A stretch of 64,000 nucleotides of DNA from contig VNWV01000009.1 in the NCBI GenBank assembly GCA_009801085.1, positions 62,001-126,000 on the forward strand, in the 5' to 3' direction. Under the pieces are notes generated by a model. That model did not search any database. It had not been told where the DNA came from and worked only from the letters and a program-made list of their open reading frames with translations. The DNA comes from Lasiodiplodia sp. COLG20 (taxonomy: Eukaryota; Ascomycota; Dothideomycetes; Botryosphaeriales; Botryosphaeriaceae). The position numbers and the translations under genes were made by a program. This document shows positions 1 through 64,000 of this stretch, piece by piece; position 1 is the first letter of the stretch; each line of letters begins with the position of its first letter.

Positions 1-363
1 ATGGTGCGGCTCAAATTCCTCATCGACTACGGCATCTCAACCGGTGAAGCTGCAGATCCAACATGTAAGCTTGCAGCCAAAGAGTTACTCTATAATCCAG
101 CTGACCATTCTTTCATGACAGACACAACTGCTCCTGCTATCGCATGGAGCGGAATTGAGGCCGGGGCGGCAATTGTCTGCGCCTGTCTGCCGTCCACTCG
201 CAATCTGTATCGACGGGTAGCTTCCCAGCTCTTTCCAAGGCTGTCGCTCAGCCTGTCCTCTCTGAACCGGTTTCGCGTGAAGCAGGTCACGAGCATCACG
301 CAGAACTCAAGACCTCGCAACGAATCGGAAATCGAGCTGAGTCGGACTGGAGGGGAAGCTTAA
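1..363 (+). CDS. Fungal rhodopsin-like integral membrane protein, C-terminal fragment
   Basis: The frame is open from base 1 to a TAA at 361-363, so only the last 120 codons are in the window and the true start lies upstream; the ATG at base 1 is probably internal. The segment around residues 46-66 (AIAWSGIEAGAAIVCACLP followed by a basic loop) is the W..IE...aiicaClP signature near the end of the seven-helix fungal rhodopsin-like (PTH11/SAT4-type) family, followed by a polar cytoplasmic tail rich in Ser, Arg and Asn. Family members sit in the plasma membrane and are mostly uncharacterised. The family call rests on this one motif, so the specific role is unknown. Confidence 0.6.
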   Translation: MVRLKFLIDYGISTGEAADPTCKLAAKELLYNPADHSFMTDTTAPAIAWSGIEAGAAIVCACLPSTRNLYRRVASQLFPRLSLSLSSLNRFRVKQVTSITQNSRPRNESEIELSRTGGEA

Positions 364-1422
364 CCGTCCCGTGTGACGTATCTGAACTTGCGGGGAGACC
401 CGACGGTGCCGGTGACGCCATCCTGTCGCAAGCGATGTCCGGTCGGTGTTCGGATGGAAGTGAGTGTGAAGGAAAAGGGACAGGGAGAGTCGAGATGCGA
501 ACGGGAAGTACTTGGCAAGAGACGGCCGTTGGCGTGGGCGGAGACGCCGCACGGTGCTCTCAAGGCGGCGGATGTGGCGCGTGGAGGCGTCGGGGGATGT
601 GCCGTGGCGTGCAAGGGAGATCGCCGGCTAAAGCTTGAGCTCGAGGATTTTTGTAGCTCTTCAGCGCGTGTCTCGGTCAGTTCCTTGCAGCGACTCGAGG
701 CTGGGGCGGAAAGCGGAGGTCGGGGTTCGGTTCGGTTGCGGGGAGAGGGGAAAGAGCGGGGTTACGGCTGCCAGCAGAGCGGAAAACTAACTGCATCGAG
801 GGCTACAATAGCGAGAAGGCCGTTGGCACGCGTAACGCGATGCGTAATACGACCGACTATCTTGCCCTCGAAGCGTCAATTGTCAATGCAAGGCTATTTA
901 ATTTTGGAACACCTGACTGAATCAAAGTTCCCAGGTCGCCACTTTGTAGTGCAGTATCATGCTTCTTTCGAAAGATTGGTTGCGAGGATATCGATTCGGC
1001 ACAAGATTACCGAGCAACCCGGTACTGAGCATCCAATTGAGAAGGGGGTCGGCAGACCCGAAGTGACATAACCGGGGTGATCGGCACTCCGGCGGGTGAG
1101 ATTGAGGCTAAGATCTCGACAATAATCCGCAACCGTGGGATAAGCCGCTTTGATCACGCCAGGTGCCAGAATGGGCATACTTTCCACTGTCGCCTTCTGC
1201 TTTTAGAGGTTGCAGCGGTGGATACGGTGGGATTGTGGGCTCCGTCCAGGGAATCCTTGAATGTCCATCCCACAAGCCCACAAAGCAATTCCCGGCACTT
1301 GTTGGCGGAGCGGAGAATGCAATTCCATGCAAGAAGATAAAGCTCGATGTTATTGCCATCATTGTCCGGCAAATCCGTCTATCTGTACCACTCGTTGTTT
1401 TTTAAACCTACCGGTCTTCGTC
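364..1422. other. Intergenic: 3' flank of the rhodopsin-like gene and promoter of the GH51 gene
   Basis: No gene is supported here. A 232-codon plus-strand frame at 373-1071 is open but has low-complexity Arg/Gly/Ser-rich composition and no family signature, so I treat it as chance. The GH51 start codon at 1423 sets the right edge. Confidence 0.5.
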
Positions 1423-3652
1423 ATGTTGCTCCATCCGCGTGCTGTTTTGATAGGTGCTGTTGCACTCGTCGCTTCCACGGCACCTTCATTGGCTATTCAC
1501 TTGACGGTATCCCAAAATAGCGGAAATGCAACATCCTCGCACATGTGGGGTTTGATGTTTGAGGTGAGACATTCAACCATAGTGGGTGGGCAGGGACTGA
1601 TATGTCAGTGTAGGATATCAATCAATCGGGAGATGGCGGCCTTCATGGTCAGCTCATCCGCAACAATGGCTTCCAGGGGCCAGATCCGGATCTTGACGCC
1701 TACGGATCATTGAGCGGCACTTCCCTTGCGATTGATGATACAGTTCCACTCACGGATGCGATCCCCCGGACTCTTCGTGTCGATGTTGAAGCTGGAGCCA
1801 CTGGCGAGGCTGGTTTCATCAACTCTGGTTACTGGGGTGTGCCTGTTGATGGCAGCACTTATTCTCACTCGATCTACGTACGTGGAGACTATAGCGGTGA
1901 CATGACTTTCTCTCTGGTCGGAAACAGCAGTGGAACCGTTTTCGGCCAGAGCACATTTCACGTTGATAGCGTGTCTGACAAGTACACCCTTTTCAATGCC
2001 ACGGCAACGACCACAGAGACCAGCGAGACTGACGTTTCGTACCACTTGGTGTTTGATGCTGGGCTTGTCTCTGGATCCTCGCTGTGGTTCGCACTTCCTC
2101 AGCTCTATCCCACCACCTGGAACAACAGGTAAGGCCGGATTTCATCCGCTGTTGCGAATGTTTTGCTGACATCTCGTAGAGAAAATGGGTTGAAGCCGTG
2201 GATCGCTGAAACACTTGTCAATATCCAAGGGACATTTCTCCGATTTCCTGGAGGCAACAACCTGTATGTATTCAAATACTGCAGACCAAACGCATTTCTA
2301 ATAAGTCTTCTAGTGAGGGCCCTAATGTCGAAAACCGGTGGAAGTGGAACGAAACTATCGGCCCACTTGAAAACCGACCAGGACATCTAGGTCCGTGTGC
2401 AAAACACGAAATAAAGATATTCGTACTGACAACTTGGTAGGCACGTGGGGCTACACCAACACAGACGCTTTAGGTAAGTGCTTTTGTCCCAGGTGATTGA
2501 TAGATCTGCTAATGTAGTACCAGGTCTGCACGAATACCTCTACTGGTGCGAGGATATGGGTTTGGAACCGGTTCTCGCCATCTATGCCGGATACTCTCTC
2601 GACGGCACCGCCATCACTGGCGATGCACTGCAGCCTTACGTTCAAGAAGTCCTGAACGAACTCGAGGTGAGTTGTCGGCCAGCTTCAGTGCATATTCTTT
2701 TTACATGCAGCTAACTCTGATAGTATGTTCTTGGCGACACAAGCACGACATACGGTGCTCTACGCGCTTCGAATGGCCAAACGGACCCCTGGGACGTCAA
2801 ATACGTTGAGATCGGCAATGAGGATTACTTCGCCTGTGACACCTATCCCGAACGCCTGACTGTATTCCACGACGCCATCTCTCAGGCTTATCCAGACCTG
2901 CAGTTGATCGCCTCCACGGAAAACGCTACCTGCTTGCCTAACCCCATTCCTGAAGGCATCATACTGGACTTGCACAATTACAATTCCCCAGACGGATTTG
3001 TGGATCTATTCGGCTTTTTCGACAACACCGACCGGAGCCATCTCTATATGGTTGGCGAATACGCTCGAGTCAACATTGACTGGCCCGACATGCAGGGCTC
3101 TGTTGGAGAGGCTGTTTACATGCTGGGAATGGAGCGCAACAGCGACCTGATCAGGTTTGCCTCCTATGCCCCGTTACTTCGGCTAGTCGACAACCAACAG
3201 TGGCGAGTATGTGTTCTCATACCCATTCACAATTGATCCTGCTAACATAGACCCAGCCTGACTTGATTTCCTATCATCAAGCTCCCGACGCTATTTACCT
3301 TTCGACAAGCTATTATGTTCAGCAGCTCTTTGCTCAGAACCCTGGTGACACGACTCACGCCGTCACCTCGGACACCGCCTTTGGTCCTTTGTACTGGAGC
3401 GCCACAAGTTCGGGCAACACGTACATCGTGAAGCTCGCGAACTACGGCCAGGACGTTCAAGATGTAACCATTGAAATTGAGGGAAAGACGACTGCCACCC
3501 TCACCGTCTTGGCAAACGATGACCCGTCAGCTTCAAATACCGACACTGCTTCTCCCGTCAGTGCTCCCGTGGTATCGACAATCACAGCAACTGATGGGAC
3601 CTTTTCTTTCTCTGCACCGGCCTGGGCTGTCATTGTCTTGGCAGCTGAATAG
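1423..3652 (+). CDS. abfA: Alpha-L-arabinofuranosidase, GH51 (secreted)
   Basis: Removes arabinofuranosyl side chains from arabinoxylan and arabinan outside the cell. Eight exons join in phase: 1423-1563, 1614-2128, 2180-2263, 2314-2390, 2441-2473, 2524-2666, 2724-3206, 3257-3652, giving 623 aa, close to the roughly 628 aa of Aspergillus AbfA. The last acceptor could instead be 3250, adding two residues. An N-terminal signal peptide (MLLHPRAVLIGAVALVAST, cleavage near residue 24) is followed by the family's FEDINQSGDGG strand, the FRFPGGNNLEG motif, the acid/base Glu in GNED (about residue 364) and the nucleophile Glu in VGEYA (about residue 443). The start was chosen because the signal peptide begins there; the longer open frame upstream is not family-like. 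It lies next to an AA9 gene, which fits a plant cell-wall degradation setting. Confidence 0.93.
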
Positions 3653-4776
3653 AAGACGATGGTAAACAGAGCGGGGCTTCACCGCATCGTGTCTGGACTG
3701 AACTGTTTCACGTTAAACTGTATGCCCAGAAGATTTATCTGAAAGTTGCAGATTAATTTCCTTGGCATCGGGGGGATCTCCCCCACCACATTCCTTAGTA
3801 GCTAGTGGGCTTGTTAATCTAATCACCTCGCAAGATATTCCATCGTCGCGATATCAATTCGGTCCACTGATTGTATATTCAAAACAATATTATCTCCATT
3901 TGCGCCGTCCTTGTTTGGTTTCTCGAACGTGCACAACTGAGTGTCACTCGCGGCTTCACAGCTTCAAATATTTATCAGCGCACAAACTGGACTACATTTG
4001 TGGGTGTCATGGCCATCAGTCCTTCAATATCTATTTAATGTGGTGCTGGCTCCTCCTCGAGACCTTTGTCAGACCATCGGATGGCCTCCCGATTCTCGGA
4101 TGGCCTTCCGACCAACTGGGGACTTGAGTCATACACTGTTCCGAATATTTGACGAACTTGGACCCGTTCCTATCGCTAAGGCTGCTGTTAAATGTATCTT
4201 CAAGCTGCTCTTGAATAGTCCAGTAGCATTCCCAATCTTTAGCATACTTTGGTGAGTGATTACAGAAGACGAAGCGGATTTTCAGATAATATTGAGCTTA
4301 CCCGCCGTGCCCATTGAACGGAGTATTCCGCCCAGCATCGCCTCTACGCACCGATGAACGGCAATCCTGTCGATCATGTCTGTCGCGAACCTAATGCTAA
4401 AATCACAAAGATCATCGCTTAATACAGCCACATATCCGGGGATGGCGGGAGGCGCTGCTCTTTTCGGGTACATGCCGCGCACCAGTGCGCCTTTAGCGCC
4501 ACGCGGTCCCGGCCCCTGGCATATGCTTGAAACGGGCGCAAAAAGGTATGATTGGCTGTTTGGCGGTAGTTCGAACTATCCAACGAGGAAATTGGCCCAG
4601 ACATTTAGGAGCTGTTCACAGATTCCACAGCAATATAATCATCCCCAAAGCCAGGAAGAGATGCCACACGGGCAGTCTATCATTCATTTCACTTCTTTAC
4701 CGTTTCACTCTTTCTGAAAATCGCTTTTCGAGTAGCACAAAGTCTATTTGATTTTTTCTTCACTGTCGCTCTCGCA
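3653..4776. other. Intergenic between GH51 and AA9 genes
   Basis: About 1.1 kb with only short, unconvincing frames. It should hold the GH51 terminator and the AA9 promoter. I see no motif I would name. Confidence 0.5.
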
Positions 4777-5880
4777 ATGAAATTTTCTCCAATTGTTGCG
4801 ATCGCCTTTTCGGCCTGGTCCATTCCTTGCTCCGCTCATTACTTTTTTCCTCATCTCATTGTCGACGGCAACTTTACCGGGTACTTCGAGTACGTCCGGG
4901 AGACCACTCAAGGCTACATGCCCCAAAAGGGGATGTATGAGAGCACCGACTTTCGCTGCAACACAGGCTCTCAGGACTTTTCATCCAAAACCCTCGTCTA
5001 CGATGTTCAAGCCGGTGCCGAACTCGGGTTTGGGACCGACTTCAATGCACTGATCGAGCATCCCGGACCCATGAGCGTCTATTTATCACGGGCTCCTGGC
5101 GACGTCCGCGAATATGACGGCTCTGGCGACTGGTTCAAGATCTACGAGCTTGGCCCTCTTCCGGGCTGGACTGCCGATGGGTCCATCGAGTGGGGCGTCA
5201 CGGGGCTCGGCAACTTCACCTTCACGCTGCCCAGCCAGACTCCTGCTGGCCAGTATCTCGTGCGGATCGAACACATCGCCCTTCACGGTGCCGGCGAGTT
5301 CGGCGGCGCGGAGTTCTACTACAACTGCGCCCAGATCAATGTCTTGGGTGAGAGCACGGCCACCCCGGAGCCGACCGTTAAGATCCCGGGCGTCTACAAC
5401 GGTTCTGAGCCGGGGATTTTGTTCTACATGTACCGACCAGATTTGAATTACACCATCCCGGGCCCAGCTGTCTGGCCCTCCGCGAATGGGAACACGACGA
5501 TCGAACAAGCGGCCACGACGACTGGATCAAGGTCTATCAGTCAAATTCCAGCTTCGAGTACGCCTACTTCAGCCGTGTTCGTGTCAACTCCCTCCTCTTT
5601 TGTTGCCCCTTATCCCTTCAGCAACAACACGGCCGCCATCAATGCAACGGGTACTGGCTCTTCGTATGAAGCGGTGACTACAGTCCTTCCCAGTTTGCCC
5701 GTCGCGGCTGTTAATGCGGCTGCGGAAGCTCCACCCTCAGAGACGGTGGTGGTAACCCAGTACATCACTTCACTCCAACAGTCTCACTCCGGGGTTGCAA
5801 CGGCAACGGACTGTCCTGACTATACTGTTACTGTTACCGAAAGCAAAGTTGTCACGGTTACTGTAAACGCCGCAAATTAA
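4777..5880 (+). CDS. Lytic polysaccharide monooxygenase, AA9 (former GH61), with Ser/Thr-rich tail
   Basis: Copper enzyme that oxidatively cleaves cellulose or related beta-glucans. Single exon, 367 aa. A signal peptide (residues 1-20, ending CSA) leaves His21 as the mature N-terminus, the first copper-brace histidine. The second is His170 in EHIALHGAG. The axial Tyr is Tyr181 in EFYYNCAQ. The catalytic domain ends near residue 230; a Ser/Thr/Pro-rich stretch of about 130 residues follows and ends in repetitive TVTVTES/VTVTV. No CBM1 cysteine pattern is visible in the tail. At residue 179 the family's usual Gln (GAQFY) is Glu, an unusual second-sphere change. Whether the enzyme is active cannot be told from sequence. 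Confidence 0.9.
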   Translation: MKFSPIVAIAFSAWSIPCSAHYFFPHLIVDGNFTGYFEYVRETTQGYMPQKGMYESTDFRCNTGSQDFSSKTLVYDVQAGAELGFGTDFNALIEHPGPMSVYLSRAPGDVREYDGSGDWFKIYELGPLPGWTADGSIEWGVTGLGNFTFTLPSQTPAGQYLVRIEHIALHGAGEFGGAEFYYNCAQINVLGESTATPEPTVKIPGVYNGSEPGILFYMYRPDLNYTIPGPAVWPSANGNTTIEQAATTTGSRSISQIPASSTPTSAVFVSTPSSFVAPYPFSNNTAAINATGTGSSYEAVTTVLPSLPVAAVNAAAEAPPSETVVVTQYITSLQQSHSGVATATDCPDYTVTVTESKVVTVTVNAAN

Positions 5881-6695
5881 GTAAACCGTGTCGAAGTATG
5901 TGGCACAACACCATGGGCGCACAGGCACAATGGAAATCCACAGTGGAAAAAGGGACCGCCCCCTGCAACCTCAACATCTTCATCCACATTGAAGTCGTAG
6001 ATTTGTCAATATCAACAGGTAGCAGGAGTTCACTTTTGTTCTTTTGAAATGCCTACCATTGATCGAATATGGCGAGTAGGCTTTTGACAATCGTGACTCG
6101 ATATTCTGCGGCGCAGGAGATAGATTTCGTGCAAGTAGCGAGGGGGACACCATAGAGCCGGACTCCGATTCATTTAAACCGGTGAACTATTCGCATAGAA
6201 GTTGAATCAAATAATTATTCCCCTGCGTCCGCATGACGCGCATCAATTGATAGCGTTTATCTGTCCTCATATCGGGTAGAGAGTTCTACAGGGCTCTATA
6301 GCTTCATACCAGTCTCTGTTTGTTTATGCTGTAGTATACAATGCCGTACAGAAGAGTGGTTACGGGTGTACTCGAGAATTGGCATTGATTGTTTTCGGTC
6401 AAGATCGTAAATAATGTGCGAGCCGCAAAGATTGGATGCTAATGGCCGTTAGTGACCGGATGAAAGGCGGAAATATGCGGCGTAATGGTCAACGATGGAC
6501 GATAGTTTGAGGGACTCGACTAGAGAGGAAAGAAAGTATGAAGTAGAAGTGCACATATCTGATGTAAGAATCCCCTACCAAAATATCGGCTGGCACATGT
6601 GAAGGTACATTTGTGGAATATAACGGCCCTTATTTGAATTCAAATAAAGGGGAGATTGTGTGCGTTGGATACTTCGTGTGGTTATTTTTGGTAGT
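5881..6695. other. Convergent intergenic region between AA9 and HSP70-like genes
   Basis: AT-richer 3' flanks of two converging genes. No coding frame with recognisable features; nothing else seen. Confidence 0.5.
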
Positions 6696-8773
6696 CTACC
6701 TTGTGTACACAATTTGAGCAGATCCAATTTCCTGTCCTTGTGAAACAACACGAAAGCGGAGAACACCATCTCTTGTGGAAGGAAACACTTGAACCTCGTA
6801 GACCAGCTGGTAATGGATAACTCCATTATGTAGCCGGGTCTCGAAAGCACTGAAGTTCAGGTAATTGAAGCGCAGAGCTATATGGCCAACACTTTGAACC
6901 CCTATCGTTCTGAATCAGTCATCTGTATGAACAATCAATTCCATGAACTTGATTTATACGTACCTGGATGATAGCTTCTTTCAGCCTGCTCCTCATTCGT
7001 GCTGCGGTATAGATTGACTGTAGGTGGGTTGTTTGCCTGTGCTGCCGTTTGCCACACTACTTGAGAGCTTCTGAATGACGTCCCCTCATCCATGTATTGA
7101 CCCTGTGCGTGACTTAGCATAAAGTAGAATGAGAGTATTCCGACACGGATTTGATCACCTTCGACATTGCCCATTCCATCCGGTGTAGGCACAAGTGCCG
7201 ACCGGAGACCTCGTGAAACCAATAGTCCTTCTGTGGGTCGATCCCCGGTCGAAAGGTATGGGCGCTCGAGAAGCCGTAATGTTGTCTGCACATTTTACGC
7301 TGCGGTTTGATATTCTCCAGCCCCCTCAAGGCTGCCCCTTTCACAATCGCGGCTTGGCTACCTATACTTTAGTGGAACTCTATCAGCAATGAGTTAGAGC
7401 TACTCACGGATGCTTCGAACATAGAACTTGAATCTGCGACTGCGCACAGACTCGCTGGAGCTCGGTGTAAAGGTACTTGGAATCCCCAAAACCCCCAACG
7501 AGTGCGACTTTCTGCGTATGAAGATCAGCTTGTTGCTTCAGCATATTGTGAATTATTGCTTACATGAACTATCTCTCCGATGTTTGCTGCTTGCTGCACT
7601 TGATCCTGAACCAAGCCTGTAATCTTTTCCACGGCTGGTCGAAAAAAGTTTCTCATAGTGGACCTTTCTATGTTAGCAAGCTTCGGTATATTTGTACTGC
7701 ATGAACCTATTACCATTGAACCTTCACCTTGTATTCCGAAGCATCGTAAGACGGTGAATTTGGAACGCCACGCATGAATAGAGTCAGCTCGAAATCTTCG
7801 CAGTTGTCGGAGCTGAACGCGCGCTTATGGGACTCAAATTCCTGCATCAGTTTGCTCCCAGGACGCTTGAGTCTGTCAGGAAGCTCGTTGAAAACTGGGC
7901 CAAACGTCTGCGACATCCAATTCAGGAAGCGTCGATCAACGTATGTGGAGCCACACTTGCCACCGGACCCAACCACAAGCTCTTCGAACTGAAGGGTTGG
8001 GTAAGTCTGGGTGACCTTGTAGGTTGTGATATCAACCGTCCCACCGCCACAGTCGCATATGAGTATACCATCACCCGGGCTGATATTGACGTTGGCCCCA
8101 TGCACCGTGAGATCTTTCAGGACAGCAACGGCCGCTGCCTCAGGCTCCTGAATCATGAAGATTCGGTCTCCTGGTCGTCCTCCGAAGCCAGCGGCCTGGG
8201 CTGCCCTTCTCGTTGCATGATTAGCTTGATCTGACCAAATCGCTGGTGTGGTAAACCAAAACTCAATCGGAAGTTGTTGCACAACCCTGGTGGTAATACG
8301 ACGCTCAAGTGTCTGGATCAGAAATTTGTATAGGTGAGAAAGGAAGTCGGTAATAATTTGCTCGGGTGGCTTGAGCGGGTGCTGTGTGACCTCCGGGAGC
8401 GGGTCGTCATAGTATCTCCTCGCTTGGCCTCTGTCCAAAAGCAGCTTCATCCACGCCCAAGATGCCATTTCAGGCTTGACCTGGAAGCCCCATTTGTCAC
8501 CTCTTGGGTTCCACAGCGAATTCTCGTTTTCGTACGCGATAACGGTAGGGACTTTCCAGTTGTAGCTGCCGGTTGCCCCGCTTCCGCCCCAGTCGTTGAT
8601 AATGTCGATGTCATGAATGGTCTGCTGGCTGGCAGTGGTTGCCCAGCTGACCCCTACCATGCAAGATGTCAGTGATGTGTCTTCAGCATGGGTGGCCTTC
8701 TGATACCTGTATATGTTGTGCCGAAGTCGACACCCACGATGATACGATGGCTGTTCTGCTGGTCCCTCGCCAT
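6696..8773 (-). CDS. HSP70-like ATPase (HSPA12-type fungal family)
   Basis: Cytosolic actin-fold ATPase related to HSP70/HSPA12, function unknown. Seven exons on the minus strand: 8773-8707, 8653-7714, 7663-7564, 7511-7408, 7357-7159, 7102-6964, 6901-6696, totalling 584 codons and a stop. Nucleotide-binding motifs are in order: phosphate-1 loop VGVDFGTTYTG (13-23), IQEPEAAAVAVL, phosphate-2 loop CDCGGGTVD (about 215-225) and the adenosine motif VALVGGFGDS (about 371-380). The C-terminus carries the family's beta-rich end (HYQLVYEVQVF) rather than a canonical substrate-binding domain and lid. At about 7158 the raw frame appears to shift, but removing a 56-nt intron (7158-7103, branch GCTAAGT) restores it. 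Start chosen at MARDQQN, directly before the first ATPase strand. Confidence 0.88.
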
Positions 8774-9773
8774 CTTCGCCTCGGAGGTGCACCTCCACGG
8801 CGCAGTCAGATAGAGTAATTGTCTTCGGATGTGTGAACTACGATGAGGCTTCGATAAGGCTACAGTAGGAAAATTGTGAGGACATGCGCATTGCCCAAGC
8901 GAAGAAAGGATTGTAAGTATTTGGGCGCTTATGGCTGCAGTCACGTGTGTTTTAGAAGAACATAATCGGGCTGCATGGAAACGACAGAGCTGACGAGCGG
9001 GGTTGTTTCGCAAAGAAGAGCCGCGCAAGCTTGGCGCCGTAATGCGACAGGGTCAGTCAAAATTCTACCAGTTCTCGGCCCACAGCCTTGCGCCGCACAC
9101 GAAACTACAATGATTTAACTGGTAACACGTTGCAAAGATGAACAGGGTATATCATGAAATCGAATGGTCAGCTGCATCATCTCTAGGCAGCAGTCTTCCG
9201 GATATGGCATGTGGTTGAACACTTACTCTTCCTGTGAGCAGGCCAAGAAATTGGTAGCCACACCGTTCACTTTTATAGGCAACACCTACGATAGAGGAGG
9301 GTAGTCATTACGTTTTTTTTTTTTTTTTTTTTTTTGACAATAAGAAAGTTTTACGTGCTATCGAAGAGGCAATTGGAGCGATAGGCGTATGAAAAATCGA
9401 GTAGGCTGTGACCTTCCTATTCGAGGCAGAAAGTGTTCTTTGTTGTAGTGGATGAGTAGTCTAGAATTTCAGGCTGAGAAGGCTGAAGCGGCATTCCGTC
9501 AACCAGTTTGCAAAATCATACGATATATCTGCAGTAAGATACGAAAAGGTAATGCCGAGGATGGGGCGTTCTGCAGCTTGATGTGCAGAAGCGAGCGGCA
9601 GCCTGATGTTTCAAATGATTATACATCATCATGCCGAGCGCGATAATGATTGCGTGCGCAACATAGCCTTGGAACGAGGCGAAAGAACTCAGAACTGCGG
9701 AGCCCCCCAACATATTGACGCAACATATCTGACAGCTTCTCTGTACTCCTTCCCTACACAGTCTGCCGGCCAA
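8774..9773. other. Divergent promoter region with homopolymer T tract
   Basis: One kilobase between the HSP70-like gene (leftward) and the coiled-coil gene (rightward). It contains a run of about 23 T. No supported gene; the minus frame at 8669-9028 is the first HSP70-like exon extended upstream of its start. Confidence 0.5.
9313..9335. repeat. Poly(T) tract, about 23 nt
   Basis: Uninterrupted T run on the plus strand in the divergent promoter. It could be a nucleosome-excluding promoter element or the A-tail scar of an old retroposed sequence; no flanking target-site duplication was recognised. Confidence 0.9.
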
Positions 9774-11231
9774 ATGGATCCCTATAGGACAAATCGAGCC
9801 TTACCTGGGCCTCCGGAAGGAGACAACGACCTAATTATGATGGATGCCGATACAAGCAGCACCACGATGAGCAAGGCATGTTTCCTCACATGCTGGTAGT
9901 ATGAGAAACATAAGTTAACCGGATAATAGATGTTTCAGCGCGGCAACCGGGGGAAAACGAGCCAGCACGCAACGATGCAGTATGAAGGGGCTGATCAGCA
10001 AGACTTCGATTTTGGTACTCGAAGAGATGCCGGAATCAGAACATACAGATACACCGAGCGAGAAGCCCATCCTTACTCATCCGTGACAGACACAAAGGTA
10101 CGTAGCGTGGCACTGGCCTGAGCGAAAATAAACTGGGGGATGCTGATTATCACAAAGACGCTTTCAGACCTACTTAGGGAGAAGGATGAGAAGATCGAGA
10201 GCCTTGAGCGCCAGCATGATAAAGACCTGGATTCATGCCGACAGCTTCAAGAAAGTATTCTGCAAACCCTTGAGCCGGCAGTTTGGGCACCTGCAGACGA
10301 TAGTGATACCAGGGAGCGGCTCTTGAAGTTTGCGAGAGACGCAAAGAAATGGTCAAAAACTGAAGGTTTGGCACTTGCAAGCGTCGGGCAGATCGGCGAA
10401 TCTCAGGCCAGAGAGATGGTCCAGAGCGGAATCCTTGAGGATGTCTTGAGTGTGCAGCTTTCTGATGAGCGGATCAGCAAGGTCAAGGTTCACATCCTGC
10501 TTGAATCTCTATTGCAACACTTTGTCTCTACCAAAATCCTGGATGACTGGTCTTTCTTTCTTTATCACCGCCTTGGAATTCCAGGCGCACTAGAAAGCGA
10601 GCTACCGGTGGGAATCGCCTCGGAGGTCTTGTTTCCTGTCACTGCGCTATTCAAGGAGCTAGAGAAATGTGGGTCACTGAGACGTAACCGTGAAATCTAC
10701 TAACTCTTCAAAGGTGATCCTAGAGGGGCGCATTCTGTGCGCTCACAAATTCTCAGGATAATGTATCCACCAAATCCAACGGACAGCGGAACGACACAGG
10801 AGATCATGAGGAAGCTCATCGATGATGCCATCAGAGCTCACTCTTCCGATCTGAGCAGAAGCTTTCTCCAACAAGTTTCTCCACTTATCAACCACCCTTA
10901 CCCGCCGACTGTCGCAGCGCAGCTTCAAACCATATTTGAGTCCATCGGCAAATTTTCCTACCAGCTCTGGACACAGAAGACTTTGTTCATGACTCGAGGG
11001 CTTTGTGGTCATGAACCCCTCCCGTCAAAGTTTTACTCTGATTCAGAGGAAATGGATCACCATGATATTCACTTGGACATCTCTCAGGATGATCCTACAG
11101 CACTCGATGGTTGGCAGGTTGCATTGGTAGTACAACCTGCCGTGGTCCGCAAAGGTAACCGGGAAGGGTTTGATCCGAATATCGTGACAATTCTCAAGAA
11201 GGCAGTTGTGCTCCTTGTACCTAGTGGGTAG
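9774..11231 (+). CDS. Hypothetical coiled-coil protein
   Basis: Not a family I recognise. Four exons join in phase: 9774-9875, 9930-10097, 10158-10668, 10714-11231, giving 432 aa. The first donor is GC rather than GT (AAG|GCATGT), an uncommon but real fungal splice type; if that is wrong, translation may begin at the ATG at 9930 in the same frame. The N-terminal 90 residues are polar and probably disordered (MDPYRTNRALPGPPEG...). A charged heptad-like segment follows (LLREKDEKIESLERQHDKDL), then a helical, Leu-rich region without Cys/His clusters or membrane spans. Such proteins are common orphan genes of Eurotiales. It converges with the CorA-like gene. Confidence 0.6.
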
Positions 11232-11671
11232 ATTATTGCGTTGTGGCTCGCAGTCTTTGTAACTTGATCTGGACGTGGAAGTTCTTGGAATCGAATATCG
11301 TGGTCCTTCAATAAGTCCTTCTCCGCAGAATTACATATCAGGTTCTCACCATGTAATGGTTGAATGCCTAAATACATTTCCTTGATGCCATATACTGTGC
11401 AAAGTCTCAGTATGCCTCGCCCACCATACAAACACGATTTAGAGTTCCGATGGTGATAGACAGCCCGTGCCTGATCCAATGTGGCAAGAATGTTGGCCAC
11501 CAATCCTTAACCAATCGCCCGGCTCTTACCACTGCTAACAGAAAAAGTAGCACTTCTCCTGATACGCACCGACGCCGTTATAATGTGCCCACCAAGCTCA
11601 ATCAAATCATCAAACTTAGGGAAAATAATTTTTTGTTAAACTCTAACTGAAATAATTCTCACGACTTTGAA
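11232..11671. other. Convergent intergenic region
   Basis: 3' flanks of the coiled-coil gene and the CorA-like gene. A 139-codon minus frame at 11084-11503 overlaps the real plus-strand exon and is treated as a shadow. Nothing else seen. Confidence 0.5.
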
Positions 11672-13119
11672 TCAAACTGCATTATCAACGGACCGCTTGA
11701 CACGTGCTTTCATCAACCACAAACTCATCACTATTCCCGTAAAAGGAAGTGAAATTGCCCAGAAAATCCAGAATAAACCAGATACTCGTACCTCACTGTT
11801 TTTGTCTCTGTCATCCAATCCAAATTCAAAAAAGTTGCTCCCAAAAAGGGTCGCAATCAATGTGCTCGGAAGAAAGAGTAACGTCATGATAGCGATGGTG
11901 TTCATGGATCTACTATCTCGTCCCATTCGTCGACTATCACGTTGTGTAACAATGTTGAAGGACTTTGGAGTAGAATTAGTGCTTGCTGATCTCGCAGGTA
12001 TACTTATCAAGTTAAATTTTCACACTTACCAGATTCGTGATATTAGAAATTCGTCCCTCAAGACTGGCCAGACGGAGTCGAGATGATCTAAACAACTGTG
12101 CAGCATGCCGTAGATCACGCATAGCATTACCCATGCCGGGTCCTGTTTCGTGCTCCATGACCTTGACCAAGGCTTGAACAATCTCCCTCGCTGCCTCGAA
12201 CCCTTCCGAGATGTATATGCAGTGCTTCGATATATTATGCAGTCGAGGAAAGTTGAATAGGGCCGACGTGGATCCTTCAAATTGTTCCGCGGTTTGTATG
12301 GTGTCCTAAGCCCAGTTAGAATGTATTTAATTAGATGCCAGGTTACGTACCTCCTCCGTACTTCGAAAAACGTCCGCAAGTTTCCAAGCGACCACATCCA
12401 TCTCAACAAACAGAGCCTCGAATACCACCACGAAGATTGACCAAGGATGTTCAGAGAATTCGCGATCAGGTTTGAGCTCATCGAAACGCTGTTCCAATAA
12501 TTCAGAAATTCCAAAACACAGCAACGTTACTCCCTGACTGCCTTGTTGGTCAGTGAGTACATACGAAGAATCGAACCAGCTTCTGTCACTGTAGATATCG
12601 TTTCCCTGTATGTTCCATCGGCCGGTTCGTCGATCCTCAACAATATTGACATTTTTGCAAACGAGCCGAAACCATGTTACTGCGGAATTACAGTCAGTAG
12701 TTGTCTGATGGTGCTCCTCATTAAACGAACGTAGCTTACCATTTGTCCGGCTGCCAATATGCACATGCGTCCCTACTGCATGGTTGACCGCTTGCTGACG
12801 CTCTAGCTCAAATTTCCGAGGGACTTTGAAGTGCTCAAATAGATTCCTGAATGCTTGTTTCGGGTGTGGCTTCATCAGGTCGCGTGGAGCAGAGCTTGAT
12901 CAGTTAGCGCACCGACGAATCTTGACAGCTCAACGTGACGTACATGATACGTAAGGGTCCGCTCCATGGCTCCTGACACTCTGAAATTATCTGCGCTGAT
13001 GGAATGTCGACTCGCTTCTGGGGTATAGAGTCAAGGTGGTTCCAAATCCAAACTGTCACACCGAAGTCCGCAGGCTGTATCATCGGTATGCCTACGAAAG
13101 CCTCTGCGACACCAGACAT
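11672..13119 (-). CDS. CorA-like divalent cation transporter-type membrane protein
   Basis: Five exons (13119-12944, 12894-12740, 12679-12351, 12305-12030, 11962-11672) give 408 aa. The long N-terminal cytoplasmic part leads into the stalk helix (QRDSRRMGRDSRSMNTIAI, about 319-337), followed by two membrane helices: about 333-353 with the family's TLLFLPSTLIATLF, and about 373-396. This is the standard CorA/Mrs2 topology. The pore-loop signature GMN is replaced by GSN (353-355). In CorA relatives loss of GMN usually goes with altered or lost Mg2+ selectivity, so transport activity is uncertain. Fungal genomes carry many such divergent copies, some fused to ankyrin or HET-type modules. The short third intron relies on phase matching. 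Confidence 0.78.
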
Positions 13120-14296
13120 TGATGCCGGTTAGCGAACCACTTTACATTATTTGCTTTAGTAGCCGATGTTTGCTGAATGTGGAAGAATTAAAGAGGGGGA
13201 TGCGCGGGGCCAGCGGGAACGCCGAAGCGAGCTGGGGATTGATTTTAGGCACCCACTGGCGCGAAATCAGGCGACAGGTGTTACATGAGGCTGAAGGTAG
13301 TGCAGAGTGGTGTTACTGTAACACAGCAAGGACTCCTTGGCTCCTGCCTGTTCCGAGCCTTGGCCGCCGTATTCAGGGCAACCTTGCAGCTTGAGTGTGC
13401 AGGAGGGTTCTGCATCCGATGGCTAGTGCAACGTTGCTTTTTCATAAACAAATCTAGACCTTGGCCCACTATACCACCAGAAATAGGATGGATAACTTGT
13501 TTTGACCTATCGAGCCCCCGGAACAATTTATGCCTCCGCTTGTCACGATTTTCGCGCTAGCATTCCGCTGCAAGAGGGTGCTGTATGACAGTTGGCGAGC
13601 TGCATGCTTTCAGCTCATGCAGCCTTCCGTAGCAGATAAAAAAAGAACGGTGCTACCTTCTGCAAACGCCAGACTCACCACAGGGCTTACAAATACATTA
13701 TTGGCAGTATTGACTTTGATCCAAGATTTAACAGCCATATGGGTAAAGGTCTAAGCGGGATTGAATTATATATTCGCGCATCTTTTAGTTGTTTATCTCA
13801 TCGGCGTCATTGATCTCAGAAGCATGAATATTTGTTCAAGCATTGCAAGAGCGGGGACGGAACACGCGCCAGCCTTGGATCTGTATGTGCGATCGTGATT
13901 GTACAACAGCGCTCATTCATGTACCGAGTCAATGCGAAGAATGCTAACTTGGGAACGCAAATTAACTCATCTGTTAAGTTCATTCTCTGTAATGGGATAT
14001 GGGAGCCTGGAAGAGCCGCTTCGTAATGCTTGCAAAGTTAAATGAGGCAAGTTACATCAGCCTTTGCCAAGTACTCAGCCTCATGCAAGGGAGATGCATG
14101 TGCTACATCGAATAACTGACAGGCGTTCTGAGGCCCTATCGTCCAATATATCTCTAGACTCCAGTCGGACTCGGCTGTACATTGAAGGACCTCTTTCCAG
14201 CACTATTGAGTATCTTTTGCTTTCCATTCCCGCTCAATCCTCCAAGGACCATCAAACCACCAAACGTCAGAACGTTGTTGTTCGAGAAAAGTTCAA
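13120..14296. other. Intergenic
   Basis: About 1.2 kb upstream of both neighbours (divergent). Several short frames of 60-90 codons, none with protein-like features or splice logic. No repeat or RNA gene recognised. Confidence 0.5.
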
Positions 14297-17247
14297 ATGG
14301 ATGTAAGAGATTCTTCATTCTTATTTTTCAGACAAGTTATCACTGCAGTATCGTCTTCCCAAATCATTAAAAGTTAACAAAAATCTTCAGAACGACAAAC
14401 GTCACGGTAGTGGACACACTCCTCGTCCTTCTTCATCAGGCCCCAATACGGAGCGGCATGGAGCCAGCCACACACCTGGATCAAAGGCTGGCCAGAACCA
14501 AAATGGAACTCAAGGTGCAACTCAAAGCGTAAGCCAACTACTTTCTTGGAGTAGAGAGACTCATCTCATATCCCTTTTTATGTTATAGTCAACACGCATC
14601 TCGACTCGTCTTTCGAACATGGTAGGCATCTTTCGCTAAAAAGAAATATGGAGGGACACTAGAATCATAGGAAGAATCGAGATTGGAGTCTTGCTGAACG
14701 ACTGGTTTTCCTCATGATTCGTACCAATGTGAAAATGCTGACACTGACACTTTTGGAAAGAAACCTATAAACGCGAGACGAAAGTTTAGTCGTCACCACC
14801 CGCATTTTTACAGGGGAACGACACTGGAGTATGACAACAAAGAGCAATACGTTCACATGGACACATTTCGTAGACAATATACCGGACCAGAAGACGATCG
14901 CTATATCAGTCCAGCAAGCGGTAAAATCAAGAAGCTAATCGTGCAGTCGACTCACAGCAATTCAGGGAGTTCTACTTATCATCGCACCAAAATTGGTAGT
15001 GATGGTAGCAGTATGGTGAGCCTTGCACACTGGGCACTCAAACGTCCACGATCTACTATCCTTGGTTGGATATATGCGATTATCAAGTATATCCTGGCGT
15101 GCATCGTCATTGGCCCCTTCGTAAGTAAAGATGTGTCCTTTGCGAATTTGAGATGAACTGCTGATGAGTGCTCTAGTACTGGCTTTCTCCAGCAAGACCA
15201 AGAGCGCACTTGCATTATGCCCCATTCCACTATGCGCACTATTCCTACGCAAAGGTACCACGAAATATTTTTGAGGAGCGTCCCGAACAAGGGCATCACG
15301 AGGTAGACCAGCCAAGGGAATCTAATTCTCCGTATGTCGTACCCAGCACCTGGGTTCATCAATGACACTAACAACTGTTAGTCCTTCTCAGAGCAAGACG
15401 AGGCCACCTAGGAACACGAGAGAGACGACCCCACGTCCCCTCTTCCCGCAATGGTTATGCTTCCTTGAAAACTCAGGCGACAAAGACAGCCCAAATCACG
15501 GGGTCAAAGTTGCGCGCGTCGACCAGCCTGATACTTGGCCTCATGGAGTGAAGCATGTAAAGCACCCAGAGTATCTCTTCGTGGCTTATACTTCGGAACA
15601 GTTCAGACACAGCTCGGACGAAGACATGCGGGCACTTGATGAGATTGCGGAGACAGCAACAAGAAAGGCTGGCCTGGACGCGTACTGGATTGGTTCCACC
15701 TGCTTCCGAGACGACGACGATGCCGAAAACCAAGTGTACTGGATAAGCGATATCGTTCGCTGTGCCACATTGACCTGCATGGCCATCGGCCCGTCAGAAG
15801 TCACTCGCGGGAAGGAAGGCGCAGACATGATGAGAGAATGGGGAAGCAGGATCTGGACATTGCCCGAAGTACTCCTTAGCCGATCTAACCGGGCCATTGT
15901 CGTGGCTCAAAGAGGAGACCTTGATAACATACAGCTTCTCCCCCGGACACAGTTTCCAGCGATGGTTTGGGATGATGGTGACGAGTCCCGTCGCCTGGTA
16001 GATCATTTCGAAGGGACCTTGCACATGAGCAATCTCGAATTGATGACGACCGCTCTTCGATGCCTCCATAGGCGCACGACGAGAAACAAATACTTCAATG
16101 GGGATCATTCCTATGCGCTAATGGGGCTTGCCAACATCCGACCGCGGCCAATCAAGACGGACTCCGCATTCCAAGCATTTGCACGCCTGTCGCTTGCAAA
16201 CAACAGTGAAAAGCTTCTTGAGCGCCTGATTTGCATGCTTCCAAAACAACCTGACCAAGAGTGGTGGGATATGGATGACGCATTTAGCGTGAATCTTTGG
16301 GATATCTATCCTTCTATTCAAGTAGCAGGTGAGAAGGAGCATAGGCCATCTTGATTTGAACAAAGGCAGGCTAATTATCTTGAATAGGAATTTGCGGCGG
16401 AGAAAATCTGCGTGAACGCAACGGTAAACAGCGAGACGATACCAATGTCGGCTACCTCGATCATCACGATGACGATGCAGTTATAATCGACGGTATGTGG
16501 GGCGCTGCTATCCGCTGGAAGTCGTTTTACCTTGTTCAGAAAACGTCACGTTACAGCTGTTCTCGTTGGCTCGCATACCTTTATTTCGCCTTAACCTTTT
16601 CCCTATTTATCGCTACATGCAGTCTCGGCATCTCTTCCTACTTCGATCCTAGCATCTCCGTTGGTACTGTAGGTATTGTTGGAGTTTTCTTTGCGGCTTG
16701 CTCCCTTCCTTCCCCGGTTGTGTTACAGGCAATGATGCGAGAAAGAATACGGAAAGCAGACCCTGCTCTCTTCGGCTTCGAGGGATATCTACCTCTTGAT
16801 GAGGTGGAGCGAAGAGTATTCGGTGCAGCAGAAGGGCACTTGAGATGGTCACCATGGGCCACACCTCTGTCAAGGCACGCACTTGGAGACTACGACGAAT
16901 GCATCGGACTTGACCCGGTCCAGGCGGACAAAGAGGTGCGGCAAATGGCGGAGGATGCCAAGAAAGCTGGATATGGGGACCAGCGCATATTCACACTCGT
17001 CGACACGGGTTCCTTGACAGTAACGTTGTTCCGGGCTGCCAGGCCTCCTGTTGGGCTGTTGATTTGCGGAAGTGAGGGTGGCATGCAGCGAGTCTTGGGG
17101 GTGTCGTATGACTGGAAATCGAGGACTTGCTTTCGGGAGACTGTGTTCCGGATGCCCACTTCGATCCTGAACCATATGCTCAGGGTTCCAAAAGTCAAAT
17201 TGGGATTAAAGAGAAAGGAGGCAATGGTCAGACGGGTGAGAGCTTAG
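14297..17247 (+). CDS. HET-like integral membrane protein
   Basis: Divergent relative of heterokaryon-incompatibility proteins anchored in a membrane. Proposed exons: 14297-14302, 14391-14528, 14589-14621, 14761-15120, 15177-15331, 15382-16328, 16388-17247, summing to 832 aa. The first three exons and the acceptor at 14760 are the least certain; an alternative start is 14857. Order: disordered Ser/Gly/His-rich N-terminus, a membrane helix (GWIYAIIKYILACIVIGPF), then a HET-like core with YWIGSTCF (analogue of the HET W-D-x-L/C-I strand) and WGSRIWTLPEVLLS (analogue of R-W-T-x-Q-E), then a C-terminal pair of membrane helices around 16560-16720 and a 170-residue cytosolic tail. The canonical HET residues are only partly kept, so death-inducing activity is doubtful. 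Confidence 0.72.
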
Positions 17248-17552
17248 ACTGGGTCAGTAACATTGAATGCATGGGATTCGAGTTGTCGCTCTGTTTGATT
17301 GACGGTTCTTCCCGGAATTATATTGGTGATTAGCTTGAATGAGGGTGCAAGAAGAAAAAGAGCAAAGCTAAACCTCTGACGGTCGGAATGAGGATTGAGG
17401 GGGTGATAAAAGATACACGGAGCCGAGATATGAGAGAAAGAGATGTCGTAGCCTCCAGGGGAACAGTTTCCATGCTGTCACCAGAACGAACTAAAATGAA
17501 GACCATTTCAAAAGAATGACAAAAGAATGAACACACAGAGTTGTTCCGTCCC
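17248..17552. other. Convergent intergenic region
   Basis: 305 bp between two converging genes; holds both 3' ends. No coding signal. Confidence 0.5.
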
Positions 17553-18221
17553 CTACGGCTCCCCACCCTTAACAATCGCAATAAGGAAATTCAACCCATT
17601 CTGGCCCACCGCATGCACAAGCACATTATCGTCGAACTCCCAATCATCCTGCCCACGATTCTCACTATACTCAGCAAAGTCCGATCTCGATATCTCCCCG
17701 TTCGCTTCCAGCAGAATATCGAAAGCCTTCTCCTTCGCCTCCTCCACAGTGCGGAAAACGCCCTCCACAATCGTCCGCCTGCTCCCGACCGACCAGTCCC
17801 GCGAGTAATCGATAACCGTCTGCACGAGGAAATACAGCGAATCCTTGACACGCTCGTCAGGTCCCTCTAGCGAGAGCTTGCCGACCTTGTTCGGCGTCGT
17901 TTCCAGCTCAACCGTGACAGTGCCCTCCTCGATGGTTTTCGCGTATACCATCACGTCGTCACCGAACGTCCACTCGGTGCCCGAATCGCGCCGCAGCTGC
18001 AGGTCTTGGAACTGGCCCGGCTGGTACCCTTCGTCGGCGAGAGCTTGGGAGGCAAATTTCTTGGCGGCGGGTAGGCTGGCGAAGGTGCCGCGGATGGAGG
18101 GCTGGAGGACGGAGTTGGTGTGGTTGGGGGTCGGGTACCAGAAGTAGCGTTTGACGTGGTAGAGGTTGTCAGGGGAACCCTCGTGGGGAGGGGTTAATGG
18201 CGCGGTTGCCTGTGTGGCCAT
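17553..18221 (-). CDS. Conserved hypothetical protein with internally duplicated domain
   Basis: Single exon, 222 aa, no signal peptide or membrane span, acidic; probably cytosolic. I do not know its function. It contains two copies of one unit of about 65 residues. The N-terminal copy (about 40-110) reads GTFASLPAAKKFASQAL...EWTFGDDVMVYA. The C-terminal copy (about 152-220) reads GVFRTVEEAKEKAFDIL...DWEFDDNVLVHA. Shared positions are G-x-F, spaced Ala, an amphipathic helix, then W-x-F-x-D-x-V-x-V-x-A. The start is the first ATG, and the codon bias looks like a real, well-used gene (GC-rich third positions). The pattern resembles small alpha/beta ligand-binding or cofactor-like folds, but that is a guess. 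Confidence 0.75.
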   Translation of the reverse strand: MATQATAPLTPPHEGSPDNLYHVKRYFWYPTPNHTNSVLQPSIRGTFASLPAAKKFASQALADEGYQPGQFQDLQLRRDSGTEWTFGDDVMVYAKTIEEGTVTVELETTPNKVGKLSLEGPDERVKDSLYFLVQTVIDYSRDWSVGSRRTIVEGVFRTVEEAKEKAFDILLEANGEISRSDFAEYSENRGQDDWEFDDNVLVHAVGQNGLNFLIAIVKGGEP

Positions 18222-20307
18222 TGTGGTGTGGTGTGGGATGTTTGTTGGTATATGGGATCAGTCGAGATTTTCGAGGGGAGGTTGGCGGAACGATGTAAGC
18301 ACGGAACCGCCCGGTCTTTATATCAGATCTGCGTCTTGCGAATTGCTGGTATCATATGATATTGATTGGCAAATGGCCTGAGCGGGCGCCGGTACAGTGG
18401 CCGATCGTGGCATCCATGTGCCAAGTCTCATGATATATCTAGAAATGGTCTATCGATACGGGTTGAAGTCTTGGGAATGGCTGCGTATTAAGCCAATTGA
18501 GGGAAAGGCTGACTCCTACTGATGCTAAAACAGCAAAGGGCGCCTACAATTCCATGAAACAGGCTAGATTGTTGTCACGAAACTAATCAATATCCTTCTC
18601 TTCCAAGTGCTGATTGGCTTCATGTGAATGTCTCATGCAAGGGAACGGAGAAAGGAAAAGTATTCAAGGTTGGTAGCGACCGCCCATGCTACTTCAGTGT
18701 TGAAGCCTCACCATTCAGCCGACGTTCATATTTGACATAAAATGCCGACCTTGTCCATGGGGAGACGATTCAGTGAGAGATTTCTGTCTTCCTACTGTCA
18801 TGGACTGATATTGAGATATGTAGTACTGATCCTCGCTGGCAACAGAGGTGGTGTGACCCAGGTCTTGGCACCAGGATGTACCATTGTACTTACATACACA
18901 CAGGATTTGCGGAACGGGGGCGAGGCCCCTCCTCCCCGCTACCCCGCCAACTTCCCCGCTCACCCACTGGTCGGTCACTTTCGACACCCCCGCTCTACAA
19001 CTGCGTCCGAACTCGGTGCCGCAGAGTTTGCACACAATGGTCTTCGTGCAGTTCAGGCCGGTTCCGGAGGTCATCTTTGACATGCGGATCAGCTGGAAGT
19101 GCTCCGCGTGTACTTATTGGACGGTGCTCCTCCCGTGATCCTCGTTTGATCAGAACGTGAGCAGCCGCGTCCCAGGTCGGAAGAGGCCCCTTCCGATGCC
19201 GGCTAGTTTTCCAGGCGGACATATCTTGACCTGCCTGGTCGTGTAAAACACAATCCCAGTGTCAGGAAGCACATCAACCAAGTAAAGTACGCATTCTCCA
19301 ATCCCAAACTCCCTATCTGCAGATCACTGCGACTGCAGCGCAGGCCTGACCACGCTGCTCCAGTCTGGTGCGCTGGGTCGCTTAGAGACAAACTCGCCTC
19401 GGGGTCCGCAGATGTTTGTCCCGTCTCGTTTTCTCATCCAGGACTTGGGAGAAAAAGAAAGGTTTGAATGGCCGTGATGGTTCCGACGTTCCAGTCCTCA
19501 ATATGACATCGGCCCGGTGCAGTCAACTATCTCTCAGGTGGTGGATGTTCACGCCTTATTCCGTCTTAAAGGGGTTCAGCTAAGGGATGTGAGATGCCAG
19601 CCCCTATCGGAGACAGCTCGCTGTGACTCGGACGAATGGAGAGCCTGTAGTATGAGCGAAGTGCGAGTTTATGGTGTAGGGCTAAGCACTAATGCACGAG
19701 ATCGCCGCGACAATATGCTGCGTGCCGATCATCCACACTAAACCTTTCGGAAGCGCCGGGCGTACACGTGGCGAGATGCCGATCATGGAGTCATGGGGAG
19801 GAATTGCCGGGGATCAAGCGTGGGCTTAACCACAACGGCGGCGTGAAGATCTGATGGAAGTGCTGAAACAGTAGCATGACAACATACCGGGAGCATCCGA
19901 TGTGGCAGCCCTACTCATTGGAAGCATTGATAAGAAGCATGTTGACACGACAAGGGAGATGCGGACCGAAACGGCCCTTGTCAGGGTCCCGCCAGCCACA
20001 GAACCAAGCCTCATGGCCCGTAGTGGGACCTTGAGCGCAGGGACCGACGGAGCATTGGCGGCGGCAGGGTCCTTGTCAAAGAGGAAAAGTTGGGGCTCCG
20101 TCGCGAGGCTGTGTTTGCCCTAGCTAACGGCCGTGTTAGTGATCCTTCCTGAGCTACGCATACTCGGGTTGTGGACCAGTGCAGGTTGGCCTCCCGCTGA
20201 ATATAAGCGGCTTGCGGCCGTGCCAGCTGGATGATAGAACTAAATCCAACTTGAACACGCTCATTGCCAACACATGATCGTTCACTTCCCTATGATCTGT
20301 AAGGGAG
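18222..20307. other. Gene-free 2.1 kb between two divergent genes
   Basis: Promoters of the duplicated-domain protein (leftward) and the bHLH factor (rightward). Only short frames on both strands overlap each other without protein character. No tRNA or repeat recognised. The length is typical for the upstream region of a regulatory gene. Confidence 0.5.
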
Positions 20308-21165
20308 ATGGATTCTACCTTTAACATTCCGGAGGGCCAGTGCTCTCCTGAGGATTGGCTTTCTTTTCCTTTCACTTCTCCCCCTATTCACGACTCTCAA
20401 TGGGTCGAGTGGGATCCAATGTTCGGCCCCACTGAACAAAGACGTCCTGGGAATCCTGCAGGCCTGGGGCATTCATCTCCTCCCATATCTGATGGAAGCA
20501 GTCAAAACAATGTATGATGCAGCGAGGCTACAGGTCCAACGACGGTCAATGGCTAATCAGTGATACAGGTGTCAAACTTCCCTCCCGAGCTGAATCAGGC
20601 GTCCACCCTTCCTCCGACGGAGCTGATCTGGTCCCTGGTATCATCTCATCCCGTGAAGCCCGTGATTGGCGAAGGGGACGTGTACCAGAACTCTCCTGGT
20701 TCAGATGGATGCGGACGAAGATGCACCGAGTCTCCTCAAACCAACATCTCCGAGTCTGGACTTACTTCCGGAACATGCACTGCCAACTCCTCGCCCACCG
20801 AAACCTCTGCATCAATAGAGGTCACCATTGGGCCTCCAGTCGGACCTGTCCCGCATGTTAGCGTTGAACGGAAGTATCGCCATGGAATGGTAGCCATGTT
20901 CGCGCGGTTACGAGATGCCATTCCGGCGCTCAACGTCCCGGGCGATATGTTCGCAGACGGCTCTAGCGCTCGGCCAACGAAAGCCAAGATCTTGACCAGC
21001 GCTATCGAGTACATCAAGAGCATGGAGGCAGAGCGCGAGCGCATGCAAGACCGCTACGCGAGTAAGGTGGCGGAGAACGAAAGGTTGAGACGGGTGATAT
21101 TGGAGCTGGAGGGCAGGCTCGGCATTCCGCGATGCGGCGTCTTTAGTGCTGCTTCTGAGAGTTGA
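20308..21165 (+). CDS. bHLH transcription factor (SREBP-like basic region)
   Basis: Nuclear DNA-binding regulator. Two exons, 20308-20511 and 20569-21165, give 266 aa. The bHLH lies at about 180-245: basic region and helix 1 HVSVERKYRHGMVAMFARLR, loop with a GDMFADGSSA insertion, helix 2 PTKAKILTSAIEYIKSMEAE, then a leucine-zipper-like extension (AENERLRRVILELEGRLGI). The Tyr in ERKYR sits where ordinary bHLH proteins have Arg and where SREBP-type factors have Tyr, which predicts dual E-box/SRE binding. Unlike SREBPs it has no membrane helices and is short, so it should be constitutively soluble. The N-terminal half is Pro/Ser/Thr-rich and probably an activation region. Target genes are unknown. 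Confidence 0.85.
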
Positions 21166-22899
21166 CACTGGCGTTTATTGGAAGCGCTGGATGTGCTTCC
21201 ATGCTTGGCGGCTTTTTCTGTACTATATTCCTTGCTTTTTCTTTGGTCTTGCGTCTCTCCCCAGCTCCATGTGGAAGCCACCTCGGGGCCACCACCAAGG
21301 ACGCTTATTGGAGCTCGTCCCGTAACGAAGGAATTAATCGCCACTGGAGTGTGTCTGGTTAACCTTGATAAGAGCACGAATTAGCGGGGTCGGTAGACTA
21401 CTGGAATGTGACTGAGATAGACGCAGGAAGAGATAGTCAGGAGACCTCGTCCTTAGTCTTCGTTTAGTTGCACAAACGAGTTTTAGTTCGGCTCATGCTA
21501 CAAATCATTCTAAGCGCTAAGCGGCGTGTATGCCGCCATGGGAGATGGCTGAAATATAACAGCCACTGTTGTTGATGGTTGATAAAGGTTCTAATCTTGG
21601 GCTGAATGTGTAACATGCTATGGAATGTTTCCCCAGCCGTTGCAAATAATAAAATTCTCACTCGCACTCATCGGAGCAGTTTCCTAGGTTAAATATCGGT
21701 GCGACGGCCACCAACCACTACTGATTGCGGGGTCTCCACATTATGTTCCTTCGAGTTAGCGCTCCTGCGCACCGCGTGTACACACTAACCTTATGGAAGT
21801 TACCGCGATCTTCCCTCCAAGTGGCTGCGGGCGGTCTGGCCCTAACGATCCGCCTATGACGTATCCCTCCCAAGCGTCATTTTAAGCGCCTCTCCCGTCT
21901 CGTTGTCGCCGTTGCAGCAGCATGGAGGTTGATCTTTCTGGTGGAAGTTGGCAGTTACCGGCTCGTCGTTAGCGTCAACTGAAACAGCGGCGTATAGGCG
22001 ATGAAGCGGGTTTACAACGCTCTTGCATGCATCCGCCCAGCAGGGCTGAAAAAGGCTGAGTGGAAAGTCAAGCGAGACCGCGATTCGCGACCACATGAGG
22101 TTGATCAGTCAGTTCTTCGGTCTGGAGATTGTGGGCAGACAGGTCGTGAGAGTACTCGTCATGCGGGGGCCCAGGCAGGCCTGATGCGAATCCACGAGCC
22201 ACTCATGCATGGGCCAGACTTTGATAGCCACATGCCTACCGGAGCATTCTCTTGCACGCCAATTGGCTCCCCGCCTATTGCTCGGGTCTTGTACGTGAGC
22301 CTATTAGTGGTCGTCTGCAAGTTGAGCTCGAGGGCTTGGTTCAACTGAAAGTTTCTGTTGAGCAAGAAATGTCGAGTGTGGTTATCAGCCGATACATGCA
22401 GTTCGAATTTTTCTAGTTGCAGAGGCTGTGCCACCGCCTTCTGGCCGGTCCTCGGAAGTTCCGCTCGCCACGATTGCATGTTCTATGGCATCCACTACAT
22501 CAAAACATCAAAACACGACATTGAAGAACCACTTTGCGGTAACGTGATCCCGGAGACTTTTCATTACCAATTGGCCATCATTGTCTCGAATCGAAGAAGT
22601 TTCTCTTAAACATGTGTTTGCTAAAAACATTGATTGGGGGAATCAAAATGCCCCGCTTTTTTCATCGTCCATAAATGCCCTTGTGAGTACATAAATTATT
22701 CATGTGATTGAAGATTATTCAATAAAGATAGGGGAATATGTCTTCGAGATGGGAATTGTATTATTGGAAGAGCGACTCAAACTCGGCCGGAATTACATCA
22801 GATGTGAGGCCAAGACTCTGCATGAACTCTGGAGGATTCGCAGACCTGGAAAGCTATGTCAGGACAACTATAGCAAAATTGTAATGGCAGAATGGATGC
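21166..22899. other. Convergent intergenic region, 1.7 kb
   Basis: Between the bHLH gene and the 3' end of the QutA-like regulator. No frame with coding character; no RNA gene or transposon recognised. Long for a convergent gap. Confidence 0.45.
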
Positions 22900-25035
22900 C
22901 TACCAGTCAACAGGATCTAAGAGGGTAAGGGCGTCGAAGAGGGTATCATCATTGCCTGCTCGGGGCTCCAAACTGGGGTGATTTTCCAATGTGTCCGATG
23001 CTCGACTCGCACGGCGGTCATGGGAAGGAACCATTCGTGGTTGGGTGAATTGATCGATCCAGATTGCCGATGTGCTTGCTTGAGTGATATGCTGTGTGGC
23101 CTGATTCGCACTGGTGTGTGATACCATTACTGGTGCATCACTTGAGGATAGTTCAGTTTGTGAAAGGTTCTCCATCCTGCTGGGAAAGGATCTGTTGTTC
23201 TGCCACAGTCCCTCAAGGCTGCCTCGTAGCTTTTCGCAGATGGTGCTGCTGTAGGAGGGGTTGTCATTCAAGAGCCTATTTCGAACGGAGAATCGTTGTT
23301 CAAACAAGGAAAGGTAGGTCTCTGAAACCGTGGGGAGGTGTTGAGGCCCGAGAATGTCGATCTGCCTGGAAGCGACTCTCAATGCATTGTCCATTTTCTG
23401 CTCAAGCTGAGAATCATAGAAGGGGTCATTTGTTGCTAATGCTTTCCTTGACTTCAGCGAGAATATGATACTTCCAAAAGCAAGTGAAAAGTTGAGGATC
23501 TGCGGTGAGATGGCTACCTTGGAAGGTTCTCCGCGAAAGATGGCCTGACATTGAGTCGGCAGTTGTTCGACCCATCCTTCGATGCTGTTGATGACCTGAG
23601 GAGTAGGGTATCCTGGTAAATCTTCAGGTGGCTCGGTTATCATGTCATTCAATACACAAACCAAAACTGCAAATTGGTTGAAGGTGCTTGAAACATGCCC
23701 CGGAGAGTGAAGGCCAGGGGAGGCGATGGCTAAGCCTCGATGTGGTTGCCATGGCTCCCATTCTTCAATTCCGTTTGGCTCCAAAGCTGTCAGGCATATG
23801 TCCGAGCGCCGTAGATATGGTCGTCGGTTCAGACGGGCGGCAATCAAAGTCTCCAGTATAAAGCATCCAAGGACAGTTCGACTCTGGTTGTCATCGTATA
23901 TTCCATGACTCAGGCCCGCTCTACGAGCAATGTGCCCAAGGTCAACGGCAAGATAGACGGCTTGTCCGACGTACAGCCATGCTTTTGCCCAGGACTTGCA
24001 CCCCATGTGTAGGAGAGCGAGAATCAAGAGTGCCCGGACATCATCAATGTCCCGTTCTAGCTGGTCGTTCGTAATCAAACTTTCTGCTTCATCACGAAGC
24101 TGATTACAGATCTGACTTCTTTGGTCATCGGGAAGAGACAGCGCAGAAGATTGGCTGCTCTGAGCGGTGTGGGCCAAGATCGCCCAGAGGAGTTTGCGTT
24201 CACCGCGTGTGATTGGGTCTTTGGAACCCGCAGTAGTTTGGTTTGCCAGGAGATGTGCTGTACGGAGACATTCATGTCTTTGAACAATTGGAAACCAGCA
24301 GTGTGTATTGGTAAAGTAAATTTCAAGGAGGTGGAACCAATTAGGGGGGAGAGATGCAGTATTGTCCTTCGGTTGTGCTGGTTCGAGGGGCTCCTGTGCT
24401 GGTGCGGGGCAAGACGTCTGTTGCTGTTCGGGTGGTGAATCTGGAACACTTACCCGTATCGGATAATTGGTGGCCGGCGGTGATGGTGGGGCAGGACTGC
24501 TTGCAGCAACTTCTTCTGCTGATGGTATTGCCGAAATTGCTTCCTCGAACTTGGCATCCAAAGTATCTCCGGAAGCCTCTTCTCCTTCGGTTTGCCCCGC
24601 AAGCAGGACTTTTTCCAATTCTTTCAAAACTGCACTCTGGCGCCAAGACTCCAGTAGTGCCGCAACTGGTGAAGAGCCCTGAAACGTATTTGGCGACGAG
24701 TACGATATTCGAGGCGCCGGAGCTTGGCCTTGCAGTAAACCAGCAACAAATTGATCGCTGCCTTTGATCGAACGGAACACCAGCCCCAGGGCAAGCTCCA
24801 ATGCTCTCACGTAACCCGTTGGTAGTCCGCGTTTTTTCTTGAAATTGTAAACGCATTCCCGGCCCTCCTCGGTACATGCACGACAAACAGGCTGCTGACC
24901 ATCGCAGCGGTCTTTCCTTCTTCGGCATTCTTCGCAAGCTTGCGAGACCCTTTTTCTCTTCCGCTGGCGTGGCTCTTCCTCGTCGCTTGCTTCGTAGGGA
25001 GGCTGGGTTCTTTGTCGCGTCCGTGCTGTTGCCAT
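22900..25035 (-). CDS. Zn2Cys6 transcription factor, QutA-like activator candidate
   Basis: Single exon, 711 aa, nuclear. The binuclear zinc cluster is at Cys34, 37, 44, 51, 54, 61 (C-X2-C-X6-C-X6-C-X2-C-X6-C), followed by the linker KKRGLPTGYVRALELAL. The KKRG.xTGY.R.LE linker is also the hallmark that follows the zinc cluster in QutA/QA-1F quinate activators. The middle region (about 235-520) carries a fungal-specific transcription factor domain (FTNTHCWFPIVQRHE, CFILETLIAARLNRRPYLR). It is transcribed divergently from the QutR-like gene with a 410-bp shared promoter, the arrangement expected for an activator/repressor pair. The QutA assignment rests on linker similarity and neighbours, not on an alignment. 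It may regulate the enzymes at 28620-31922. Confidence 0.8.
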   Translation of the reverse strand: MATARTRQRTQPPYEASDEEEPRQRKRKRVSQACEECRRRKDRCDGQQPVCRACTEEGRECVYNFKKKRGLPTGYVRALELALGLVFRSIKGSDQFVAGLLQGQAPAPRISYSSPNTFQGSSPVAALLESWRQSAVLKELEKVLLAGQTEGEEASGDTLDAKFEEAISAIPSAEEVAASSPAPPSPPATNYPIRVSVPDSPPEQQQTSCPAPAQEPLEPAQPKDNTASLPPNWFHLLEIYFTNTHCWFPIVQRHECLRTAHLLANQTTAGSKDPITRGERKLLWAILAHTAQSSQSSALSLPDDQRSQICNQLRDEAESLITNDQLERDIDDVRALLILALLHMGCKSWAKAWLYVGQAVYLAVDLGHIARRAGLSHGIYDDNQSRTVLGCFILETLIAARLNRRPYLRRSDICLTALEPNGIEEWEPWQPHRGLAIASPGLHSPGHVSSTFNQFAVLVCVLNDMITEPPEDLPGYPTPQVINSIEGWVEQLPTQCQAIFRGEPSKVAISPQILNFSLAFGSIIFSLKSRKALATNDPFYDSQLEQKMDNALRVASRQIDILGPQHLPTVSETYLSLFEQRFSVRNRLLNDNPSYSSTICEKLRGSLEGLWQNNRSFPSRMENLSQTELSSSDAPVMVSHTSANQATQHITQASTSAIWIDQFTQPRMVPSHDRRASRASDTLENHPSLEPRAGNDDTLFDALTLLDPVDW

Positions 25036-25445
25036 GATAAGGACTTACCCGATTGCTGAATCCGACCCGTTTGTGAAATGTTCCTCAAGCGATGGTGTTG
25101 ACAGTATCGTGTGTGGAGACGGGCGGGGAAATCTTATCCGCCAAAATGCGGGGTTTCGGCCAAGACGGATACTTTTTAACCGCTCTTCGGCCCTTCCCAC
25201 CACCTCACCAACACCTCGGCAGCTAAAGACACTGGAGAATGAGAGAGACTGTGGTTTTTCTGCTCTATCTCCCAGGTAAGTCCTGAGAACAATCGAAGAC
25301 GGCGACCGGCGTATATGCCCCCCGAGCTGGCCCCAGCCCGTACCCCTGCCCACTTGCAGGATATGACGTATACTCCCAACCAATAGCACCGGCAAAAATA
25401 CAACGAGCACATTTACAACACAACTCATTCATCCACCAATCGAAA
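25036..25445. promoter_or_regulatory. Bidirectional promoter of the QutA-like / QutR-like pair
   Basis: 410 bp separating two divergent start codons. It contains TTATCC at 25134-25139, which matches one arm of the palindromic QUTA site as I recall it (GGRTAARYRYTTATCC); the other arm is poorly matched. Pyrimidine-rich tracts precede the QutR-like start. A shared promoter would let activator and repressor levels be set together. Confidence 0.5.
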
Positions 25446-27906
25446 ATGTCGTCAGAATCCAGAAGTTGCAGCCCGCAGGCAGACGATGCATCAATCGTTC
25501 TCGTCGGTCTTCGCGGGACTGGAAAATCCACCCTGGGGGTAATGGCAGCAAGTGCATTGGGCTACGCCTTGGTCGATTCCGACCGATACTTCTTTCAGCG
25601 CACTGGGTTATCACGAGTAGCGTACAAGAACACGCACGGGGCAGAGGAATATCGTCGTCAAGAAATCGAGATGACACGTTCCATGCTTCTCGAGAAGCCG
25701 TCCAAGGCCATCATCGTATGCGGGCCTGGGTCTGTGGAAGGTACAGGCCAACGCTTGCTTTCGGAATTCGCCAGGACGCATCCTGTGATTTTTGTCGACC
25801 GCGAGACGAAAGAGATTCAAAGATGCATCGGGTCATGCAGTCTCGAGGTTATTACCAATTTGGTGGAACAGAGTGGCCCAGTGTACCGATCGATATCCAA
25901 CCTCGAATTCTTCAACGTGGACCAACGGACTGTCTACGACGGCAACATACCAGAAGAAATTCCAGCTTCCCTGGTTTTGAAGAAAGTGGAACGCGATTTC
26001 CTTCAATTCCTTTCAAGAGTCGAAAACAGAATCATTCGTACTTCGGTTGGATTAGGATCATACGGCATCAGAGGTGGACGATTGGAATTGGATGACTTTT
26101 GCTACACTTTGAATCTGCTGATTTCGGATACATCTAGATTGATGCCGAAACTGTGCAAAACAGACCTATCCGTTGATGCCGTCAGCCTGATTCTGGAAGC
26201 TCCATCAGAAGTCGGGGAGAAGGCTTTTGGTCGGCTGGCGAGATCAATAAGCAAAGAGCTCAATTTAGTTAGAAGGATGTTCCAACTCCCAGTCACACTA
26301 GACATCCAACTTCCAATCGCACCATCCAACTGGACTCGGCAAAATGAAGCTCTCTACTGCAACCTACTCCAATTCGCACTTCGCCTGTGCCCGGAAATCC
26401 TTTGCGTGGACCTGCGCCTCGATGATGAAAGGATAACGAAACTCTTGCAGTCCAGAGGCTCATCAAAAATCATGGGGCATTACTACGACCCTGACCCAGG
26501 ATCCAACGGATGGTGTGGCCAGTCCCGGCAGAGAATCCTACGTCGTGCTGAGGAACTGGGATGCGACATCGTCCGCCTGTGCCAGCCGGCCAAGTCAGCG
26601 AATGACAACGTCTCAGTGCAGCAGATCAGGGCGGCACGGGAAGAGCGAGGACGTAGCCGCGTGCCACTGATCGCCTATAACACTGGCGAACTGGGCCGCA
26701 TGTCGTGTTGCTTCAACCCCATCCTTACCCCCGTCACGCACCCTATTCTTCGGACCTACAGCTCCACCGCATCCTCAGACCACCTGCTCACCGTAGCCGA
26801 AGCTCAAAACGCTCTCTTCTCATCCTTTGTCCTCGACCAGATGCACTTCGGTATCATCGGCGCCGACATCGCCTGGAGCCTTTCACCGACCATGCACAAC
26901 GCCGCCTTCAAGCTCCTGGGTATGCCGCACGAATACACCCTGATTCAGCGCTCATCCCTAGATGACCTGGACGCCTTGGCCCACGATCCGCACTTCGGTG
27001 GTGCAAGCATCACCATGCCGTTCAAGCAAGAGATCATTCCATTCCTTGACACACTGAGCCCCGAGGCGCGGGCCATCGGCGCCGTGAACACCTTGGTTCC
27101 CGTCCGCCTGACAGCGTCCGGCTCGAAGCTTGGACGCAATCGAGCAGGCCCCGTGCATGCACTGCACGGAGAAAACACGGACTGGAAAGGCATCATCACC
27201 TGCATTCGCCGCAGCCTGTCGCCTATTAACGCGGTGAAACCTCTTTCCACGGCACTGGTCTTTGGCGCTGGCGGAATGGCACGAGCAGCCCTTTTCGCGC
27301 TGGTTCGGCTCGGCGTCCGGAACGTCTTCATCTACAACCGCACGAGGGAGCATGCAGAGGCCATGGCCAGGCATTTTCAGGGACAGACACTGATAACGGA
27401 GTCTAGGAAGCAGGTGCACGTGCGGCTTGGACGTGACAGCGGCGAAGCGATGGCAGTTGGCACAGAGACTGCAGAAGGCCTGCACTGCTCGCTACACATC
27501 CTACCATCGTTGGGACCGTGGCCGGAAGCTTTCCACCCGCCATCGATTATTGTGTCTTGCGTGCCTGGCGTTGCTGAGAACAGGTCGTCGACGGACCTGA
27601 CTCTTCCGCCAGACTGGTTTGGAAGTCACAATGGGGGCGTACTGGTTGAGGTATGTATCTATATGAATACGGAAGAAATATGGATATGATGTACTAATGT
27701 CTGCACAGTTGGCATACGACACTCTGGAAACTCCATTGGCGAAGCAAGCACGGGAGAGAAGTAAACAGGGGTGGATCGTGGTCGACGCGCTGCAGACGCT
27801 GCCGGAACAAGCAATATGGCAGTTTGAGCTATTCACCGGAAGGAAGGCACCTCGGAAGTTGATGCGCACGGAGGTATTCAAGAGGTACAAAGGGACAGTC
27901 GGGTGA
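25446..27906 (+). CDS. qutR: QutR-like quinate repressor (AROM C-terminal-half homologue)
   Basis: Likely a non-catalytic repressor that senses quinate/shikimate metabolites and restrains the QutA-type activator. Two exons (25446-27650, 27709-27906) give 800 aa. Domains in order: shikimate-kinase-like (1-about 170) with P-loop GLRGTGKST (21-29); type I 3-dehydroquinase-like (about 195-445) ending in the family strand NPILTPVTHPIL; shikimate-dehydrogenase-like (about 468-800) with SLSPTMHN, TMPFKQE, GENTDW and the Rossmann loop VFGAGGMARAA. The two N-terminal AROM domains (dehydroquinate synthase, EPSP synthase) are absent, as in known QutR. In the dehydroquinase domain the catalytic His is Tyr347 (GHYYD) and the Schiff-base Lys is Arg377 (DIVRL), so that domain cannot work as an enzyme. 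The SDH domain keeps its Lys/Asp pair. Confidence 0.88.
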
Positions 27907-28619
27907 AGGTCAAACACAGCGGATGTAAGTAAACGTTGAGCGGAAAATGTCTTTGGCCTCTCTTGACCGGGTGCATGGAGTAGAATTACTCCGTAGGGTG
28001 ACTTTGCAGGCGTTCGGACGGAGACAAGAAAGCCATGAGCCAACCTTGGGTAAATTATCAAACCTAACTCTTTTTTCGCAGAAACCCCCCAAACCCAAAT
28101 TTTAGACCGTGCATGTTGGTCTTCTCTGCCACAAAATGTTATAATCGACATCTATAGGCTCAGCTGTTACTATAGTAGTAAGAAATCAGTTAGATTTTAA
28201 TTTTGTTGAAGTTCTGCTGCAGTGAAAAGATGGTAGATTTTGGTGAGGAAGTTGGGTTTGGCCGACGATTGTTGGGTTTGGCCGGCCATAATTGGGTTTG
28301 GTTTGGTAATTGCCGCATAATTTGTCATCACAGAGGACTCTTTTGGCCTTGTCCGTGCTTTACCATGCTGAGTCAAAAGCTGTAACAGCGGGATGGCGGA
28401 CACCATGAAGATCACGGAAAAGACAATTGAAACAATTCCTTTTCCCATAAGTTTCCCGGAAGTGCATTTAGCCGTCTTGCGCATTGCTTCAAAGATGGTC
28501 CTAGACATTGGAGATGGATAACATTAACTCACGCGCTCCTTTGTGACTCACGCGCCCCATTTGACACAACCGAAAGTTTGATCCAATCCCAAACACTCCA
28601 GCATCGACACTCAAGAACC
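27907..28619. other. Intergenic: 3' flank of QutR-like gene and promoter of first dehydrogenase
   Basis: Contains a short tandem repeat (28251-28306) and a GGATAA hexamer at 28516-28521, a possible QUTA half-site about 100 bp before the start codon. A minus-strand frame at 28508-28197 (103 codons, one hydrophobic segment) is the only candidate small gene; I do not support it without expression evidence. Confidence 0.45.
28251..28306. repeat. Three-copy 20-bp tandem repeat
   Basis: The decamer GTTGGGTTTG recurs at 28251, 28271 and (as ATTGGGTTTG) 28291, exactly 20 bp apart, with partly conserved spacers (GCCGACGATT, GCCGGCCATA). It lies about 320-370 bp upstream of the first dehydrogenase gene. 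Function unknown; it could be a protein-binding array or a young minisatellite. Confidence 0.75.
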
Positions 28620-29522
28620 ATGGGCGAACAACCGCCGAATGAATCCGGCTCTGCACCGGAAGACCAGTGCACGAAGCGGAACTTCTACATCTTCGGCCAC
28701 AATATTTCCCATTCGCTATCCCCAGCCTTGCACAATGCAGGGTTCAAGGAGCTCGGACTACCCCACCACTACTCAATCCACCAAAGCGAAGCAGTAGACG
28801 AATCGGTCGAACAACTTATCAACCGTCCAGACTTCGGGGGCGCTTCGGTCACCTACCCGCACAAGCTCCAGGTCGGCAAACTGCTCTCATCCCTCACTCG
28901 GAGCGCAGAAAGCATTGGTGCAGTCAACACAATTGTGGTGCGAGAGTCGAACGGACAACGGGCTCTGGAGGGAGACAATACAGATTGGCTTGGTATCAAG
29001 TCCTGCATCGAGCGGAGCAAAGTCGGGAACTTCCAGTTCATATCCGCTCTCATTCTGGGAGCCGGTGGTGCCGCTCGCGCGGCCTGCTACGCCGTGCAGA
29101 CTCTGGGCGTCTCCGAGATTGTGGTCGTCAACAGGACGAAGGAGAAAGCTGTCCAGATGATGCAGAATTTCCCTGGTACGCCATTCCGCGTCTATGGCAG
29201 CTTGGAAGAGCTGGCGAAGGAGAAACGACATTCATTCTTCTTGATTGTTCCGTGCATTCCGGCCGACGATCTGACAGAGGAGAAAATTCCCAAGGAGATC
29301 TTTTCCGAGGGGGCACCGGGAGTGCTGGTTGAGATGGCTTACCGCCCGCAGGTAACGGGCATGATGAAGGTGGCTGGGGCAATGGATGGATGGAAGGTTT
29401 TCCGTGGGACTGACGTGCTCGAGGAGCAGGCCTATGCACAGTTCACCCTGTGGACTGGGAAGCCTGCACCTGTTTCGGCAATGCGGGAGGGGATGCATGC
29501 AGCTGTTGCAGCCAGGACGTAG
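28620..29522 (+). CDS. Shikimate/quinate dehydrogenase family enzyme, NRT-type (QutB-like)
   Basis: NAD(P)-dependent oxidation of shikimate to 3-dehydroshikimate and/or quinate to 3-dehydroquinate, cytosolic. Single exon, 300 aa from the ATG at 28620. The substrate-binding Ser-x-Ser is in SHSLSPALHN (31-39); catalytic Lys82 is in VTYPHK and catalytic Asp122 in GDNTDW. The glycine loop LGAGGAARAA is followed by VVVNRTKEKA, whose NRT motif usually contacts the NADP 2'-phosphate. The C-terminal helix pair (EEQAYAQFTLWTGKPAP) matches the end of the family. It sits between the QutR-like gene and a 3-dehydroshikimate dehydratase on the same strand, which supports a catabolic rather than biosynthetic role, since fungi make shikimate with the AROM polypeptide. 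Confidence 0.88.
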   Translation: MGEQPPNESGSAPEDQCTKRNFYIFGHNISHSLSPALHNAGFKELGLPHHYSIHQSEAVDESVEQLINRPDFGGASVTYPHKLQVGKLLSSLTRSAESIGAVNTIVVRESNGQRALEGDNTDWLGIKSCIERSKVGNFQFISALILGAGGAARAACYAVQTLGVSEIVVVNRTKEKAVQMMQNFPGTPFRVYGSLEELAKEKRHSFFLIVPCIPADDLTEEKIPKEIFSEGAPGVLVEMAYRPQVTGMMKVAGAMDGWKVFRGTDVLEEQAYAQFTLWTGKPAPVSAMREGMHAAVAART

Positions 29523-29868
29523 ATCGTATTCGTCACGAATCCTTTACTTTCTCCCAAATAATCACCAATTGCATATCCGTCGTTTGTAACAGTTCCACCA
29601 ATAAAAACAAAGGCTTTTGCAGCACACCAATGAATCTCTCAGTCTACCAGGTCAACCACCGGTTATCATGTTTGCTTTCGTTCACCCGCAGGCCACCTTT
29701 CCGACCACTTTCCCCCCGCACAGAATCCTTTTCCGCTTAAAGTAACCCCACCACCCCCCGCTTTTATTGAGCTGAGCAACACCACCAGCTTTGCGTCAGC
29801 CCAGCCCGACCTTAAACTTCACCACTGTCAGTTCCCAAGCCCAATTCACCACCCCCAAGGCAGAAACC
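29523..29868. other. Intergenic, 346 bp
   Basis: 3' flank of the dehydrogenase and promoter of the dehydratase. Pyrimidine/C-rich tract (29740-29760) and CACC-rich stretch just before the start codon, common in fungal core promoters. No other feature seen. Confidence 0.5.
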
Positions 29869-30900
29869 ATGACGACGTTCCGCCCAGCAATCGCATCCAT
29901 GTCCCTCGGCCGCGCCTGGCTGCACAATTTCGACAACAAGCTCCACCAGGCCGCGGCCCACGGCTTCGAAGGCATCGAAATCTTCTACGAAGACCTCGAA
30001 TATCTTGCGAAGGACCTCGCAAGCATATCTGACGCCCCGACTCCAGACCAGCTCCTCCGCGCGGCCGAGCACGCGCGTCAGCTCTGCAACACCCTACACC
30101 TCACCATCATCGGCCTCCAGCCCTTTATGCACTACGAAGGCCTGGTCGACCGCGACCAGCATCGCCAGCGCATCGAGAGGGCGAAGCTGTGGTTCCGGCT
30201 CGCGCACGCCCTCGGCACGCAGACGATCCAGATCCCGGCCAACTTTCTGCCGAAGGAGCAGTTGGTGGATGATATTGCGGTCGCGGTCGCTGACATGCGC
30301 GAGATCGCTGACTTGGGCGCCCAAGAGCAGCCGCCCTTGCGGTTCGCGTACGAGAATCTCTGTTGGGGAACGCATGTCGATACGTGGGAGAAGGCGTGGG
30401 AGGTGGTGCGGCTCGTCGACCGGCCGAACTTTGGCGTCTGTCTCGATACGTTTAACATTGCCGGACGTGTCTGGGGTGATCCCGCGGCGCCGGATGGGAA
30501 GACGCCGAATGCGGATCGTGAGTTGCAGGAGTCGATGGAACGCATGGTGAAGGAGGTTGATGTGGAGAAAGTGTTTTATATACAGGTGGTGGATGCGGAG
30601 CGCATGGAGTCGCCGCTTGTCGAGGGGCATCCGTTCTATGTGGAGGGGAACCCGGCAAGGATGAATTGGTCAAGGAATGCGCGGGCGTTTATTTACGAAG
30701 AGGATCGTGGGGCTTATTTGCCGGTGGAGCAGGTTGCGAGCACTATTATAGAGGGCTTGGGGTATAAGGGGTTTGTCTCAATGGAGCTCTTCTCCCGGAC
30801 GATGGCGGAGGAGGGGGAGGAAGTGCCTGCGGAGCATGCGAGGAGGGGGGCTGCGGCTTGGAAGAAGCTCGAGCAACGTCTGGGATTGAACAAGACATGA
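29869..30900 (+). CDS. qutC: 3-dehydroshikimate dehydratase (QutC/Qa-4 type)
   Basis: Converts 3-dehydroshikimate to protocatechuate, the step that commits quinate/shikimate to catabolism. Single exon, 343 aa from the ATG at 29869, close to Qa-4 (about 359 aa). It has the TIM-barrel sugar-phosphate-isomerase-like fold, with metal ligands in order Glu162 (AYENLCWG), Asp193 (CLDTFNIAG), Gln239 (YIQVVDAE) and Glu306 (SMELFS). The N-terminal motif FRPAIASMSLGRAW and the FEGIEIFYEDLEYLA strand are typical of the fungal enzymes. An in-frame upstream extension to 29791 lacks an ATG and is not family-like. The very GC-rich third positions suggest good expression. The gene is flanked by two dehydrogenases that can supply its substrate. 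Confidence 0.92.
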   Translation: MTTFRPAIASMSLGRAWLHNFDNKLHQAAAHGFEGIEIFYEDLEYLAKDLASISDAPTPDQLLRAAEHARQLCNTLHLTIIGLQPFMHYEGLVDRDQHRQRIERAKLWFRLAHALGTQTIQIPANFLPKEQLVDDIAVAVADMREIADLGAQEQPPLRFAYENLCWGTHVDTWEKAWEVVRLVDRPNFGVCLDTFNIAGRVWGDPAAPDGKTPNADRELQESMERMVKEVDVEKVFYIQVVDAERMESPLVEGHPFYVEGNPARMNWSRNARAFIYEEDRGAYLPVEQVASTIIEGLGYKGFVSMELFSRTMAEEGEEVPAEHARRGAAAWKKLEQRLGLNKT

Positions 30901-31001
30901 ATGTCTGAGTAGAATAGAAATCTCATTGTTTAACATCAGCACAACTGAAGATTTCAGATTGGCATTGAATCGTTATATACCAGCATCATATCCTGGTAAG
31001 C

Positions 31002-31922
31002 TCAAAAATTGATTGCAGGACTTGCGTCAGCGGACTCCAGCAGCACTTTCCACGCCCCTTCTCGGTTCAACCTCTTCACCCTCTCTTCGCCCGCCCATAG
31101 ACGCCACTGCTCTTCAATCTGGTACCCAATCACGTGCGTTCCCTCAACCGTAAACCACCCCAGTCCCTCAGCCAGCTTTATCATCCTCGTTCTCCTCGGC
31201 TTGAAACACATATCCAACAAAACACCCTTCGTCTCTCTCGACAGAAAGTCTTCCAGACACGCCTTCACCAGAAGCTCGCTCTCAGTCGCCGGCTCGAAAT
31301 CCGGCACCGTACCAACAACGTAGTACGGCGTATCAAGCCCCTTCGCCTGCTCCAAACTCGTGACGTGCACTATCGCCGGCGGCGAAGCCAACCTCTGCGC
31401 ATCCCGCACCAGATCCCGCACCTCGCCCTCGTCCCGATTGAGCACGTAGACAGCTCCGCAGCCCAGATGCGCACTCAACGCATACAACGCCGCCCGGCTC
31501 GCGCCCCCCGCGCCGACGATCAGCGCCGGTGCTCCTTCGCTCCCCGCACCATCATCCCCCTTCTCCAACAAACACCCCTTCACGCCTAGCCAATCCGTGT
31601 TCGTCCCGCGGAGCTGGCCGGAGGCGTCGCGGTACACGTTGTTGCAGGCGCCGATGATGGTGGCTAGCTCGTCGGTGCCGTCGAGGTGGGGCATGATGGT
31701 TTGCTTGTACGGCATTGTGACGACGAGGCCGGGTGTGGAGGGGTTGCGGCCCAGGGCGGCTGCTTCGTCGATGGTTGCGCATTCGGTGCTGTGAAAGGTC
31801 CAGGGGAGGTTGAGGGAGTGGGCGATGTGGTTGTGCATGGGTGGGGCGATGGAGTGGGTTACGCCGATGCCGACGAGGTGGAGGGTTCGAGGCTGGGCGT
31901 CGTGTGGAGTTTGGGTGGCCAT
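31002..31922 (-). CDS. Shikimate/quinate dehydrogenase family enzyme, NRD-type
   Basis: Second AroE-fold dehydrogenase of the cluster, single exon, 306 aa, converging on the dehydratase gene. Catalytic Lys73 (TMPYKQT) and Asp110 (GTNTDW) are present, as is the glycine loop VGAGGASRAA. Two positions differ from the 28620 enzyme. The substrate Ser-x-Ser reads THSIAPPMH, so the second Ser is Ala. The cofactor motif reads VLNRDEGE, where Asp replaces the Thr of NRT and would disfavour the NADP phosphate, suggesting NAD+. Together these suggest a different substrate or cofactor preference, for example quinate with NAD+ for catabolism. The true substrate cannot be fixed from sequence. GC-rich coding bias resembles the neighbouring dehydratase. 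Confidence 0.85.
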   Translation of the reverse strand: MATQTPHDAQPRTLHLVGIGVTHSIAPPMHNHIAHSLNLPWTFHSTECATIDEAAALGRNPSTPGLVVTMPYKQTIMPHLDGTDELATIIGACNNVYRDASGQLRGTNTDWLGVKGCLLEKGDDGAGSEGAPALIVGAGGASRAALYALSAHLGCGAVYVLNRDEGEVRDLVRDAQRLASPPAIVHVTSLEQAKGLDTPYYVVGTVPDFEPATESELLVKACLEDFLSRETKGVLLDMCFKPRRTRMIKLAEGLGWFTVEGTHVIGYQIEEQWRLWAGEERVKRLNREGAWKVLLESADASPAINF

Positions 31923-32228
31923 TGGGAGGGAGCAGCTGGTGCTGAGGTGTATACGGTGGAGATTCAGAAGGCGGTATAGCGGTGGAATAGTTCAGCAAAT
32001 TATGGGATGTTCGAATTCGAAATTCTGTGTTACGGATATGGAGAAGTATTACATCATATCGGAGGGAGATGGCGGCGGTAAAGGCATTACCCGCCGGTTG
32101 ACGAATATCATGAAGACGGCCGTAACTTTAGTTGAATCAGTATTCGTTACCTAATACAAAGTAATTGCCCAAGAAGACCAACCATACAACGCCGGAAGAA
32201 TGTTAACGGTGTCAAAAGGAGCAATGAC
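31923..32228. other. Intergenic, 306 bp
   Basis: Promoter of the leftward NRD-type dehydrogenase and 3' flank of the DUF3433 locus. No frame or motif worth naming. Confidence 0.45.
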
Positions 32229-35200
32229 CTAAGCGTTCCCACTATCTTCACGATCTACCACTTCGATTCCCCATCTCGATTGTCCCTCACGATCCTTGAA
32301 CCAACCCAACCTTGTCTTGATTGCATCATTCTCTTCAAATCTTCCCTCTCGTCGGGCTTGCAATAATTTGAGCAATTTGTCACTCCCAGCAACAAGGGCG
32401 AGGGTATCAGCTACAGAAGCGACATCTCCCTTCAAGTTCTTCAAATACCTTCGTTGCACTGCCGCTATCACCATAGTTGTCGCTATAAGCCACACTAAGA
32501 TCGCTACACTAAGCCATACCGCCGCAGGATTTGTTTTCAGAAGCACGATTTCTGTCGATATCTCAGCGGTGGTTGTACGGTTGGTGTGTGATATTGGCCA
32601 CCTGATCGGGTCCTTGCAGGTGGTGGGCCCGGTGAAGTTCCATAAACACTGCGGCAATGTGTAGTTGATGGGCTGATACGCCCAGCCCCCGGTCTCAAAC
32701 GGGACATTACTGCTGACAAAGTGCTGAAAGAAGGTGGTGAATGTTTTCTGTGCCGTTTCCGCCATGGTTTTGGCATCAAGTAGGGCGAGCGGATCTTTGT
32801 CCACTAAAGAATACATAGAGTATGCCATCAGATCGAGGTTGAGACCACGCTCCGTGTGTCTCTGATGTTGAACGTCTTATCTTTCAAAAGTTCTTCAAAC
32901 GCTCCCGAGTTGGCTTGTTCAATATTGCCCGAGTATCCTCGAAGGCTGGCGGATCTCAACAAAGAGTTGATGAAGAGTACTCCGTAGCTAGGATTCATCA
33001 GCCAATGCTAATGTGTTGACAGAAGTTTAGCTCGAAAAGATCGATGACGAATTTGTTGTTCTTACCTGACTGTGATGTTGTAGTTTGGTCCGTAGCCAGT
33101 ACCGATAAAGACGTCTGTCCATGCTTCGGTAGTATTCGTCGGTTCCTCCTCAATCGTAAAGTCAACGACTTGACCAGATCCCCGATCAACCGTCACACTG
33201 GCCAGCGCCTCTTCAATTATTGGTGTACATTCGATGGCTTGTGAGAGGGGCACCTCGAGAAACATTGCATGTTCCTTCGTTTCGTCTAACTGGGGATAGG
33301 AGTAATGATTCTTAACCGATCGAACGCTTGTGATTAAGTTTCCATATACCCACTTTACCGCAAAATTGAACGGCCATCGTATAATGTAATTTTCATCAGT
33401 TTGGAACGGAGACCAATTGCCGAAAACGGAACCTTTTGGAGGCCAATGTGTCCCGTTAGCACAACACACAGGACGAGACCCATCAGCGAGAAACACTGTA
33501 TTGAAGAAATGGGCCGACATGTACCCTTCTGAGTTTCTGAAGCCGGGCTCATGTCCAGTCGTAATGTTGTGCGGGACTGATGTAGAATTCCATTCAGACG
33601 AATTACCCAGATTCCATGTTGCGAGCCAGGCTGAGGTATTGTCCAGGTTGGCAAACGGTGAGCAGTCGATGCGAGCACTGATCGCAGGCGTCATTACTGA
33701 AACATTTGTTGTTGGCCCAGAAGATGAGTCGGCTACATCTTGGATAAGGCTGTTGTTTTCGAATTGGCTGAGCTGGAGAGGAACAAAGCTCCAACCGTCT
33801 CGACTCCACGGCGGTTGAGATCCGTTCATGGTAAGCTCAAGTGTGGCGCTATACAGCCAATTAGTGGAAAGATTTGTGTACAAATCCCCGATGATTGATA
33901 TCTCGTTCCTGCCAGACCACAGTCCATTCATGAAACTGAAGCCATGGTAAACGAAGGGAATTGTTCGCATCTCGAGTCCTCGTTCAGCTGGAACAATATG
34001 ACTGTAATTGGATCGCACTCTTTGAAATAGCGCTGACATAGCAATTGTAACTATAATTAGGCTCGGTTAGTCTGGGACAGTTTGGCCTTTTTAAAAGGAT
34101 GAAAGGACACTTACGGAATGGGGAGAGGGAAGTGCCAATAGTGATGAGAAGAAGAAACCAATGCCGTCTTGAAGCCGCTTTGTAGGTAGCAAATGACCAG
34201 TAGGATGATTGGTAGGATAAATCCAGGCCATGTGTGAATCGTTTTGGTGGTGATTGAGCCATGGAGATGTACGGTTGCAGTCTGCGAAATGTTGTATCCA
34301 TGGCACCCCACCACAAGCCAATGGCTACAGCTAGTAAGGTTGGAATAACCAGAAATGGCTCAATTGTACGAGCTCCGAAAAAGGAGAGTTGTGCCTGGTA
34401 TACAAAGGCTGTGCGATATAACTGAGATCGCTGCGAAAGGCTGTGTAGCGCAATTATAGCGGCTGTAAGGGCACACAGAAAGACCGTCAGAGCTGACAAT
34501 ACCCGTAAACGGAGGATAGGTGGACTCCAGGATGACTTTGTCATCTCCTTTTCCTTTCTCCCTATTTATGACCTAATTAGCCGGCTAAAGATAACACATA
34601 TGAGAGAGAGATTTCATCTGCCCAGTCATTCAGGGAGTATTTACTTACCTGGGCTATCAATCACTGATCTACGTGATTCGAAAAGGGTGTGCTGCTCTAT
34701 ATAGTACTGCTTCTCCCGTAGACGCTGGCAGACATTAGTGGTAGACTTGAGCTTCAGTGTTCGTATCCCCATGTGCGTTGTAGAATCCGGGGGAATTAAA
34801 GTAGCAATACTGGCGGCAGAAGCTGGGTCTTCTGATAGGTTTAGAGGTCGAACACGGAGATTCGAATAGATCCACACCACGGACTGTAAGAGCAGGGATA
34901 CGGTCAGAGTGGCTATAAGTATGATAGCAACACCTGGAGTAACCAGTACCCGCTTCTGAACGGTTGTGACCTTTCCCGAAACTGTCTCAGTTGGCGCATT
35001 TTGCCGCAGCAGAGAGTCTTGAACGATTTCGCCGAACATCCTCTGCTTGGCCTTGCTAGCTTGAGTGATCAGAGTCTCCCCATCATTCATAGCCGAAATA
35101 TCGAAATTGTAAAGGGCTCCGACGATTGCACCAGCCCCAAACACGGATCCGGAATGGTCAGGCAAATAGTCCGACCATTCTCCGTTCAATGACATCTCCT

Positions 35201-36936
35201 GAGCAAGACTGACGTTCAGAAAGGTTTCAGAAACTCGTGACCGTCGTTTTCGATATTCTTCCACGTCGAACGTCATGTCCGAGGATCCGGTTGATGTGTG
35301 GGCCGTGACCTCTAGCTCAGCCATGTAATAGTTTGTAGCACACGAATAACCAATGAACTGACTTCTGTCTACTTCTCCGCCAGGCTCAGGTGTAATGAAG
35401 AGTAACTCCTTATCTCCGCACATTTCGGATTGGTTGAGTGCTACAAGCCCCGAGTTGATGAAAGTAAAAGGGATGTACCAGGCACATCCGGCAAGACTTG
35501 CACCAGTAGAATGCAATTCTGAGTGGCATCCAGAGCCGGAAACTGTAATGACGTGATATCCCGTAGTATTGTAGCTGATGAGGTTGACTGGCTCGCATTG
35601 CAGTTCAGTGCTGAGGACCAATGTATCGGCTTGCCATTTCTGAGGCGAGTCGGAGAGCAGGGGACCCAAAGGAGGGGTTTCCATGCGTAAGGGCCAAAAT
35701 GGAAAAATTGTATAGTCGTCTGAAATCCATGCAGACGTTGTAACATTCTGCAGGAGGCGTCCGAAAATTCTTAACTTTGTGTCTCGCCCGCTGGTAAGAT
35801 TGACTGGTAGTTGTGGTGTTGTACGGTCGAACTTCATTTCTTTTGTGACGGTGGCTTCTGTTGACACCAAGAACGATGAGGACAGAGGCGAAATGATCAG
35901 AAATCCAAGAACGTTGATGAAAGTCGAAGAGAGGAGCAGCCAACTGATTTGGCCATTGTTTCGCTTTGGCAGACTGTTCGCAAGAGCGTCCCACCATGCC
36001 CCAGGAGCTCTAAGAATACTTGAAACAGCAGGAGCTCCGCCTGATTTGGCCAATTGAGCAAAACATTAGGTTCTCTTTACGTCGTCGAGAAGCATCGCGG
36101 TGAGCTGGACATAGAGGACAGCGAGTAGAGAAGGAGTAAACCGCCATCCAAACAACAGGATCGAAGAGCCGTCATCAACACCCAGACCATCGTTATTGAC
36201 CGAAAGTGAACATAATAGGACCACGGTGATGAGGAGGGTTATGATCGAAGCTGTAAGTAGGCAAAGAAAAGGCTTGCGGAGGGTATATGGAAGCCACGTT
36301 GCCGTCTTAGAGCTGGCGGTGGGCATGATGCCATAATAACTGCACTGGGCTAAGAATATAATTTATTAGCGTTGCTGCAAATTGTGGCATATGGGTCGAA
36401 TTACCATCTGAGGTGTGAAATTGCTGACTCTGCTCGGATTGCCGATCATGTTGGAGAAGTTCTTCATCGTTGTAGGAACGATCGGAGAGTGATGAAGGAA
36501 CACGGGACACCGAGGGACGCGCCTCACACCCCACGTCCTGAATGTGAGCACATCCGCTCTCCATGACCCCTACTTGCTCATTTGAGGAGTTCTCCGAGGG
36601 ATCTTCCAGTTGCTCTTCTCGATGCACCGTGGACAAGTGTGAAGATATTCGATCATAATCTTCTTCTTCTTCTTCTTCTTCGCCCCTTGCTAGTAGAGGT
36701 GTGGAATTTTGGTCTTCCTCACTCGAAGATGCACAACTGTCCCCGTTCATATGATGTTGGTTGCCGGTGCTAAGAGACGATGGCGTATTGCGTTCGTGGC
36801 CTCTAGCTGCTCCTGACATTGATGCTGCCGTGCTGGTATCAGCATCGTGATGAAGCTTGCGAAGCGGGTAATCAGAAAGTGGGGCTTGAAGGTCCGAACT
36901 GTAGCCACGACTGGAGAGTTGAAATGTTGGTGTCAT
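32229..36936 (-). pseudogene. DUF3433 multi-pass membrane protein, apparently disrupted
   Basis: Two DUF3433-type units in tandem. Exons on the minus strand: 36936-36405 (polar, acidic N-terminus), 36349-34649 (first unit), 34561 to about 34028 and then to 33067 (second unit, membrane-pair motif SSWSPPILRLRVLSALTVFL), and C-terminal exons down to 32229. Two lesions show. At 36068-36066 a TAA interrupts an otherwise continuous reading frame (DDVKRT-stop-CFAQLAKSGGAPA) where family members read a Glu-Pro-Phe/Tyr run; no in-phase intron removes it. Near 32850-32865 the frame slips between KDKTFNIR and HTERGLNLDLMAYS; a weak 41-nt intron (32900-32860) could explain this one. The rest is well preserved, so the break is recent or an assembly error. 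The (TTC)n tract at about 36661-36682 encodes a Glu run. Confidence 0.65.
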
Positions 36937-37884
36937 GATGGGGGGTTGGATTAAAACGTGATGAGGCTCTTCTCAGAGGTTAGCATAGAATGCCCTGTCA
37001 TTGAGTCAGGGCAGTGTGGAAACCATGCTTCCAGCTCGTAATATACCTCTGGTGAGGCTGAGACTGAGATAAAAGTGGTCATACCTGATTTCCCAATTTA
37101 GAAGCTCTGTTTCCTGACTAGGCGATGACATGCCTATTGTGAAACTCTTGGTGATTTTTTCAACACACCTAACTGGTTTGTTGCACGCGAACTGGCATTT
37201 ACATATTGATTCTACGTCATATTGTCGTGAGGGCTAAACTGGTAGGTCTTCCCGTATCAGCTCGCGGTGACATAGGTCAGTTTTAGCGAGGCTAAGAAAA
37301 GGATCATATCACCCCTGCATCATGCAATATTCATGCCGGCTGGGCAGTTTGGGAGTCATGTACTGCTCCCTGATGTCATTTGCTCATAGCGCAATATGAA
37401 AGATCTGCAAGGCTGACCCGAGCCCTAAATATATGACCAGCATTTCGGGAAGGTGACCGCGAATAGTCGGTGCGACCAGCGACAAGCTGGCAGTACAGGC
37501 GTAAAAGTGGATCCTTTGCAGCCTGGACTTTAGGATAAGAAGCCTTGCGGCATCAGTGACACGAGAGGAGGCCGAGAAAGCTGTCCGGTCATGTCTCTGA
37601 GGATGCACGATTCTGTCATACAGTGCTGCGTCCGCACAGGATCTAGGATAGGAATCTATAATGCAGTGTAGGCTGTCTCCACCATTATTTGTTCTAGTGA
37701 ACAATAATTAGGTGGCCTTGATAAGAAATGTTGCTGCCTGGTTCTCCGGAATTGTTTCCTAATTTGGCAATGCGACCGCAAACTACCCCGCCACCGTGTA
37801 ACCTTGGTCTGAGAGTTCAAGCTTCCCCTTACGCATTCTCTTGGTGATACACGATTATCGATACCGGCCGCCCATTTGCTCATC
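36937..37884. other. Intergenic, divergent promoters
   Basis: About 0.95 kb upstream of the DUF3433 locus (leftward) and the HET gene (rightward). A 106-codon minus frame at 37384-37704 has no recognisable character. Nothing else seen. Confidence 0.45.
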
Positions 37885-40197
37885 ATGGAACATCTTTTCA
37901 TGGACCTTGATGCCGTGACTATGGCGTCAAAGATCGCAGACGCCTGTAACTCACGGATGCTTCATGAAGACGATGTAACCACCAAAGCATCACTGGTGCC
38001 ACCAGTAAGGCCGCTGACAAGATGGAGACGATTCGATCATGATGGAACTAATGGAAATGGGTATCCGGTCTCCGAGAACTTTTCAGACTACCCAAAGCTC
38101 CGCGGCTGGGCTATTGAGCAAGTCTGGAATGAGGGAGACCTGAGGAAGGCCCATGCCCGCTTTCAAGATGACAAAATTAGCAACACGGAGGTAGTCGATC
38201 ACGTGGTTGCCATGCTCCAAAGTTGGCTGTATTTTGGATTCTTGGAAGCATTCACCAGGAAGCGCATCCACACATCATATTTCACAAGCCTTGACGAGGA
38301 GGGTCTGCCGGTTCTTCACTCAGGCTATCTCGGCTTCGCCTTCTTCGCATGGAAGCTTTCCTTGGAGGGAAGTTTGGAAGAGCTGCTGGACGCCACCTGG
38401 GAAATCCAGCTTTCTGTAGCTTCGATCGTCCAACTGCTATACCTGTGGACCGACCCTGGAACTACTCATGCTGTTCGAATTGAAAAGGACTTCCCGGGAT
38501 TTGCCGAGGCGGTCATCGATATCCTTCCCTCGGTTGTCCGGCTTTTTGATGCGATTTCTCTGGTGAGGGATGACGTTGCATCTGATAGCGGGCGGCGTAT
38601 CGTGGTCCTCCGCGGCCCAAGACACACCACTGCCCAGCGGGATAGAAGACTCTTGCAGAGAGGATGGTGCCCTTTCCTACTCCGGTTCTGCAAGGACAGC
38701 CTCCATGACTCCGTCCTTGATTGGCTGGACGGAACGCAAAGACATTCTGTCACTGCAGGACACGAGAGATGCTCTGAGATGGAGTGCGCAAGAAACAACA
38801 TCGATTCAACTACATATAGAACGCTTCACGTCCATGAAGGGTGCTCATGTGCCTCAGTCCAGCCCGATATAGAACAAGTCCTATCCATCGTCGACCAAGG
38901 CCAGATTCCAGTCATACTCCTTGGCGAGGAGTCAAAACTTAATGTTCAAGCGCATGACCCAAGTTCCGATGGAAATTACATTGCCATATCACATGTATGG
39001 GTTGATGGACTGGGTAGTGTGACAGAAAAGGGGTTGCCAAAGTGTCAAATTGAGAAGCTTGCTCATCTCGTTCAGGACGCTTCAGGCTCCGGTTCAACTC
39101 CTTTCTGGGTCGACTCTTTGTGCATTCCACAAGCTGTCGAACAGAGAAAGAAGTCCATCGCCCTTCTCAGAGATGTGTACCAAAGAGCCTCAAGCGTACT
39201 GGTAATCGATAAAACTATCAGCGCTTGTTCTTCTGAAGACGAGACCCCAATTGAAGACCTCCTTTGGGCCATCACATCTTCTTCATGGGCGCAACGGCTG
39301 TGGACTTACCAAGAAAGCTATCTCGCGCGCCGGCTACACCTATGCACCGCTCATGGCAAGATTATCACCTGGGATCTGGACTTCCCCTACTCCCGTATCC
39401 TATCAACGCTGCGAATCCTGTACACATCCTTCGAACAGCATCTCCGCAGCCTCCGACCTCCAACTGACCAAGCCGGCACGGACCGCAAAACGAATATCGG
39501 CCAGGTAGCCAGCGCCCTAAACTGGCGATCAACGAGCAGGAAAGCTGACGAGACCCTCGCTGTCGCTGCTCTCCTGCTCGTTGACACGCGCAAGCTCGTT
39601 GACACACCGGCAGATCCGCCTGCTGAACGCATGAAGCAGCTCTATCTCCTCGCTGTGGACATGCCTCACGACATCATCTTCTTCGACGGGCCGAACATGG
39701 TAGACTCGCCTTTCCGCTGGGCTCCGGAATCACTGATGACACGGTCGGCGACGATGCTGGATGTCGCGAACGAAGCTCACACTTCCCGATGCATGCTGGA
39801 TGGGCTGCACGGCGAGTATCTCGCGCTGATGATTGCGCAGCCACTGGTGGGAGCCAAAGGAAAGACCCTGTTTATTCAGGATCCGGATGAACATCCTTTT
39901 CCTTACGGGATTTTCTGGAGCCCTGAGTTTGCGCAAAACCCGACGGAGGTTGTCTTCGATGCTGTTATTGTTCGCCAGGTTGATGATGAGACGTACCTGA
40001 AGCCGGAGATTGGTACTGTCGTTGAGGGGGTTGCTGTGCGGACGGGATCGCGGTCTTCGGCGGGGCTGGTCTGCGATTGGGCTGGGCGCGTTACGTTGTT
40101 AAAATACGATCCTGACGATATCGCTGTGCCGAAGGAGCATGACTTTGGGGGCCTCAAAATGGCAAGGTGGGGAAAGTTGTCATTGGTGATACGATAA
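37885..40197 (+). CDS. HET-domain protein (heterokaryon incompatibility family)
   Basis: Predicted trigger or relay of programmed cell death in non-self recognition; cytosolic. Single exon, 770 aa from the ATG at 37885. The HET domain spans about 363-500: YIAISHVWVDGLGS (365-378), FWVDSLCIPQ (407-416), KKSIALLRDVYQRASSVLVID, and SSWAQRLWTYQES (about 466-478). These are the three conserved HET blocks with their invariant Asp, Cys, Arg and Trp residues. The 360-residue N-terminal region is helical and of unknown family, and contains a Cys/His pair of short clusters (HERCSEMEC, HVHEGCSCA) just before HET. The C-terminal 270 residues are not recognisable. It is the first of three recognition-type genes in this block. 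No sign of disruption. Confidence 0.85.
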   Translation: MEHLFMDLDAVTMASKIADACNSRMLHEDDVTTKASLVPPVRPLTRWRRFDHDGTNGNGYPVSENFSDYPKLRGWAIEQVWNEGDLRKAHARFQDDKISNTEVVDHVVAMLQSWLYFGFLEAFTRKRIHTSYFTSLDEEGLPVLHSGYLGFAFFAWKLSLEGSLEELLDATWEIQLSVASIVQLLYLWTDPGTTHAVRIEKDFPGFAEAVIDILPSVVRLFDAISLVRDDVASDSGRRIVVLRGPRHTTAQRDRRLLQRGWCPFLLRFCKDSLHDSVLDWLDGTQRHSVTAGHERCSEMECARNNIDSTTYRTLHVHEGCSCASVQPDIEQVLSIVDQGQIPVILLGEESKLNVQAHDPSSDGNYIAISHVWVDGLGSVTEKGLPKCQIEKLAHLVQDASGSGSTPFWVDSLCIPQAVEQRKKSIALLRDVYQRASSVLVIDKTISACSSEDETPIEDLLWAITSSSWAQRLWTYQESYLARRLHLCTAHGKIITWDLDFPYSRILSTLRILYTSFEQHLRSLRPPTDQAGTDRKTNIGQVASALNWRSTSRKADETLAVAALLLVDTRKLVDTPADPPAERMKQLYLLAVDMPHDIIFFDGPNMVDSPFRWAPESLMTRSATMLDVANEAHTSRCMLDGLHGEYLALMIAQPLVGAKGKTLFIQDPDEHPFPYGIFWSPEFAQNPTEVVFDAVIVRQVDDETYLKPEIGTVVEGVAVRTGSRSSAGLVCDWAGRVTLLKYDPDDIAVPKEHDFGGLKMARWGKLSLVIR

Positions 40198-41293
40198 AGC
40201 CGAATTAGTTGTTTGTGCAGAGACAGTGCATTTTGGGTGACACCAGGGAAGGGCCGGTGGCATAATGGCTGAAGCGGTAGCTACGGAGCAGGAGCGCGAG
40301 GGTATGACCTTTCCCAGGGTATTACAGAAGTGGGATTTTATTTTTGGATGGCGCAAGTCTGCAGCAATCTCCAAGCACAAGGCAATGACATATGTCTGGG
40401 ATGCAGTCAGCACAATCACTTCTGCTTTCTGTCATTGATTTATTTGTTTTCAGCCATCAAGGGGGCATGCCGAGGGGAATGAGCGAATCACCATTTAAGT
40501 ATCAAGTGTCTCATGCGCTTATAAATCCGATAGGCCATGGTCGTTATTTTGTCTCGGCCATTCGCTTCGACATTGTCCAAGTATGACGATCGAAAAGTCG
40601 TACAGAGCGGGGTAAGACAATAAATGTGATCGGCCCCGCACTGCGGCAATTTTCCCGTTTGGTCGCGGATTGCGTGTTCTCGTTGTGGCGCAAACTGCTT
40701 CAATTCGCATGCAGTCCCTGTGAGGCTCTCAAGGAGGTGTAAGCCGCATACAATCTTTCACGGCGATTCGTAGACTCTATATGCATTTTTTCATTTTTTG
40801 TCACACTGCATGTTGCTTGACTATTATGTACTTTCAGATGCTTATGGGCTGGTAGTATATGGGCTGTGTTTCAGGGTACGCGATGGGGATCGTGATCACT
40901 GATCAGCAAAGCCAGAGTAATCGAAGATTGCAATCCCTTGCGCAATATTGCGAAGTCCAGCTCAATCGCAGCATCAAGAAAATCATGGCTGGCTTGGGGT
41001 ATATAAGATGATAGGTTGAATATGAGAACGTGGGAAGATTCCTCACGTCAGATTCAATCATTTCTTCGCGCTTCTCAAGAGTGTATTGGCTGAACGCCAA
41101 ACGCGAAATCTACTATCGCCCATTCTGGTTTTCTCCCAATGGCAGGCCTGACAAGCCCAGTACCTTCCATCCAGCGTTCCAATGAAGCATTGAGCGACTC
41201 AAACAAGCTTCCAGGACAGTCCACTAAGCTGCATGGAGTGGTTCCCAGTTCCACGGTGGTGGCAGCAGCCAGAGGCTTAGAGAATCCTAGTGA
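40198..41293. other. Intergenic, 1.1 kb
   Basis: Between the HET gene and the giant CorA-like gene. The missing first exon(s) of the latter may lie in the right-hand third, but I could not place them with confidence. No other feature recognised. Confidence 0.4.
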
Positions 41294-44200
41294 GAGCATA
41301 CGCTAGTCGACCCGACTGCACTCGCTGATCATAATCCAGGTTACGATATCAATGACTATTTGCGTGAGATTAAGGCTGAGGAGTGCAGCTCGCCTCCAAA
41401 CAGCGTTGCTCCAACATACGTCTCTTTCGGGAACGATGGAACAACAGCTACTGTCACTGCTATGGGGCAACTTATGCAGATGACCAGTTTTCTAGGAAAA
41501 GGTCGATCTGGATTCTTCTGTGTGGATGGGCCACATACGCCAGAACCAAGCTACGTGATGAAGAGGGCGCAAAAGCTCATGGAGCTGAGCAACCAAAAAG
41601 GTCCGATCGGTCTCGACCTTCACCCAGAAGAGGACACGTCCGAGAACATGCGTAGCCTGTGTGAGAAGAAGCCTGATCTAGAGTTCATTCGCGATCGCTG
41701 GCCACGGTTCACCTCCCAGAACGAGCGTTTACGAAGTACGAGGCAATATTTTGTCCACGATAGCACTGTTTGGGACGTTTGGACTTTCACAGCAAAGCAC
41801 GAGCACGAGCCTGTCCCGGAGATCAACAGAATGCGCTTCAATGCGAAGCTGTTGATTAGAGAACTGGATTTTGTTGATTCCAACCACAGCTTCAACGCAG
41901 AATCAGCCTACAAAGCTTGTGGACCCCATGGCAAAGCTCGTAACAGCATTATCCTGACCCATGACGGCCAAAACTTCGAGAACATCAATAGCGTCATCAG
42001 TCTGGCTGTGTCATTCTTTGTCAATGGTGAGCCTCGAGAGATTGAAAAAGAAGACAACGCCATCTTCTGTATCAGGGGTCAGGAGGGATCTCCCGGTGGC
42101 AGGACATTGACATTTTCCACTGCCTACAAACTTCACTCATCGTCGAACCCCAATGTCCAAAATACTCCGACCCTTCTACATTGCAAGTTTCAGGATATCT
42201 TGACGGAACCTTATGCTGTACTTTCGTTCTCTTCGGATCCACACCTAGACTTCGTTGTTCGGAGAACCCTGGAACACATTCTCTCTGTTTGCAGCATCCC
42301 TGTGATCTCACACAACGGCGGGACTGGAGCGATGGTTGCTTTGACCTGCGGGGACAAGTCAGGTCACCGGCTTGTGAACAAAGCTAGCTTGTAAGTATGG
42401 CACGAATGAGAACCGCGATACTGTTTGGTAACTGACACAGTCCAGCTTCGCATTCCAATTCCTTCTACTGGTGTATCGGATCCTTGAAGAGGCCAACAGT
42501 GAAGGACATACGGAGTTCCGAAACTACCTGAAAGGCAGGATCGAGACGACGTGTCGAGCGCATCTGGAGTGGCTATTCTCCAAGTCGACCGAGAAAGTGG
42601 ACGACCGCTTCATAACAAACTACTGGGCTACCGGAAAGGGGATCAAACGTCGCGGAACACAGGAGAATCAGAATGTCCAGCGCAATGAGGGTACCGACTC
42701 ATACAGGACTCTTGGCGACGAGTCATTGGCCAATACTCCTCTCCAGATCATCAAGTTGGCGAACTTCATCCACAACATCAAAAGCGATGACCAATGGCTC
42801 CGAGAGAGTTTCGAAACTTTGAGACCTGTTGTGCACTCCTGGATCAGGTCGCTGAAGAAAGGAGACAAACGCGGGTTCACTGCGTTCCCACGACCAGAGG
42901 CCAATGAATACCGCCTTCGAGACCACGTGTGGATATGGAAAGCCTTGAAATCACTTGAGAACCTGGGATACAGTTATCTTCTAAGAATGCATGAAGAATT
43001 CCAGCCGCACACGGAAGAAACCAACGCGCAACCAATGCAGCCTGACTCGCAAGATAGGTCTTGTCCAACCAGGGATTATTCCTCCGCGGCGGTCCAGAAC
43101 AAAGTTCTACAACGATTCACCACCGAGAACCCTTCATCAAAGCAACGGATTATAGCTGTTGCACGCACATCTGCATCGACAAGATTCATGATCCATTCGC
43201 GAGATTCTGCGTTGTTTTTGAACGATGACTTTTTCTCCAAAGCACGTTCACTTTGGAACATGACATTGAACGCGCAGCAGTTTCACCAGGAAAACGAGGA
43301 TTCCTTTTGGAGCAACCCTTTGCAATATGCAATCGGGCTTCTAGTAGCAGAAAAGGGCTTTCAAATCAACTCCAAATCGCCAAACGAAATGCTCGACGAG
43401 TCCTCGCGGGTACTACGAGAATGCATATCGAAGAATGGCCTATTTACTGGGAAGATAAACGATGTCACGAAAGAGCCGGAGTTGTTTTTGGACGAAACCT
43501 GGAGAGACTTCTACTGGCACGTCGGCTTTGAAGTTCCTTTCATCCTTCTGAATCTTCACCAGTCGAGCAACTTCTCCTTTGAGCCTAGAACGTGGAACCA
43601 AATGAAGCAGCCAACAAAAGCAGAAAAGCTCCCAACTCAATTGGGGTATGACGGAGCCACTGGCCAACATCGCGATTCTATTCTGGATAAAGGAAGCCCC
43701 GACATGAAAAGGTTCTTGCCATTCAACACTCTCATCGATCAAAGTAGCATCACGGAAATTGCCGATGAGTGGCTCTATCCCTACCCGGACTTCCTAGATT
43801 TCGACCCGAAAATCAAACGCAGGTTTGCGGAGCCGGAGACCCTGGGCAAGTGCGGGCTTGAAACGGGAGAGTTCATCACGAAAGCGATAGAATTGTTCAA
43901 GAGGAGAAGGCAGCTGAAGGACTCTAAAGAGTTGAGGGGAATCATTGTCGACATTCCGAAGGCTGTACGCTCTTGGATCTACGGTATGACCGAAAAGCAT
44001 CGCAATCAAAGCGATGAAGGAAAGTGCTTTGACAACGGTCGACTCAAAGAGCAACTAGATACCCACCGCATCGCACAGACTGCCAAGAAAAGGCTAATTT
44101 GGATGCCAAACGCTGATCACGACACTGGCTTACTTTGTTTTCTTGGATCACCTGTCTCTGAGCGTATCTGTCTGGCCTCCTTTTTCGACAAACACGAACA

Positions 44201-45470
44201 CCGCGAGAAGTTTGTCTCCGACGAGACAACAGCAGCATTGAACAAGTGGCAAACAGAATTTCACCTATCGTGGTATCGGCTAGTTCGTGTATGCCGTCGA
44301 AGTCCATGCGAAGAGATCAGCTTTCTTGGAGGCAAGTCGAAATTGGAACATGCCTCTCTCAGCTTTATCTTCATCGGAGACTTCTTTGATAGGTACTGGA
44401 CCTGTCGTGTTCTTGAGTACGACCCAGATTCGGTGAACAACCTTCAGGTCCCTCAAAACCTGCAACGGCGCTTCAAGGAGATCATCGAGCCACAGGATTT
44501 TCTCCCTGTAACTGATCTCGACAAAGGATCTTGGCGTCAGCGCAAAATCCTCGAACTCCTTCTGTTTGATTGCGCACTTCGACGAAGCTTGGACGATTTC
44601 AAAGAGATAATTAATGCAATTATCGACGAATTACTCGAGCTTCTTTCAAGACAAAAGCAAGGACGTCCTGGAGAAGAGATAGAGAAACAAAACTCCAAGG
44701 GTCAGAGGCCCGAAGAATCTGGTCTGCCACGGTTGAACAAGCTACTTTCCTCAAAAATGGGTACTGGGGCCTACATGTCTTTCAGCAAAAGGTGGCCGAC
44801 AATCCAATATACCTTACAGGTGATTGAGGATGACCTTCAAAGCATTCTTGACTTGGTGAAGCTTTGGGATAATCGTGAAAAAGACCGTGAGCCTGAAAGA
44901 CCTCGCTGGACAAAGGACGACGAGCGCAAATACCGGTCAGCTATAACCAAACTGACGTTCTCGAACAAGAAGAGAGTTCGGCAGCTGGAGGAGCGACTGC
45001 GTGTCGTTCAGTCCCTCAGAGCTTCTCTCACCAACAGGCTGGACTCTGTTCGGAACGAACTGAGTTTTCAAAGTGCTCATAATATTCTTGCTTTCACCTG
45101 GGCTACTTTCATCTTCTTTCCTTTGGGCTTTGCAGCAGCACTTCTCAGCATGAATGGGGTCCCCAGGCGCCCGGAGTTGACCCTTTGGGGAATCTTAGCT
45201 GTCTGTTTTCTCTTTTGCACAATTACTGCTTTCATCGTCACATCTCACAGATTCTCGGTCATGCAGACTGTTTCTCAGTTGAAGTTTCCAGCGTTCCATA
45301 ACCGGCACAGCTCCGAGTCCAGAAGTCCTGGATCATGTCCACACCACAAACCAATCAATCATCCACAAAGATTCGGTCAACGATTTTGGCGATACTTGCG
45401 GTTCAACAGAGGAGACCAAGTGACGGAAGAGCAAGAGAGGAGAGAAGAACCACCGGAGAAAACGGTCTAA
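41294..45470 (+). CDS. Giant protein with C-terminal CorA-like membrane module (5' end unresolved)
   Basis: At least about 1,370 residues. The open frame runs from 41294 to 42390, crosses an intron (42391-42445) in phase, and continues from 42446 to the stop at 45470. No convincing start ATG lies in frame before 41454, so a small upstream exon is likely. The first 1,100 residues belong to no family I can name; they are soluble and rich in Trp and charged residues. Then comes a coiled coil (VRQLEERLRVVQSLRASLTN, about 44973-45032) and two membrane helices: AFTWATFIFFPLGFAAALLS ending in SMN, and LWGILAVCFLFCTITAFIV. This coiled-coil-plus-two-helix end matches CorA topology, with SMN at the GMN position. 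Such chimeras often accompany NLR and HET genes in fungi, but the role is unknown. Confidence 0.68.
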
Positions 45471-46519
45471 TGGGCTAAGCACGGAGGCCAATTCCATAGC
45501 GAGTGCCAGTGGATGAGTAAATGACGGCGCAGTTTTATCTACAACATGGTGCAGCAATGGTCAGTCAGCGTTTTGAAGGTTACATCACCGGATTCATGAG
45601 GTAGCGGGTCAGCCCTTGGCAGTCCTTCACACAATCCCATCCCTGTACATCTCTGAATGAGGTTCAGCTATCAAATTTCTATCGCAAGGCGTCAATTACC
45701 CTACTTTGTGCCCATTTTATCTTGAAGGAACTTACCAGCTACATAAGTGGTAGGTTCAAGAAACAGTGGCGAGGACTTCACGCCGCGCCACATAGATGAC
45801 AGTTGTGATGATCTGAGGCGACTAAGATCGGACGCCATACCAGTGCGACAAAAGGGCCAGGGATCGTTGATCAGGATTTTCGGATGAATCATTCGATGAA
45901 CTAAGTTATTAATAGCATTTTCAAAATAAATACGGGCGCAGACTGGGCTGTACTACGTAGCTCAGCTGTTGGTGGGGGCGGGGCGGGGCGAGCCGTTTTA
46001 AAGCTGTGACGGCGAAATCCTTCATTGATAAGAATCGAAATATTAGAATTTCTCTCCGTGAAATCATCATTGTAGGAGATTTGAACAGGCATCACACTGG
46101 AGCAGACTGTCAGCCGTCAAGACATGTAACGCGACTAACGCTGTCAGTGTTTCACACATGACCATAACCCACTGATGGGCTTACATGTCAAGGCACTAAT
46201 TGCCGACATGATAACCGAAATATTTCCAGCAAATCCACTCCGAAGTTACGCGCCGTAATATGCAGCCAAGGCGTTTTAGGAAGGTAATCGCGGCAAATCG
46301 ATATAATCTACAGCCAATTGCGAACGCAGGTTTTAATCCTTCCGGCTGGGTTCATTCAACGCCAATAAATTCCTTCAGCAGCAGAGGCATCCTTCCACAT
46401 ACAAGAGACAGCCTTGCGCGCAAATCTCTAAACAGACTTGCTGCTCATTACACAGAATTCTGGTTGTTCGCTACCATCAATTCACCTCCGTTTCGGCGAC
46501 TCGATGCCTTTGTTGAAGA
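45471..46519. other. Intergenic: promoter of the NLR gene
   Basis: About 1 kb. A short upstream ORF (46504-46527) overlaps the NLR start codon. No other gene supported. Confidence 0.5.
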
Positions 46520-46527
46520 ATGGCTGA
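46504..46527 (+). promoter_or_regulatory. Overlapping upstream ORF at the NLR start
   Basis: An ATG at 46504 opens a seven-codon frame (MPLLKNG) whose TGA at 46525-46527 lies just inside the NLR coding region, whose ATG is at 46520. If the transcript includes it, ribosomes must skip it or reinitiate backwards, which would keep receptor levels low. The transcript start is unknown. Confidence 0.5.
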
Positions 46528-49500
46528 AATTGAACTCAGTCATGAAGACTACACAGTTGGTTGGGTTTGTCCGTTGGAAGTGGAACTGATTGCGGCTTTG
46601 GAAATGCTCGACAAGTCGCACAAGCCACTCGAGCAAGCGAAAGAAGACTCGAATGCATACCACCTCGGCGAAATTAACGGCCACAATGTGGTGGTGGCAA
46701 CTCTTCCATTTACGGGAAACGCTCCGACGGCCACCGTTGTCACTCAGATGCGACGAACATTTCCCCAATTACGGTTCGGACTACTCGTTGGAATAGGTGG
46801 TGGGGTTCCGACAAAGACGAACAGCGGGCACATCAGACTTGGGCATGTGGTTGTGAGCAAGCCTGAGGGAGAACATTCAGGTGCAGTGCAGTACGATCAC
46901 GGCAAGGCTCAAACTGGTGGGTTTCGGCGCACTGGCTTTTTGGCCCCACCACCCAATGTTCTTCTTGCTGCCGCTCAGCAACTAGCCGCGAACAGGGCAA
47001 GAGTAAGGGAAGATCCACTCCTACAGCATATCGGCCGCATCGATACCTCTATTAAAGGACTTCGGAAATACCGATATCCGGGCCTGGCAAACGATATCCT
47101 GTATCGACCGGACTACATTCACCGCGATCCAACACTTTCCTGCAAGAAATGTGGATGTGACCCAGAGCAATCAGTTCCAAGACCCTCTGCCAATGACAGC
47201 GATGACAGCGACGACGAAGATGCTGAAATGGACGACGGTGATACTATTGTCATACACAGAGGTACAGTCGCATCTGGCGAACTGGTTATTAAAGACGGTC
47301 TCATGCGTGATGAGCTAGCGAAGCAGTACGGCATCATCTGTTTTGAGATGGAAGCAGCTGGAGCACTAGCGGACTTTCCGTGCATAGTGATTCGAGGAAT
47401 TTCTGACTACTCCGACTCACACAAAAATGACAAATGGCACGGATACGCTGCAGCAGCTGCTGCAGCTTACGCGAGGGAGCTGTTTTTCCATATGCCTGTA
47501 AACCAAGTCAAGCTCTGTTCAGTACCACAAGAGGGTTAGTTATCAAATGAATCATTTCCCACTTACCATTCGGGATAACTGACATGACGTCAACCTCTGG
47601 TCCAGACGTCAAGCAGATAAAGTTACACGTCGAAGATACCAATGCCAACGTGCAACGAATAGCGGAAGAAAAGACGGACGAAGCACTGCGATACTTGCTA
47701 TCACCACCAAATGTCACAAAGAATTACGAAGATGCGCTGGAACAACGCCATGACGGTACAGGCGACTGGTTTCTCCAAAGTGAAATATTTACCGAATGGA
47801 AAAACAACCCGGACTCAATTCTCTGGCTCCATGGAATGCCTGGATGCGGCAAGACAATTCTCAGTGCTTCAATCATGGAGCATCTCCAACAGGAGGCTGA
47901 ATCCTCATCGAAAACCGTCCTCTATTTCTTTTTCACTTTCAGCGATGAAAGCAAGAGGTCGGCGCGGAGTATGGTGTGTTCATTCATTTTCCGCCTTTAC
48001 CACAGATTCAAACAGCATTCCAGCAAGCATGTCAAGCGTTTGCTTGATAGATGCAAAGATGGTTACCTACCTGGACTCAGCTTCCTCCTCGACACCCTCC
48101 ATTCAATCTTGGATGCAATTGAGGATGACGTCATGTTTGTTCTGGACGCCCTTGATGAATGTGGAACGCTTGACGATCTGATCCCGTGGCTGAGGAGATT
48201 GCACGGCAGAACAGCAAAGGATGAGACGGCAAAAGTCGAAAATGCGAAACGGTTCCGCGTCATTATCACAAGCCGTCCAGAGGAACGTCTAGAAGCTCAG
48301 TTTCGAGAATGGGGAGAGCAGGAGAGAATCATTGGACTGGAAGAGCATCTAGTCAACAAAGACATCCACGCATTTGTTTGGAAGAGCCTTCAGGAGACAG
48401 ATCCAGTCTCGAATCCGAAGTACTTTCAGCTCGCTGAGAGGATGAGATACTGGGAGGAAGATCGCGAGTCCATCAGTGATCAGCTGGCAAATAAAGCGGC
48501 ATCGATGTGAGTACGTTAGGATCAACATATATTATTGTGCTAAGTGTGTCCGCAGGTTCAGATGGGTAGCATGTCAGTTAGATGCGTTGTCAATGTGTCG
48601 CAAACGGGATACCTTCAAAAGCACACTCGAGTCTCTTCCCAAGACCCTTGATGAGACATATCTCAGGATCCTGGATGAGATTCCAGAAGCAGATAAAGAA
48701 AGCTGCATCAGGATTCTGCAATTCCTCATGTTTTCGGAACGACCTTTAAGGAGCGACGAGGTAAACGATCTGATTGCCATACCTACAGAATCGCAGCTGC
48801 TATTCGACCCCAGAAACCGTATGCGCCCGGAAGACATTCCTGCAGTGTGCTCTAGCTTGGTGACTGTCACTGAGGAGGAACCATATGCAGTGATCCAACT
48901 GTCGCATTTCTCCGTCAAGGAATATCTCTCCTCTGATCGGCTGGAGACCAAATTTCAGAGGTTTTTTACTGAGTCAAAAGCCCGGGAATCGATCGTGGAA
49001 CTCAGCATACGTTATATTTCCTCGATAGCTTTGAGACTAAACGCTCCGGTCATCAAAGTTAGATATCCATTCGCCGAATACGCAGCCTGTCACTGGATAG
49101 ACCACGCTTCGGTAGCAGAAAAAAGTGAATGTGTCCGAAAGTGCATTCTCCATTTCTTCTTCCCGGAAATGCAGGTCCCTTATTTGAATTGGCTTGAGCT
49201 GTTCGATCCGGATCAGTTGAGCCAGTCCCACTCCTCGGAGAATCAGGTTTCTTATCGGAGCTGGCTTGAGCAGCTGTTCCATTCGGATCGGTCGGACGGT
49301 GAATCTGGTTCAGAACAAACGTCGGATTTGGATGACAATTTTGCTTGGGGCCATGACCAGATAATCGACGCTTCCGAAACAAGCCCACCAGATGGCGGTC
49401 CTTCGCCGATTTACTACACATCGCTTCATGGATTGAGTCGCACGACAAAAGACTTGATCATTGCTGGTGCTGCAGTCAATGGCAGTGGTGGTAGTTTCGG

Positions 49501-51354
49501 TCCTGCTCTGCAGGCTGCCTGTCTGATGGGCCATCGAGATATTGCCGAAATTCTTCTCGATAATGGGGCTGATGTGGATGCGAAAGTGCCGAAGTCCAGT
49601 GGCACCGCCCTCATCGCCACGATATCAGGAGGAGATGAGGATTTAGCAACATTGCTCCTAGAGCGAGGAGCCGACGCAAATCTGTCGGGGTATTATCCTA
49701 AAGACAGCAGGAAGGTTGCCTTTCCTGTATGCCTGGCGTCCGACAACGGATCTGAGAACATGGTACGCCTCCTCCTGGAGCACGGTGCAAAACCCGAGAC
49801 GAAGGATGACAATCAATTTCAACATTCGGCTCTGGTAAAAGCTTGTTATAGGTCCCACTATAGTGTGGTGAAGCTTCTACTGGACAGCGGAGCCGACGCC
49901 AACTTCAATAACCGTCTTCGCACACCTCTTATCTCCGCTTCAACGACTGGAAACACCGACATTATCAGATTGCTTCTAGACCATAGCGCAGATCCCAACA
50001 GCGAGGTCGAAGTGTTCAATTATGCAACGACTGCACTGTTTGCAGCATGTGTAGCGGGAAACCCTGAGGCAGTTGATTTGCTTTGTAGCAATGGAGCCAA
50101 TGTCAATGCCCTTATGCCCGTTCATGGCAGTGCTCTGAAGTATGCACTGAGGTTCAAAGATGAACGAATTGCTATTTCGTTGTTTACTAAAGGTGCACGC
50201 TTTGAGGGAACCTCACATAGTGTTGGATCCTCTGAACACATAATGTTGGACAAAAAGACATCTATCAACAATCAGGGGCCTCAACAGATCGAGGCACTCC
50301 AAATAGCTTGCAAAAGAGGGTTCGCGCGATTCAGCAAGCTGCTAATCGACCAGTACCTTGCATCTGAGAGGTTAACCATTCAGAGTAGCGATTTCCTGCA
50401 GATTGCGTCATACTGGGGGAACAGAGATATTGTACAAAAACTTCTGAATGACGGAGCATTCGCCAACTCTGCCGCCGGTCCATATGGCACTTCTTTGCAA
50501 GCTGCTTCTGCCAAAGGAAATTTAGAAGTAGTGCGGCTACTACTTGACGATGGAGCAGATCCAAATACAATGGACTGGCACGGATGGCCTGCGCGTACAA
50601 TTGGATTGAAGAATGGACATGCGGAAATCGCCCAGGTTCTGGCCCCAGTCACTATCAACTATCCTTTCCGCACGTGTCTTTACCCTTCTGCCATACGTCA
50701 AGTTGGGGAATATTCAACAAAAGTCTATCATCAGGGGACAGAACTAGAAGTCGGTGAGTGTATACATGTACGCCTGCTGAGATTTATGGAGCTTAACCTA
50801 CTTGACAGGCCCGTGTCCACTCGCACGGCAGTACCAGGCAAATCACCCATTTGTAGCAACGGAGCTGCACGCTTATTTCGAGGTGAAGTTGCTAAGCAAA
50901 GACGTACTCCAGTAAGTATTCAGAAAAGACGTGGGCATCATTATGTGTCGACTAAGCAATGACAGGTGTTTTCAAATTGGAGTTTGCGGTGAGGAATTTG
51001 AAACCTCGGAAATGTCCTCAAAATCACTTGATTGGGGATACTTGAACCATGGACTCGTCGCCGGGAGGTATAGCCCACGGGTCCAGTGGCTAGTGTATCG
51101 AACAGGGGATACTATCGGCTGCGGAGTTGATTACAGCACTGACATGCTGTACTTTACCAGAAATGGCCAGTGTTCCGGTACTTAAACCTCGCTCTTTTCT
51201 TCCTGAAAACGCTAATGTGAATTTAGGGAAAATTGATGGTGCACCAACGGGAAGACTTTTTGCTGTCATTGTAGTCGGCAGGAGTGATGAGGTCACTCGG
51301 TTTTGCGTTGATTTTGATGCAAAATCTCCGTTTAAGCAGTCCGCATCTACATAA
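46520..51354 (+). CDS. NOD-like receptor: PNP/UDP phosphorylase - NACHT - ankyrin repeats - SPRY
   Basis: Candidate intracellular non-self receptor. Six exons join exactly in phase (46520-47534, 47606-48506, 48556-50753, 50809-50911, 50966-51177, 51227-51354) to 1518 aa. Residues about 12-325: nucleoside-phosphorylase-like domain (YTVGWVCPLEVELIAA, LLVGIGGGVP, CFEMEAAGALADFPC, IRGISDYSDSHKN) with a Cys/Asp-rich insert. NACHT: Walker A GMPGCGKT (415-422), Walker B FVLDALDEC (516-524), sensor-like ITSRPEE, winged-helix part to about 800. About eleven ankyrin repeats (about 920-1335), e.g. ALQAACLMGHRDIAEILLDN. C-terminal SPRY (about 1380-1510): HAYFEVKLL, LDWGYLNHG, RTGDTIGCGVD, LYFTRNG, GRLFAVIVV. 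N-terminal PNP and ankyrin repeats are usual in fungal NLRs; a terminal SPRY is not. All motifs look intact. Confidence 0.88.
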
Positions 51355-54300
51355 TAACCTCCCTGATGGACTTACGGAACCATTTGTTTTCGAAAATTGT
51401 TAATACATCAACTACGTATGAGTATATCGCATGGTTGTTCTGATGCGATAGCAGCTGCACAGCCAGCGTCCAAGGAGATTCTGATCCAACTTCCTCCAAT
51501 ATATAAAAGTCGAGAATGTGTACCTGGCGATGGCCAAATAGCCGAATCACTTGACCCTTATACCAGTATTGTAGTACTATAAAGCGTTTCCCAAGCTTAC
51601 CTATACCCCATTAATCAGCCGAGGCTTTTAGAAGCATGGGCAGCGTACCTCAAATACTAAACTGAAGCTCAGCAGAGCAGTTCCTGCTAGTGCTGGTAAG
51701 TATATATATGATTAGATGCCACACGAAAAATAGATCGAATGTATCTGCAGCCCTCAGGCCCGAGCCGATCTCTCATAAACCCCCGGAAAATGCACGTGTT
51801 CCGAGGCCTAAATATATCGCTGGATACCAGGGCCAGAACCTATAACGAATTTAATATCTTACTAGATGACTTATGGCTTTAGAGTGAGAACAGTGTGTCC
51901 AGCGTCTCGTCTTGAAAGATCAATGCAGTGCGTGCTTGCGTAAAAGTACATTATCAGCAAAAAGCTTCGAACGTCACGTCCATTGTTTGGAACAGTCCAT
52001 TCTTTATCAGGATCTACTACATAGCTAGAGAGAGAACTTTCTTACAATTACATGCTCTGTGTAATTGGGCATCTTTGATAAATAAATATTGAACAGTGCT
52101 TCTTGAAGGAAATGGAACGCGAACCGCGTATGATATTTGAAACAAACCTTTTGACGTAGGTCCGTAATCTGGAAATGATCAAATCGGTGGTAAGAAATTC
52201 TTGAAATTCATGGGCGAGAAAATTAATGAAAGAAGTGCCTTCGGCACTGCACCTCGTCTGGTCCAAGGCCGTGGTAATGTTCGACGGCTCGGCATAACCG
52301 GGTAACTTTGACGAGCCTGAAACACTGGGCCACATCGCTCCCGCTTGCTAATGTGAGTACTGGTGTGTGGGCAGAACATGCAGAAAGGTACGTTCGGTCA
52401 CTTGGAATGGCAAACACGGGCCGAGTCTCCGGCGGGATAAGCATGATGGATTCGGCCCAGCAGCGACGTGCAGCTGACGACGTAAGAGTAGTCAGACTGG
52501 TATGTTGCTGTGCTTTCATTTGCCAACACGTGTGAGCATCCGCCAATGAAAAGCGCAGATCGACAAGAAATTAGCAGCCATTCTAACGGTCGGTCACCGA
52601 AAGAAAAGTTGCGGGTCTCAGAACAAACAATACACGTGTACTGTGCATCAAGATGTTTCTCCTCTGTCGGATTTACCCAGCATCCAGGTCAGGCGCCTTG
52701 TAAAGCACCCGAAGCTAGAATGGGCTCTACCAAGGTCTGATTGCAGCAATTCATATCAGCAGGTCCATCCCACGCTCGTCAAGTAAAAGGTGGGACCCAC
52801 GACCAGGGCCCCGGTAGAGAGTTGCATCCTTGTTTGTAGGGTTCTGCTCTGGGAGTCTATAGGTCCATCGGCAGGGCTGCAACAGCGTCTCGAGTCGGGC
52901 GAGCAGAAGTTGCTAGCAAATGAACCGAGTAACGTGATATTGGAATCAAAAAGGAAACTATTTGCATAAAAAAAAAAAAAGAAAGGAATGCCCTTGCGAA
53001 CAATACCCTGTAGGCTGTTCCCCTTCAGCGATAGCACACCACAACTCAACAACAGTTTCGTATCTCCATGACCATGCTTCAGCAACTTCTGTGTTTCAGA
53101 TTGCCACCAGAAACACCCATACTTAGAGACCAACACCAGCAACTCCCCATCCGCCCCATCCTTCGACTCTCAGCTTCTCCGTTTCGCCTTAGTACACAAA
53201 CAAACTGCTGACGGCGCATCGGCGTAAACAGCGGCCGACCTGCAGCCAGCGGCTGTGCAGCGGGAGGGCGGGAGCGCTATCCCCAATTTCCTCCTCGAGT
53301 CAGCATGCATCAGCTTGCGCCTCACCCATGACTGTTGTCAGCACCCGCAAACCGCACGTTTATTCCCGCCACATGTATTGTAAGCCCAGCTGGTTGGAGC
53401 ACGGTCCCATCGTCTGCGTAGGCTCGTGCGCTTGGCGACGAGATCGTCGGGTGACCTGCAGATGGGCAGTTGGGCTGGAGATTACGCACCACAGCAGCCA
53501 CTCAGAAAGCTTCGATGCACCACAAAGGACTGGCCAACGACGGGCCAGCCGCTGAACGGCGCCCCATCATTGCGCGGTTGGTGGTTAGTGGATCTTCCCG
53601 CTGCCCAGCGCGCGCCACTGCCGCAATCATAGATCTTGTTTGTGCTTGCCTCGTGAGATGCGTGGCTGGACGGGGACCCACTGGCTGTGCGCGGGCGTTG
53701 GTGGCTACAGGCAACAGTGGTGACCGGGCAGCGCAACGGAGCTAGTGATGAAAAAGGGCAATGGTCCGTGGGGGTCTTCGCCCAATCTGGGAGATACGAT
53801 TGCAAAAAATGGACACGTGGGGGCTGAAAAATCAAAACCAAGCTGACCATGTTCACGACCTTCCCTGCTGGTACGCACAAATCCGAACGCGAAAGGCCCC
53901 GGGTATCTGGATCGTGGGGCGGACGGATGCAGATGAGGAGGGGATCTGGCAAGTGAGATTGACTGTAGATACTAATCCGTAGCGACGACGGCATTAGCTG
54001 CATCAAGTGGTGGCGCCACCAGCAGGAACCGCAGCAGTACGCATTCCCCCATGTTCTGTAGTGGTGTGCTCCGAGAGGGGCGATGCCAATGAGTGCAGCA
54101 CCGGCGATCCTTCCGCTCAGATGATCCACCTCAGCGGAGCGGACGGGAGGGCTGGGGCGGCGGTATCGGCGGTCGATTAGCCCCCACTTCTAGCTGCAAG
54201 GTCATCAATCAGGATCGAGTTCGCAGGGGAAGCCTCATCCTTCTGTCCGCGGGAATCTGATCGTGAGGATCGAGCAGCGCGTGAGTGCGGCCTGAATCGC

Positions 54301-55224
54301 GTTGATCGTAAGGCAACAATGCCTGGTCAGGAACGGAGAGCTGAACGTTGGGTGGCTGGCTGGCGGCGAATACCGCACCGTTGTCAATGCCATCTCTCTT
54401 CATGTATTTTCCTTTCTGAACAGGTTCATTGAAGGCGGAAATTACATCTTTCGCCGATTCCTCTCTCTACAAAATCTAGCTTCATGCACGACGTGCTGTA
54501 TAAAGCCCGATTTCGAACACCGCCCTCTCTCATAGGCAAAGTAGGTCAAGCCCTAGGTCTTCGCTACCATTGTGTCGGGTACCTCTTTCTTTTTATGGCC
54601 TGTCCTTCTAGGATCCACCGGGATGATCCTTCTTAGTGCTGATGCTTAAATGGGGCAACATGCCAAATGTTGCTTTCAGCCAGGGTGGTTCTGCAAATCT
54701 TAGCTCAAAGGGCGTCGGGTGTCTCATTGCCCCACATCAGGTGGCTAAATCTGGGTGCCGGCTCAGTGCTCGCTCTCGCGTACCATGCACACAATGCATG
54801 CTGAATCGAGAAGCGGACTAGGGGCTCCGGGGTACCTATCACGGGGGGTATGCGAATCGTACGTGCAGATCAAGAAGTCACCTGTCAGCAAGCAGGGGAC
54901 TGGAGGACCAAGCCGCAATCACATCCAAACACCTACAGAAATAATTGCGTCCAGGGCTGAAGGGCCAGAGCCAGGGCGCTGGAACTGACCGCCCGCCACC
55001 ACCACCACCACATTGGGGCGATGACGCGCTATGCAACATCCACCTGCACCTGGAAATGCCCGAAACGCACTTCTGCCTCATCCTTCTCACACACCCCGTT
55101 CCTGGAGGCTGAGTCGTGATGATGCAGTCCAAGTCTATGCTGCAGGGTGTCACGGTAATATATCTGACTCCAAATCTTCCGTACCTTTCGCTGCTGGTCA
55201 GAACACGACACCGCCGGCATAATC
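51355..55224. other. Gene-poor 3.9 kb region
   Basis: The longest gap in the window. Frames up to 215 codons (53482-54129, minus) have Cys/His/Ser/Pro-rich composition and no family trait. A 13-nt A run ends at 52980, and a (CCA)5 run lies at 54996-55010. The right part is GC-rich and contains CpG-rich stretches. It may be a long regulatory region for the Myb gene, or a decayed insertion; I could recognise no transposase. Confidence 0.45.
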
Positions 55225-56563
55225 ATGAGCAGAGGACACATTAAAGACAGTGCTATGCACCCCAGCTCCGCAGTACCTGCCTCAACTGGCCCCGTCGTCC
55301 GACGCAGGTGGACTCCACAGGAAGACGATATCCTCCGTACCGAGGCGGAGCTCCAATGTACGTATTAATCGCTGTCGCCACCCTGCCAGGGACTTCCGGA
55401 CCATTTACTGAGTCTATCGTGTTCCAGCAAAAGACGGTCGGCCCAGTGACTGGAAACGGATAGCACTGCGGATACCTGGCCGCTCCAACAAGGACTGCCG
55501 GAAGAGGTGGAACAAGATCTTCACCCGTATCAACAAAGGCACCTGGAACCCGGAAGAAGACGAGGCTCTGCGGGAAGCCGTGATGCAGTACGGCTGCAGG
55601 TGGGCGCAGGTGGCACAGCAGGTGGGAAGCAGGAACGCCGAACGTAAGTGCAACCTTACACAGTCCTGACATCTACTTTTAGTTCACGCTATTAACTGTC
55701 CCACTAGAATGTGCGAAGCGGTGGAACCACTCTTTAGATCCAGAGGTCGACCGCAGTGTGTGGACTAAAGAAGAAGACGCATGCTTGCTGGACGCCATCA
55801 CCAAGTACGGCAAAAGTTGGAAGACTATCGCGGAGCAGGTCTTCCCTCGTCGCTCGACTACAGACATCAAGAACAGGTACGTTTGACCCCTGCGCTTGTC
55901 CTCCAAGGCCACCATTAACATGAATACAGGTATAGCATCATCATACGGCGGCGGAGTCCAAACACAGACTGCAACACCGCCCTTAAGATGTCCGAAAGTC
56001 CGAGTCCTCAAGCTATTTCCAGCCCTGAGGACCTGGGATCCCTGTCCGAACCGCTGGGGTCCAGCATTTCCTCCAACGGCTCTCCATCACATTTCGACGT
56101 TTTATCGTTCTCCGGCTCCTCACCTGAAATGACCGAGGTCTTACCAAGCGTTGACAACTCTTCCATCATCGGTCTGGGCGTTGGCCTGGACAAGTCAATG
56201 TTTTACGACCTCTCTCACGTCGACCCAAACCTACATATCCACCCATCCATGGACGCATTTAACGCTTTGCCTTGGAAGCTGGAAGATACCTACTCAGGCC
56301 AAGTGGAGCAGAATTTCAATTCCAGTGTACCCATGCACTGGGACGGGGGCTATGAAGACGTCTCTGCTGGCGGCGCAATGACGGTACATCACGAAGATGA
56401 TACTGTGGTTCATTGTGAATCAACTCCGAATCCAACTGTCAACACACCCAACAATCCATCGAAAGTTACGTTGCAGATGGAGGGCGTCTCATCACATCTC
56501 CTACATCGCATGCTTGGCATGTTATTAGAGTCGCAAACGCAGTTCAAGATAGAAAATCGGTAG
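55225..56563 (+). CDS. Three-repeat Myb transcription factor
   Basis: Nuclear DNA-binding regulator. Four exons (55225-55357, 55428-55643, 55708-55876, 55930-56563) give 383 aa. Three SANT/Myb repeats follow each other: R1 from RRRWTPQEDDILRTEAEL to RKRWNKIF, R2 from KGTWNPEEDEALREAV to CAKRWNHSL, R3 from RSVWTKEEDACLLDAI to IKNRYSIIIRR. Each repeat keeps the regularly spaced aromatic residues and a helix-3 ending in (K/R)-R-W-N or K-N-R-Y, like animal c-Myb (R1R2R3) and fungal Bas1/FlbD relatives. The C-terminal 210 residues are acidic, Ser/Pro-rich and probably an activation region. Introns fall inside R1, R2 and R3 helices, typical of real fungal Myb genes. A second in-frame ATG ten codons later is a possible alternative start. 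Confidence 0.88.
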
Positions 56564-57395
56564 ACATGTGTCTACGAAATAGAATTGAGGCTGTGAAAAG
56601 TCAGACGAGTCACTTTGTTCGTGATTACCACTCTTGCCATCCCTACTGGGACCAGTGTCTTCTCCGCCATAACAAATTATCATTTGATAAGGCAAATTTG
56701 CGGCCTCAGAGGGTAGTCTGAAAAGGGCAAAAAGAAAAAAAGAAAAGTCACAAATCAGACCATACCAAGCCCGGCGTGCTGCTCGTCTACAGCCTCTGGT
56801 TCCGCCTTGACTACCGTACGTGATTTCTCTGCCTGTGCAGGGATCTCTCTAAAATGTGCGCACCGTCAACAGCTCCCGTATATTCATTTCCTGGTGTCCC
56901 ATGCCTGTTCTGGTGTTCCCATGCATCAATAAACCTGTGGCGCAAATCATAGCTTTTCTGAGTAATCAACACGGAAAATCTTATAATGATCCCCATGATC
57001 GGCAACGAAATCGCTTAGAACACCACATCAGAGATTTTCGCGTCTGGGATGTGGGCAGTGTTCACGTTCATGTAGCTCATCACAATTTATGACTCACGAG
57101 AAAGAGAACGGTGACAGCCATGAAGACGAAAATGGCCTTCTCATGAGCCTTTTCCGGAACTACGATGCGGAACTATGTCTCGGTCTCCAATGTATTGAGA
57201 CCATTGCGCGCGGCTGCAGCTGCTGGTAAATCGAATCATCGCCTTCACCAAAGCGCATGGATGCAGTGATGCATCGCAGCGGCCCGAAGCAATATCTGCC
57301 TTGCCATGGAGGCGGCACGGTAATCCATACCGCGGGTCAGGCTCAGCTCGGCTGCAGCGCACCGTCTCCTCGCTGGAGCCTTGCGTCTCTTTCCC
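56564..57395. other. Convergent intergenic region, 0.8 kb
   Basis: Between the Myb gene and the 3' end of the second Zn2Cys6 regulator. Short frames only; an A/G-rich tract near 56725-56750. Nothing named. Confidence 0.45.
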
Positions 57396-60010
57396 CTACA
57401 GACCAAGGGTGTTTGCTCCCTCGGCACCATCCTGTTCCCCAAAAGGCGCAGATAGCACCGGCTCGAGACTGGTGTGCAGGAGGAAATCTATATCAAACGT
57501 ATTATTATCAGCATAGCCGCCCCAAAAGGGGTCGCTGAATGTCGTGCCGGCTGCCTGCGGAACGACACCAGGTGCGTGCAGATCAGGCTGATCCAGCTCC
57601 CCGAGGACCGCCGAGGCAGAAGTCGTGTTCCCGGTAGCAGCAGGCTGCGGAGTGGTTGCACGCTGTGGCACATGATGCGAGCAGCTGCTCGCAGTCCTGC
57701 TCGACACGCTGACGATGGAGCCTCCCGAAGACACCTGGCCCGTCAGTCTCTCCATTAGATCGACAAACGCCTCGGCGATCCAGATCTTGACAGGCCATGA
57801 TTTCGACAGCTCGCTCAGCGCAAGCAGGCATTGTCGCGCCTTGTTCTCGGCGAGCTGCTGACGAACGTGGTCGCGCCTGCATATGGCGATGGTGTGGACT
57901 GAGAGGGCGCCGAACAGTGATGGGAGGCTGTTGTGTGTGGGGGGTTAGGGTGTTACGATTTTTCGGAAGGTGTGTGTGTGGGTTCGTACAGGTGGATCTG
58001 TGCAAACTTGATTGCGCCGTTCCCCAGGAGGTCCTCTGCCATACGCGTTATCGAATCGGCAGCGGAGCGGACCCGCACGTCCCTTTCAGCATCGGCCGAG
58101 GAGAGGACTTCGATTGACCTCGGTCGAAAGAGAAGTATGTAATAATTTCTCATGCTGCGTCAATAGAAGCCTTCGTATTGGAACTGGTTCTGGTAGCTTA
58201 CTGATATGAGAAGTGGAGCATGCTGGCCCAGAAGGACGCGTCCAATGATCCGCTGAGCGGCTCTTTTCGGAGTTGATTTGGTAACCGGGATTCCCATTGT
58301 GATAGCCTCCCCACCAATGCTTCTGTGTCGGACCGTCCCGGCTCGGGAGGGCGGGGACTGAACTCTTTGGTGAGAATATCCCCAACTAAAATGGCAGGAG
58401 TAAGCACCCCTGCGTGAACATCCTGATATTTCGGATCATCTTACGTATCATAGCCAACTTCGACATCTCGATGACATACGATATATGGAAGTCTTGCTGA
58501 GCAGGTATAAGACCCCGGTCGTAGTCGTCATCGAAGGTGAAATCCTCTTCAGTGAGAGGCTCGACATCGCAATCCTCGTCTCGGATGCGGCATGGCTGGC
58601 CAAAAGCCGCAGCGGTGTGGTGATCACGGACCTATCTGCATCAGCGCCGGCGGGGGGAAACAATTCTGTACTTGGGGGCGATTTACGTAGATGGACCACC
58701 AAATTCGCTTCCGCAGAGACCTTTCCCCTGTGCTTCTCACCGATCGTGATGTGCTGGGTTACTGTCAGCATTAGCTACGCGCATTTTGCATGGATAGACG
58801 CACGAACGATGCAATTTCAAAGACTGCGCGACAATCACTGAGCAGGCAACCCAATAACACGTGTCTTTCTGCTCGTCATGCCCGGCCCACCAGAAGCCGA
58901 GAAGCAGAAGACAAGCCACGACTAGTATGGGATCACGCTCGTAGTCTCCATCATACAGCGCCTTCGCCCGGAGATAATGCGTCCTTCTTGCCGTGGTCCG
59001 GTCACTGTACCCAGCGGCATGTACAAGACTCTCATCACACACTGTGAAGCCTAGAAGATAGATTGTCTGAAGAACAAGTGGGGAGCATTCGCCGCAGAGG
59101 TACCTTCGCATGAACTCCTTTCGATCAAAGACCGGGTAAGCGGGGTGGATGACCTCGAAGAAAGCACGGATCAGCTCATCGGCTACTTCCCCGACTGGCA
59201 TGATTAAGGCCTCTGCGAGAGAAACAAACCTGCCAACTCGCCCGCCATTATCAGAAACTGGTCGCTCTACGATGGAGGCTGGGATCGAGTAATGGACTTT
59301 CAAGGACTCGGTGATGCCGTCATCGGCTTTGTAGACGACCTCGACGATGTAAGAAACACGATGACTCTTCGCGGTACTGTGAGGGCGGGTGATCTGCCTG
59401 GATTGATCTTCTTGCGTCTCAGCCACAGGCTGGACCTCGTTCATTCCGGTGGAGAGCGTGTCGAAGCCCTCAATTTGCGTTTCCCGGACTGGCGACTTGT
59501 CTGCATTCGAGCCATTGCAATGCTGAGGTGCATCCACATCGCGGATTCTCCCTGATGACGCTGCGACTTGGAAATTTGGCTGAGTCGATTGACCGGGAGA
59601 TGCATCTCCAGATGCGCTTTGGTCTCGTGAGACGCGTTGCCTTTTTCGGACATACCTGCCAAGACCTGCTCAGCTCCTGTGTGCGCAGCGCTTGAGGGGA
59701 GAGCAGGTTCAACGTACTTTCCCCGTTTCGACTCAATCAACTCGCATGGCGTCCTCCGCGTGCGGCAGTGCCAGCACGGTTGTCCGTCGGCGGCGTCGCA
59801 CTTCACCCGCCGGGCGTTGCACGCCTTGCAGGCGATTCGGGCTCGGCGAAGATGGGTCGGGGGCGTGTCCGCAGCCAGGCCGTGGCCAGAGGCCTCGGTT
59901 GCTTCGGTCATATGTATCGGAGTTCCTGGCGTGCCGGATTGCATGACCGGTGGGAAGGATTGCAGGAGAGAAGGCGAGGGTGGACGTCCGTCTGTAAGAT
60001 CCCGAGGCAA
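57396..60010 (-). CDS. Zn2Cys6 transcription factor with fungal-specific TF domain
   Basis: Nuclear regulator; seven exons (60010-59656, 59566-58804, 58753-58687, 58631-58445, 58385-58202, 58154-57990, 57927-57396) join in phase to 750 aa. Zinc cluster Cys61, 64, 71, 79, 82, 89 (CKACNARRVKCDAADGQPC then CRTRRTPC). The fungal-specific domain follows: LIRAFFEVIHPAYPVFDR, ILVVACLLLLGFWW, KRIWWSIYVRD, FGQPCRIRDEDCDVEPL, YYILLFRP. The R-x-R-I-A-C-x-x-C entry and the HPAYPVFD motif resemble the FarA/CTF1 (fatty-acid or cutinase) group, but I would not assign a target from this. It lies just downstream of, and on the same strand as, the MFS exporter gene. The best guess is pathway-specific regulator of the exporter and the PLP enzyme. 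Confidence 0.85.
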
Positions 60011-60418
60011 TTGGGGTTTCCCCGCCGAGATTGAACCGCCCTGAGATCCCGAGGGCTCTCGGGCTTGGGTGACTAAGCTTCCGCTTTTCTGGTTCAGAGT
60101 AACATACGCTATAATGCTCTAGTGGATTTAGCGATGATTCAGCTCTGTAGTATTTACTTTCACGAAATGCTCCACATTTGTATCGTGGGTAGTGCAGTTA
60201 TACAGGCCTTGCCGAACCATTAAAATGTGAAGTAATCTATCAGCATCTGGTATTTTTTTTTTTCCTTCACACTGCATAATTAGTCTATCAGGAAATTTTC
60301 ATTAGTCAGGAGATATAATGCGCCGTTTTTATGGTCACAAATCAGAAGGCAGTTGGAAGAGTCTTCGGATACACTCTAACAGTAAATTTCTACATATGCC
60401 AGTTTCAGAGTGCGAGCA
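60011..60418. other. Intergenic, 408 bp
   Basis: Promoter of the Zn2Cys6 regulator and 3' flank of the MFS gene. Contains an 11-nt T run (60253-60263). Nothing else recognised. Confidence 0.45.
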
Positions 60419-62247
60419 TCAGGTGGCCACCGCAAATCTGCTTTTTCCCCTGAGTAGCTGGCCGTACTGGAAAAATAGCCACGGAAACGGCATCATAACA
60501 AGCGTAAGAAATGCAAGGACACTGGTGGCCCACTGGTATCCAAGCCCCTCATACATCTGAATTCCGAATAAAGGGAATGCGGCTGTTGCATTCAATGTTA
60601 GTAATGCAGTGATTTTGGAGCCCCACTCGTGACATACCTGCGAAGGAGCACCGCACGAGACCATTGGAGGCCAGGGCTGATGCAGCGTATCGTGGGTAAG
60701 CATCTACCTGGATAAATAGTCAGCATATGGAGTTGTTTAAATCCTTCGTAACAATCCCACGTGAGACGAGGCCTAGCGTACAAGATACGTAAAAATTCCC
60801 GTGAATGCAAGCAACATTCCACATCCAAACACAGCTGATCCAAGTATGGGTATTATCCAGTGTATACTCGGGTAAGTCGTCCAGCCGAACCAGAACAGGC
60901 CGACGGGAATAAGGAGACCACCAAGGATAGCTGGGGGAAGTCGGTACTCCGGCTCCTCTCGGGTAGCCCCTTTTTCTTCTTTCAATAGTAGATGCATACG
61001 AAGGCGAGACCATAAAGGATTGCTAGAAGCTGCCACGAGCATCCCTACAATAATTCCTAGAAACGTCAGACCAACCTGCCACAGGTTCATGCCATGGTTC
61101 GTTCGGAATACGAGGGGGAAGGATCCGAAGAACAGGTACAAGATACCCAGCAAAATCGCCGAGTAAATATTCAGGCAAAGGCACATAGGTTCGAGTAAAA
61201 GAAACTGGAGCGGCCGCAGGAGCGAAAGTCCGATCACCCTCCTCTTTGACCTGGTATTTTTCTCTATTGGCGCCTTGAACCTGTCATCTCCTGATTCACT
61301 CCGAAGCTTTCTGGCTTTTGCCCTCAGCATAACTGGATGGTAGGTTTCCGGGGCGAGGACGACGATTGCAATCCACAGGGCTGTGGACCAAATGATGATG
61401 AAGTAGTAGGTCCACCTCCAATGTGCGTAGTAATTGATGAAGCCACCAATCACCGGGCCCAAGGACGGACCGACAAACGGGGCGGATGAGACGAGAACCA
61501 TTGGCGTTTGAATCTCATGGCGTGAGAACACATCACCTACGGTTCCTCCGGCAACAGACAAGAAGGTACCACCAGCGAACCCGTTGAAGAAACGAGCTAC
61601 AATCAGTACCGCGATATGTTTTCCAACAGCTGATGGAATCGTCCAGATGGTAAACAGGGTCCAGGAAACGAGGTATATGGGCCTTCGTCCGTAGTACTCG
61701 CTCAAAGGGCCGGTGAACAACGGTCCCAGGGCGATTCCCAGCACAAACGACGACAGCCCAACCGTGGCTACGAGGGACAGCGTGCCGAACTCGGCGTTCA
61801 TCTGGGTATATGTGGTGGTGTAAATCGAGCTGGCGCATGTCCTTCAATTGCGTCGTCAGCAGTTATCGTGTGAAGACACCTATTGTCCGCGCACTCGAGT
61901 GGGGCAATGCACGCCTTGAAGGAGATGGCATAGGCTTACACGCATAATGTTCCGGTACAAACGATGATTACAATGGCCCACTTCCGTGCCAATGGCATGC
62001 TTCTGGGGCACATGGGATCATGGTCGCCTTCGAATGCGACTTCGTGCGGATCATGTTTAAATTCCCCGATCGCGTGGTGGCCGCTTTCCACATCTTCACC
62101 TGTGCATTCCTGCGAGAATCGCTTCTCATCGCAACCGGCGTTATGGCTATTGGTGCTGTGTTGGTGGCCGGTGCTGCTGACGGTCGTCGGAGAACGTTGA
62201 AACGAGGGGATCGATTTGATCGCTTGGGTGGGCAACGAGATGCTCAT
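60419..62247 (-). CDS. MFS exporter, DHA1 (drug:H+ antiporter) type
   Basis: Proton-driven efflux pump of the plasma membrane. Four exons (62247-61940, 61841-60782, 60707-60638, 60582-60419) give 533 aa. An 85-residue polar N-terminus precedes twelve membrane helices. DHA1 marks: GPLSEYYGRRPIYLVSW (motif A, loop 2-3), PFVGPSLGPVIGGF (antiporter motif C in helix 5), the central loop after PETYHPVMLRAKARKLR, and the late motif DAYPRYAASALASNGLVR followed by FPLFGIQMYEGLG. The last two exons are short and easy to miss. It is transcribed divergently from the PLP enzyme gene with about 590 bp between them and is followed by a Zn2Cys6 regulator, the usual exporter-enzyme-regulator arrangement of a specialised-metabolite locus. 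The transported compound is unknown. Confidence 0.9.
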
Positions 62248-62840
62248 GGATTTGAAACAGCTGTTGGAAGAAGGAGTTCAATCTTCGTGTTGTCGAAATA
62301 TGAGATCTGGACATCTCGTCCCAGTCGCGGCAGTATGGCGTTTTACCAGAACTGCGTACCAGATTTGGGGGAAAATGCTCGCTGCTGAAGGAAACCGGCA
62401 GTAAGATTTGCCACTGGAATTATCGTAAGACCTCGGCTCACTGAAAGCAATGGTTCAATCTGCTTGGAGAAACCTTTGGTTCTTCGGCTATATGAGATAT
62501 CCTTTAGGTAATCATGAACCCTCGATTTCTTACAAAATACTACGGTAAAGTTCCTGAATCGAGATGATTGGACAATCGCGCGACTCACGTCAGTGCAAAA
62601 AATTCTTACCTCGCCTCGGTCAAAGGTTCGCTTGCCCCACCTTGACTGGCTTTGACACGCAACATGGGAGCACCATGCCATAAATGTCAAATGTCACCAC
62701 TTTATCAGTTTCCCCGGAAAAGGTCCAAGTAAACACGATTGAAATTCGAAAATCTGTCAATCAAGCAAACACGAAAAGTAATCCTCCAGAGTCTACCCCG
62801 CCAATTCTGCGGTATTTCCAACATTTACATCGAAGCAGCA
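62248..62840. promoter_or_regulatory. Divergent promoter of the MFS exporter and PLP enzyme
   Basis: 593 bp between two divergent start codons, a position where one regulator can drive both genes. No clear CGG-N-CCG palindrome was picked out by eye. No other frame is supported. Confidence 0.45.
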
Positions 62841-64000
62841 ATGTCTACTAGTCAAGAAGACCCAATCGATACGGTGAGAGCGGAGTACCACTTGTCTCGG
62901 AGAGGAGCTTGCAACTTCGTACACCGAGATGTATGGGGCCCGCGAGAAAAGTCCATGGCAAATCCATGGTCGCCACAAAATCCTGACGGAATGTGTGTTC
63001 ATCTCGTTTCACTCAACGAGAAACAACCCAGTGCTTACTCGTGCAGGGTCATTCTCCGTCTGGCTGAGAACAGTCTTTTGCATGCGGATATGGTTGATTT
63101 TATCAACTCCAAGGTCAGTTCTTCCCGCGCATTATTTGTTCGCCTGCTTATCTTTTCTAATCAGACTTCTGCTGTACCTATCAATCATCTCACTTACAGC
63201 ACAGGACCGCGCGGGTCACGTCGTCTTCGAAATGCTGCAGCTGCATTCCTGAATGACGAGTTCCAGTCTCGCCAAACCATTACGGCGGACAATCTTTTCA
63301 TTACTCCTGGTTTGGCCAGTGCCATAGATGGGATAACCTGGTCAATTTGCAACGATGGAGATGGTATCCTGGTTCCGCGTCCATACTACAATGGATTTGA
63401 TGTGGATGTCTTGAACCGGAGCAATGCTCGAATAATCGGGGTCCAGTACGAGGGAACAGAGGAATACTCAGAGCTTGATGATCTATTCCGCCCTGACGTA
63501 AACAGGAAAGCACTTGAAGCCGCCTTGGAAGAGGCAAAAACTGGCGGCACAACCATCCGTGCCCTGATGATTTCCAAGTGAGTTCTCACCTTCCAGCAAA
63601 TTTCTGACCAGAAGGTATTGACATCAGCACGTCCAGTCCCCACAACCCTCTCGGAAGATGCTATGTCAGTATTCGTCCTTAAAGTTAATTTATTTGCCAT
63701 TAAGGTTTAGATGCTAATTGCAAGCACCAGCCCCCTGAGGCTCTGAAAGAATTTGCCTCATTCTGTGGGCGGCACCAGTTGCACCTCCTCTCCGACGAAA
63801 TCTACGCCAAGTCCGTTTTCTCCAACCCTGCGATTACCAATCCGATTCCATTTACCTCCATACTGTCCCTCGATCTCGGCGATCTAATCGATCAATCCCT
63901 CGTGCATGTGCTTTATGGTGCAAGCAAGGATTTTTGTGCCAACGGCTTGCGCCTGGGATTCGTCTGCACCAGCAACCAAGGAATAATCGGCGCCATGTCA
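62841..64000 (+). CDS. ACC-synthase-like PLP-dependent aminotransferase, 3' truncated by window end
   Basis: Fold type I PLP enzyme (class I/II aminotransferase, 1-aminocyclopropane-1-carboxylate-synthase-like), cytosolic. Exons 62841-62992, 63047-63113, 63165-63577, 63628-63664, 63731-64000+ give the first 313 residues; the C-terminus lies beyond the window. Motifs in order: GMVILRLAENSLLHADMVDF (N-terminal arm), the TYSTGPRGSRRLRNAAAAF segment, LFITPGLASAIDG, LVPRPYYNGFDVD, SSPHNPLGRCY (Asn holding PLP O3'), SDEIYAKSVF (Asp245 to the pyridine N, Tyr248) and YGASKDF with Lys289 as the Schiff-base Lys. In fungi such enzymes are found in many metabolite clusters and often act on S-adenosylmethionine-derived or amino-acid substrates; the true substrate is not readable here. 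The intron after residue 73 is 51 nt and leaves the frame open, so it is easily missed. Confidence 0.87.

Follow-up and report, generated by a model that had tools for sequence, protein, structure and literature searches.

Does a fungal NLR gene that ends in a SPRY domain represent a new architecture convergent with the receptors of fish, and where did its SPRY come from? The question was raised by a gene on the forward strand of a 64,000-nucleotide stretch of contig VNWV01000009.1 of Lasiodiplodia sp. COLG20 (the whole stretch analysed, hereafter the window). The original prediction for this gene was a single 1,518-residue spliced frame from a PNP domain through NACHT and ankyrin repeats into SPRY, a layout in which the gene had gained a second ligand-sensing module, convergent with the vertebrate layout. 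The available text of PMC12258605 (PLoS Genet 2025) records 46 NLRs with SPRY in Sordariales, all with the domain at the C-terminus and all with ankyrins, and already draws the comparison with fish NLR-B30.2 proteins; PNP_UDP_1 is given there as one canonical N-terminus of fungal NLRs. In view of that survey the architecture had to be given up as new.

Gene structure and domain composition

Splicing in silico joined six exons between 46520 and 51354 (+) into 4,557 bases with a single stop at the end, encoding 1,518 residues in the order PNP-like nucleosidase, NACHT, about 12 ankyrin repeats and SPRY. Exon 1 (46520..47534) holds the PNP/MTAN-like nucleosidase domain (residues 1-338) and is followed by intron 1 (47535..47605, phase 1); exon 2 (47606..48506) carries the NACHT with Walker A GMPGCGKT and Walker B FVLDALDEC and precedes intron 2 (48507..48555, phase 2); exon 3 (48556..50753) encodes the end of the NACHT module, a winged-helix/linker region and the ankyrin repeats. 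Intron 3 (50754..50808, phase 1) lies at the ankyrin-SPRY junction. The SPRY begins in exon 4 (50809..50911), has its core in exon 5 (50966..51177) and ends with the stop in exon 6 (51227..51354), these exons being separated by intron 4 (50912..50965, phase 2) and intron 5 (51178..51226, phase 1). The five introns measure 71, 49, 55, 54 and 49 bases, and all of them are bounded by GT...AG. Exons were assigned from the spliced frame and Pfam (exon 1 also from its fold and alignment to solved relatives), introns 1 and 2 from the spliced frame and alignment with the paralog L012, and introns 3-5 likewise from the spliced frame and alignment. The predicted frame proved exact to the base, and the same three SPRY exons were recovered.

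The paralog L012, from the same genome, has the same domain order and 32-40% identity to the window NLR outside the PNP domain, and its five introns all fall at the alignment columns of those of the window NLR, in phases 1, 2, 1, 2 and 1, which gives independent support for the splicing. It is very improbable that the SPRY exons form a separate gene and that the NLR transcripts stop in the ankyrins; the ankyrin reading frame is open as far as 50962, as such an artefact would have it, but L012 has introns 3-5 at the same places and in the same phases, and three further NLR genes (L010, L011 and L017) have three similarly placed introns before and inside the SPRY, the phase-1 intron at the ankyrin-SPRY junction being present in all four.

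Pfam analysis of the spliced protein placed PNP_UDP_1 at residues 240-316 (31.9 bits, cut-off 25.1), NPHP3_N at 389-562 (137.2 bits), NACHT at 410-573 (55.5 bits), superstructure-forming C-terminal repeats (Ank_2, 163.6 bits) and a single SPRY at 1394-1500 of 1,518 (41.0 bits, cut-off 26.3, E 2.4e-10), adjoining the ankyrins at the C-terminus and scoring 45.9 bits when the C-terminal 178 residues were searched alone; PNP_UDP_1, NACHT, Ank_2 and SPRY were all above cut-off. The NACHT was intact as predicted, with both motifs present, and the ankyrin repeats were likewise found, although their number was slightly underestimated (about eleven, against about 12 units by eye). No near-identical tandem repeats were found in the ankyrin part. 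The gene combines the features by which fungal NLRs are recognised, namely a NACHT with Walker A and B, C-terminal repeats and a known N-terminal effector class (PNP_UDP_1), and judged from its sequence it is a real fungal immune-type (NLR/STAND) receptor gene ending in SPRY.

The PNP domain has a nucleosidase fold. Alignment to solved relatives identified the putative catalytic residues E22, E278 and D296, conserved in 117/121, 120/121 and 117/121 rows respectively, the four E22 misses being gaps; we take them to be the catalytic Glu, Glu and Asp from the roles of E12, E174 and D197 of E. coli MTAN. The PADLOC profile 'Effector, PN-superfamily' scored 57.7 bits, with a match covering only positions 412-495 of 506. 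In the PNP domain, nearly all of the best 120 of 2,693 PNP relatives are 58-68% identical to the window NLR, and one is at 41%. Members of this set from Aspergillus, Aureobasidium and Friedmanniomyces are examples with similar NACHT and ankyrins. No PF00622 was among the domains listed for these 120 proteins, the list of one of them being truncated, and the SPRY profile gave at most 1.4 bits in them, the same profile giving 324.3 bits for the outside protein P0001 used as positive control.

SPRY-bearing NLRs in the genome

At least five NACHT-ANK-SPRY genes were found in this genome, three of them with PNP, plus an ANK-SPRY remnant, and in all five NLRs the SPRY lies directly behind the last ankyrin. 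The PF00622 profile search of the genome returned seven places, L017 not being among them (its SPRY scores 19.7 bits, below the Pfam cut-off); L017 is a case of how split SPRY tails escape exon-by-exon profile searches. L014, searched with the window and L012 proteins only, gave no match. The NACHT domains of L010 and L011 separate from the PNP-type NACHTs with SH-aLRT 100, and the tails nonetheless have a common exon structure. The SPRY tail is present on two distant NACHT lineages, and a single NACHT lineage for all SPRY NLRs is ruled out by this split. Among public proteins, this SPRY was found in one of 111 candidates for the window NLR (P0001, a multi-SPRY protein) and in none of 144 for L012, which are weak negatives because the search needs shared 5-residue words and this particular SPRY changes quickly.

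Origin of the SPRY domain

Introns 4 and 5 occupy identical columns in identical phases in the window NLR, L012, L010, L011 and the Gid1 gene L009 (CTLH 83.7 bits; LisH 20.4 bits, cut-off 21.6). Both inner introns thus match the Gid1 gene in four of the five NLR SPRYs, and in L017 one is identical and intron 4 lies two columns off. Under a uniform model, a chance match of both introns in a 130-codon domain has a probability of about 1e-5. The Ssh4-like SPRY gene of the same genome (L008) has neither position, and an Ssh4-like donor is ruled out by its different intron and lower scores. The two introns may instead be old within the SPRY family.

No other SPRY of the set has diverged as far as that of the window NLR. 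Its best solved match, Ran-binding protein 9/10, is weak (22.5 bits), and it scores 21.9-23.7 bits to Gid1 and RanBP9/10 where the Ssh4-like gene reaches 16.9 and SPRYD3 16.7 bits, a margin so small that its own sequence barely places it and the case is carried by L010 and L011 together with the introns. The best solved match of the L010 SPRY is also Ran-binding protein 9/10, at 67.8 bits, and the best non-NLR row for the SPRYs of L010, L011 and L012 is Gid1 or RanBP9/10. The SPRY trees are weak, with support of 71/76 for the NLR group and of 70/87 in a second tree that carried long-branch warnings. The SPRY of these NLRs looks like the descendant of a Gid1 (GID/CTLH ubiquitin-ligase) gene, and literature searches returned no paper linking fungal NLR SPRY to Gid1 or RanBPM.

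The predicted convergence, in which a ligand sensor of B30.2 type was acquired independently by the window gene behind its ankyrins, appears quite improbable. A C-terminal SPRY on a NACHT receptor speaks for it, as does the same comparison in the available text of PMC12258605, but the arrangement is not peculiar to the window gene, with at least five such genes in the genome and the 46 of Sordariales; the nearest SPRY type is RanBP9/10, and no PRY family turned up at E 0.001 in the complete window protein and its C-terminal piece, or when the C-termini of L010, L012 and L011 were searched at E 0.01. We rejected a fish-like B30.2 identity on account of the missing PRY and the greater nearness of RanBP9/10. 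The likeness to fish is superficial, since the SPRY is RanBPM/Gid1-like by its introns and by the sequence of its less diverged relatives. A second binding module survives as a fair guess, but its gain by this gene does not, given the same counts.

Possible roles of the SPRY domain

The reading that we consider rather probable is that the window NLR is a PNP-NACHT-ANK-SPRY STAND receptor acting by nucleosidase-driven death or arrest, with a SPRY module of RanBPM/Gid1 ancestry. The ankyrin and/or SPRY part would bind a ligand or an altered self protein, upon which the NACHT would exchange nucleotide and oligomerise; the clustered N-terminal nucleosidase would release the base of ATP/dATP or of a related nucleotide, with death or arrest of the hyphal compartment to follow, in non-self recognition or defence. 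The RanBPM/Gid1-type SPRY would have been taken over with both inner introns and joined behind the ankyrins. Introns matching Gid1, in a tail found on two distant NACHT lineages, point to a module that came from Gid1 and was exchanged between NLRs, perhaps as a decoy; this supposes a single capture with later swapping, and two separate captures from Gid1 may have occurred instead. Such an origin names Gid1/RanBPM as donor family, leaves an intron signature traceable in other fungi and makes it testable whether the SPRY is a free sensor or a decoy of the GID/CTLH ligase. The recurrence of the tail on NACHT lineages far apart is relevant to the diversification of fungal NLR repertoires.

It is unlikely, in our judgement, that the SPRY is an integrated decoy mimicking Gid1, with the receptor set off by parasite or rival proteins aimed at the GID/CTLH ligase or its partners. 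The intron cassette is Gid1-like, the SPRY of Gid1/RanBP9 is an interaction surface according to the available text of PMC9180843, and decoys derived from the CHK-2 kinase are proposed for other fungal NLRs in that of PMC12258605, but the SPRYs of the window NLR, L012 and L017 are far diverged from Gid1, and a decoy would be expected to preserve the surface it imitates. Similarly doubtful is the fuller reading in which the receptors, by means of a captured Gid1 exon cassette swapped among NLR lineages, would monitor a conserved ubiquitin ligase, its integrity or its partners, and respond by nucleotide destruction. We would give no greater weight to a SPRY that caps the ankyrin stack in a structural or regulatory role, keeping the receptor off, and is not a sensor; it does stand immediately behind the last ankyrin in every one of the five NLRs, but the SPRY-less relatives among the best 120 of 2,693, many with NACHT and ankyrins, indicate that this receptor class needs no such cap.

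Comparison with known systems

Fungal PNP-NACHT-ANK NLRs ('Pfs, NACHT and ankyrin domain protein') resemble the window NLR in PNP and, where present, in NACHT and ankyrins, and differ in the SPRY, absent from the best 120 of 2,693 PNP relatives. A PNP-superfamily effector is common to the window NLR and the bacterial immune ATP nucleosidases (the Detocs PNP effector and relatives), to which fungal NLRs are linked in PMC10197012, although the activity of the window PNP is predicted and its profile match partial. RanBPM/RanBP9/Gid1 (Vid30), the SPRY-LisH-CTLH subunit of the GID/CTLH ubiquitin ligase, shares the SPRY type and the two inner intron positions and phases, whereas the window NLR has no LisH or CTLH match in Pfam and no ligase role is implied. 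The N-termini and repeats of fish NLRs differ from those of the fungal NLR. Teleost NLR-B30.2 proteins (NLR-C) are likewise NACHT receptors with a SPRY-fold domain at the C-terminus, but their B30.2 is PRY plus SPRY (as given in the available text of PMC12258605), unlike the SPRY without PRY of the window NLR. The same text neither names the PNP-NACHT-ANK-SPRY combination nor traces the SPRY to RanBPM/Gid1; its Sordariales NACHT-ANK-SPRY NLRs have the NACHT, the ankyrins and the one C-terminal SPRY of the window NLR. The window NLR adds another member to an architecture already known in fungi.

Structure of the window NLR and its paralog

The window NLR (46520..51354, + strand) had been spliced by hand into six exons, and these join exactly as predicted to give a continuous 1,518-residue frame that closes in a single terminal stop, all five introns being GT...AG introns of 49-71 bases. 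Pfam analysis of the spliced protein confirmed the proposed domain order, with PNP_UDP_1, NPHP3_N/NACHT, ankyrin repeats and SPRY each matched above the family cut-off, the SPRY over profile positions 3-115 of 121. The ankyrin repeats are present as claimed, and counting by eye gave about 12 units rather than about eleven.

A paralog in the same genome (L012) has 1,539 residues and the domain order of the window NLR. When the two were aligned, the five introns fell at identical columns with phases 1, 2, 1, 2, 1 in both, and the window splicing is thus independently supported. L012 matched SPRY at 48.8 bits and NACHT at 29.5 bits in Pfam; its PNP match of 20.0 bits is below the cut-off of 25.1, and the domain is still beyond doubt because identity to the window NLR is 63.7% across the whole PNP part. 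Identity was 36.6% in the NACHT, 39.9% in the winged-helix/linker, 32.7% in the ankyrins and 31.8% in the SPRY. The window PNP part (46520-47534) shared 64-74% identity with the two closest paralogs and, among the matches listed, mostly 58-68% with proteins of other species, against about 30-40% for the remaining protein. Either strong constraint on the PNP or domain exchange may have kept this part closer than the remainder.

The nearest long same-strand frame upstream of the NLR is a 1,012-residue open frame (window 42432-45467, +) whose C-terminal part gives a weak CorA-like match (24.0 bits, below cut-off). The NLR is also preceded, at a distance of about 6 kb, by a HET-domain open frame (37813-40194, +; PF06985, 46.6 bits), and the NLR and this HET frame possibly form a small incompatibility cluster.

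Distribution of SPRY loci in the genome

The genome (43.5 million bases, 88 contigs) contained the SPRY family at seven places in a profile search, one of which (L007/L013) was below the family cut-off. Ankyrins precede the SPRY at five of the seven (window, L012, L010, L011 and L013) and not at L008, which we take to be Ssh4-like, or L009. The latter combines SPRY (54.2 bits), CTLH (83.7 bits) and LisH (20.4 bits, slightly below its cut-off) with a RanBP9/10 match of 188-189 bits, and is therefore the RanBPM/Gid1 gene. L010 and L011 carry NACHT and ankyrins, with no PNP match in the profile search. L013 is an ANK-SPRY remnant (3594-4960) in shifted frames, and no NACHT or PNP was found upstream of it in L013 or L014. 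The remnant stands about 4 kb ahead of L015, the closest PNP-NACHT paralog (74% in the PNP); the 9.9 kb covered at L015 gave no SPRY match.

Searching with the L012 SPRY (E 0.013) revealed a further locus, L017 (G000:C24:98500-105500), in which PNP-NACHT-ANK is followed by SPRY exons scoring only 19.7 bits in Pfam. The exon-by-exon profile search had not picked up this split SPRY, which came to light only via L012, so SPRY tails may be under-counted. Six of the eight SPRY loci seen stand behind ankyrins, five of these six with NACHT and three with PNP, and the architecture is accordingly not particular to the window gene, contrary to the original proposal of a gain by this gene. By comparison, NPHP3_N is matched at least 155 times in this genome and PNP 47 times (E 1e-10), the PNP matches having been grouped by hand into 38 loci. 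None of the best 120 of 2,693 PNP relatives from the protein collection had a SPRY; judged by these 120, the tail is carried by a minority of PNP NLRs.

Origin of the SPRY domain

The introns are a stronger sign of a relation to Gid1 than the SPRY sequence scores. The window NLR has two introns inside the SPRY, intron 4 in phase 2 and intron 5 in phase 1. Both occupy the same columns in L012, L010, L011 and the Gid1 gene, and the chance of both coinciding between two genes is about 1e-5 under a uniform model. In L017 intron 5 matches exactly and intron 4 is two columns off; the Ssh4-like gene has a single intron across this stretch, at a different position. Intron 3, ahead of the SPRY core, is in phase 1 in all five NLRs, in a stretch that aligns poorly (columns 44 to 51), and the Gid1 frame requires no intron at this location.

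Against solved structures, Ran-binding proteins 9 and 10 were nearest to both the L010 SPRY, clearly (67.8 bits, E 9.5e-18), and the window SPRY, weakly (22.5 bits, E 6.4e-4). In all-against-all comparison, the L010 and L011 SPRYs scored 68-110 bits with Gid1/RanBP9/10 and 21-42 bits with the Ssh4-like gene, and those of the window and L012 were closest to each other (67 bits), followed by L010/L011 (36-38 bits) and then Gid1/RanBP9/10 (22-37 bits). The SPRY trees agree weakly with the Gid1 link (NLR group support 71/76 and 70/87, with long-branch warnings). A P-[ST]-R-W segment ahead of the Pfam SPRY is common to L010, L011 and Gid1, so this likeness may reach upstream of the Pfam domain.

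A tree of 24 NACHT domains (6 from this genome and 18 from the 120 listed homologs) separated those of L010/L011 from the PNP type with SH-aLRT 100, so the SPRY module is carried by receptors of different NACHT lineages. The window NACHT did not group with L012 or L017, all three being placed amid PNP NLRs for which no SPRY is listed, and the SPRY label required three changes on this tree. A single SPRY capture with later swapping would explain why intron 3 is shared; two captures are a conceivable alternative, as are losses.

Predicted function and comparison with known NLRs

The anatomy of the window receptor is established, and its action is predicted. The PNP part gave a structure model of fair confidence (pLDDT 83.6, pTM 0.88), whose top fold matches were a futalosine hydrolase and MTA/SAH nucleosidases (best E 2.8e-13), and conserved residues occupy the positions that align with this family's catalytic Glu, Glu and Asp. 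Rousset and colleagues reportedly first connected PNP_UDP_1 domains in fungal NLRs with the ATP nucleosidases of bacterial immunity. PMC10197012 and PMC11249213 draw the same link. Given this link, the fold matches and the conserved residues, we favour a mechanism in which the ankyrins, the SPRY or both would bind a ligand, the NACHT would then oligomerise, nucleotide would be destroyed, and death or arrest would follow. The window SPRY could possibly act as a Gid1 decoy, since the Gid1 SPRY is described in the available text of PMC9180843 as an interaction surface in the GID ligase; the window SPRY has diverged far, however, and for this reason a decoy is not favoured.

No literature link of fungal NLR SPRYs to RanBPM/Gid1 was found in titles and abstract openings of the open-licence papers listed, and RanBP, Gid1, Vid30 and CTLH have no occurrences in the main text of PMC12258605, a survey of Sordariales NLRs. 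The original prediction read the SPRY as a second ligand-sensing module gained by the window gene, convergent with the layout of vertebrates. The available text of that survey already includes PNP_UDP_1 among the canonical fungal NLR N-termini, reports 46 NLRs with SPRY, which in each case is C-terminal and accompanied by ankyrins, and proposes a sensor role for the SPRY, citing fish NLR-B30.2 proteins. The SPRY-tailed fungal NLR architecture is therefore already known, and the window gene adds one more such receptor.
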